Shown here: one piece after another, positions 1-33,232 of the stretch
How the letters are laid out: every line of letters starts with the position of its first letter
Position numbering within the stretch: the stretch's first letter is position 1
Assembly: GCA_013151745.1 (NCBI GenBank)
Contig: JAADHS010000158.1
Location: 1 to 33,232 of the forward strand
DNA length: 33,232 bases
Reading direction: 5' to 3'
Source of the DNA: Gammaproteobacteria bacterium
GTDB lineage: Bacteria; Pseudomonadota; Gammaproteobacteria; JAADHS01
Program-made: the position numbers and the translations under genes
Notes under the pieces: generated by a model
What the model saw: the letters and a program-made list of their open reading frames with translations, nothing else
What the model was told of the DNA's origin: nothing
Database searches by the model: none

Positions 1-384
1 CGTCGCTGATAAATAAAATCACTTACAGCAAACACACACGAGGGTCTCTTATTGCGGTCTCACCGCTGCCTGCATCAATACCAAGAAAACCGGTATTCCA
101 GGGCCATTACGACCACAGGGATGTGGGAGATAGGGCGATGCAGGATGCCAAAACCGAGACATTCCTGGCACTATTCAAGGTGGCAGGCTTTCTCATAAGA
201 GCATCCAGAATCCCCTGGGGCACATTGAGCTTTCTCCTTATTTGGTTTCATCGCCTCCTAAGTTTAGCCACTTGCGGCAAACTAGGGGGAGAAGGCTCAA
301 TGAGTATCAAAGTGAATTCAGCGGCTACAGCTGGAGACGGAAAAACGGCTATTGGATTGTATTGGTATTTATTTGGCAGGGTAA
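1..384. other. left-edge region with no confident gene
   Basis: No recognisable protein family was found in any frame. Plus-strand open frames starting near 123 and 242 have compositions and repeated Arg/Ser/Leu runs that look like non-coding translation. On the minus strand an AGGAGG lies just before an ATG at 249-251 that opens a 26-codon frame ending at 171, but the spacing (2 bp) is poor and the peptide is unrecognised. The stretch lies downstream of the FGE-like lipoprotein gene on the minus strand, so it may be trailer sequence or decayed coding sequence cut by the window edge. Confidence 0.4.
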
Positions 385-1395
385 TTACCCCTTGTCACTC
401 ATATTTTTTGCACAACGAAAGCCGACATCAGCCGTTTCTAATGTAGGCTCAGCAAATTGCCGTGTTGCACCTCTGAAAAAATAACTGATGGCATAGTGGC
501 CCACACCGCCGCCGCCGCCACGTATGACCTTGGCCTGTTTACCAAACAGGTCGTTTTTCGTGGTGGACTCGGGATAAGCTTGGTACCAGTCTTCAACCCA
601 TTCCCAAACATTGCCAGACAGGTCGTAGGCACCATAAGGTGAGCGATTTTTAGGGTAAGCTCCAACAGGAGCGACATCGTCATTCCATGCTTCATCATCG
701 CCTGTGTTGGTAATTTTGGAATCCCAATGATTCCCCCATGGAAATTCCAGGCCATTTTGACCTCTTGCGGCTTTTTCCCATTCGGCTTCAGTCGGCAGAC
801 GTTTCCCTGCCCATTTGCAAAATTGGCTCGCATCATACCAATTGACATCGCCAACAGGGAGCTGATCCAATTCAGCTATGCGTTGTTTGGCGGCATCAAC
901 CAGCGCAGGGTGTTGCATCGTCAGAGTATCAATATCCAGTTTCATTGTGTTGGCGACAAAATCACGTATTTTATCCAGTGGCAAAGATTGAAGTTCTTTT
1001 AAAGAAATGGCATAACCATTCTCGTTCCAGGAATAGGGTCTCTTGTAACTCTTGCTCAAGACAAACGCTTTGTACTGTAGATTGCTGACTTCATAGGTAT
1101 CAATTTGAAACCCAGATAGTATTATCGTCTGTTGAGGATGTTCGTCGAGGTATAGGGGCGTCGCAAAACCATATTGTTCCTTGAGTCCTTCGGTGTCGAT
1201 GCGGTTACTGCCTCTAATAAACTCGCCGGCGGGTACGGCGACCATAGCGGCATTTTTTGGCGAAATAGTCAGCTCGTTCAGGGCTGCTTTATCGGCAGCA
1301 TGACGTTTTAGTATTTTTTCCAGTTCTTCTGAGTCACTATGACTACTGCAACTCGTTAATAGCACTAATGCGCTAAGTAGAGTGACTAACCTCAT
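385..1395 (-). CDS. FGE/SUMF1-family lipoprotein, probably without FGE-type activity
   Basis: The protein (336 aa) has a lipoprotein signal peptide with lipobox Leu-Thr-Ser-Cys about 15 residues in, so it is predicted to be anchored in the envelope. The rest is a formylglycine-generating-enzyme (SUMF1/EgtB/PvdO) fold. Hallmarks are MVAVPAGEFIRGS, the YEVSNLQYKAF segment, WAGKRLPTEAEWEKAARG, YDLSGNVWEWVEDW and a closing VGFRCAK. An insertion of about 65 residues follows YEVSNLQ. In the segment where true FGEs carry the copper-binding cysteine pair, this protein has a glycine run (GGGGG) and no cysteine, so FGE chemistry is unlikely. The start at 1395 is chosen because AAAGG lies 7 bp upstream and it opens directly into the signal peptide; 1413 and 1452 are in-frame alternatives. 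It follows the cytochrome-FGE gene by 35 bp, presumably in one operon. The substrate is unknown. Confidence 0.8.
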   Translation of the reverse strand: MRLVTLLSALVLLTSCSSHSDSEELEKILKRHAADKAALNELTISPKNAAMVAVPAGEFIRGSNRIDTEGLKEQYGFATPLYLDEHPQQTIILSGFQIDTYEVSNLQYKAFVLSKSYKRPYSWNENGYAISLKELQSLPLDKIRDFVANTMKLDIDTLTMQHPALVDAAKQRIAELDQLPVGDVNWYDASQFCKWAGKRLPTEAEWEKAARGQNGLEFPWGNHWDSKITNTGDDEAWNDDVAPVGAYPKNRSPYGAYDLSGNVWEWVEDWYQAYPESTTKNDLFGKQAKVIRGGGGGVGHYAISYFFRGATRQFAEPTLETADVGFRCAKNMSDKG

Positions 1396-1430
1396 ATATA
1401 AACCTTTTTTCATTAGATATTTATTGTTGA

Positions 1431-2501
1431 TTAATCCATGTCTTTGGCGCACCGAAAACCAAAACTGTCATTTTTTGTGCTGGGTGCAAAAAAGGCGCGG
1501 TTGAATGTCGGCGCTGAGATACCACATTTATAAAAGGAGCAATCAAACCACGATCCCCCCTTGAGTGTTTTATAGCGTTTGCCATAGCTTTCGGATGGCG
1601 TTGTATTGCCGGGGTAAGCTTCGTACCATGATGCGGTCCACTCCCAGACATTCCCTGACGTATCGTGTAAACCAAAAACACTGACGCCCTCCGAAAAAGA
1701 GCCGACGGGTGTCGTGTCACCAAATAAACCAATTGCTTCCCATCGTACAGGGGTGTTTGATTTTTCAACTGCAAATTGATCACCCCATGGAAAAATACGG
1801 GCATCTAAACCTCGAGCCGCTTTTTCCCATTCGCTATCTGTTGGCAAGCGTTTTCCTGCCCAGCGGCAGTAAGCATCAGCATCAAACCAGCTGACATAGA
1901 CGACAGGGTGGTCCACTTTACCGGGTGGATAGGTACGGTTGCGGAAATGGCGGGGTGATTTACGCTTGGTTTCTTTGTTGAATTTGGCGTATTGCAGGTT
2001 GCTTACTTCATATTTATCAATTAAATAGGCATCTGTATTGACGGTATGCTGTGGGCCTTCATCCGGTTGTCGGTTATGGGTGCCTTTGATAAAAGCACCC
2101 GCCGGAATGGCGATCATTTCGTTGGGTTGATCCCCTAAACGAGATTGTTCATAATACATGGGCAAACTCATACCCAGCGTGGCGGGTTTTTCGTTGCTCG
2201 GGGATGAGTCAGTCACTGCGGGTTCTTTTTCAATGATTCGTTTCATATTTGCTCGTAGTTGCATCACATCATGGCACTGTAAACATTCATTTCCCGCTTT
2301 AGCAAAAAGCTGGGTGACATCAACCCCGTCAAGGTGACAACTGATACAGCGTTCCTGGTGCGAATGTATCTCAGGCTCGGCAATGTTTTCGATTTTTTTG
2401 GCCTGCGCAATGGGGAAAATTAAAATAAGACCAATCCATGAACATGTTACGAGGGCAAACGGTTTAAGACGCAATAGATGGGTATGGACTCGGCTATTCA
2501 T
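1431..2501 (-). CDS. Secreted diheme cytochrome c / FGE-like (SUMF1) fusion protein
   Basis: The protein (356 aa from the ATG at 2501) starts with a basic n-region and a hydrophobic stretch ending in Ala-Gln-Ala, a signal peptide. Two c-type haem motifs follow, CISCH (about residues 52-56) and CLQCH (73-77), so two covalent haems in the periplasm are expected. After a linker comes a full FGE-sulfatase/SUMF1 domain (about 115-356): MIAIPAGAFIKGT, YEVSNLQYAKF, WAGKRLPTDSEWEKAARG, LHDTSGNVWEWTASWYEAYPG and FGFRCAK. A cysteine pair, Cys-x4-Cys (about 321 and 326), sits just after the GGSW motif, where true FGEs carry their copper-binding pair. A GTG at 2543 would add 14 residues before the signal peptide; neither start has a clear ribosome binding site. 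The family assignment is firm. Catalysis and the role of the haems are inference. No sulfatase is present in the window. Confidence 0.85.
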   Translation of the reverse strand: MNSRVHTHLLRLKPFALVTCSWIGLILIFPIAQAKKIENIAEPEIHSHQERCISCHLDGVDVTQLFAKAGNECLQCHDVMQLRANMKRIIEKEPAVTDSSPSNEKPATLGMSLPMYYEQSRLGDQPNEMIAIPAGAFIKGTHNRQPDEGPQHTVNTDAYLIDKYEVSNLQYAKFNKETKRKSPRHFRNRTYPPGKVDHPVVYVSWFDADAYCRWAGKRLPTDSEWEKAARGLDARIFPWGDQFAVEKSNTPVRWEAIGLFGDTTPVGSFSEGVSVFGLHDTSGNVWEWTASWYEAYPGNTTPSESYGKRYKTLKGGSWFDCSFYKCGISAPTFNRAFFAPSTKNDSFGFRCAKDMD

Positions 2502-2728
2502 TTGATAGTTTGTGATACGATTAGATTGACTATAATGGGACACGGGCTGTATGTTAGGTGATTTCTGTTAGAGAATATACCATTTTGCTTGTTTTTTTAT
2601 TCGTATGCTGCGTTTAAAAAGACAAGTAAAAAGGTCTGTTTTCACCTTGAGAGGCCTTAATAATATACCGTAACTTTTGAGGCGCGTACGAATCGCCGCC
2701 AAAAATGCAGTTAAATTAGGGTGGGTTT

Positions 2729-3211
2729 ATGACAACACTTTTAAGTAATATGCCTATTTTTGGTGGTGTCAGCGACAAATTACTACAGTATTTGCTAGAT
2801 CATTGCCCACGAAAAAAACTGTCAAAAGGAGAGTATTTTTTTCATGAAAATGAGGCCGCAAAGACAATGTACGTTCTTCAGTATGGTCAGGTCAGGGTAG
2901 AAAAGCATTGGCAGGATCAAGTGATCGTCATGGGAACGTTAGAAAAAGGAGATTGTTTTGGTGAGATGGCACTAATCGATCTCTATCCTCGTAGCGCTTC
3001 AGTGGTTGCGCTTGAAGAAAGTGAGGCTTTAGAAATCGAACCTGCTTTGCTCGCGACCATTTACGAGCAAGATCAGCAGGCGTTTACCCTTATCTATATG
3101 AATATGGCTAGAGAAATCAGCCGACGTTTGAGAAAGGCGGATCAATTGTATTTTGAGTCCAGTATGACATATAAAACAGGTGATCATGTGACTCGCGTTC
3201 AACTTGTCTGA
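2729..3211 (+). CDS. Stand-alone cyclic-nucleotide-binding domain protein
   Basis: The protein (160 aa) is a single cNMP-binding domain of the CRP/PKA-regulatory type, covering about residues 8-125. It has the beta-roll glycine in LQYGQVRVEK and a well-preserved phosphate-binding cassette, FGEMALIDLYPRSASVVAL, including the Glu and Arg that contact the ribose and phosphate in cAMP-binding homologues. The C-terminal 35 residues form a basic helix and a short tail. There is no helix-turn-helix, so it is not a classical CRP-type transcription factor and more likely acts through a protein partner. AGGGTGGG precedes the ATG. It is divergent from the cytochrome-FGE gene with a 227-bp gap, so a functional link is possible but unproven. 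Confidence 0.85.
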   Translation: MTTLLSNMPIFGGVSDKLLQYLLDHCPRKKLSKGEYFFHENEAAKTMYVLQYGQVRVEKHWQDQVIVMGTLEKGDCFGEMALIDLYPRSASVVALEESEALEIEPALLATIYEQDQQAFTLIYMNMAREISRRLRKADQLYFESSMTYKTGDHVTRVQLV

Positions 3212-3243
3212 TCATTTCAATGGCCGGAATGAACGAGAGTTAT

Positions 3244-3477
3244 TTAATTTATATTCCTTAAATTAGCTTGGCGAATGGCACACTCTATTTTTTTTTTGCT
3301 GGCACGCCAATCATGAGTCAGACAGGCTTCTTCCAGCGCATTTTGAATAGACAGCAAGATACGATCATTGGGTAAAGCGACTAGTTTTTCTGGACTTTGC
3401 TTTAGTCCCTGGTGTGTTTGTTTTGGCCGTGATTGTGGTTGACGATGGATGGATGGAAAATTTAGCAGGGTACCCAT
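3244..3477 (-). CDS. Small hypothetical basic protein
   Basis: This frame encodes about 77 aa from the ATG at 3477, preceded by AAGG at a distance of 9 bp. An upstream extension to 3567 is open but has no better start signal. The N-terminal half is rich in Gln, Pro and Arg. The C-terminal half (NDRILLSIQNALEEACLTH onward) looks like two amphipathic helices with basic residues. It converges on the cNMP-binding gene 32 bp away and diverges from rnd. I recognise no family. The gene is supported only by its frame and plausible amino-acid composition. Confidence 0.45.
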   Translation of the reverse strand: MGTLLNFPSIHRQPQSRPKQTHQGLKQSPEKLVALPNDRILLSIQNALEEACLTHDWRASKKKIECAIRQANLRNIN

Positions 3478-3624
3478 ATTAGTAAGCCTTATTCTGTTGT
3501 TTTGTTGTAATGCTACAACGGTACAAAATGGAGAAAATAGCGAGACGCTGTTCTCATAGGCGGACAATAAATGGCTCTTGAAGTCTATTTTTGTGAACTA
3601 TAGCGCTTTTTTTAAATAAATATA

Positions 3625-4734
3625 ATGAATCAGAGTGTGAGTTATATCAGTACAAATAAAGACCTGGTCTCTTTTTGTCATCGATTAAAACATAGTGAAT
3701 GGCTTGCTGTTGATACCGAATTTAAGCGCGAAAGTACTTATTTTCCATTATTATGTTTGATTCAGATAGCAACTGAGAACGAAATTGCGTGTATTGATGC
3801 ACTTGAAATAGAGGATCTTTCATCGCTATATGATGTTTTGCTTAACCCTTCTATCGTTAAAGTTATTCATTCAGCCAAACAGGATCTGGAAGCATTTTAT
3901 TGCAGTATGGGTATGGTTTTAACCCCTGTTTTTGATACTCAGATTGCCGCCGCTTTTTTAGGTGATCAAGAGCAAATTGGCTATGCAGCTTTAGTGGAAA
4001 AATATACCAAAATCAGGTTAGCAAAGACGCACACCCGGGCAGATTGGTCGAAACGACCATTGGTACCTGCGTTACTGGATTATGCGGCCGATGATGTTAA
4101 ATATTTAGGCTTTATTTATGAGACACAAAAACAAGCGTTAAACAAAATAGAACGATACGCTTGGGCGCAAGAAGAGTTTACGTTGTTAACTTCCTTACAT
4201 CATTATGCGCCTGATCCGAAAACGGCATGGCAACGGATTAAACGAATGGGACATTTGGATGTGCAGCAGCTTACGTTATTGATGCGTCTGGCTTCATGGC
4301 GTGAAAAAGAGGCAATGGAAAAGAATAAACCTCGACAATGGATTATTAAAGATCAAGTATTAGTTGATATCGCGTGTTCGTCGGCACAAAATAACGTTAT
4401 GATAAAAGTACAAAATTTATCTGATACCTTATATCTTCGTATCAAATCCGAGTGTTTCATGGTTCAAAAAAATGAAGAAGTGCTTGCTCAAAATGATGTG
4501 CACAATACCCAGCCTGTAACCGCACAGGAAGTCTCTCATATTGCAATGTTACAAGCCTTGGTTAAGGTTCGTGCAACTCAGTTGAAATTACCTCCGTCAC
4601 TATTGGCAACGCGCAAAGAAATAAAGCAATTGGTGCGAGGAGAACGGCCACTGTCCTTGTTGCAAGGCTGGCGTAAAACCGTGATTGGAGAGCCATTGCT
4701 TGAGCGCATTCAAGACACGCTCGATTTGAATTAG
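3625..4734 (+). CDS. rnd: Ribonuclease D
   Basis: The protein (369 aa, close to the usual 370-380) is a 3'-5' exoribonuclease that trims tRNA precursors and other small RNAs. The DEDDy exonuclease signature is complete: Asp30 and Glu32 in LAVDTEF, Asp87 in HSAKQDLEAF, and Tyr153 with Asp157 in LLDYAADDVKYL. HRDC-type helical domains follow from about residue 205 (QLTLLMRLASWREKEAMEKNKPR...) to the C-terminus, as in the Escherichia coli enzyme. The ATG has no clear Shine-Dalgarno; the leader is T-rich. A glycosyltransferase gene starts 12 bp after the stop and is probably co-transcribed. Confidence 0.95.
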   Translation: MNQSVSYISTNKDLVSFCHRLKHSEWLAVDTEFKRESTYFPLLCLIQIATENEIACIDALEIEDLSSLYDVLLNPSIVKVIHSAKQDLEAFYCSMGMVLTPVFDTQIAAAFLGDQEQIGYAALVEKYTKIRLAKTHTRADWSKRPLVPALLDYAADDVKYLGFIYETQKQALNKIERYAWAQEEFTLLTSLHHYAPDPKTAWQRIKRMGHLDVQQLTLLMRLASWREKEAMEKNKPRQWIIKDQVLVDIACSSAQNNVMIKVQNLSDTLYLRIKSECFMVQKNEEVLAQNDVHNTQPVTAQEVSHIAMLQALVKVRATQLKLPPSLLATRKEIKQLVRGERPLSLLQGWRKTVIGEPLLERIQDTLDLN

Positions 4735-4746
4735 TATTTTATACTG

Positions 4747-5805
4747 ATGCTATCTATTATTATCCCCTGTTTAAATGAAGTTCGATTGATTCCAGAATTA
4801 TTACGCTGCCTGGATCGGCAACATGGTTCTATTCACTTTGAAGTTTTACTCATTGATGGTGGCAGTCGTGATGGCTCATTGGCGGTTGCGTTTCAACTTA
4901 AATGTCAGTTGAGTTACGATCTCAGACTGCTGTCTTCGCGGTCAAATCGAGCCATTCAAATGAACTATGGTGCGCTTCAGGCTAAAGGGGAGGATCTGTT
5001 ATTTTTGCATGCCGATTCAATGTTCTTGATGCCTGATAGTTTGCAGCAAGCGGCACAGCATATGGCGCAACAAAGACAGCTAAAAAAAAATGTGGCAGGG
5101 CATTTTGCTTTACGTTTTAAGCGGGATCAAGTTGATCATGCCGTTGCTTATTATTTCTACGAAGCAAAAACACACTTAAACAACCTAGACACAATTAATG
5201 GCGATCAGGGTTTTTGGTTAAGTCAGTATTTTTTTAATCAATTGGGTGGGTTTGATGAAACCTCATCTTTTATGGAAGATGCGCGTTTAGCCAAAAAAAT
5301 ATTTGAGCAGGGAGAATGGACGACATTACCCGCCTTGCTTGAGACTTCGGCGAGAAGGTTTGAAACGGAAGGGCTCAAGCAACGCCAGACACTGAACGCA
5401 CTATTATGTGGTTTCAATCATATTGGGATGAATCATTATTTTGCCAAAGCGGGTAGTGCATATCGTACTCAGATGTATACGAAGCGGCTGAATTTATACC
5501 CTTTTTTTAAATTAGCACATGATGTTAGTCTTGAATATGGCGTCATAACCGCATTAGCACGATGGTATGCTACGGGTGAATATGTTGCGTCCAATGCCTG
5601 GCAACTTGCTTTTGCTCTGGATTGCCGAAAAAATCAGCGTAGAGGTTTGTCACCGGGTGAGGGTGAGCTATCGAGTTGGAAAATTTATAAAAAAACGGTG
5701 CGTTACGGGGTTGAATCGCGGTTGGGTTATGGCATCACGGCCATACTTACATTTTTCTGGTTTTATGCCACCTTGGGTCTTATGAGGTTAAAGCTGGCTC
5801 TATAG
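4747..5805 (+). CDS. Family 2 glycosyltransferase (TIGR04283-like) with C-terminal extension
   Basis: The protein (352 aa) has a GT-A fold of family 2. It opens with SIIIPCLNEVRLIPELL, followed by LLIDGGSRDGS, then NRAIQMNYGALQAKGEDLLFLHADS (the HADS acts as the DxD-like metal and nucleotide site), then NGDQGFWLS and SFMEDARLAKKI. The spacing of the RA-x-QMN-x-GA and FLHAD motifs matches the TIGR04283 group of GT2 enzymes, which are usually about 230 aa. The extra 120 or so residues here end in a hydrophobic segment (ITAILTFFWFYATLGLMRLKL) that could anchor the protein in the inner membrane. The acceptor is unknown. It follows rnd by 12 bp. Confidence 0.85.
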   Translation: MLSIIIPCLNEVRLIPELLRCLDRQHGSIHFEVLLIDGGSRDGSLAVAFQLKCQLSYDLRLLSSRSNRAIQMNYGALQAKGEDLLFLHADSMFLMPDSLQQAAQHMAQQRQLKKNVAGHFALRFKRDQVDHAVAYYFYEAKTHLNNLDTINGDQGFWLSQYFFNQLGGFDETSSFMEDARLAKKIFEQGEWTTLPALLETSARRFETEGLKQRQTLNALLCGFNHIGMNHYFAKAGSAYRTQMYTKRLNLYPFFKLAHDVSLEYGVITALARWYATGEYVASNAWQLAFALDCRKNQRRGLSPGEGELSSWKIYKKTVRYGVESRLGYGITAILTFFWFYATLGLMRLKLAL

Positions 5806-5971
5806 TCAAGGCAGTGATGCAAAAATATAAGATATAAATTTTATTGCTGTGATCTAATTAGTGTTCGCCCGAAAATTATTCAACCTCATAAAAAAATCAC
5901 TCCACTTTACCCATTGAAGAAAATCTTAGGCCACTCAGAGAATGATTGAGTGCATTGAAAATTTAGAAATC

Positions 5972-6625
5972 CTACAACCTCGTTATGTGTGCTCGGTGGT
6001 AAAAAAACCAGGAAATCCAAAGCAAGGCCGAAAGCCCAATAGCGGTGAATATTGCAGGCTTGGGGTCGTCAATAGAGCTGATTGATCCTGCGTAAGATGC
6101 AATGAGTACATATGGCACTGAGCTAATCGACCATGCAATCAAAAATTTACTGAAGGGCATGCGTGTCATTCCGGAAAGGCACGCTGTCACTTCAGGCAAT
6201 ATAGGCATGGCTCTGGACAAAAGTATCATCACAACCCCGTGCTTTTGAAAAGTAAGAATTGCCTCGTTACGTTTGATTTCATCTCTTACCAGAAAATTAA
6301 GAATGGTACTTCCATAGTATTGACTTAACATATAACCAAAAATACCCGCTAGCATGAGTCCAGTTAATGCTGCAATGGCACCATTGGTATGACCTAGGAA
6401 ATAACCTGAGAGAATGATGATTGTTAATGTTGGTACTGCAATGAATAAATCCACAAATAGCAGTAAAGCGACTAAAGACCCTAGATATATAGGTGATATC
6501 GTCTTGGCGTGTATTAGCCAACTTTCAATTTGCTCTATCGTTAATATCCCAGTGAACTTAATGAGCAAAAAAGTGGAGGCGAAAAATGCTGCAATAAGAA
6601 AAATAATTTTTATTAATGGTTTCAT
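5972..6625 (-). CDS. TVP38/TMEM64-family (VTT domain) inner-membrane protein
   Basis: The protein (217 aa) has about five to six hydrophobic segments. Its core is a VTT/SNARE-associated domain of the DedA/TVP38 superfamily: a membrane-entry helix with a proline-bearing turn (FIAVPTLTIIILSGYFLG), Gly-rich helices (GAIAALTGLMLAGIFGYMLSQYYG), and the signature SRAMPILPEVTACLSGMTRMPFSKFLIAW. Members of this superfamily are implicated in phospholipid scrambling and undecaprenyl-phosphate or polyprenol recycling, but the substrate here is not evident. The ATG at 6625 is chosen because AAGG lies 10 bp upstream; a GTG at 6634 is too close to that site. It is the last gene of the MipA-SDR-DUF2141-VTT cluster, 13 bp after DUF2141. 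Confidence 0.88.
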   Translation of the reverse strand: MKPLIKIIFLIAAFFASTFLLIKFTGILTIEQIESWLIHAKTISPIYLGSLVALLLFVDLFIAVPTLTIIILSGYFLGHTNGAIAALTGLMLAGIFGYMLSQYYGSTILNFLVRDEIKRNEAILTFQKHGVVMILLSRAMPILPEVTACLSGMTRMPFSKFLIAWSISSVPYVLIASYAGSISSIDDPKPAIFTAIGLSALLWISWFFYHRAHITRL

Positions 6626-6638
6626 TACTATCACGCCT

Positions 6639-7073
6639 TCATGGGTATGTGATTGAAATATTTATCCCGTCTTTGAACTGCTCTTTTAGCAGCTTTGAAT
6701 TGTTATATTTGGGAGCGCCTTTTAGACTTATTTTCTGGTCGTTAGAAAACCCAAGACCTTCTTTTGGCCATATCCCCGTCCAGTTTTTGCTTACTTTTCC
6801 ATCGCCGTTTTCATCATGTAGCACCTTAACGGCCAATTCTTCCATGTTCACATCAAAGCTAAATTTCATCGTTTCATTCCGTAATTTTTTTGACTGAGTA
6901 AAAAATGCCATTTCATGTTTTTTTGGAAACCCTTCTTCACCAAAAATCATTACAATAATATTTCCACCCCGTTTTATATCAATATTATTCACTTTGATTT
7001 TTAAATCTGTTGCCCATGTGTTATTCGCTGATATCATAAAAACTCCAAATAAAATAACGTAAAACTTATTCAT
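6639..7073 (-). CDS. DUF2141 domain secreted protein
   Basis: The protein (144 aa) has a signal peptide (MNKFYVILFGVFMISANNTWA, then the mature start) and a DUF2141 domain over nearly the whole remainder. The diagnostic block is VLHDENGDGKVSKNWTGIWPKEGLGFSND, an acidic Ca-binding-like loop followed by the GxGFS motif, plus the conserved early beta strands (LKIKVNNIDIKRGGNIIVMIF). It is presumably periplasmic or cell-surface. AGGGG lies upstream of the ATG at good spacing, and the SDR gene ends 13 bp before. The function of DUF2141 is not established, and nothing in the cluster settles it. Confidence 0.9.
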   Translation of the reverse strand: MNKFYVILFGVFMISANNTWATDLKIKVNNIDIKRGGNIIVMIFGEEGFPKKHEMAFFTQSKKLRNETMKFSFDVNMEELAVKVLHDENGDGKVSKNWTGIWPKEGLGFSNDQKISLKGAPKYNNSKLLKEQFKDGINISITYP

Positions 7074-7086
7074 AAAATTCCCCTTT

Positions 7087-7818
7087 TTAATGTTTTTTCA
7101 TGATTCGCTGCGCAATTGATGGGAATAGTCTGAGCAGTGCCCTGAGCAGTTTGACTTTGCCAATATCATGATCTGGTATATCGCGTTCAATTCCATAAAT
7201 AATTTTTCTTGCTGCGACTTCAGGGGGTGTTTTGTTTTTTCCTCTGCCTTTTGTCATTGCTGTGTCAACCAATTCCAAGAATGCTTGCTGAACACTAATA
7301 TTTGTTTTTTCGAGCTGATAACGAAGTGATTGGGAGAAAATGTTGAGTGCCCCCTTTGTTGCACAATAAATTGCTGACGATGTTTTTGGTGTGAGTCCGA
7401 GTCCGGAATTAACGTTCATGATAACTGCTTTTTCTTTATGTAATAAGGCAGGTAACAACAGGTAAGTCATGTTACAGATGCTGGTAAAATTTAACGCTAT
7501 TTCGTAAGAGATGCTTTCGTATCTAAATTTTTCATCCATGACTGTTGCTGTATATTGAACAGCTGCATTGTTAATCAGTATGTCAATCGATTCATAACGC
7601 TTGATAATAATGTCTGCTACTGTTTCTATATCTCCAGTCTTCGATAAATCGGCCTGGTAAGTAGTGACGCCATCAAATTTTAGGGACAGTTCATTAAGTT
7701 TATTTGTATTTTTGGATATCACGATCACTTCATTATCAGGACAAAGGTATCTCACCATTTCATATCCGATACCGGAAGTGCCGCCGGTAATGACAATGCG
7801 TTTATTATTAATTTTCAT
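7087..7818 (-). CDS. Short-chain dehydrogenase/reductase (DltE-like)
   Basis: The protein (243 aa) is a classical NAD(P)-dependent SDR. The Rossmann glycine motif is TGGTSGIG at residues 11-18, the NNAA motif is present, the catalytic serine is in MNVNSGLG, and Tyr-x3-Lys is in AIYCATKGALNIF. The order and the style of the N-terminus resemble the DltE/COG3967 group. It is cytoplasmic and its substrate is unknown. The ATG at 7818 has AAGGA at 8 bp and overlaps the TGA of the mipA-like gene (ATGA), so the two are translationally coupled. A longer frame back to 7872 overlaps mipA and is rejected. Gene order suggests a role in lipid or envelope precursor reduction; that is inference. Confidence 0.9.
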   Translation of the reverse strand: MKINNKRIVITGGTSGIGYEMVRYLCPDNEVIVISKNTNKLNELSLKFDGVTTYQADLSKTGDIETVADIIIKRYESIDILINNAAVQYTATVMDEKFRYESISYEIALNFTSICNMTYLLLPALLHKEKAVIMNVNSGLGLTPKTSSAIYCATKGALNIFSQSLRYQLEKTNISVQQAFLELVDTAMTKGRGKNKTPPEVAARKIIYGIERDIPDHDIGKVKLLRALLRLFPSIAQRIMKKH

Positions 7819-8657
7819 GGCAGTTTTCCTTCTGCGTGACTTGTTGAACGTTTTGCTTTTGCAATTTGCCACATAATGACAAATCCGACGCTCAGATTGT
7901 TGGTGCGCTCTATCAGCGGACTATCCATAAATATTGCGTTCGACAGCACGTCATAGCGAGCGACTCCGATGACCGATAATCTCTTGAAATGCTTATCTAT
8001 AGATAAGGTGATTCGGCTACCACTGTAACCACTTCTTGCATCGTATGTGGGGCGTACTGAAGTTTCGTATTGGGTTGACACATCGTAAAAATAGCTATGA
8101 TAGCGACGATCCGCAAAAACAGGGCCAAATAAAAGCTCGCCCTTCCAGTTATTAACGTGGTGTTTTATGCTAATAGAGGGTGCAAACGTCCATCCACGGT
8201 TTCTTATAGCGAGACCCTCTATATCTATGGAAAAGGCCGCTCTTATGGGAAGTTCTAACGATAACCGGGTATTTTGATCTTCAGATTGCCAAAAATTAGT
8301 AATGAGTGATGGCCCGATTTCAAATGTTGTGTCTAATCGTGGCATCCCCTCTCGTGCGCTATTGTCGTCAGGGCTGGCGGGCAGACTCCCAGCAAGGCTT
8401 ACATCGAGATTCACTGTTTCAGATGTATAGAGCAACCCTTGTATTTTTCCATCGCTTGCTTTGAGGCGTTCACCTCGGTATATCAAGGCCGGAAATGGGT
8501 ATATAGGCGTACTGTAGCTATTGGATCCACGGTAATGGGGTAATTGCATGCCCATCAGGCCTGCGTGAATTTCCCAGAGAGGCTGGTGTTCGGCCCAGAC
8601 ATACGTGGTATTGATAAAAATTACCGATATAAAGAGTTGTTTGAATAGTCGCTTCAT
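7815..8657 (-). CDS. MipA/OmpV-family outer-membrane protein
   Basis: The protein (280 aa) has an N-terminal signal peptide ending near Val-Trp-Ala. The start of the mature protein carries the MipA/OmpV signature: GLMGMQLPHYRGSNSYSTPIYPFPALIYRGERLKASDG. The remainder alternates polar and hydrophobic residues, as expected for a beta-barrel, and ends in an aromatic strand (LSVGFVIMWQIAKA) followed by a short basic tail. Family members are scaffolds for murein-synthesis complexes or porin-like proteins. It is the first gene of the four-gene minus-strand cluster and lies 54 bp from the divergent regulator gene, with dyads in between. The stop codon overlaps the SDR start. Confidence 0.9.
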   Translation of the reverse strand: MKRLFKQLFISVIFINTTYVWAEHQPLWEIHAGLMGMQLPHYRGSNSYSTPIYPFPALIYRGERLKASDGKIQGLLYTSETVNLDVSLAGSLPASPDDNSAREGMPRLDTTFEIGPSLITNFWQSEDQNTRLSLELPIRAAFSIDIEGLAIRNRGWTFAPSISIKHHVNNWKGELLFGPVFADRRYHSYFYDVSTQYETSVRPTYDARSGYSGSRITLSIDKHFKRLSVIGVARYDVLSNAIFMDSPLIERTNNLSVGFVIMWQIAKAKRSTSHAEGKLP

Positions 8658-8668
8658 AGTTTAATTAA

Positions 8669-8705
8669 CTCAAATTTTGAGCCTTAACTCATTAACCGAG
8701 GTTAA
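8669..8705. promoter_or_regulatory. two perfect dyads between mipA-like and Crp/Fnr-like genes
   Basis: The 54-bp divergent gap holds ctcaaattttgag (8669-8681; arms of 6 bp and one central base) and ttaaccgaggttaa (8692-8705; arms of 6 bp and a 2-bp spacer). The second covers the GAGG ribosome binding site of the regulator gene. Perfect short palindromes in a divergent regulator/target gap are typical operator sites, so autoregulation and control of the envelope cluster are plausible. Binding is inferred, not seen. Confidence 0.5.
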
Positions 8706-8711
8706 AAACAG

Positions 8712-9248
8712 ATGAATTTTCATGAGCTTCTACAGATTGAAGGAGTAATGATAGAAAAGGAAAAGGGCGAACATGTTTTTATGCAGGGGGATTCAGACAA
8801 GTCACTCTATGTCATCCAATCAGGCTTATTGAAGGCCTATTACACATCTGAGAATGGAAAAGAGTCTATAAAATCATTTTTTTTATCCAGTGATATAATT
8901 GGAAGCCTGGCTTCATCCTATTTAGGAGGAGCTTGTTCTTTTAGCCTTCTTTGTTTGGAGCCTACGATTCTGACCAAAATACCGTTTAAAAAACTTCGAG
9001 ATTACTGCAAAAAAGATGTAAATATGGCGAATGAAATGATTGAACTCTTACTCCGTTTTGCTATGAAAAAAGAGAAACGAGAGTATGAATTTCTATGTCT
9101 AAGTGCCGAGGAGCGGTTTTATATACTTGAAAACAATTCCCCAAGCCTTTTAGAAAAAGTAACTCAAAATGATTTAGCACGTTATTTGGGGGTTACGCCT
9201 GTTGGTTTGAGCCGAATTAAAAAGAGAACACTTAGAGCCTGTAAATAA
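8712..9248 (+). CDS. Short Crp/Fnr-family transcriptional regulator
   Basis: The protein (178 aa, shorter than the usual 210-250) has an N-terminal beta-roll effector domain (about 15-110; KGEHVFMQGDSDKSLYVIQSGLLKAYY) and a compact C-terminal helix-turn-helix (VTQNDLARYLGVTPVGLSRI, about 149-168). The phosphate-cassette Arg-x-Ser of cAMP binders is absent (SLASSYLGGACSFSLLCLEP instead), and there is no N-terminal Fe-S cysteine cluster, so neither cAMP nor FNR-type oxygen sensing is indicated. The layout resembles the short Crp/Fnr proteins that sense unknown ligands. It is divergent from the MipA-SDR-DUF2141-VTT cluster and probably regulates it. Confidence 0.82.
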   Translation: MNFHELLQIEGVMIEKEKGEHVFMQGDSDKSLYVIQSGLLKAYYTSENGKESIKSFFLSSDIIGSLASSYLGGACSFSLLCLEPTILTKIPFKKLRDYCKKDVNMANEMIELLLRFAMKKEKREYEFLCLSAEERFYILENNSPSLLEKVTQNDLARYLGVTPVGLSRIKKRTLRACK

Positions 9249-9273
9249 CTTATAATTCTACTTATTGTGTCTT

Positions 9274-9452
9274 AGGGATGAAAATTAAATAACTTATACA
9301 TCTGGCATCACAACTTCGGCTCCTCTTTGAACGTTTTTCAATCAAAAAATACGCACTTTAGCCCACTAAAGCTGCGTTTTTTCTCAATCAGAACGTTCAA
9401 ATAGAAACCAAATTTGTACGTCACTTGCATAAGTTATTTAATTTTCATCCCT
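9274..9452. repeat. 179-bp palindromic repeat, copy A (MITE-like)
   Basis: The two ends are perfect 24-bp inverted repeats: 9274-9297 reads agggatgaaaattaaataac and onward, and 9429-9452 is its exact reverse complement. Inverted similarity continues inward. A nested pair tttgaacgtt/aacgttcaaa (about 9326-9335 and 9392-9401) surrounds a core (9338-9393) with its own stem around cccact. The core matches that of copy B at 19086-19140. No open reading frame is carried. It fills the gap between the Crp/Fnr gene and the hydrolase gene and ends 16 bp before the hydrolase start. A non-autonomous mobile repeat or large REP-like hairpin is the best reading. Confidence 0.8.
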
Positions 9453-9467
9453 TACCGGTTACTTTAT

Positions 9468-10271
9468 ATGAAAATAATCAGTACATTCTCTATTTTGATT
9501 TTACTTGGATTTACCGTGCTCGGGTGTGAACTAATTATCAACAAGTTTGCGTTTCACCCTGACAATGTAAATGTTATACCAGCAGATAAACTACCTCACG
9601 GAATTCAAGAGATCACCATTAGTACAAAAGATAAGGTGAAAATCACCTCTCTTTATTTGCCGTCATCTGAATCAGATAAACTTCTAATTTACTTTCACGG
9701 TAATGCGGGAAATATTTACCACAGAATTCCAAGCTTGCTTAAGCTTAGTCAGCTTGGTGTTAATGTGATAGGTGTAAGCTATAGGGGATATGGGAAGAGC
9801 GATGGTGACCCCAGCGAGGAAGGAATATATCTAGATGGACAAGCAATATTCCAATATGCAGTTGAACGCATGGGTTTTTCTAAAGAAAATATCATAATAT
9901 TTGGGCGTTCGATAGGCACTACGGTGGCTATCAATACGGCTCAAAACAAAAAAATAGGTGGGGTCATCTTGGTTACACCTCTAACAAGTGGAAAAGATCA
10001 AGCAAAGGTAGGAGGGTTATGGGCGATATCATCATTGGCAGGAAATTCATTTGATAATTTTACGAAAATTGAAAATATTGATTCTCCACTTCTAGTTATT
10101 CATGGTACAGATGATAGTGTCATTCCTTACTCCATGGGTAAAAAAATATTCGATAAAGCAAAAGTAAAAAAGGAGTTTGTAAAAATTAAAGGTGCAAACC
10201 ACAACAATTTGCATGATGTCTTTGAGCAAGAATATTGGTTGCCAATCATTCAGTTTATCAAGAGTCTATAG
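9468..10271 (+). CDS. Alpha/beta hydrolase, membrane-anchored or lipoprotein (YfhR/BEM46-like)
   Basis: The protein (267 aa) has a hydrophobic N-terminus ending in Val-Leu-Gly-Cys at about residue 20, a plausible lipobox. It then has an alpha/beta-hydrolase fold: the oxyanion motif YFHGNAGN, strand VIGVSYRGYGKSDGDPSEEG, the nucleophile elbow GRSIG, the acid in HGTDDSVIP and the histidine in KGANHNN, so the catalytic triad appears complete. The layout matches the BEM46/YfhR type (serine hydrolases of unknown substrate). The start at 9468 is chosen because the upstream extension (to 9414) runs through the palindromic repeat. No clear Shine-Dalgarno is visible. Confidence 0.88.
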   Translation: MKIISTFSILILLGFTVLGCELIINKFAFHPDNVNVIPADKLPHGIQEITISTKDKVKITSLYLPSSESDKLLIYFHGNAGNIYHRIPSLLKLSQLGVNVIGVSYRGYGKSDGDPSEEGIYLDGQAIFQYAVERMGFSKENIIIFGRSIGTTVAINTAQNKKIGGVILVTPLTSGKDQAKVGGLWAISSLAGNSFDNFTKIENIDSPLLVIHGTDDSVIPYSMGKKIFDKAKVKKEFVKIKGANHNNLHDVFEQEYWLPIIQFIKSL

Positions 10272-10562
10272 GGTTAATTTCTGAATATTGAGATATGTCT
10301 TCACCGTTTTTCTTAAAATACGACACCAATATTCCATCTGACTCAACTGCGTTTTTTCAGATTAACAAAATTATTCATAACACGACACCATTGGGTGATG
10401 AAACCGATTGGGAAGGTAGTATTATTCGCAATAACTAAAAACTTATTACTGATTTTTCTTATACTTACTTATAATTATTTTATTTTGGCTTGATAATTGC
10501 TGAATAGTATTCGAACGTCTAAGCAATATTTTTTTAGTTCTAACCAAAAAGGAAATCGATCC
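10272..10562. other. intergenic gap with decayed repeat-like sequence
   Basis: No gene was seen in these 291 bp. About 10341-10361 contains ctgcgttttttcagatta, close to the core strand shared by repeats A and B (ctgcgttttttctcaatcag). About 70 bp further on, ttattcataac and ccattgggt echo the outer arm of repeats B and C. Two copies of cgacacca occur, near 10321 and 10382. The rest is AT-rich and probably contains the promoter of the next small gene. The likeness to the repeats is partial and was judged by eye. Confidence 0.35.
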
Positions 10563-10835
10563 ATGGATGATATCCACCGAGAAAACTTGTTTTATATTGA
10601 GCGAATATTTCGCGTGATAATCGGTATAGTCTGTTTACCTATCGCGTTTACTATTCTTCCTAATACAACCGCGTTTGTATTACTTATTTCTCTCTCTCTG
10701 TATCTGTTGCACACCGCCTTGCTTAAGTGGGATCCATTCTACTTTTTTATTGAAGTGACTTTACGATTGTTTACACTGGCGAGAATAAAAATTCATGCCT
10801 TTGGGGATAACGCAAATGTGGGAACGTATGCCTAA
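10563..10835 (+). CDS. Small two-helix membrane protein, DUF2892-like
   Basis: The protein (90 aa from the ATG at 10563) has AAGGA 9 bp upstream. A TTG at 10497 would add 22 residues but lacks a site. Two adjacent hydrophobic helices (about 15-33 and 36-53) follow a charged N-terminus, ENLFYIERIFRVIIG, which resembles the N-R-x-x-R-x-x-x-G opening of DUF2892 inner-membrane proteins. The Cys-Pro that often follows the second helix is replaced by Trp-Asp-Pro. A third, weaker amphipathic segment follows. Function unknown; the family link is tentative. Confidence 0.6.
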   Translation: MDDIHRENLFYIERIFRVIIGIVCLPIAFTILPNTTAFVLLISLSLYLLHTALLKWDPFYFFIEVTLRLFTLARIKIHAFGDNANVGTYA

Positions 10836-10860
10836 CTTCATTTGTATTTTGTAAGTCATT

Positions 10861-10883
10861 AGGGAGTAGCATTGCTGTTCCCT
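10861..10883. terminator. candidate bidirectional terminator hairpin
   Basis: agggagtagc/att/gctgttccct forms a 10-bp stem (two G-U wobbles) with a 3-base loop, between two convergent genes that end at 10835 and 10912. The T-tract on the plus side is weak (gtttattcc, then a T6 run further on), so strength is uncertain. Confidence 0.45.
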
Positions 10884-10911
10884 GTTTATTCCTGATTTTT
10901 TGGGTATAAAC

Positions 10912-12096
10912 TTATGGCGTGCTACGGATTGCAAAGGATAGGGCTTCTCCTTCTTTATCGCTGGTACAGTAGACGCTGTGCCAATTGCAATTCGTGATGC
11001 TTTTTTGCGGTAACAAAATGAGATCTCCCGCCGAAAGTTGATAAGCGTAACCTTGAGCCAGTAACTGCTGGGTAAAGCTTGGACTTTGATTAATAAAAAC
11101 TTCTAGCGGGTCATTTTCCCGTTCGTCCAGGTAAGCACTCAAGGCGTCCGGGTTTTTAACCAAATGGCTTAAAAATTGAATAAACTCCGGCTTGATTTCA
11201 TCGGCCAATAGATCCAGTTTTTTTTCATCTTTAAAAAATAAAATAATTTCTTTAACTAAATTGTTTTTGGCTAAGCTAATCCAGACTGTTTCACCGCTCA
11301 GTTGTGCATAGACGACACCGAAATGGCCGGGCTCTACATCCTGGTGGAATTGCGCGCCTCCTTTGGGTGCATTGAAATAAATAATACGTTCGACATAGGC
11401 GACTTGATCAATATCGAGCAAAGATTGTAAGAGCGCCGCCAATGGCTTATTTTGGCTGATGAGTACAGATTCTGGAAAGACTGTCTCGGTGAGGTTTCCA
11501 GCATGGCGTTGGCGCTGAAAATCTTCGGCAACGTTTTCATAACCGGCGATACCGAATGAAAAACGCAGACGAAAAGAGGGGTCTTCTTCAATGAACGATA
11601 ACCAGGAGAGTTTGATCCATAAATTTTCAGCAATCACATCCCCTTCTTGTAATACATCAAATTCCAGGGTGACAATTTCCTGAGGATCCGCTTCATCTTC
11701 CGTTGTCGCTAACATATCATATACAGGTAACAATCGTCCGCTATAATAGGGGGCATCAAGGAGTTCATCACAGGCTTTGCCATTGATTATCTGACGGTAA
11801 AGTGCGTGCGAATGACGGACTTCCTCCTGAAAGTTGACTTGCTCAGCCGTAATATAGCCCGGTAAATAGAGAGCCTCTTGACTTTCCCATATTTTTTTGG
11901 CCTGCTTGATATCAAAGGATTTGATCGGCGTATTGAACGGGGCGACCCAGGCGACTTGATAGCCTCTGCGTTGCAACAAGCGGGGCGGTTCGCAGCCTTT
12001 TTCACGAGCAATGACGGTTGCTTGTTCTCTAGACGTTGCGGCAGGTGCAATAAAATGAAGTGGGTTAATCGTTTTTTTGAGCATAGGCTTAAGCAT
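10912..12096 (-). CDS. Cupin/JmjC-like putative Fe(II)-dependent oxygenase
   Basis: The protein (394 aa) is not one I recognise by name. The central-to-C-terminal part looks like a double-stranded beta-helix. FNAPKGGAQFHQDVEPGHFG gives His-x-Asp at 251 and 253, and NCNWHSVYC gives a distal His at 373. This HxD...H arrangement is that of non-haem Fe(II)/2-oxoglutarate or cupin-type enzymes such as JmjC hydroxylases. Strands between them (FGVVYAQLSGETVWISLAK and the YQLSAGDLILLPQKS turn) fit a cupin barrel. The N-terminal 200 residues are mixed helix and strand with no clear motif. The gene is divergent from hrpA with 20 bp between starts, so the promoters must overlap or lie within coding sequence. 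Iron dependence and substrate are inference. Confidence 0.6.
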   Translation of the reverse strand: MLKPMLKKTINPLHFIAPAATSREQATVIAREKGCEPPRLLQRRGYQVAWVAPFNTPIKSFDIKQAKKIWESQEALYLPGYITAEQVNFQEEVRHSHALYRQIINGKACDELLDAPYYSGRLLPVYDMLATTEDEADPQEIVTLEFDVLQEGDVIAENLWIKLSWLSFIEEDPSFRLRFSFGIAGYENVAEDFQRQRHAGNLTETVFPESVLISQNKPLAALLQSLLDIDQVAYVERIIYFNAPKGGAQFHQDVEPGHFGVVYAQLSGETVWISLAKNNLVKEIILFFKDEKKLDLLADEIKPEFIQFLSHLVKNPDALSAYLDERENDPLEVFINQSPSFTQQLLAQGYAYQLSAGDLILLPQKSITNCNWHSVYCTSDKEGEALSFAIRSTP

Positions 12097-12116
12097 AACA
12101 AATTTATTAAAATATC

Positions 12117-15100
12117 GTGAATCAAAAAAATAAAACGTTCTATAGCGAAATTGACCGGTGTATGTTCAAAGATCAACACGCTCTTCGGCAATGTCTGAAA
12201 AAAGCAACGACGACAAAAGATCAAACGGCGTTACAGAAACTCAAAGAAGCCATCAGCCGGTCACAGCGGGTGTGCGAAATACGTCGTCAGGGCGTGCCTG
12301 CCATCACCTATCCCGAAGCACTGCCGGTCTGTGAAAAACGAGCAGACATTGCGCAGGCGATCAAAAATAACCAGGTCGTGATTATTTGTGGCGAAACGGG
12401 TTCGGGTAAAACCACTCAACTACCCAAGATTTGTCTGGAACTGGGCCGAGGTATTCAGGGCAAGATTGCGCACACCCAGCCGCGACGGGTTGCCGCGCGC
12501 AGTGTTGCTGCAAGAATTGCGGAAGAGCTGGGCAGCGCACTTGGCGAGTGTGTGGGTTATAAAGTTCGTTTTAGTGATCATACCCGTGAAACCAGTTATG
12601 TGAAATTAATGACCGATGGTATTTTACTGGCTGAAACGCAAGGGGATCGTTTCCTCAATCAATATGACACTATTATTATTGACGAAGCGCATGAGCGTAG
12701 CCTTAATATTGATTTTTTATTGGGTTATCTTCATCAGTTGCTCCCCAGGCGGCGTGATCTAAAAGTGATTATTACCTCTGCGACGATTGACCCACAACGA
12801 TTCTCCAGTCATTTTTCTGATGCCCCCATCATTGAAGTGTCAGGTCGAAGTTATCCCGTTGAAACTTTATATCGTCCTCAATTAGAGCTAGAAGAGGGCG
12901 CTCAAACTCGTGATTTACCGCAAACGATACTGGATGCCGTTGATGAACTTTCTGCTTTATCCCGGGGCGATATTCTCGTTTTTTTGAGTGGTGAACGCGA
13001 AATTCGAGAAGTCGCTGAAGCTTTGCGCAAACACCATCCCCCGCACACCGAAATTTTGCCATTATATGCGCGGCTTTCTGCAGTAGAGCAAAATAAAGTA
13101 TTTCGTTCTCATGCCGGGCGACGGATTGTGCTGGCAACCAACGTTGCTGAAACCTCGTTAACCATACCGGGGATAAAATACGTCATCGACCCAGGAACGG
13201 CGAGAATAAGTCGATATAGTCACCGTAGCAAATTGCAACGGTTGCCGATAGAACGCATTTCACAAGCCTCAGCCAATCAACGTGCAGGACGCTGTGGGCG
13301 AGTCAGTGCCGGGATTTGTATTCGCCTTTACAGTGAAGAGGATTATATTAATCGTGATGAATTTACACTGCCGGAAATTCAACGGACGAGTTTGGCGGCC
13401 GTTATTTTACAAATGAAAGCGCTGGGTTTTGGCGATATTGATCAATTTCCTTTTGTCGATCGCCCCGATTTAAGAATGATTAAGGATGGCCAGCAAACAC
13501 TGCATGAACTGGGGGCGATGGCGTCATCCGGAAAACTAACCCAGGTTGGACGACAACTCGCCAAGCTGCCTATTGATCCGCGCATTGGACGGATGATTCT
13601 CGCCGCCAATGAAGAGTCTTGCCTCACTGAAGTGCTGATTATTGCTGCTGTACTTGCTACGCAAGACCCCCGGGAGCGCCCACTTGAGGCACAGCAAAAA
13701 GCCGATGAAAAACATCGAGCATATAAAGATGAACGCTCCGATTTTATGGCTTTTTTAACACTGTGGAAAATTTATCACGACAACAAAAAACATCTTAGTG
13801 CCAATAAACTAAAAAAGTTTTGCAAGTCGGAATTTATTTCCTATATGCGGATGCGTGATTGGCGTGATGTGCATACTCAACTCACGATGCAAGCGACACA
13901 GTTGGGGTTAAAGTTGAACGAGACTCCAGCAGAATATGCCAATATTCATCGTTCCTTATTAACCGGCCTGCTCAGTTATATTGGGCTTAAGCAAGCGGGA
14001 CGAGAGTTTCTCGGTGCCCAAAATAAAAAAATTCAAATATTTCCCGGTTCTGCTTTGTTCAAAAAAAGTCCTAAATGGATTATGGCCTCTGAAATTGTTG
14101 AGACAGCTAAAATATACGCCAGAGTGGTTGCCAAAATAGAACCGGAATGGTTGGAAAGAGTCGCAGCGCATTTAATAAAACACAACTACAGCGAGCCACA
14201 TTGGGAGAAAAAACAAGCCATGGTGATAGGCTTTGAGCGTTTAACGCTATATGGTCTGACCTTGCTGGAAAAACGTAAAATTGACTATGCAAAAGTGGAT
14301 GGAGGACTTGCTAGAAAAATTTTTATTCGATCGGGATTAGTGGACGGTGAATTACAAAGCAAGCTGGCCTTTTTTAATCAAAACCAGACGTTGATTGCTG
14401 AAATTAAAGATTTAGAGCATCGTTCTCGGCGGCAGGATATTTTGGTTGATGAAGAAATTTTATATGACTTTTATAATCAAAATTTACCGCTGACCGTTTG
14501 TGATCGACGGTCATTGGACAAATGGTTTAAAGGCGCCAGTGCTACGCAGCAACAAGCCTTGTTATTAACAAAAGACGATTTGTTAGCTAAAGACGAGAGT
14601 GGGGTGAGCGATACAGATTATCCACCTCATTTTATGTTTCAGGATTTAAAAATGCACTTACAGTATCATTTTGAGCCCGGGCATGAGTTAGATGGGGTGA
14701 CCGTTGAAGTGCCATTCGGCCTATTAAATCAGCTCTCGACAGCGCCATTTGAATGGCTGGTGCCGGGCTTGTTAAAAGATAAAATTATTGCTTTGATCAA
14801 GGCACTGCCTAAATCGTTGCGTAAAAATTTTATTCCCGCTCCCCAGTTTGCAGATGCGTGCATGGCAACCATTCAAACAAAAGAAGGTGCTTTGCTGACA
14901 GCGCTCAGTCAGGTTTTGTTGAAAATGACCGGGGTTAAGGTGTCTCCTGCCGATTGGCGACCTGATGCAATCAGTCAACATTTGTGCATGAATTATCGTG
15001 TCATCAACCCATCTGGGGAACCGGTGGCGATGGGGAGAGATTTAGCGGCATTACAACGCCAACAAGGACAGGCTGCGGCTCAATCATTTGCTCAAACGGA

Positions 15101-15992
15101 AGTCGCCGGTTATCCGATAAAAAACATAAGAGATTGGGACTTTGCCGTACTCGATGAGCAGGTGGAAATTGAGCAACAAGGTGCTCGGATTATTGCTTAT
15201 CCAGGCTTATTTGATGAAAAAAACAGCGTCACACTTAAGTTATTTGATACGGCTGAAAAAGCGCAACAGGTGACGCAGCTTGGGCTGCGACGTTTGTTTA
15301 TGCTCAATTTAACAGAGCGTCTGCGTTACATTGAAAAAAATATGCCAGATTTGCAACGCAGCTGTTTATTATTTTCCAGTGTGGGTACCTGCCAACAGCT
15401 AAAACAGGACTTGGTACATGCGGCGGTTGATTCAGTTTGTATTATCGAGGGTGAAAAGGTGCGTAACAAAACCTCATTTGAGGCGCGTCTTGAACAGGCA
15501 AAAAAAGAAATTATTGCCAGTGCGAATAAGCGGGCAACACAGGTTCACACGATTTTGGTTGAATATCACGCGGTCAACACCCGACTTGGAAGCATGAATA
15601 AACCGGCATGGAAAAATGCAATAATAGATATTCGCAGACAATTAAATGCCTTGGTGTATCTGGGTTTTGTCAGTGCAACCCCGGTGGAATACTTGTTTCA
15701 TCTCAGGCGTTATTTTAAAGCGATGGATAAACGTCTGGATAAACTTAAGCTGGGTGTGACCCAGGATGATCGCATCATGGCGCAGTTTATTCCTTTATTA
15801 ATCAGGTATGAAGACTTGATTAAAAAGAGGCGTTCATGCTTGCCTATCCATAATGAATTACAGCGTTATCGATGGATGTTAGAAGAACTAAAAGTCTCGT
15901 TGTTTGCACAAGAACTAAAAACGGCAATACCCGTTTCAGTTAAAAGGCTGGATAAACAATGGGATAAAATCATTAGAACTATCGCTCTATAG
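12117..15992 (+). CDS. hrpA: ATP-dependent RNA helicase HrpA
   Basis: The protein (1291 aa; Escherichia coli HrpA is about 1300) is a DEAH-box RNA helicase. The motifs are in order: GETGSGKTTQLP (about residue 92), TQPRRVAARSVA, DEAH (about 189), SATID (about 221), the helicase-C motifs NVAETSLTIPGIKYVIDPG, and QRAGRCGR (about 387). HA2 and OB-fold regions follow, then the long C-terminal DUF3418-type region specific to HrpA, which remains continuous to the stop. HrpA acts on RNA in the cytoplasm and has been linked to mRNA processing and rescue of stalled ribosomes. The start is a GTG at 12117 without a strong ribosome binding site; an internal ATG 15 codons later is an alternative. Confidence 0.96.
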   Translation: MNQKNKTFYSEIDRCMFKDQHALRQCLKKATTTKDQTALQKLKEAISRSQRVCEIRRQGVPAITYPEALPVCEKRADIAQAIKNNQVVIICGETGSGKTTQLPKICLELGRGIQGKIAHTQPRRVAARSVAARIAEELGSALGECVGYKVRFSDHTRETSYVKLMTDGILLAETQGDRFLNQYDTIIIDEAHERSLNIDFLLGYLHQLLPRRRDLKVIITSATIDPQRFSSHFSDAPIIEVSGRSYPVETLYRPQLELEEGAQTRDLPQTILDAVDELSALSRGDILVFLSGEREIREVAEALRKHHPPHTEILPLYARLSAVEQNKVFRSHAGRRIVLATNVAETSLTIPGIKYVIDPGTARISRYSHRSKLQRLPIERISQASANQRAGRCGRVSAGICIRLYSEEDYINRDEFTLPEIQRTSLAAVILQMKALGFGDIDQFPFVDRPDLRMIKDGQQTLHELGAMASSGKLTQVGRQLAKLPIDPRIGRMILAANEESCLTEVLIIAAVLATQDPRERPLEAQQKADEKHRAYKDERSDFMAFLTLWKIYHDNKKHLSANKLKKFCKSEFISYMRMRDWRDVHTQLTMQATQLGLKLNETPAEYANIHRSLLTGLLSYIGLKQAGREFLGAQNKKIQIFPGSALFKKSPKWIMASEIVETAKIYARVVAKIEPEWLERVAAHLIKHNYSEPHWEKKQAMVIGFERLTLYGLTLLEKRKIDYAKVDGGLARKIFIRSGLVDGELQSKLAFFNQNQTLIAEIKDLEHRSRRQDILVDEEILYDFYNQNLPLTVCDRRSLDKWFKGASATQQQALLLTKDDLLAKDESGVSDTDYPPHFMFQDLKMHLQYHFEPGHELDGVTVEVPFGLLNQLSTAPFEWLVPGLLKDKIIALIKALPKSLRKNFIPAPQFADACMATIQTKEGALLTALSQVLLKMTGVKVSPADWRPDAISQHLCMNYRVINPSGEPVAMGRDLAALQRQQGQAAAQSFAQTEVAGYPIKNIRDWDFAVLDEQVEIEQQGARIIAYPGLFDEKNSVTLKLFDTAEKAQQVTQLGLRRLFMLNLTERLRYIEKNMPDLQRSCLLFSSVGTCQQLKQDLVHAAVDSVCIIEGEKVRNKTSFEARLEQAKKEIIASANKRATQVHTILVEYHAVNTRLGSMNKPAWKNAIIDIRRQLNALVYLGFVSATPVEYLFHLRRYFKAMDKRLDKLKLGVTQDDRIMAQFIPLLIRYEDLIKKRRSCLPIHNELQRYRWMLEELKVSLFAQELKTAIPVSVKRLDKQWDKIIRTIAL

Positions 15993-15993
15993 G

Positions 15994-16017
15994 GTAAATT
16001 CATAACGCCATGGGTTT
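15994..16017. repeat. solo end of the B/C repeat family
   Basis: taaattcataacgccatggg and the bases around it match the right-hand end of repeats B and C (taaattcataacgctatggg) with one or two changes. No partner arm is visible nearby. It sits just after the hrpA stop, between convergent genes. Confidence 0.55.
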
Positions 16018-16044
16018 ATCATATAAAATCGCCCTAATCATTTG

Positions 16045-16947
16045 TCAGGTTTGTTTTACCGGTGCTTCGTTGAGTTTGTTACGCTGAAGCACCATTGTCA
16101 CCATCACTGAACTTAATATACCTGGAATGATAGCAATGGGTATAGAGACACCATCAATCAGGAGTAATAACAGGGCGACGAATGCGGGGTTTAGGTAAAT
16201 GTATGCATTTACTCGACTTGGACCCAGTGCAACTGTCGTGACTTGATAGAGATACACCGTGGCAAGGGTTGCCCCAATGATGAGGTATGCCATATGTAAA
16301 ACAGAATCACCTTGTATCATCTCCCATTGCAGTGACTGGCCTGTGATGAGCAATGCAAGCACCATCCAGAATGAGCCGCCAATAAGTGTGCAAAATACTA
16401 AAACAATCATGTCATCATTTCGGTATAGCAGTTTCATGGCGACGGAGTAAGAACACATAAAAAAGATGGCCGCCATGAATATAAAATCCCCTTTGTTTAG
16501 AGAAAATGAAAGCAACAACGTCAGCTGGCCGCCAAAAATAACCCAGGTCGTGCCCATTATCCCGAGTAAATAGGCTATGATTTGTCTACTGGAAATGCTT
16601 TCTCGGAAGGCAATAATACATAACAGTGCGGTGACCAGTGGGACTAACGTAAATAACGTACCTGTATTTAATGCGGTTGTGGTGTTGAGTGATTCAAAAA
16701 AGCCAATAAAAAAAGCAGCGTAAAAAAAGCTTATGATGATGGCTCTTGGCAAGGTAGATAATACTTTTTTTCGCCACTTGGGGTTATAAAGAATAACAGG
16801 CAACAGTAACAGGGATGCACCGGCAAAGCGTAGCAGTGTTAAAGAAAATGGATTTACTATTCCTGCAAGTTTTTCTGATGCTAAAAATGATCCTGCTACT
16901 AGTGCAGTTGCAAGCAACACTAAAAAGTGATGTTTAATATTTATCAA
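16045..16947 (-). CDS. DMT-superfamily (EamA) transporter
   Basis: The protein (300 aa) has ten predicted membrane segments in two EamA repeats, the classic drug/metabolite-transporter layout. The first repeat runs from VLLATALVAGSFLASEKLAG with LTLLRFAGASLLLLPV to GTLFTLVPLVTALLCIIAFRESIS. The second ends with SRVNAYIYLNPAFVALLLLLIDG. The start is a TTG at 16947, the only initiator close to the first helix; a GTG a few codons in (before LLATAL) is possible. It follows the nitroreductase by 6 bp and is the last gene of a VOC-nitroreductase-DMT operon, which suggests export of a small molecule handled by the two enzymes. The substrate is unknown. Confidence 0.88.
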   Translation of the reverse strand: MINIKHHFLVLLATALVAGSFLASEKLAGIVNPFSLTLLRFAGASLLLLPVILYNPKWRKKVLSTLPRAIIISFFYAAFFIGFFESLNTTTALNTGTLFTLVPLVTALLCIIAFRESISSRQIIAYLLGIMGTTWVIFGGQLTLLLSFSLNKGDFIFMAAIFFMCSYSVAMKLLYRNDDMIVLVFCTLIGGSFWMVLALLITGQSLQWEMIQGDSVLHMAYLIIGATLATVYLYQVTTVALGPSRVNAYIYLNPAFVALLLLLIDGVSIPIAIIPGILSSVMVTMVLQRNKLNEAPVKQT

Positions 16948-16953
16948 TTTATT

Positions 16954-17562
16954 TTATTGCTCAAAACCATTCTTGACGACCACCTCTTCAAGATGGAGCT
17001 GTCCTGCTCTTGGCCACGTTTCTTTTGTGCTTTTTCCAACCGTCACAAACATGGTAATGATATGGTCGTCTGGAAGCTGAATCAGCTCTGCAACCTTTTC
17101 AAAATCAAAGCCGTCCATGGGACAGGAGTCATATCCGAATGACTTTGCAGCAAGCATTATCGTTTGCGCCGCAATGCCGCATGAACGCATGGCTTCGTCT
17201 CTTTGCACTTGCTCCTTATTTCGATAATAATTATCGATGGCGGGAAGCATAAACTCGCGAACTTCTTTGGGCGCATCTGCCCAATAACGCCCGGGCTCTT
17301 TTTCCCACGCCTTTAGGTCAGCGCAAAGAATGATAAACAGAGAGGCATCGGTCACCTGGGCTTGGTCGAAGGAGGCAGCTCTGATCTTTCGCCTCAAGTC
17401 AGGGTTGTTCACTATAATAAAGCGCCAGTTTTGAATATTAAAAGCGGTGGGTGACAGTATGGCTAGTGACAATATCTCGTTGATTTCTTCCTTTCCCATG
17501 CTGTGGTTTGCATCAAAATGTTTGACAGATCGACGTGAATGTATCGCTGCTATTGTTTTCAT
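16954..17562 (-). CDS. Nitroreductase-family FMN oxidoreductase
   Basis: The protein (202 aa) has the nitroreductase FMN-binding opening HSRRSVKHF, the helix LSLAILSPTAFNIQNWRFIIV (SPTAFN.Q.W motif), and the C-terminal block IAAQTIMLAAKSFGYDSCPMDGFD that lines the flavin and dimer interface. This is typical of homodimeric NAD(P)H-dependent nitro- or quinone reductases. The start has GAGGGG at good spacing. It lies 23 bp after the VOC gene, with the transporter 6 bp downstream. The true electron acceptor cannot be read from sequence; an electrophile-detoxification role fits the operon. Confidence 0.9.
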   Translation of the reverse strand: MKTIAAIHSRRSVKHFDANHSMGKEEINEILSLAILSPTAFNIQNWRFIIVNNPDLRRKIRAASFDQAQVTDASLFIILCADLKAWEKEPGRYWADAPKEVREFMLPAIDNYYRNKEQVQRDEAMRSCGIAAQTIMLAAKSFGYDSCPMDGFDFEKVAELIQLPDDHIITMFVTVGKSTKETWPRAGQLHLEEVVVKNGFEQ

Positions 17563-17585
17563 AATTTCCCCTCTACAGGTATATT

Positions 17586-17984
17586 TTACGCCTTGGCGTT
17601 TTGAGTAAATTCAATCACGTTATAATCCGGGTCGCGTACAAACAGCGATGTTTTGCCATTACCAAACGTCACTGGTCCTTCAGTAATCGTAATCCCGTGC
17701 GTCTCAAAAAATCTCTGTGCTTCATCAATCGAGTCGACGTGAAGCGCGTAATGAGTATAGCCCGTATATTTTTCCGAAACATCCATTAGCACATTTTTAA
17801 TGTCTGAATTGTTGTTAGCGCTATTCAGAAAATTGACTGTTATCCCGCAGGGGTGACTAAGCGCAATCACACGCTCTTTCAAATCTTCCCTGATAGGTGT
17901 GAACCCTAGCTGCGCATAAAAGTGTTTGGCTCGTTCAAAATCAGTGACTCGAATCCCTATGTGGTCGATCTTGTTGATATTCAT
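17586..17984 (-). CDS. VOC-family (glyoxalase/dioxygenase-like) protein
   Basis: The protein (132 aa) is a vicinal-oxygen-chelate fold with two beta-alpha-beta-beta-beta modules: IDHIGIRVTDFERAKHFYAQLGF and YTHYALHVDSIDEAQRFFETHG. Likely metal ligands are His8, the His in YALHVD and the Glu in YNVIEFTQ near the end. The DPDYNVIEF terminus is typical of glyoxalase/fosfomycin-resistance/dioxygenase relatives. AAGGA lies 6 bp before the ATG at 17984; the open frame to 18020 is rejected. It is the first gene of the three-gene operon opposite the LysR regulator. Confidence 0.88.
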   Translation of the reverse strand: MNINKIDHIGIRVTDFERAKHFYAQLGFTPIREDLKERVIALSHPCGITVNFLNSANNNSDIKNVLMDVSEKYTGYTHYALHVDSIDEAQRFFETHGITITEGPVTFGNGKTSLFVRDPDYNVIEFTQNAKA

Positions 17985-18071
17985 TTGCGTTCCTTTATGG
18001 CGAAAATAACAGAGAGACAAATCTTAGCTTGCTTCGACTTGACTGACAATCCAGATAAATAGAGAATAACT

Positions 18072-18088
18072 GTTGAAAATTTCTCAAC
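18072..18088. promoter_or_regulatory. LysR-type box in divergent promoter region
   Basis: gttgaaaatttctcaac is a near-perfect 17-bp palindrome containing T-N11-A, the LysR-family consensus. It lies in the 118-bp gap between the VOC operon start and the lysR start, 15 bp before the latter. Control of both directions is inferred. Confidence 0.55.
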
Positions 18089-18102
18089 AGTGAGTGCGGG
18101 AT

Positions 18103-18987
18103 ATGGATGGGTTTAATGCAATTCCAGTATTTGTCGCCGTGGTGGAAAGCGGCGGCTTTTCATCAGCCGCGCGCAAGCTGAATATTTCAAAGTCTGCGGT
18201 GAGTAAACGCATTACTCAACTGGAGGACAAACTCGGGGTCCGGCTGTTATATCGCACCACGCGGCAATTGAGTCTTACCGAAGCGGGGGAGCACTACTAT
18301 GAAAATGCAGTGAAAGCGCTGGCTTATGCCAATGAAGCGGAAGACTCTGTTACGCAACAACAGGCCACGCCTCAGGGCCGTTTACGCATTAATGTGCCAA
18401 TGTCGTTTGGGCGATTGCATATCGCACCACTCATTCCTCCGTTTCTCGAACGATATCCGAATATCCATATCGACATGGTGATGGATGACCGTGTTGTGGA
18501 TCTGGTGGAAAGCGGTTTTGATCTCGCTATTCGAGGCGGTGATCTGTCGGACTCAAGCTTAATTTCCCGTAAACTTATGCCCCTGCGCCTCGTATTGTGT
18601 GCCTCCCCCGACTATTTTGCGCAACATAACATGCCGCAAACCCCGGCCGACTTAATCGACCACAACTGCCTGCTTTTTTCCTACTCTGTAAGTCAATGGG
18701 ATTTTACAAAGCAGGGTAAAATAGAGCGTGTGCGGGTTTCGGGCAATTACCAGGCCAACAATAGTGAAGCCTTGCGTGAGGCGTTACTTCAAGGGACAGG
18801 GATCACTCGGATTCCAACATTCGTCGTCAGGTCAGATATCGCCGCTGGGAGACTTAACGTCGTACTCGGTGAGTATCAGATGCCAATCAAAGCGTTTTAC
18901 GCGTTGTTTCCAAAGCGCCAACACCTACCAGCCAAGGTGAGGGTATTTATCGATTATATAGTTGAGTGCTTAGGAATGGATACTTGA
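18103..18987 (+). CDS. LysR-family transcriptional regulator
   Basis: The protein (294 aa from the ATG at 18103; a GTG at 18094 adds three residues) has an N-terminal winged HTH, VFVAVVESGGFSSAARKLNISKSAVSKRITQLEDKLGVRLLYRTTRQLSLTEAG. A periplasmic-binding-protein-like effector domain (about 92-290) follows, with LRINVPMSFGRLHIAPLIPPFLERYPNIHIDM and IRGGDLSDSSLISRKLMPLRLVLCASPDYF. This is the common LTTR subgroup that often controls adjacent oxidoreductase or transporter genes. It is divergent from the VOC-nitroreductase-DMT operon with a LysR box between, so these are the likely targets. Confidence 0.93.
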   Translation: MDGFNAIPVFVAVVESGGFSSAARKLNISKSAVSKRITQLEDKLGVRLLYRTTRQLSLTEAGEHYYENAVKALAYANEAEDSVTQQQATPQGRLRINVPMSFGRLHIAPLIPPFLERYPNIHIDMVMDDRVVDLVESGFDLAIRGGDLSDSSLISRKLMPLRLVLCASPDYFAQHNMPQTPADLIDHNCLLFSYSVSQWDFTKQGKIERVRVSGNYQANNSEALREALLQGTGITRIPTFVVRSDIAAGRLNVVLGEYQMPIKAFYALFPKRQHLPAKVRVFIDYIVECLGMDT

Positions 18988-19020
18988 TGTGGCTTTCGTA
19001 GATGAACGTGAAATATTATC

Positions 19021-19201
19021 TATACCCGTGGCGTTATGAATTTAGGTGTTTTCACGCGCATCTGTACCTCATTTTCAGCTTTTCCTCAATCAAAAAAACT
19101 CGACTTAGCCCGCTAGGTCTGCGTTTTTTCTCAATCAGAAAAACCGAATCTAAGGCACAGCTACACACGCTAACACCTAAATTCATAACGCTATGGGTAT
19201 A
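19021..19201. repeat. 181-bp palindromic repeat, copy B (MITE-like)
   Basis: The outer arms are 30-bp inverted repeats with two mismatches: 19021-19050 begins tatacccgtggcgttatga and 19172-19201 is its reverse complement, ending gctatgggtata. A core (19086-19140) matches that of copy A with one indel and a few substitutions. TATC occurs immediately outside both ends (19017-19020 and 19202-19205), a possible target-site duplication. It carries no reading frame. It lies between two convergent genes, so its transcript would form a long hairpin in either direction. Confidence 0.8.
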
Positions 19202-19236
19202 TATCATGGTGCGGGTTGTTTAACTCGAACAAGTTT

Positions 19237-20058
19237 TTAGCGAAAATAGTGTGCGTTGTCGTAGAAATTGGCCTTGTTATTGTCAGAATGCCAGCCAGGC
19301 ATTCCTAAAATAGGGAAGGGATGAAGTTGTTTTGGTGTGGTGATCGTACCATTTATACCGAATTGTTCGGCAACAAGCTCGTCAATGGTGATTAAGCGTT
19401 GCTTGAATGGGCGTAACAGGAGTTCGTCCGGTACGAGCAGTAGCAGCGTTTGTGTGGTCATACCCATATAGGGTGCAACCGTTTTTTCATAAATAGCGTG
19501 GCCGAACGTCAGACATTGTAGTTCTTGTTGCAGTTTATCTCTGTGTTCCCAAAATAAATTTTTCCATTGGTGTGAACGAATCAAGTCTAGTATGGTTTTG
19601 CTGGAGGACACAATGATGGCGCCACATTCGTCAAATAAGGTTAATGCATTTTCTAACGGGCTGCGGTTTTTTTGGTTAGATTGTGATTGTTGCCTTTGTT
19701 TGGCTGCTAAATAATGTTGTTTGTTGAGTCTCTGTTTCGTTTTTGGAAAAAGGCTCCATACTAGAACTTGAAAAAAGTCATGCCAATGGCGTGTTCGAGT
19801 TTGCACTTCTCCTTGTAAGTAGATGCGGGGTTCATACCGGTGTTTGAATAACTGAGGTTTTTCACCTTGAGGTACGAAAGTGATGGGTTTGTTACCTCCC
19901 GATAATACCGTGGTATGAGCGTATTGCAGTAGCTGTTGGTAATCATCCAGCTTTGGCCAGCAATGATGTTTTCGTAGTGCTGCGTCAAAAATGTGTAAGG
20001 GTTCGTATAATGGGGACGTGCTTAGAATGTGTCGATTCCATTGATGTTCTACAGTCAT
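19237..20058 (-). CDS. DUF3025 protein
   Basis: The protein (273 aa) belongs to DUF3025 by its ordered blocks: RTRHWHDFFQVLVWSLFPKTKQRLNKQHY, SPLENALTLFDECGAIIV, LTFGHAIYEKTVAPYMGMTTQTLLLLV, and the ending HPFPILGMPGWHSDN. The family is widespread in Gamma- and Betaproteobacteria and its biochemical role is unknown to me. There is no signal peptide, so it is cytoplasmic. The ATG at 20058 is chosen because the upstream in-frame ATG at 20070 lies inside repeat C. The gene is bracketed by two repeats with nearly the same ends (B beyond its 3' end, C immediately before its 5' end). No strong Shine-Dalgarno is visible. Confidence 0.88.
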   Translation of the reverse strand: MTVEHQWNRHILSTSPLYEPLHIFDAALRKHHCWPKLDDYQQLLQYAHTTVLSGGNKPITFVPQGEKPQLFKHRYEPRIYLQGEVQTRTRHWHDFFQVLVWSLFPKTKQRLNKQHYLAAKQRQQSQSNQKNRSPLENALTLFDECGAIIVSSSKTILDLIRSHQWKNLFWEHRDKLQQELQCLTFGHAIYEKTVAPYMGMTTQTLLLLVPDELLLRPFKQRLITIDELVAEQFGINGTITTPKQLHPFPILGMPGWHSDNNKANFYDNAHYFR

Positions 20059-20061
20059 TTC

Positions 20062-20208
20062 TATACCCATAGCGTTATGAATTTAGGTGTGAAAAATATG
20101 GTAAGGCAGAATGACGACGAATAGCAGGCCTATTGGGAGTTATTCTAACGCTGCCATGGGAAAAACAGGGCGTGTTATTTGCCCTAAATTTATAACGCTA
20201 TGGGTATA
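20062..20208. repeat. 147-bp palindromic repeat, copy C
   Basis: The left arm (20062-20087) begins tatacccatagcgttatga and the right arm (20183-20208) is its near-exact reverse complement. These are the same ends as copy B. The interior differs: it lacks the A/B core and holds a smaller dyad (aatag/ctatt around 20121-20133). The left end lies 3 bp before the DUF3025 start codon, so it supplies the 5' leader of that gene. A 3-bp TTC is found on both flanks, weak as a target duplication. Confidence 0.75.
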
Positions 20209-20261
20209 TTCTATTTCACCAGCTGTTGATGGGGTTGATGATCCGTTTTTTTGACAAGCTA

Positions 20262-20762
20262 TTACGAGGTTTTTTCTGTATTTTCCTCGCTGAGATAACC
20301 CTGTAACGTATTGAGTAATTGTATACAGGCCTCTTGAGAACTTAAGCCTTTTGGTCGCGGTCCATTCGCTTTTAATTGACCTTGTTTAGACCAATAACAG
20401 CGCAAATTACGTCCATTGTCGTTATCCGTACGAATGGTGAGCCCGTGTTGCCAGGGGTGATAGCTGGCAAATATTTCCCCGCCAACATAATAAGTATAAC
20501 CTCGTGCTTTATTGTCCCACATAGCCTGGTGATTTTGACGGAGTGCTTCGCCTGCACCGCGTGCAGGGTTGTAATAGGCTGCATACCATTCAGGGCTTGG
20601 GCCTGTTGAAGAAGGCGCCATCCCATGCGCTACAGTGTTGCTTGGCACTGTAGGTTGAAAAACGGAACATCCAGTCAGCCAGCACAACGCACTGAGAATG
20701 ACTATTTTTTGACCGCAGCCACCCAGGCTGTGGGTGACGTGTCGCTGGTTTGCCTCAGTCAT
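20262..20762 (-). CDS. Hypothetical lipoprotein
   Basis: The protein (166 aa) has an unusually long n-region before a hydrophobic segment and lipobox (IVILSALCWLTGC, Cys at about 32), so it is predicted to be an envelope lipoprotein. The mature part has a Pro/Ser/Thr-rich linker, then an aromatic-rich region (EWYAAYYNPARGAGEALRQ; GYTYYVGGEIFASYHPWQHG), a cysteine in NLRCYWSKQG and an acidic C-terminus. I recognise no family. GGAG lies 9 bp before the ATG. The next upstream gene on this strand is 350 bp away, so it is probably transcribed on its own. Confidence 0.7.
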   Translation of the reverse strand: MTEANQRHVTHSLGGCGQKIVILSALCWLTGCSVFQPTVPSNTVAHGMAPSSTGPSPEWYAAYYNPARGAGEALRQNHQAMWDNKARGYTYYVGGEIFASYHPWQHGLTIRTDNDNGRNLRCYWSKQGQLKANGPRPKGLSSQEACIQLLNTLQGYLSEENTEKTS

Positions 20763-21112
20763 GCTGGCGTTCTCCTCGCTGAAAATTGGCTCTATAGAAA
20801 AGTATACCCTATTCGTGGCATAAAAAATTAGACTCAGACGTTGACACGCAGCAAGTAGAGAGAACTTGCCTAACCAGCTAATATCACAGCATTTGTTGCG
20901 TTAGAATGAGTTGTTGATGTTTCTAAAAAGCTTGCTCGTAGTCGGACAACCTGTTTTCGGGCAGCTCCCCTAGCGTGACGTCATCTGGAATAGCGTCGCT
21001 TGCTGTGAGATCAGAGTGATCCGTTTCAAGGGTGAAGCCCATTGGATCATCGGTTTGGAGCGAACAAGGTAGAGTCAAATTTCAAGCTCACGACAAATGA
21101 AATGACGCTGTA
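20763..21112. other. 350-bp gap between lipoprotein and apaG genes
   Basis: Apart from a possible 39-aa reading frame (20923-21042, minus), no gene, RNA or repeat could be identified. The part near 20780-20830 probably holds the promoter of the lipoprotein gene. The part next to apaG should hold its 3' end signals, but no strong terminator hairpin was seen. Confidence 0.4.
20923..21042 (-). CDS. Possible small acidic protein (39 aa)
   Basis: A minus-strand frame from the ATG at 21042 to the TAG at 20923 encodes 39 residues rich in Asp and Glu (MGFTLETDHSD..., ending RLSDYEQAF). A TTG about 12 codons upstream is the only earlier start before an in-frame stop. The composition is protein-like, unlike the shadow frames around it, but there is no good Shine-Dalgarno. 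It lies downstream of apaG on the same strand and could be its last co-transcribed gene. No family was recognised; chance is a serious alternative. Confidence 0.25.
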   Translation of the reverse strand: MGFTLETDHSDLTASDAIPDDVTLGELPENRLSDYEQAF

Positions 21113-21493
21113 TTAGTGCAAAGTACTGGGCGTAAGTAAATAAAATTCAGGAATATTGGCATCAAAATGAAAGCCATCATCGGCAATCATTTGATAACTG
21201 CCCGTCATTGAACCATTTGGCGTTTTCATTATGGTACCGCTGGTATATTGAAAGCCTTCACCAGGTTTTAAGTGAGGTTGTTCACCGACTACGCCGTCAC
21301 CCTTAATTTCTTGAGTTTCACCAGTTGCATTTTTAATGATCCAATGACGGGTGAGCAGGCGTGCTGGCTTGCGACCATCATTAGTGATGGTGACGGTATA
21401 TGAATAGACATAATGCCCCTGTTCAGGACGTGATTGTTCTTCAATGTAATTGGGCGTTACTTCCACACTGATTTTGTAAGAGTTATTATTCAT
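21113..21493 (-). CDS. apaG: ApaG protein
   Basis: The protein (126 aa, the usual length) is a single fibronectin-III-like ApaG domain: ISVEVTPNYIEEQSRPEQGHYVYSYTVTITNDGRKPARLLTRHWIIKNATGETQEIKGDGVVGEQPHLKPGEGFQYTSGTIMKTPNGSMTGSYQMI. It ends NIPEFYLLTPSTLH, the typical ApaG terminus. ApaG is linked to divalent-cation or diadenosine-tetraphosphate metabolism, often beside apaH and ksgA; here those partners are absent. It is divergent from recQ across a 106-bp gap that contains a tandem repeat. Confidence 0.95.
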   Translation of the reverse strand: MNNNSYKISVEVTPNYIEEQSRPEQGHYVYSYTVTITNDGRKPARLLTRHWIIKNATGETQEIKGDGVVGEQPHLKPGEGFQYTSGTIMKTPNGSMTGSYQMIADDGFHFDANIPEFYLLTPSTLH

Positions 21494-21552
21494 AAAATAC
21501 CGGCATTGTCAGTTCAGACAAGCTTAACAAAAAAATACCGCTATTGTCAGTT
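21494..21552. promoter_or_regulatory. tandem 21-bp direct repeat in apaG-recQ gap
   Basis: aaaataccggcattgtcagt (from 21494) and aaaataccgctattgtcagt (from 21532) agree at 19 of 21 positions over the full repeat, and their starts are 38 bp apart. They fill the divergent gap directly next to the apaG start codon. Paired binding sites or a local duplication are both possible. Confidence 0.55.
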
Positions 21553-21599
21553 TTTCTGAATAAGGTTTGGAGTGTACTTCTTCTCGTGACTGGGGCAAA

Positions 21600-23723
21600 A
21601 TGCGGTTCATGAATGATCAGGCACAGCAACTTCTCAATTCCGTTTTTGGCTACTCCCAGTTTCGTTTTCACCAGCAGCAGGCTATTAATCATGTTATTTC
21701 GGGAGGAGATGCGCTGGTTGTGATGCCAACCGGCGGTGGTAAATCGCTGTGTTACCAAATTCCGGCTTTAATGCATAAAGGAACAGGGGTTATTGTCTCG
21801 CCGCTCATTGCGCTGATGCAGGATCAAGTCAATGCGTTGCGCCAGCTTAACATCAAAGCTGAGTATCTGAATTCCAGCTTGTCTGCTGCGGAAGCATATC
21901 GCGTTGAGCAGGCAATGCTTAACGGCGAGCTTGATATGTTATATATTGCCCCAGAGCGTTTGTTGATGGAGCGTACCCTGAATTTATTGGAACGCGCGCA
22001 ATTGGCGTTATTTGCTATTGATGAAGCGCATTGTGTTTCGCAGTGGGGGCACGATTTTCGACCCGAATATTTACGTTTATCTATTATAAAAAATCGTTTT
22101 CCGGGTGTCCCTTGTATTGCTTTGACCGCCACAGCAGATCCGCCAACGCAACGTGAAATTATAGCTAAACTGGAGCTTGATCACGCCGCCGCTTATATCA
22201 GCGGCTTTGATCGACCTAATATTCAATATCGTATTACCGAAAAAGAAAATGCGAATGCTCAACTATTAAGCTTTTTGCGCAAAGAGCATGTGGGTGATGC
22301 TGGTATCGTTTATTGTTTGTCACGAAAAAAAGTGGAGTCCGTTGCGAACTGGTTGAACCAAAAAGGCATCACCGCGTACCCTTATCATGCGGGCTTGACT
22401 CAAGACGTACGTAAAATAAATCAGCAACGTTTTATTCATGAACGAAGTGTGGTCATGGTGGCGACCGTCGCTTTTGGCATGGGCATTGATAAGCCGGATG
22501 TGCGATTTGTTGCGCACCTGGATATGCCGCGCAGTATTGAGGCTTATTATCAAGAAACGGGGCGAGCGGGTAGAGATGGTCAACCCGCAACCGCCTGGAT
22601 GGTTTATGGCTTGCAAGACATAATTATGTTGCGAAAAATGCTGGATGGCTCTGAAACAGATGAAGAACGTAAGCGTGTAGAGCGCCATAAATTGGAAGCA
22701 ATGCTGGGTTTATGTGACATTATCACGTGTCGCAGACAGGCTCTTTTACTGTATTTTGGTGAACAAACCGGTGAAGCCTGTGGTAATTGTGATACTTGTT
22801 TGCAGCCGGTACAAACCTGGGATGGGACTGAAGCAGCACGGATGGCCTTGTCGGCAGTTTATCGAACGGGGCAGCGTTATGGCGTGAATTACGTAATTGA
22901 TGTGTTATTGGGTAAAAGCAATAAACGGGTGACCGAGCAAGGGCATCAATCCTTGAGCACTTTCGGAATAGGCAAAGCCCATGACGCCGCGCAATGGCGA
23001 ACCATTTTTCGACAACTGATTACCCAAGGGATACTGAGTGTTGATGTTGAAGGCTTTGGTGGCTTGTATTTAAATGATGCGAGTCGACCAGTGTTGCGCG
23101 GCGAGCAATCGTTGCAATTCAGAAAACAAATTGTGCAAGAGCGGCAACGTAAAAAAAGCAAGCAACCTGTTTCGTCTGGCGACGAAGGACTGTGGAACAG
23201 CTTATGCGAATTAAGAAGGAAGATCGCCAGCGAACAAGGCGTGCCTCCTTATGTTATTTTTCATGATGCTACCTTGATGGAAATGGTAGAAAGGCAACCA
23301 CAGACATCATCACAATTTGCCGCTTTATCCGGGGTAGGGCAGCATAAACTGGCTAAATATGCTGATGTGTTTATGGAAAAAATAAAAGAATTTATCAGCG
23401 ATACCCATACAACAACAGGCAGCACCGCTGATGAAACCTTGGTGTTATTAGAGCAGGGGTTATCTGTAGCGGCAATTGCCGCCAGCAGAGCACTTAAAGA
23501 AGAAACAATTTATACCCATTTGGCCGCAGCGATAGAGCAAGGACAGGTTGAGCTTCAGGATGCGGTAGTGATGCCAGAGACGGAGCGGCAGTTAATAGAA
23601 GACGCGATTCTGACACATAGAAGTTCAGCGACTAGTGAACCTTTAAGGCTACGCCCTGTTTATGATGCACTGGGTGGTACGTATGGTTATGGTGTGTTGC
23701 GCTGCGTCGCAGCTTCGTTATAA
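21600..23723 (+). CDS. recQ: ATP-dependent DNA helicase RecQ with C-terminal extension
   Basis: The protein (707 aa; typical RecQ about 610) has all helicase motifs: FRFHQQQAINHVISGGDALVVMPTGGGKSLCYQ, DEAH at 141-144, TATADPPTQREI, GIVYCLSRKKVE, ATVAFGMGIDKPDVRFVAHLDMP and QETGRAGRDG. The RecQ-Ct zinc site (CRRQALLLYFGEQTGEACGNCDTC) and winged helix follow, then an HRDC domain (about 530-600). A further 100 residues hold a helix-turn-helix-like unit (LLEQGLSVAAIAASRALKEETIYTHLAAAIEQGQ, HTH_40 type) and a final YGVLRCVA helix. RecQ unwinds DNA in recombination and replication repair. The ATG at 21600 follows GGGG; 21609 is a close alternative. Confidence 0.95.
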   Translation: MRFMNDQAQQLLNSVFGYSQFRFHQQQAINHVISGGDALVVMPTGGGKSLCYQIPALMHKGTGVIVSPLIALMQDQVNALRQLNIKAEYLNSSLSAAEAYRVEQAMLNGELDMLYIAPERLLMERTLNLLERAQLALFAIDEAHCVSQWGHDFRPEYLRLSIIKNRFPGVPCIALTATADPPTQREIIAKLELDHAAAYISGFDRPNIQYRITEKENANAQLLSFLRKEHVGDAGIVYCLSRKKVESVANWLNQKGITAYPYHAGLTQDVRKINQQRFIHERSVVMVATVAFGMGIDKPDVRFVAHLDMPRSIEAYYQETGRAGRDGQPATAWMVYGLQDIIMLRKMLDGSETDEERKRVERHKLEAMLGLCDIITCRRQALLLYFGEQTGEACGNCDTCLQPVQTWDGTEAARMALSAVYRTGQRYGVNYVIDVLLGKSNKRVTEQGHQSLSTFGIGKAHDAAQWRTIFRQLITQGILSVDVEGFGGLYLNDASRPVLRGEQSLQFRKQIVQERQRKKSKQPVSSGDEGLWNSLCELRRKIASEQGVPPYVIFHDATLMEMVERQPQTSSQFAALSGVGQHKLAKYADVFMEKIKEFISDTHTTTGSTADETLVLLEQGLSVAAIAASRALKEETIYTHLAAAIEQGQVELQDAVVMPETERQLIEDAILTHRSSATSEPLRLRPVYDALGGTYGYGVLRCVAASL

Positions 23724-23746
23724 ATTAAAAGAGGTGAAAAATTAAA

Positions 23747-24784
23747 ATGGACAGGGTTCGCGCACAATCTCAATTTGCTGTACAGGCTTATTCTCTGGTT
23801 GAAGCATTGCAACTCAGATTCGTAACGCAGCTCAATAATATCAGCGATGAACTGGGCAAGAGCCAAAACTTTATGCCCACGGAGTGGTTTCGTGATTCAG
23901 GCATACACGGGGGAGGTATTCGTTTTGGCGCGACAGATGCAAGTCTGTTCAATCGTGCCTCGGTTAATGTATCGCAGGTACAATATGACGACGATGACAG
24001 TAAAAGCCTGGCTTCTGCCTCCGCAATATCAACTATAATTCACCCTCAAAACCCGTTGGCACCTTCGGTTCATATTCACCTTAGCTGGACAGAATTAAAA
24101 GGTGGAAAAGGCTATTGGCGAATGATGGCCGACTTGAATCCAGCGATTGAAAACGCCGCAGATAAAATTCAATACGCGCAGCAACTGGAGCAATCCGCTC
24201 CCGAACAATATGCGGAAGCATCGGCGCAAGGGGATCGATATTTTTTCATTCCAGCATTAAATCGCCATCGGGGTGTCACGCATTTTTATCTGGAAAACTA
24301 TTCCACGGGAGATTTTTGTGCGGATATGGCCTTGGCAACACGTGTCGGTGAAATCGCTATTGATGCTTACTGCGATATTTTGTCCTCGGCACTCACAACG
24401 CGCACGACACCCAGCGAGTCAAATTACCAGCAACAATTAGATTACCATACACTTTATTTTTTTCAGGTGCTCACACTTGATCGAGGTACCACTTCAGGTT
24501 TATTAGTACATAATCAAAATGACGTCGGCATTTTGGGCTCACTCCCAGCGCAAGTTAACCGGGATTTGTTGATTTCCTGGCGAGACAAGATGCAGACACC
24601 ACAAGATTTATTGTTGGATGGCATTGTTGGTTGCCTGCCTGAAACAACAATTTGCACTATAGACGATGAAACCAAGCAAGCGTTGGCGGATGCAATCCGG
24701 TATCATTATCAAAACAACCCGGCTGCGCTGGATATGCAAGCGACAGGAAATTCAGTGCCCACTACGGTTGATAATCATAAATAA
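23747..24784 (+). CDS. Divergent coproporphyrinogen III oxidase (HemF)-like protein
   Basis: The protein (345 aa) is homologous to oxygen-dependent coproporphyrinogen oxidase but strongly diverged. Matching parts are W-F-R-x-x-G-x-x-GGGI near residues 47-58, FNRASVNVSQV, SAISTIIHPQNPLAPSVHIHLSW (containing the conserved histidines), and the C-terminal LDRGTTSGLLVHNQNDVGILGSLP. The WWFGGG-DLTP loop of HemF is replaced by GYWRMMADLNP, and the RGIGGxFFDDL block has become RGVTHFYLENY. Activity as a standard HemF is therefore doubtful; it could be a paralogue with another tetrapyrrole role. It starts 23 bp after recQ, probably in the same operon. Its 3' end overlaps the convergent histidine-kinase gene by 10 bp. 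Confidence 0.75.
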   Translation: MDRVRAQSQFAVQAYSLVEALQLRFVTQLNNISDELGKSQNFMPTEWFRDSGIHGGGIRFGATDASLFNRASVNVSQVQYDDDDSKSLASASAISTIIHPQNPLAPSVHIHLSWTELKGGKGYWRMMADLNPAIENAADKIQYAQQLEQSAPEQYAEASAQGDRYFFIPALNRHRGVTHFYLENYSTGDFCADMALATRVGEIAIDAYCDILSSALTTRTTPSESNYQQQLDYHTLYFFQVLTLDRGTTSGLLVHNQNDVGILGSLPAQVNRDLLISWRDKMQTPQDLLLDGIVGCLPETTICTIDDETKQALADAIRYHYQNNPAALDMQATGNSVPTTVDNHK

Positions 24785-26937
24785 GGAAAGGTGACGCAAA
24801 AGCAAACGCCTTTGGGTTGAGTCACGTTGTGGGCAGAGACCGTGGCGCGATGATGTTGGGCAATTAAACGAACGACATAAAGTCCCAATCCTAAATGAGG
24901 CTCTTTACTGCCTTGTTGACGAACGGAAACCATTGAGTTAAAAAGATCATGTTTCATGTTGTCCGGAAGGTGAGGGCCTTGATTGAATACACTCAGCTCA
25001 ATTCCCCCTTCTTTGTGTGAGAGCGCTATGGTTATAGGGGTGTTCGTAGCGGAAAAATCGATGGCATTGCTTATGAGTTTATCCAATAATTGCGCGATAA
25101 GGTCGGGGGTGCCTTTGATATTAAGTGTCTTTGTTGAGATTGATAATGTTTCCGAAAAAACAATAACGTTATTGTTGTAGGCCAGTTGATATCCTGATAC
25201 ACAGCTTTTGATAAGAGGTGATAATTCGAAAATACTAAATTTTTCTTGCTGTAAGGTTTGTTCCAGTCTCGTTGCTTCGCTCATTCGGGTTAGTATTATG
25301 CTCAGGCGTTCCAGACCTTTTTTGGCGCGATCAACATAAAGAGCGGCTTCTGTTGCTTCCTCTGCCTGATCAAGATTATCCAGAGAAGAGCGTATGATGG
25401 CAATCGGGGTGCGCAATTCATGCGATAGTTTGCTGGACATACTTTCCAGATATTGGTTGTATTCATTTAATCGCTTCAAAATGTCAGTAAAGCTAACGGC
25501 AAGATCACCAATTTCATCACTGGCGGAGGTATAGGTGAGAGTGCTTTTAATCTGTCCATCAGGACTGATGGCCTGCTCAGTTTCATCTCGGAGTTTTTTA
25601 ATGCGATAGGACAGTCGAGCGGCAATGAGTAACAGCACGGTTGCGGCGGTGATAAAGGTCAATAAACTTAAATTAACTACAATTTCCATCGCCCGGTTTT
25701 GCAATAAAACAGTACGATGACTGGTCTCTTCAATCGCAACGGCGCCAATGATTTTGCCCTGACTCCATACTGGATACGAGGCCATTAATATATTGGTGTT
25801 TTTATCTTGAGTACGGCGCCACTGGGTAGAGGGTGTACCTTGTAAGGTATTTGTGATTTCCTGGTTTTCCAGCTTCGATACGGTTGACAATACGTCGTTA
25901 AAAAATTGACCCGGTTGTGGTAACAGTAACGTGTAAAAAATATTTTTAAGGTTGTTGAAAAATGATTGTTGAGTTCTTTTTTCAAGCTCATTTATCGGGT
26001 CTGAAGGAGTATGATGGCCTTCAAGTTGCCCGGTTAGCGCGACAACTCTGCGGTGGTGATCAATTACCCAGGTGCGTGAAGAGGGGGTGTCCAGGCGCTG
26101 TAGTAGTGATTCAAGATCAGGAGACGGAATGACAATCGAGCTGAGTGAAACCGATTTAGTCTTGTTGGCATCCAAAGTCGCATAGTTTATGTCATGCGAA
26201 TCTTGATCTATATCGCTGATGATGATGCCCAGGCGGTGACCCATTTCAGCAATTGGAATTTCAATCTCGATATTATAACCTGTTGCCGTTTCATGCCACA
26301 CGGAATGAATGTTGAGTGCGTTGGACTCTAAGACGTGGAATTGATCTTTGGACCACGTGACTTGACGTGCCTGGACGCGGCCGGGTGCCGCAGTGGTAAT
26401 ACGGTATTTTTCAATTTTTCCATTAGGTCGCTCTAAAATGAGTGTTAAAGCATCGCTATTATTGAGTGATTGATCTTCGTAAGGGCGATAGATGACCTGA
26501 TCATCTTTGATCTCAAAATACAAGTAGAGCGCATCCTGATCACTGCCAATCCAAAAGCGGGCATCCAGCGTGGTTTGTACAGGCTCAGGTCGTGATGTCT
26601 CATTGAGATGTGTGAACAGGTTATGGCTTTTTTCTGGATAGGGGTGCCATTCTTCGCCGTAACCATCAAGAGTGATCGGCAGGCTATGCGGTCGCACATA
26701 CAAATGGTGAGCATCAGGGTGAGCAGAAGACGTACTGATAGTGAAAAGTTCGGGGCGCTCATGTAAGGTTGCGGCAACCATTTGCGCACGAGTTAACAGA
26801 GTCTGTTCTTGATTATCTCGAAGATACTCAGACATTTTTTGTATCTGTTGATAGCCGAAAAAAGGAATGAGCAACAGGCTTAGCGAGGCGAGAAATAGTT
26901 TTTTTCCAATACTAAAAGAAGGGGAGCGACTCTGCAT
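24775..26937 (-). CDS. pdsS: PdsS-like sensor histidine kinase with CBM9/DOMON-like sensor domain
   Basis: The protein (720 aa) starts with a membrane helix (LFLASLSLLLIPFFGYQQI). A large periplasmic region contains a CBM9/DOMON-type beta-sandwich (about 85-260: SLPITLDGYGEEW, RFWIGSDQDALYLYFEIKDDQVIYR, SVWHETATGYNIEIEIPIAEMGHRLG). A second membrane helix near 425 leads into HAMP, then HisKA with the phosphorylated His506 in KLSHELRTPIAIIR, and HATPase_c (LLDKLISNAIDFSATN; GLGLYVVRLIA). Domain order, length and motifs match the 'proteobacterial dedicated sortase system' histidine kinase family as I remember it (TIGR03785). It follows the response regulator by 2 bp. No sortase or LPXTG substrate is encoded in this window. 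The stop overlaps the hemF-like gene. Confidence 0.82.
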   Translation of the reverse strand: MQSRSPSFSIGKKLFLASLSLLLIPFFGYQQIQKMSEYLRDNQEQTLLTRAQMVAATLHERPELFTISTSSAHPDAHHLYVRPHSLPITLDGYGEEWHPYPEKSHNLFTHLNETSRPEPVQTTLDARFWIGSDQDALYLYFEIKDDQVIYRPYEDQSLNNSDALTLILERPNGKIEKYRITTAAPGRVQARQVTWSKDQFHVLESNALNIHSVWHETATGYNIEIEIPIAEMGHRLGIIISDIDQDSHDINYATLDANKTKSVSLSSIVIPSPDLESLLQRLDTPSSRTWVIDHHRRVVALTGQLEGHHTPSDPINELEKRTQQSFFNNLKNIFYTLLLPQPGQFFNDVLSTVSKLENQEITNTLQGTPSTQWRRTQDKNTNILMASYPVWSQGKIIGAVAIEETSHRTVLLQNRAMEIVVNLSLLTFITAATVLLLIAARLSYRIKKLRDETEQAISPDGQIKSTLTYTSASDEIGDLAVSFTDILKRLNEYNQYLESMSSKLSHELRTPIAIIRSSLDNLDQAEEATEAALYVDRAKKGLERLSIILTRMSEATRLEQTLQQEKFSIFELSPLIKSCVSGYQLAYNNNVIVFSETLSISTKTLNIKGTPDLIAQLLDKLISNAIDFSATNTPITIALSHKEGGIELSVFNQGPHLPDNMKHDLFNSMVSVRQQGSKEPHLGLGLYVVRLIAQHHRATVSAHNVTQPKGVCFCVTFPYL

Positions 26938-26939
26938 AT

Positions 26940-27638
26940 TTAATGATGCAGCCAGCGATAGCCCATGCCATAAACTGTTGTTATCGCGGTGAAACTGGAG
27001 TCTATTGCTAAAAATTTGTTTCTGATGCGCTTGATGTGGGAAGTGATGGTCGCATCGTCGACGACAATTTTAGCATCTTGCATCAGTTGCTCGCGGCTGC
27101 GCACGTGTCCTGGGTAACGAACCAAAGCATAAATCATCCAGAACTCGGTCAGGGTCAGTTCTATTTCCTGTTGCTGCCATTTCACTGAGAAACGATTTTT
27201 ATCCAGTTCAAGCTCGCCTCTATGCAGTATTTCGTTATTGAGGTCGGGCGTTTGATAAGCATCCAGGCGGCGAAAAAAAGCACTTACCCTGGCGCAGAGA
27301 TTCGGTATGCTGACTTCTTTGCTGAGGTAGTCGTCCGCACCCAGTCGTAAACCTGAGATGGTATCGAGGTCGCTGTCTCGTGCGGTAAGAAAAATAAGAA
27401 TCAGTGTTGCCGACTGTGCTCGCAGTGTTCGGCAAAGCTCGAAGCCGCCATCCGGTTCATCTTCAAGGCCGATATCTAATAGAACCAGGTCAGGTAAATT
27501 TTGCTTAAAGGCCAGCATCGCGGTCTGTCTGTTGGCGTAAAGTTGCACTTTAAAACCCTGTTTTTTTAAGGCATCTAAGTAATTAGCACCAATGATCGGG
27601 TCATCTTCAACTATCGCTATTTCTTTGCTCACATTCAT
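26940..27638 (-). CDS. pdsR: PdsR-like OmpR-family response regulator
   Basis: The protein (232 aa) has a receiver domain with acidic pocket Glu11-Asp12-Asp13, the phosphorylated Asp55 in LVLLDIG, Thr in FLTARDSD and the conserved Lys in YLSKEV. An OmpR/PhoB-type winged helix follows (about 135-230: LELDKNRFSVKWQQQEIELTLTEFWMI... DDATITSHIKRIRNKF ... TTVYGMGYRW). The phrases IDxGFELCR, FLTARDSDxDTxSGLRLGADDYL and VDDxTITSHIKRIRxKF match the response regulator of the dedicated-sortase system (TIGR03787) as remembered. The ATG at 27638 is used; a GTG two codons later has better spacing to GAG. The kinase gene follows by 2 bp. Confidence 0.88.
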   Translation of the reverse strand: MNVSKEIAIVEDDPIIGANYLDALKKQGFKVQLYANRQTAMLAFKQNLPDLVLLDIGLEDEPDGGFELCRTLRAQSATLILIFLTARDSDLDTISGLRLGADDYLSKEVSIPNLCARVSAFFRRLDAYQTPDLNNEILHRGELELDKNRFSVKWQQQEIELTLTEFWMIYALVRYPGHVRSREQLMQDAKIVVDDATITSHIKRIRNKFLAIDSSFTAITTVYGMGYRWLHH

Positions 27639-27674
27639 TCTCAGGTGTTTATTCGTAACCCTAACATACCTTAC

Positions 27675-27757
27675 GGAATGGAAATTAAATAACTTTTACA
27701 ATTGGCATCTCAGATTCAGCCCGTCTTCCTACACCCTCAACGACTAACGCCATGGGT
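27675..27757. repeat. degraded hybrid of A-type and B-type repeat ends
   Basis: 27675-27709 resembles the left end of repeat A (gaaattaaataacttttac, then ttggcatct). About 50 bp later, ctaacgccatgggt resembles the inner and outer end of repeats B and C. The two arms do not pair with each other. It lies in the 218-bp gap between the response-regulator gene and the methyltransferase gene. Confidence 0.5.
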
Positions 27758-27763
27758 GCAGAA

Positions 27764-27794
27764 TGGATCATTTTTCAGTTTTTTTAGGTTTAAG
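27764..27794. repeat. left direct repeat flanking the methyltransferase gene
   Basis: tggatca, a T-rich stretch with cagttttttt, then aggtttaag. A closely similar segment occurs in the same orientation at 28705-28733, on the other side of the gene. Confidence 0.45.
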
Positions 27795-27856
27795 CGTTTG
27801 CTCGATCTCCCTGCCGTCGCCTATACTTCGACTTTAAACCCAAGACTATAATTATT

Positions 27857-28696
27857 ATGGCTAAAAGAAAACCAAAAAATAAAGGGAAAAAACTGCTTGT
27901 TAAGGCGAGCAGGGCAGAGACGGCGGATCGTCATGTTTTATATGAAAACTCGGTACAAAATACGGAAACCGAATACGAGTTTATTGATGATATTTTTCGA
28001 AAGCTGCGCAAGCGCAAGGCGTTAACTTTACGCGAAGATTTTTGTGGTACTGCGAGCATGTGTTGCGAATGGGTGCGGCAGCGGCGAAAAAACAAGGCCT
28101 TTGGTGTTGATCTGAATGAGGAAGTCTTGGCGTGGGGGAAGCTTAATAATGTAGACAAATTAAAGCCCGCTCAACAGCAACGAGTAGAGCTTACCCAGGG
28201 CGATGTGATGCGTGTCAAGATGGATCCTGTCGATGTCACCATCGCGATGAATTTTAGCTACCAGATTTTTAAAACCAGGGTACTCTTACGTAAATATTTC
28301 AAACGTGCACATGCCAGTTTGGTGGATGATGGGCTATTTATTCTTGATGTTTTTGGCGGCTACGAAGCTTACCAGGAGCTTGAAGAAGAAACCGAACACG
28401 ATCATTTTACTTATATTTGGGATCAAGCCAAATACAACCCGGTGAATGGCGATCTAACGTGTCATATTCATTTCTCTTTTCCTGATCAATCCAGAATGGA
28501 AGAGGCGTTCACCTACGAGTGGCGGTTGTGGACCTTACCTGAATTACAAGAGCTGCTTGTTGAGGCCGGTTTCAGTAAAATAACTCTGTATTGTCAGGAG
28601 TTTGATGACGATGCTGAACCTGTCGGTGGTTTTTTGCCTGTCACCGTAATGGATGCTGATGCGGGATGGATTGCATTTATTGTTGCTGAAAAATGA
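27857..28696 (+). CDS. Class I SAM-dependent methyltransferase
   Basis: The protein (279 aa) begins with a Lys/Arg-rich tail (MAKRKPKNKGKKLLVK), possibly for nucleic-acid or ribosome contact. It then has a Rossmann-like methyltransferase core. Motif I is atypical (LREDFCGTASMCCEWV, with FCGTA in place of GxGxG), followed by the acidic end of strand 2 in AFGVDLNEEVLAWG, QGDVMRV, and DVTIAMNFSYQIFKTRVLLRKYFKRAHASLVDDGLFILDVFGG. The substrate is unknown; small-molecule, rRNA and protein targets are all possible. A direct repeat lies on both sides, and the gene is not part of the gmk operon by strand spacing alone (68 bp to the gmk start). Confidence 0.8.
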   Translation: MAKRKPKNKGKKLLVKASRAETADRHVLYENSVQNTETEYEFIDDIFRKLRKRKALTLREDFCGTASMCCEWVRQRRKNKAFGVDLNEEVLAWGKLNNVDKLKPAQQQRVELTQGDVMRVKMDPVDVTIAMNFSYQIFKTRVLLRKYFKRAHASLVDDGLFILDVFGGYEAYQELEEETEHDHFTYIWDQAKYNPVNGDLTCHIHFSFPDQSRMEEAFTYEWRLWTLPELQELLVEAGFSKITLYCQEFDDDAEPVGGFLPVTVMDADAGWIAFIVAEK

Positions 28697-28704
28697 TAGC
28701 GCCG

Positions 28705-28733
28705 TGGATCAACTGCGTTTTTTAGGTTTAAAG
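28705..28733. repeat. right direct repeat flanking the methyltransferase gene
   Basis: tggatcaactgcgttttttaggtttaaag, matching 27764-27794 apart from a few bases. The ctgcgtttttt part also occurs in the cores of repeats A and B, so it may be a repeat remnant. Confidence 0.45.
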
Positions 28734-28764
28734 GTCTGGGCGCGTGAATAAACAGGATAACAAG

Positions 28765-29373
28765 ATGAAGGGAACTTTATATGTGATTGCTGCCGCTTCA
28801 GGGGCAGGTAAAACTTCGTTGGTGACAAAATTAGTGACGGAAGTGGCGGGTTTACGGGCTTCAGTGTCTCATACTACTCGACCAAAACGCCCTGGCGAGC
28901 GGGATGGCGAAAGCTATCATTTTGTAAGGCCTGAAGTTTTTGAACAGATGATTGCAGATGATTGCTTTCTTGAATATGCGCAAGTATTTGACCGTTGTTA
29001 TGGCACATCCAAAGCCTGGGTGGCATCCCAGCTTGCTGAGGGTACAGATGTTATTTTGGAAATTGATTGGCAGGGCGCGCTGCAAATTACTTCGATGATG
29101 CCTTGTATCACGATCTTTATTTTACCGCCTTCTGTTGCTGAATTAGAGCGTCGTTTGCGTGGGCGAGGACAGGATAGCGAAGCCATTATTAACCGTAGAA
29201 TGCATGATGCTATTGCTGATATGAAACACTTTGATACCTTTAACTACTTGGTTATTAATGATGTTTTTGCTGTTGCCTTGCGCGAGCTGCGTACGATCGT
29301 GGAAGCGCAACGTTTGCTGACCTCGCATCGTCGTCATGTCTATGCGAGTTTAATCCAAAAGTTGCTTAATTAA
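28765..29373 (+). CDS. gmk: Guanylate kinase
   Basis: The protein (202 aa; Escherichia coli 207) phosphorylates GMP and dGMP to the diphosphates. It has the P-loop ASGAGKTSLV near the start. The GMP-binding region follows with SVSHTTRPKRPGERDGESYHFV, EYAQVFDRCYGTSK, DVILEIDWQGALQI, IFILPPSVAELERRLRGRGQDSEAIINRRM and FNYLVINDVF, a complete guanylate-kinase signature. The ATG at 28765 has AGGA at 7 bp; a GTG at 28744 would add seven residues but has no site. It heads the gmk-rpoZ-spoT-ridA-recG block. Confidence 0.97.
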   Translation: MKGTLYVIAAASGAGKTSLVTKLVTEVAGLRASVSHTTRPKRPGERDGESYHFVRPEVFEQMIADDCFLEYAQVFDRCYGTSKAWVASQLAEGTDVILEIDWQGALQITSMMPCITIFILPPSVAELERRLRGRGQDSEAIINRRMHDAIADMKHFDTFNYLVINDVFAVALRELRTIVEAQRLLTSHRRHVYASLIQKLLN

Positions 29374-29427
29374 CAGTAATTTATTATCATTGGCAGTCAG
29401 GTTTTTGATATATTGAGGAGAGAGTAA

Positions 29428-29694
29428 ATGGCTCGTGTTACCGTTGAAGATTGTTTGGATCATGTTGAAAATCGTTTTCAATTGGTTTTAGTTGCGTCAA
29501 AGCGTGCGCGTCAAATTGCGCATGGAAACGAGCCTATGGTGGACTGGGAAAATGACAAGCCTACCGTTGTCGCGCTACGTGAAATTGAAGAAGGTTTAGT
29601 TGGACCCTCCATTCTGGATGAAGTCAATGCTAAAGAACATGCTGGCGAAAGTATTGTTGCAGAGGAAGAGCTTCAGCCCAAAGAAGGGGGTTGA
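29428..29694 (+). CDS. rpoZ: RNA polymerase omega subunit
   Basis: The protein (88 aa) is the small subunit that helps fold and assemble beta-prime. The omega motifs are [33 protein letters not shown] (the usual N-terminal helix pair) and [15 protein letters not shown]. The C-terminal tail is acidic and variable, as usual. GAGGAGAGAG precedes the ATG, a strong ribosome binding site. It lies between gmk (54 bp upstream) and spoT. Confidence 0.97.
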
Positions 29695-29712
29695 ATTTAC
29701 TGAGCTTTTGCC

Positions 29713-31977
29713 TTGAATACAACGGAGATTATTCCTGATCCCTTCGATGAAAATGCGAGCGCAGACTCGACCGATGATTTAGCCGAAGAGTTGTGCGTGA
29801 TTCTGGCTCAGTATCTGGATGCTGAGTTGATTTCCTTGATTCGTAAAGCCTACTTATACGGTGCCGAAGCGCATGCGGGGCAAACGCGCGCTACGGGTGA
29901 ACCCTATATTAGCCACCCCTTGGCCGCAGCGGTTATTCTCGCCAAAATGCGCCTCGACTATCAGACCATTATTGCCGCTATTCTGCATGACGTCATAGAA
30001 GATACTAGCCGAACTAAAGCGCAGATCGCGGAAGCTTTTGGTGAAGAAGTCGCTGGGTTGGTTGATGGCGTAAGCAAATTGACGCAGGTGCAATTTGAAA
30101 GCAGGGCGGAGGCGCAAGCAGAAAACTTTCAAAAAATGATGTTGGCTATGGTGCGAGATATACGCGTTATTCTCGTTAAATTAGCAGATCGTATCCACAA
30201 CATGCGCACCCTGGGTGCCATGCCATTCGAAAAACGACGTCGTATTGCGCGGGAAACTCTGGATATTTATGTCCCTATTGCGCACCGTTTAGGTATTAAT
30301 ACATTTTGTTTGGAATTAGAAGAGCTCGGTTTTGCAACCTTATACCCTTCTCGGCATCGTGTTTTATCTGATGCAGTTAAACGCTCAGGTGGCAATCAAG
30401 ATGAAATTTTACAGCATATTGGACAATCAATATCTGAACGATTGAATTCTGAAAAGCTGTCTAATCATGTCGTGGGCAGAGAAAAACATTTATATAGTTT
30501 GTATCAGAAAATGCGGACTAAACAGTTATCATTTTCTGATGTGTTTGATGTCTATGCTTTTCGTATTGTCGTTGATACTGTCGATGCCTGTTATCGTTGC
30601 TTAGGGGTTATTCATCATTTGTACAAGCCGGTTCCCGGAAAATTTAAAGACTATGTGGCTCTGCCCAAATCCAATGGTTATCAGTCATTGCATACCGTCT
30701 TGTTTGGTCCTTATGGTGCGCCGATTGAGGTGCAGATTAGAACTGAAGAAATGGATCGTGTCGCGCATGCGGGTATTGCGGCACACTGGCAGTATAAAAC
30801 GGGAGAACAGCCTTATGGTGCGCACTCAAGAACACGGGAATGGCTCAGTAATTTGTTAGAATTACAGCAAAGTGCGGGTAATTCTTTGGAGTTTATTGAA
30901 AACGTTAAAATTGATTTGTTTCCCGATGTGGTTTACGTGTTTACACCCAAAGGAGAAATCATGGAGCTACCGCGAGGCTCCACGCCTGTTGATTTTGCTT
31001 ATGCGGTACATACGGATGTTGGTAATACCTGTGTGGCGGTGAAAATAGATCGACGTTTAGCACCGCTGAGTACCGCATTGTGGAATGGTAATACGGTGGA
31101 AATTATCACCGCTCCGAGTGCCAGACCTAATCCAGTTTGGTTGAACTTTATTGTCTCAGGTAAAGCTCGAACCAGCGTGCGAAATTATTTAAAAAACTTG
31201 GAAACAGGCGAGGCAATTGTTTTGGGGCAAAGATTATTAGACCAAGCATTGAGTGCTTTTTCTATACCACTTGACACCCTTTCACAGCATCGGGTTAACT
31301 TATTGCTGGAAGAATTTCAAATAGAGAATTTTGATCTCTTGCTTAAAGATATTGGCTTAGGCAATCGCATGGCTTTGTTGGTTGCTCGCCGAATAACCGA
31401 AATAATTCCCGATGTTCCGACCAAAGCCGCCAGCTCCGCTGCGCGACATCGAGCTGCTTTTAAAAATGTATTGGGTCGCTATGTTCCTGATCGTTATGTG
31501 CCCAATTGGCTAAAAGGAGAGCGTCCGGGGGGGCGCCCCTTAGCGATAAAAGGGACGGAAGGGGTGGTTGTCAATTATGCAAAATGTTGTCGGCCCATAC
31601 CAGGGGACCCCGTCGTGGGTTTTGTTAGCACCGGACGGGGCATCGTCATTCATGTCGAAGCCTGTAAAAATGCTGCAGAGCTTAGAAAGCGACCTGATAA
31701 ATGGATTAATGTGCAATGGGAGCCGGGTACGATAGAGGACTATGCTGTTGATGTACGTATTGATGTGAGCAATGAACGGGGTGTTTTGGCGACCGTTGCA
31801 TCGGCTATTTCTGAAATGGGTGCCAATATTGAAAATGTGAATATAGAAGATCGAGATGCCAAGTTTAGTACCTTGAATGTGACGATAATAGTGCGAGACC
31901 GCAAACATTTAGCGACGATTATGCGTCATGTTAAAAATCTGGATCCGGTCTCGAGAATTATACGTACCAAGGGCTGA
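29713..31977 (+). CDS. spoT: Bifunctional (p)ppGpp synthetase/hydrolase SpoT
   Basis: The protein (754 aa; Escherichia coli SpoT 702) makes and degrades (p)ppGpp. The HD hydrolase domain holds EAHAGQTRATGEPYISHPLAAA and ILHDVIEDT. The synthetase domain holds FDVYAFRIVVDTVDACYRCLGVIHHLYKPVPGKFKDYVALPKSNGYQSLHT, with a KFKD motif of the basic RxKD (Rel/SpoT) type. Then come TGS (VYVFTPKGEIMELPRGSTPVDFAYAVHTDVG), the Cys-bearing ZFD-like region (YAKCCRPIPGDPVVG) and a C-terminal ACT domain (VDVRIDVSNERGVLATVASAISEMGANIENV). The HDxxED hydrolase residues are intact. The only start before the first in-frame stop is a TTG at 29713; no ATG occurs until the HD domain, so low-efficiency initiation is likely. 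It lies 18 bp after rpoZ. Confidence 0.95.
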   Translation: MNTTEIIPDPFDENASADSTDDLAEELCVILAQYLDAELISLIRKAYLYGAEAHAGQTRATGEPYISHPLAAAVILAKMRLDYQTIIAAILHDVIEDTSRTKAQIAEAFGEEVAGLVDGVSKLTQVQFESRAEAQAENFQKMMLAMVRDIRVILVKLADRIHNMRTLGAMPFEKRRRIARETLDIYVPIAHRLGINTFCLELEELGFATLYPSRHRVLSDAVKRSGGNQDEILQHIGQSISERLNSEKLSNHVVGREKHLYSLYQKMRTKQLSFSDVFDVYAFRIVVDTVDACYRCLGVIHHLYKPVPGKFKDYVALPKSNGYQSLHTVLFGPYGAPIEVQIRTEEMDRVAHAGIAAHWQYKTGEQPYGAHSRTREWLSNLLELQQSAGNSLEFIENVKIDLFPDVVYVFTPKGEIMELPRGSTPVDFAYAVHTDVGNTCVAVKIDRRLAPLSTALWNGNTVEIITAPSARPNPVWLNFIVSGKARTSVRNYLKNLETGEAIVLGQRLLDQALSAFSIPLDTLSQHRVNLLLEEFQIENFDLLLKDIGLGNRMALLVARRITEIIPDVPTKAASSAARHRAAFKNVLGRYVPDRYVPNWLKGERPGGRPLAIKGTEGVVVNYAKCCRPIPGDPVVGFVSTGRGIVIHVEACKNAAELRKRPDKWINVQWEPGTIEDYAVDVRIDVSNERGVLATVASAISEMGANIENVNIEDRDAKFSTLNVTIIVRDRKHLATIMRHVKNLDPVSRIIRTKG

Positions 31978-32013
31978 GGCAGAATTTTTTAAAAGATAAA
32001 AAGAGAGATTGCT

Positions 32014-32400
32014 ATGGCAAAAAAAATAATTTCAACCGCTAATGCGCCCAAGGCAATAGGCACTTATTCACAAGCGGTAAAAGTAGGGAAAACGGTTTAT
32101 ATGTCGGGTCAAATTCCACTGGATCCGGCAAGCATGGAGTTAGTTGCAGGCGATATGGAAGTGCAGATTCGTCGTGTGTTTGATAATTTGCAAGCGGTTG
32201 CTCATGCTGCGGGAGGCAGTTTGCAAGATATAGTGAAGCTGAATGTGTTTTTAACGGATTTAAGTCATTTTCCGTTAGTCAATCAAGTTATGGCAAGCTA
32301 TTTCACTGAACCTTATCCGGCACGTGCTGCTATTGGCGTGAAGGCTCTGCCTAAAGAGGCGGAAGTAGAAATGGATGCTATTCTTGAGTTAACTGAGTAG
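32014..32400 (+). CDS. ridA: RidA-family reactive-intermediate deaminase
   Basis: The protein (128 aa) hydrolyses reactive enamine/imine intermediates such as 2-aminoacrylate. The signature is intact: [35 protein letters not shown], the conserved Arg in [23 protein letters not shown] that binds the substrate carboxylate, and the subunit-interface Asn in [16 protein letters not shown] site lies 5' of the ATG. It occupies the usual place between spoT and recG. Confidence 0.96.
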
Positions 32401-32403
32401 TAC

Positions 32404-33232
32404 ATGGTTTCTGTTCATTGTCGTCAGCATGAATCTGTTTTGCTGCAAGCGGTTACGTCTTTGAAGGGGGTGGGGCCGGCAATAGCAGAAAAATTGGTTC
32501 GTCTGCATATCTTCAGCATAGGTGACTTACTCTTTCACCTCCCGCTCCGTTATGAAGATAAAACCCGCTTGTGGCCCATGTCAACGCTGATTCCGGGGCA
32601 GTCCGTCTTGATTGAGGGTGAGGTGGCAAATACCCGTGTGGAAACGGCTCGGCGTCGTGTCTTGGTGTCGACTCTTCGTGAAGAGGACAATGAGGTCACG
32701 TTACGTTTTTTTCGTTTTTCTCGATTTCATCAGCAACGTTTGACTCCGGGCGCTAGAATTCGTTGTTATGGCGAGGTGCAGCGCTATGCCGGTGGTTTGC
32801 AGATGGTTCACCCTGAAACACACATTGTTAAACCTGGTGTTGTTGAGCTGGATGCCCACTTGACGCCAGTGTACCCGCTGGTAGAAGGCTTGGGGCAGCC
32901 CAGCATTAGAAAAATAGTTGATCAGGCTCTCTCTCTGTTGTCCGTAGAAGGTGAGCAAGCAGCACTGGGGTTAGAGTTGTTACCCCAAGCGTTGCTGGCG
33001 CAGTTTTCAATGCCCACTTTGGCCACAGCTTTAAATTTCATTCATCGACCTGATGTCGATGCCTCATTAGCGCAAATCAATGCAACGAGTCACCCGGCAC
33101 AACAACGAATTATTTATGAAGAACTGCTGGCGCATCATCTAAGTCTGCGTGAATTGCGACTGCGTACTGAGCGTCATCAGGCTCCAGAGCTCAATGCCAA
33201 ACCGCGCTTGCGTACGCAGTTAGAAAACAGCC
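32404..33232 (+). CDS. recG: ATP-dependent DNA helicase RecG (5' part)
   Basis: About 276 codons of a gene that runs off the window. It opens with an N-terminal Hx-hairpin-like segment (SLKGVGPAIAEKLVRLHIFSIGDLLFHLPLRYEDKT), then the OB-type wedge domain (GQSVLIEGEVANTRVET; TLRFFRFSRFHQQRLTPGARIRCYGEVQRYAGGLQMVHPE). This is the diagnostic RecG N-terminus, which binds branched DNA and drives fork reversal. The helicase motor lies beyond the end. The ATG at 32404 is 3 bp after the ridA stop, so the two are translationally coupled. Confidence 0.93.
   Translation, partial: MVSVHCRQHESVLLQAVTSLKGVGPAIAEKLVRLHIFSIGDLLFHLPLRYEDKTRLWPMSTLIPGQSVLIEGEVANTRVETARRRVLVSTLREEDNEVTLRFFRFSRFHQQRLTPGARIRCYGEVQRYAGGLQMVHPETHIVKPGVVELDAHLTPVYPLVEGLGQPSIRKIVDQALSLLSVEGEQAALGLELLPQALLAQFSMPTLATALNFIHRPDVDASLAQINATSHPAQQRIIYEELLAHHLSLRELRLRTERHQAPELNAKPRLRTQLENS

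Follow-up and report, generated by a model that had tools for sequence, protein, structure and literature searches.

Background

An almost wholly self-complementary repeat (hereafter copy A) separates the genes for a Crp-like regulator and an alpha/beta-hydrolase in a 33,232-nucleotide contig of a Gammaproteobacteria bacterium (JAADHS010000158.1, analysed at its full length and referred to as the window). The locus raises the question of whether such a repeat is a mobile element, what kind of enzyme might have moved it and whether it serves the genes on either side. Searches were performed in the genome of origin (3.70 Mb in 292 contigs, the window being contig C36), in a relatives search of 37 genomes (the genome of origin among them) and in sequence collections; the copy counts given below rest on these searches and on individual sequence stretches of draft genomes.

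Boundaries and fold of copy A

The first-pass annotation had described a 179-bp palindrome with perfect 24-bp ends. The inverted repeat was confirmed, while its extent was corrected to 177 bp (9275-9451, forward strand); the terminal 21 bp of this element match perfectly. The A at 9274 and the T at 9452, outermost in the earlier description, are part of a TTA target-site duplication (9272-9274 and 9452-9454) and lie outside the element proper. The left terminal inverted repeat (GGGATGAAAATTAAATAACTTAT, 9275-9297, forward strand), conserved most strongly at GG and AATA(A/G)(C/T)TT, is answered by the right one on the reverse strand (9429-9451), and the arms 9274-9300 and 9426-9452 are 96% complementary over 27 nt. 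Self-complementarity of nearly the whole element was likewise upheld, with 57% ungapped end-to-end complementarity against 25% +/- 5% in other 177-bp segments of the contig, one of which, at copy B (see below), exceeds copy A. The 177 nt fold as RNA at -64.5 kcal/mol (z -13.0; 0 of 200 shuffles as good) and as DNA at -40.1 (z -10.3). The inverted repeat is real and far beyond chance.

Copy A has a G+C content of 34% against 43% for the contig, and the longest open reading frame wholly within it is of 30 amino acids; it is thus a non-coding element within the 50-500 bp of MITEs and, like them, is bounded by terminal inverted repeats. Its ends are of the AATT type and its centre is a conserved core of type 1 (9338-9393, forward strand), consisting of an A-tract, a short hairpin and a T-tract, which is common to copy B and to four TTA/TAA-type end classes.

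Copy number and distribution

The search for further copies that had been proposed with the first description was productive, and copy A is a dispersed mobile repeat, with the multiple scattered copies of a prokaryotic MITE. BLAST searches of its own genome gave 65 matches (copy A included), many of them partial or diverged and four of them other full-length copies with 92-94% identity. The genome holds about 40 loci of the family. A terminal 26-mer pattern matched 41 times in this genome and a looser end signature, TWAGGRAYGNNNACNNAATARYTT, 60, 28 and 39 times in the three genomes rich in copies (this one and the two MAGs named below), with 0 matches in the controls in both cases. Among the 37 genomes of the relatives search, the responders were the genome of origin, one genome of the same family with diverged copies and one class-level relative (G018) with a core-only match flanked by yet other arms. 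The exact core 22-mer is also present in the MAGs WFQM01 ('Gammaproteobacteria bacterium', G056) and CALZHW01 ('uncultured Ectothiorhodospiraceae'), with about 45 and 40 copies, respectively. Most full-length copies in G056 are 86-99% identical to copy A, which suggests recent spread. At blastn sensitivity, neither copy A nor a related element had a match in the plasmid and phage collections, and copy B had none among the plasmids; the exact core or end sequence was not found in viral contigs.

Target-site duplication and an empty site

Thirty-seven elements were paired by their ends, without use of the flanks. TTA or TAA stood on both sides of 26 of them, and in 24 the two triplets were identical (12 TTA/TTA and 12 TAA/TAA; 12.9 expected; reached in 0 of 20,000 permutations). 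Since the outer flanking bases favour C/T ahead of the first triplet and G/A behind the second, the target resembles Y-TWA-R. When the elements are turned to one core orientation, TTA pairs and TAA pairs are both present, which shows that the element does not carry the triplet as a constant part; the core-oriented listing preferred matched triplets in choosing the ends and its totals were not used as statistics.

An empty site was reconstructed for another copy (L197, contig 4 of G056), which interrupts a Crp/Fnr-type gene for a cNMP-binding regulator. With its flanks joined and one TAA removed, the gene aligns ungapped across the junction with two intact homologues, from Sulfuricurvum and Rhizobium. 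The triplets and this empty site together display the target duplication of a prokaryotic MITE, in the 3-bp TWA form of IS5/PIF-Harbinger derivatives; the TA target of the Correia/ERIC type is not that of copy A type elements, which duplicate TTA or TAA. As regards the site of copy A itself, the genomes searched included none of the same genus for comparison, and a Crp-like relative in G003 has no element downstream and a different downstream gene. A fused argB-slmA-like frame (L084) was set aside as an empty site, two adjacent genes being sufficient to explain it.

Exchange of cores and ends

According to the first-pass annotation, copies A and B share a core and differ completely in their ends, as if families had traded cores and ends. 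All of this is supported by the present analysis. Copy B (19021-19201, forward strand) carries TATACCC ends and the same core type, 82% identical over 49 nt, and module exchange is demonstrated by the occurrence of one core with several end types. Core 1 (A-tract, CTTTAGCCC..CTAAAG hairpin, T-tract) occurs with AATT, ACAC, GCACG, TGCACG and TATACCC ends, and core 2 (CTCGAAATAAGAACGACTATTCCTGC), in which the long T-tract is absent, with AATT, ACAC and GCACG ends. The two ends of an element nearly always form a matched pair, mixed ends being rare (L006, L030). The TTA/TAA duplication was not seen in TATACCC-ended elements, which are compatible with a TA target. Elements of 44-46 bp that consist of ends only and are flanked by a TAA duplication (L058, L104 and L239, in two genomes) indicate that insertion probably does not require the core; they could also reflect later loss of the core.

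Fragments of such elements are also present in the window. A truncated copy with the left end and middle arm (27675-27727, forward strand) is 79% identical to 9275-9327, and a solo right-end relic on the reverse strand (3238-3261) is followed by TTA. Other observations include a further TATACCC-ended element with a different core (20062-20208), a solo TATACCC end relic (15993-16019) and, in L021, L023, L024 and L025, an additional small palindrome (CCTACAGGGATGTAGG or a variant) within the core arm.

Probable mode of mobility and search for a transposase

Copy A is probably an orphan MITE whose mobility depends on a cut-and-paste transposase supplied in trans, one with an IS5/PIF-Harbinger-like TWA target. 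Such a transposase would recognise the paired ends by GG and, about 13 bp further in, AATAACTT, would cut out or copy the element and would insert it at Y-TWA-R with duplication of TTA or TAA. As the interior would be unnecessary for mobility, recombination or replication template switching could carry cores from one family to another without breaking up the matched pair of ends. The GG...CC termini are a further resemblance of the family to PIF/Harbinger-type elements. TWA is the target of PIF/Harbinger, whose transposases are phylogenetic neighbours of those of bacterial IS5 (PMC4482050); the assignment to a class, which we infer from the target, is uncertain because the same source gives the IS5 target as ANT.

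An autonomous transposase with matching ends, the search for which had also been proposed, was not found. None of the seven PF01609 genes in the genome of origin and the 20 matches in four other genomes is bounded by family ends, the genome of origin has no PF13359 or PF00872 gene, and no PF01609, PF13359, PF00872 or PF01797 gene in the searched draft genomes lies between these ends. Family copies break contigs in these draft assemblies, and the partner transposase may have been lost, may be missing from the assemblies or may belong to another family. Unpaired ends lying far apart were considered as a possible autonomous element (e.g. G057:C35, 1.25 kb) and rejected, the listed reading frames between them being aroE-like and other host genes with no transposase. 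The conservation of the middle and core regions across genomes exceeds the needs of end-only mobility and counts against the MITE explanation.

Covariation of the hairpin and alternative explanations

RNAalifold on 43 aligned copies found double compensatory changes in 22 of 32 pairs. In a fuller hairpin of 58 pairs, 91.8% of the cells are paired and 33 pairs show double changes; its covariation score of 0.359 compares with 0.119 for shuffled alignments, a contrast inflated by the relatedness of the copies, and with 0.03-0.08 for slid structures, controls that favour the hairpin somewhat as it was derived from the same sequences. Such covariation is predicted alike by template switching, by selection on pairing and by a matched recognition of the two ends.

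The covariation over the entire hairpin would be expected if the folded single strand itself were the substrate of an HUH/Y1 enzyme of the REP-associated, RAYT type. The genome of origin has 13 Y1 matches and G057 has 16, and one Y1-type gene in G057 is enclosed by inverted GGGGTC ends with TAA next to them. However, a 3-bp duplication is, to our knowledge, not expected from Y1 transposition, and copy A family ends do not enclose any of the 30 Y1 loci that were inspected, which is at odds with the REP/REPIN arrangement of a RAYT gene flanked by the same repeats. Template switching can, moreover, yield compensatory changes without selection (PMC8794818), and mobility through an HUH/Y1 enzyme is considered very unlikely.

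The conserved pairing, the A-tract, hairpin and T-tract of core 1 on both strands and the mostly intergenic location of the copies would also suit a structured RNA or regulatory element beneficial to the host, such as a terminator or mRNA-stability hairpin, that selection retains wherever it sits and that was mobile only in the past. Against this, covariance models of Rfam gave 0 matches for copy A at the gathering score, core 2 is without the long T-tract, the neighbouring genes are in all orientations, one copy breaks a gene and the closeness of the G056 copies to copy A suggests recent spread. Such a history of the family is therefore highly improbable.

A bolder extension of the orphan MITE explanation is that the hairpin core is a module transferable between differently targeted MITE systems (TWA against TATACCC ends) and across separate lineages because the fold itself aids spread or maintenance, for instance by offering an entry site to transposase, replication or template switching. 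This combined proposal is speculative and is regarded as a minor possibility.

Relation to the neighbouring genes

Between the stop codon of the Crp-like gene and copy A there are 26 bp, and 16 bp separate copy A from the hydrolase ATG (9468). Copy A had been suggested to form the 5' region of the hydrolase gene and to supply a promoter or hairpin function. Its nearness to the ATG and an alternative TTG start of the hydrolase at 9414, inside the element, would accord with copy A providing the promoter and start region, a side effect compatible with the MITE explanation. However, copy A contains no sigma-70-like site directed toward the gene, such sites in the region number 2 against 5.8 expected by chance, and with copy A removed the two genes would be only about 40 bp apart, which is compatible with an operon; a promoter role is thus unlikely.

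The clearest local feature of copy A is the terminator-like hairpin of its core (-12.7 and -13.9 kcal/mol on its two strands), with T-tracts following in both directions. The core looks like a candidate two-way terminator in these folding models, and since T-tracts follow the hairpin on either side, attenuation of transcripts by copy A is plausible. The element may have landed within what is probably a short operon, where it would add to the transcript a long hairpin and a core resembling a two-way terminator.

Comparison with known repeat families

Prokaryotic MITEs such as Correia/NEMIS, ERIC, RUP and QMITE mostly have a TA target, with 7-9 bp for QMITE2 (PMC10969869, PMC2229807). The copy A family is like them in being short and non-coding, with terminal inverted repeats, target duplication, high copy number, mostly intergenic location and the potential to form RNA hairpins, but differs in its TTA/TAA target, its ends and the circulation of several cores among end types. 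It shares the 3-bp TWA duplication with PIF/Harbinger elements, eukaryotic Tourist-like MITEs and bacterial IS5 relatives (PMC4482050); unlike these, it is nearly self-complementary over its full length and has no transposase found for it, and, unlike the eukaryotic elements, it is bacterial. REP, BIME and REPIN sequences with RAYT (PMC2817692) are also high-copy intergenic palindromes, and Y1-type genes occur in the genomes studied here; they differ from the present 177-bp elements, which have long inverted ends and a 3-bp duplication and whose ends are not associated with the Y1 genes.

An identical family was not found in the literature searched, which is weak evidence of absence. Copy A represents a new and strongly modular MITE family, part of a large and apparently undescribed superfamily whose members are, or recently were, active in uncultured bacteria. 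These bacterial elements carry the TWA signature familiar from the Harbinger elements of eukaryotes. With cores shared combinatorially between end families, matched ends and strongly covarying arms, they provide a natural data set for weighing template switching against selection that keeps long DNA hairpins paired, and they advise caution, as compensatory changes in such repeats need not indicate a functional RNA.

A second family and other observations

A second MITE family (L126, L127, L129, L134) comprises elements of 145-159 bp with GGGNCTGTAAATAAATAACTT ends, a TTA/TAA duplication and an unrelated core; the AATAACTT motif is common to its ends and those of the copy A type. A relic at 9229-9260 (forward strand; GAGCCTGTAAATAACTTATAATTCTAC) resembles a second-family end when compared with intact elements of that family, and the Crp-like gene beside copy A takes its final codons, the stop codon included, from this relic. 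The homologue of this gene in G003 (L176) has an ending different from the relic-encoded one. A 36-bp fusion of two ends of the second-family type (L133:1310-1345) lies beside a gene resembling IS3-type orfA.

A Y1-type transposase gene (MARPLRIEYKNAYYHVMNRG...) on contig 61 of G057 (L276:360-1379) lies within 20-bp inverted ends (GGGGTCAAATCT...) with TAA on both sides, an arrangement unusual for a Y1 element. The window also contains an 86-bp direct repeat with 74% identity within coding regions (728-813 and 1777-1862), possibly belonging to paralogous genes.

Follow-up and report, generated by a model that had tools for sequence, protein, structure and literature searches.

The window analysed here, a stretch of 33,232 nucleotides, encodes a diverged relative of the oxygen-dependent coproporphyrinogen oxidase HemF that most probably still does the job of HemF, as a coproporphyrinogen III oxidase that depends on O2 and has a rebuilt active site. 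The diverged family to which this protein belongs is named dHemF here; literature searches found no publication naming or describing such a family. dHemF is a horizontally spread variant of HemF, moved between phyla, and among iron oxidisers, methane oxidisers and sulfur bacteria it seems to take the place of ordinary HemF. The family is a natural rebuild of an enzyme with unsettled chemistry: the O2-driven removal of two propionates by HemF, apparently free of cofactors, is called unsettled in the accessible text of reviews (PMC7242693, PMC10548856). A natural enzyme that seemingly carries out the same step without Arg262, Arg413 and both glycine loops would show which residues the chemistry truly needs. 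In addition, dHemF fills a gap in the heme pathway of genomes otherwise read as missing that step, and it gives the correct name to the main HemF-type protein of the Zetaproteobacteria (59 of 62).

Family assignment and boundary

The open reading frame begins with an ATG codon and lies as follows:

23747..24784, + strand: dHemF, HemF-fold protein of 345 aa, proposed oxygen-dependent coproporphyrinogen III oxidase (profile, structure, alignment)

The product matched Pfam PF01218 at 100.5 bits (E 9.2e-29), far beyond chance and above the cut-off of 31.8, and this was its sole Pfam match at E values up to 10. The NCBI equivalog model of HemF, NF003727, gave 105.2 bits and so failed its cut-off of 297 by far. 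All 13 members of the family profile A1 matched PF01218 as well (E up to 1; best 7.1e-36), the only other Pfam matches being two unrelated chance ones, and the relatives with solved structures that were identified by sequence (nine sequences) were all coproporphyrinogen oxidases. The structure predicted from 13 family members had a mean pLDDT of 87.4 and a pTM of 0.87. Foldseek placed HemF entries at ranks 1–19, and a second structure comparison returned 12 solved HemF entries at Z 21.4–31.2: ten of them superposed at Z 28.0–31.2 with an rmsd of 2.0–2.7 over 255–264 residues, and 1tk1 and 1txn scored 22.1 and 21.4. The folds other than HemF that were listed reached Z 17.4 or less, with bilin reductases and red chlorophyll catabolite reductase making up most of them. 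The sequence-only reading had called the protein a HemF homologue and had proposed a structural comparison with HemF; the PF01218 score and the closeness of the predicted structure to the HemF entries bear that claim out.

The protein is not a one-off degenerate copy, as dHemF forms a sharply bounded and strongly conserved family. A pattern search of genome contigs recovered 14 dHemF loci with best-segment identities of 54–71%, from Gallionella, Nitrosomonadales, Ectothiorhodospiraceae, Mariprofundus, Methylomonas and other Methylococcales, Arcobacter, Sulfurimonas and an unclassified gammaproteobacterium. With profile A1, built from the window protein and 12 of these loci, complete dHemF proteins scored 408–661 bits, a range that includes the 13 sequences used to build it, and canonical HemF scored 90 or less, with no overlap. 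Purifying selection on the gene is indicated by dN/dS values of 0.06–0.37 in 12 close pairs.

The alignment comprised 51 dHemF and 52 canonical HemF sequences after the exclusion of second copies of the same gene and of partial or broken loci (L009, L014, L052–L054, L101, L103 and L104); the Zetaproteobacteria genes fetched later were scored with the profile only and stand outside it. In a gene tree of the 51 dHemF and 10 of the canonical sequences, a very long branch of about 10 changes per column parts all dHemF from the canonical sequences, and its length leaves the root and the depth of the tree unsure. The dHemF of Methylococcales occupy at least three separate places in this tree (three label changes are forced by the starred branches and four occur on the best tree), which points to the gene having entered or left the order repeatedly by transfer, although the three forced changes need not be three gains. 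Two dHemF matches were present in each of two genomes, L095 and L100 in G378 and L004 and L009 in G058; L100, a long branch in the dHemF tree, has a stop inside the matched stretch. In a Sulfurimonas MAG (L014:7023–8128) the gene lies in two reading pieces and is either decayed or affected by an assembly error. Two patterns found no relatives in viral contigs. A plasmid collection yielded 33 matching records, all below 60% identity and none covering more than 80% of the query in one place; among the 20 matches listed, the annotated genes were all named hemF.

Residue changes and a probably rebuilt active site

The features of the window protein that set it apart from, or tie it to, canonical HemF are the following, all on the + strand:

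24071..24085: HIHLS, residues 109–113 (alignment, human numbering)
24110..24142: GYWRMMADLNP, residues 122–132, in place of WWFGGGxDLTP (alignment)
24269..24301: RGVTHFYLENY, residues 175–185, in place of RGIGGxFFDD (alignment)
24443..24448: Tyr233-His234, replacing Arg-Arg (human 388–389) of the RRGRYVEFN block (alignment, human numbering)
24476..24490: LDRGT, residues 244–248, with Asp245 and Arg246 equivalent to human Asp400 and Arg401 (alignment, human numbering)
24509..24517: His255-x-Gln257, with Gln257 replacing human Arg413 (alignment, human numbering)
24584..24781: C-terminal part, residues 280–345, exceeding the length of canonical HemF (alignment, model)

Both replaced signature blocks are present exactly as the sequence-only reading had described them. 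Comparison of the two families (51 dHemF against 52 canonical sequences) showed 44 positions at which one residue, shared by both, is fixed to at least 90%, and 48 that are at least 90% fixed within each family to different residues. The comparable residues of the WWFGGG and RGIGGxFFDD blocks are 96–100% fixed in canonical HemF, whereas the same columns in dHemF are fixed to other residues or free. The few exceptions common to both families are the first Trp of WWFGGG, the Asp-Leu-x-Pro that follows and the initial Arg-Gly of the second block, so that Trp124 and Arg175 are kept; the two residues directly before the Asp of Asp-Leu-x-Pro are missing from dHemF.

A mechanistic study of the human enzyme, cited in PMC7242693, carries Asp400, Arg262 and Arg401 in its title. 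The equivalents of Asp400 (Asp245), His258 (His109) and Asp282 (Asp129) are kept in 51 of 51 dHemF and that of Arg401 (Arg246) in 50 of 51, and the equivalents of Arg183 and Arg332 are also retained. The position of Arg262, which is Arg in every one of the 52 canonical sequences (fraction 1.0), corresponds to residue 113 and is Ser in 50 dHemF and Cys in the remaining one. The position of Arg413 is Gln257 in all 51, and Arg-Arg 388–389 has become Tyr-His (233–234). Among the new residues, Arg125, Met127, His111 (in place of Asn), His179, Glu183, His234 and His255 are present in 51 of 51 sequences and His174 in 49, and His99 and His109 are common to dHemF and canonical HemF. The C-terminal tail is also conserved (T340 in 49 of 51, N343 in 48 and H344 in 49), in a stretch (333–345) that the model places at a pLDDT under 50.

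Mutants of human HemF bear on these losses. The accessible text of PMC13071380, which names R183, R282, R413 and H256, describes a pronounced loss of activity for R282K and substantial activity for R183K and R413K. R282 and H256 are read here as Arg262 and His258, because residue 282 is an Asp and the Arg on the strand of the conserved His258 is 262; this reading is that of the present analysis and not of the cited work. On that published description, the loss of Arg413 in dHemF looks tolerable, and the loss of Arg262, whose Lys mutant under this reading is strongly impaired, is the real puzzle of the family. dHemF is a member of the PF01218 superfamily that departs from canonical HemF in equivalog score, signature loops and Arg262, and it most probably works as HemF does.

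Distribution, heme genes and neighbourhood

The distribution of dHemF is scattered over Gallionella, Methylococcales, other Gammaproteobacteria and Campylobacterota. The dHemF gene is the one PF01218 match in the genome of the window (95.55% complete). Among 55 other sampled genomes of its class, 51 have a match, all at the canonical level (E 4.2e-85 or better), and both genomes of the same family carry a canonical-level HemF. The 13 genomes behind the named loci all hold dHemF only. In Methylococcales, where classes were set by best E value and dHemF was then confirmed by profile, 201 genomes divided into 173 with canonical-level HemF, 11 with dHemF, 17 with neither by PF01218 and none with both (Fisher p 5.2e-11). 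In Zetaproteobacteria, 62 of 78 genomes have a match, comprising 59 dHemF (checked by profile), three canonical HemF, one of which is a fragment, and no genome with both (Fisher p 0.013). The Fisher test overstates certainty, since it treats related genomes as independent. Three of 160 Campylobacterota genomes have a match, and all three are dHemF. One genome, G326, seemed to hold both types, but its two matches are both canonical, and the second matches in G452, G378, G058 and G067 are all dHemF. Altogether, canonical HemF was found in none of 82 dHemF genomes (1 + 13 + 8 + 2 + 58, with double counting removed), and it may well be the arrival of dHemF that displaced HemF. As a check on mis-binning by tetranucleotide and GC composition, the four chunks of the window lay 0.110–0.122 from the genome mean, inside the leave-one-out range of 0.078–0.137 obtained from 19 of the 20 stretches of that genome (one short stretch was dropped); the power of this test is limited, since loci from other organisms also fell in range (L006 at 0.113, L002 at 0.133) and L015 was just outside at 0.148.

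The coproporphyrinogen oxidase types searched for were HemF, HemN and HemQ. According to the sequence-only reading, the idea of a new function would fall if the genome had no other coproporphyrinogen oxidase and this one complemented hemF; the absence holds for HemF, but a full HemN is present (631.7 bits), and dHemF is thus not the only such enzyme there. HemN exceeded its cut-off in 15 of the 24 dHemF genomes searched, that of the window included, and in Zetaproteobacteria in 65 of 78 genomes, among them 50 of the 59 that carry dHemF. The presence of HemN in most dHemF genomes implies that dHemF need not be essential in them. In the remaining nine of the 24 (G056, G057, G058, G064, G067, G068, G360, G367 and G378) HemN was below cut-off, which may be a gap in some cases, as completeness is mostly unstated, many of these are MAGs, and the HemW-like matches of two are incomplete or broken (G057 has not even a full one and that of G367 has stops inside). 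The absence nevertheless recurs across the genomes of dHemF genes that are related in the tree (G064, G068 and G367; G360 and G378).

The product of coproporphyrinogen oxidase is the substrate of HemJ, which depends on such an enzyme for its supply. A gene of the PF03653 (UPF0093) type, which we take to be HemJ, is present in all nine of these genomes. Genes of the PF06778 (Chlor_dismutase) type, which presumably includes HemQ, were found in none of the 17 dHemF genomes searched. Nine dHemF genomes therefore keep HemJ and have no canonical HemF, HemN over cut-off or HemQ, and dHemF can be the sole coproporphyrinogen oxidase among the types searched. HemJ itself was found in 13 of the 17 dHemF genomes in which it was sought and was missing from 4. 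Among the nine Zetaproteobacteria genomes with dHemF and no full HemN, five were checked: HemJ was present in G459 and G494, and no HemJ-type match was found in G482, G485 and G491. There was also none in the HemN-bearing G061 (Mariprofundus micogutta).

The gene directly upstream of dHemF in the window, 23 bases away, is a neighbour only:

21567..23723, + strand: recQ DNA helicase (profile)

An operon or functional link with recQ was rejected. In a tblastn search of the window recQ against 34 other dHemF loci (3.4–17 kb), the sole match was weak (24% identity, in L006) and fell on a gene named as an RhlE-type helicase; no recQ is present in these loci, and the linkage that the sequence-only reading had found unusual is incidental. 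On the other side, at 24775–27638 on the − strand, a sensor kinase gene (HisKA, HATPase and a weak CBM9-like domain) and a Trans_reg_C response regulator converge on dHemF, and the sensor kinase frame overlaps the end of the dHemF frame by 10 bases. Elsewhere, leuB lies upstream of dHemF in four Methylococcales loci (two by profile and two by clustering), and a response-regulator-like gene does so in three Campylobacterota loci (the profile was run on one).

The neighbours in Zetaproteobacteria are mixed housekeeping genes. A glucose-6-phosphate dehydrogenase cluster lies near dHemF in 7 of 21 clustered loci (L187–L192 and L194), with a phosphogluconate dehydrogenase-type gene beside it in L191, and may reflect co-regulation or simply a setting of housekeeping genes. 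In G474 and G476, hemW is directly upstream of dHemF on the same strand, at spacings of 98 and 73 bases between longest frames. The run there, on the − strand (L187:5893–11246 in G476 and L188:6114–11468 in G474), consists of a ribonuclease G/E-family gene, hemW, dHemF and a gene of the glucose-6-phosphate dehydrogenase cluster, the name of the last being given by profile in L194 only and that of the ribonuclease in L188 only. Apart from hemW in these two genomes, no heme gene was recognised beside dHemF, and no tetrapyrrole gene cluster around it, among neighbours of which a minority were annotated.

Mechanism, alternative readings and known systems

We infer for dHemF the reaction of HemF and its dependence on O2, together with pocket roles for the new residues and a possible metal site. 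Coproporphyrinogen III would bind in the HemF pocket, where the kept Asp/Arg/His set would position pyrrole and propionate as in HemF. With O2 as the oxidant, two propionates would be removed by oxidative decarboxylation and CO2 would leave twice, yielding protoporphyrinogen IX for the protoporphyrin-dependent heme pathway. The loss of Arg262, Arg413 and Arg-Arg 388–389 implies another way of holding the carboxylates, in which Arg125, Arg49, Arg175 and the new histidines may take part. As regards a metal, the accessible text of PMC9576991 and PMC10548856 describes E. coli HemF as manganese-dependent and the human enzyme as metal-free, so that both states are reported in the family. What counts against an O2-dependent oxidase is the loss of Arg262, the wide miss of the equivalog cut-off, the frequency of HemN and the occasional absence of HemJ.

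The new histidines also allow a less conservative reading, namely a coproporphyrinogen oxidase of different chemistry, suited to low oxygen, that binds a metal through these histidines or passes electrons to something other than O2. At least five His positions (111, 174, 179, 234 and 255) are fixed at 96–100% in dHemF and not conserved in canonical HemF, and several of the named holders of dHemF are microaerophilic iron oxidisers. We nevertheless consider this reading rather unlikely, as in the model His111 and His179 belong to strands and His234 to a helix, with His255 falling between helices in a low-confidence stretch, and as the frequent co-occurrence with HemN would be redundant if another acceptor were used. 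In a fuller and equally doubtful version, dHemF would be a mechanistically distinct class, in which His111, 179, 234 and 255 and the shared His99 and His109 make up a site for a metal or for another way of handling O2, adapted to low oxygen and high iron, the conserved tail closes over the substrate, and the gene spreads among microaerophiles, displacing HemF.

The sequence-only reading had seen a HemF-type tetrapyrrole enzyme with changed core loops, which stands, and had gone on to suggest a new activity or a binding protein. That second part finds no support, given the 82 dHemF genomes free of canonical HemF, the nine HemJ-bearing genomes in which dHemF is the sole candidate, and the purifying selection and many invariant residues. 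A change of function towards a side pathway, with decarboxylation of different propionates or of a different porphyrinogen, would have a precedent in HemF2 of tolyporphin biosynthesis, which at only 38% similarity shows, in the accessible text of PMC10459692 and PMC10548856, that a HemF relative can take a new substrate, and it would fit the 48 positions fixed differently in the two families. It is nonetheless improbable, because HemF2 works beside HemF1 and dHemF beside no canonical HemF, because no tetrapyrrole cluster was recognised around the gene, and because of those same nine genomes. That Arg262 and the glycine-rich loops are gone could suit a non-catalytic protein that binds tetrapyrroles or regulates on the HemF fold. 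The retention of the Asp400, Arg401, His258 and Asp282 equivalents in 50–51 of 51 sequences, the mutual exclusion with HemF and the position as sole candidate in several genomes make this very improbable. Least credible of all is that dHemF reduces bilins or links HemF with the ferredoxin-dependent bilin reductases: these enzymes are among the next-best folds (Z 11.1–17.4), but every listed HemF entry (Z at least 21.4) outscores all of them, and sequence profiles find HemF alone.

The most probable reading, a divergent HemF that keeps the reaction, can be set against known systems. The bilin reductases (PcyA, PebA and phytochromobilin synthase) share a distantly similar fold, at Z up to 17.4, and gave no sequence-profile match from the window protein (E up to 10) or from the 13 members (E up to 1). 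HemN would catalyse the same step as dHemF and accompanies it, over cut-off, in 15 of 24 genomes; it is described in the accessible part of PMC10548856 as a radical SAM enzyme, whereas dHemF has no radical SAM Pfam match at E up to 10. Like dHemF, tolyporphin HemF2 has diverged from HemF and has an altered pocket, as far as the accessible text of PMC10459692 and PMC10548856 describes it. HemF2 occurs together with HemF1 within a tetrapyrrole gene cluster, however, whereas dHemF accompanies no HemF in 82 genomes; the two are told apart by published description and gene content, and not by sequence. From HemF/CgdC (PF01218, NF003727), dHemF differs in lacking Arg262, Arg413 and the glycine loops, in its longer conserved C-terminus and in falling under the equivalog cut-off. 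With it, dHemF shares the fold, a PF01218 score over the cut-off and 44 positions, including the equivalents of Asp400, Arg401, His258 and Asp282.
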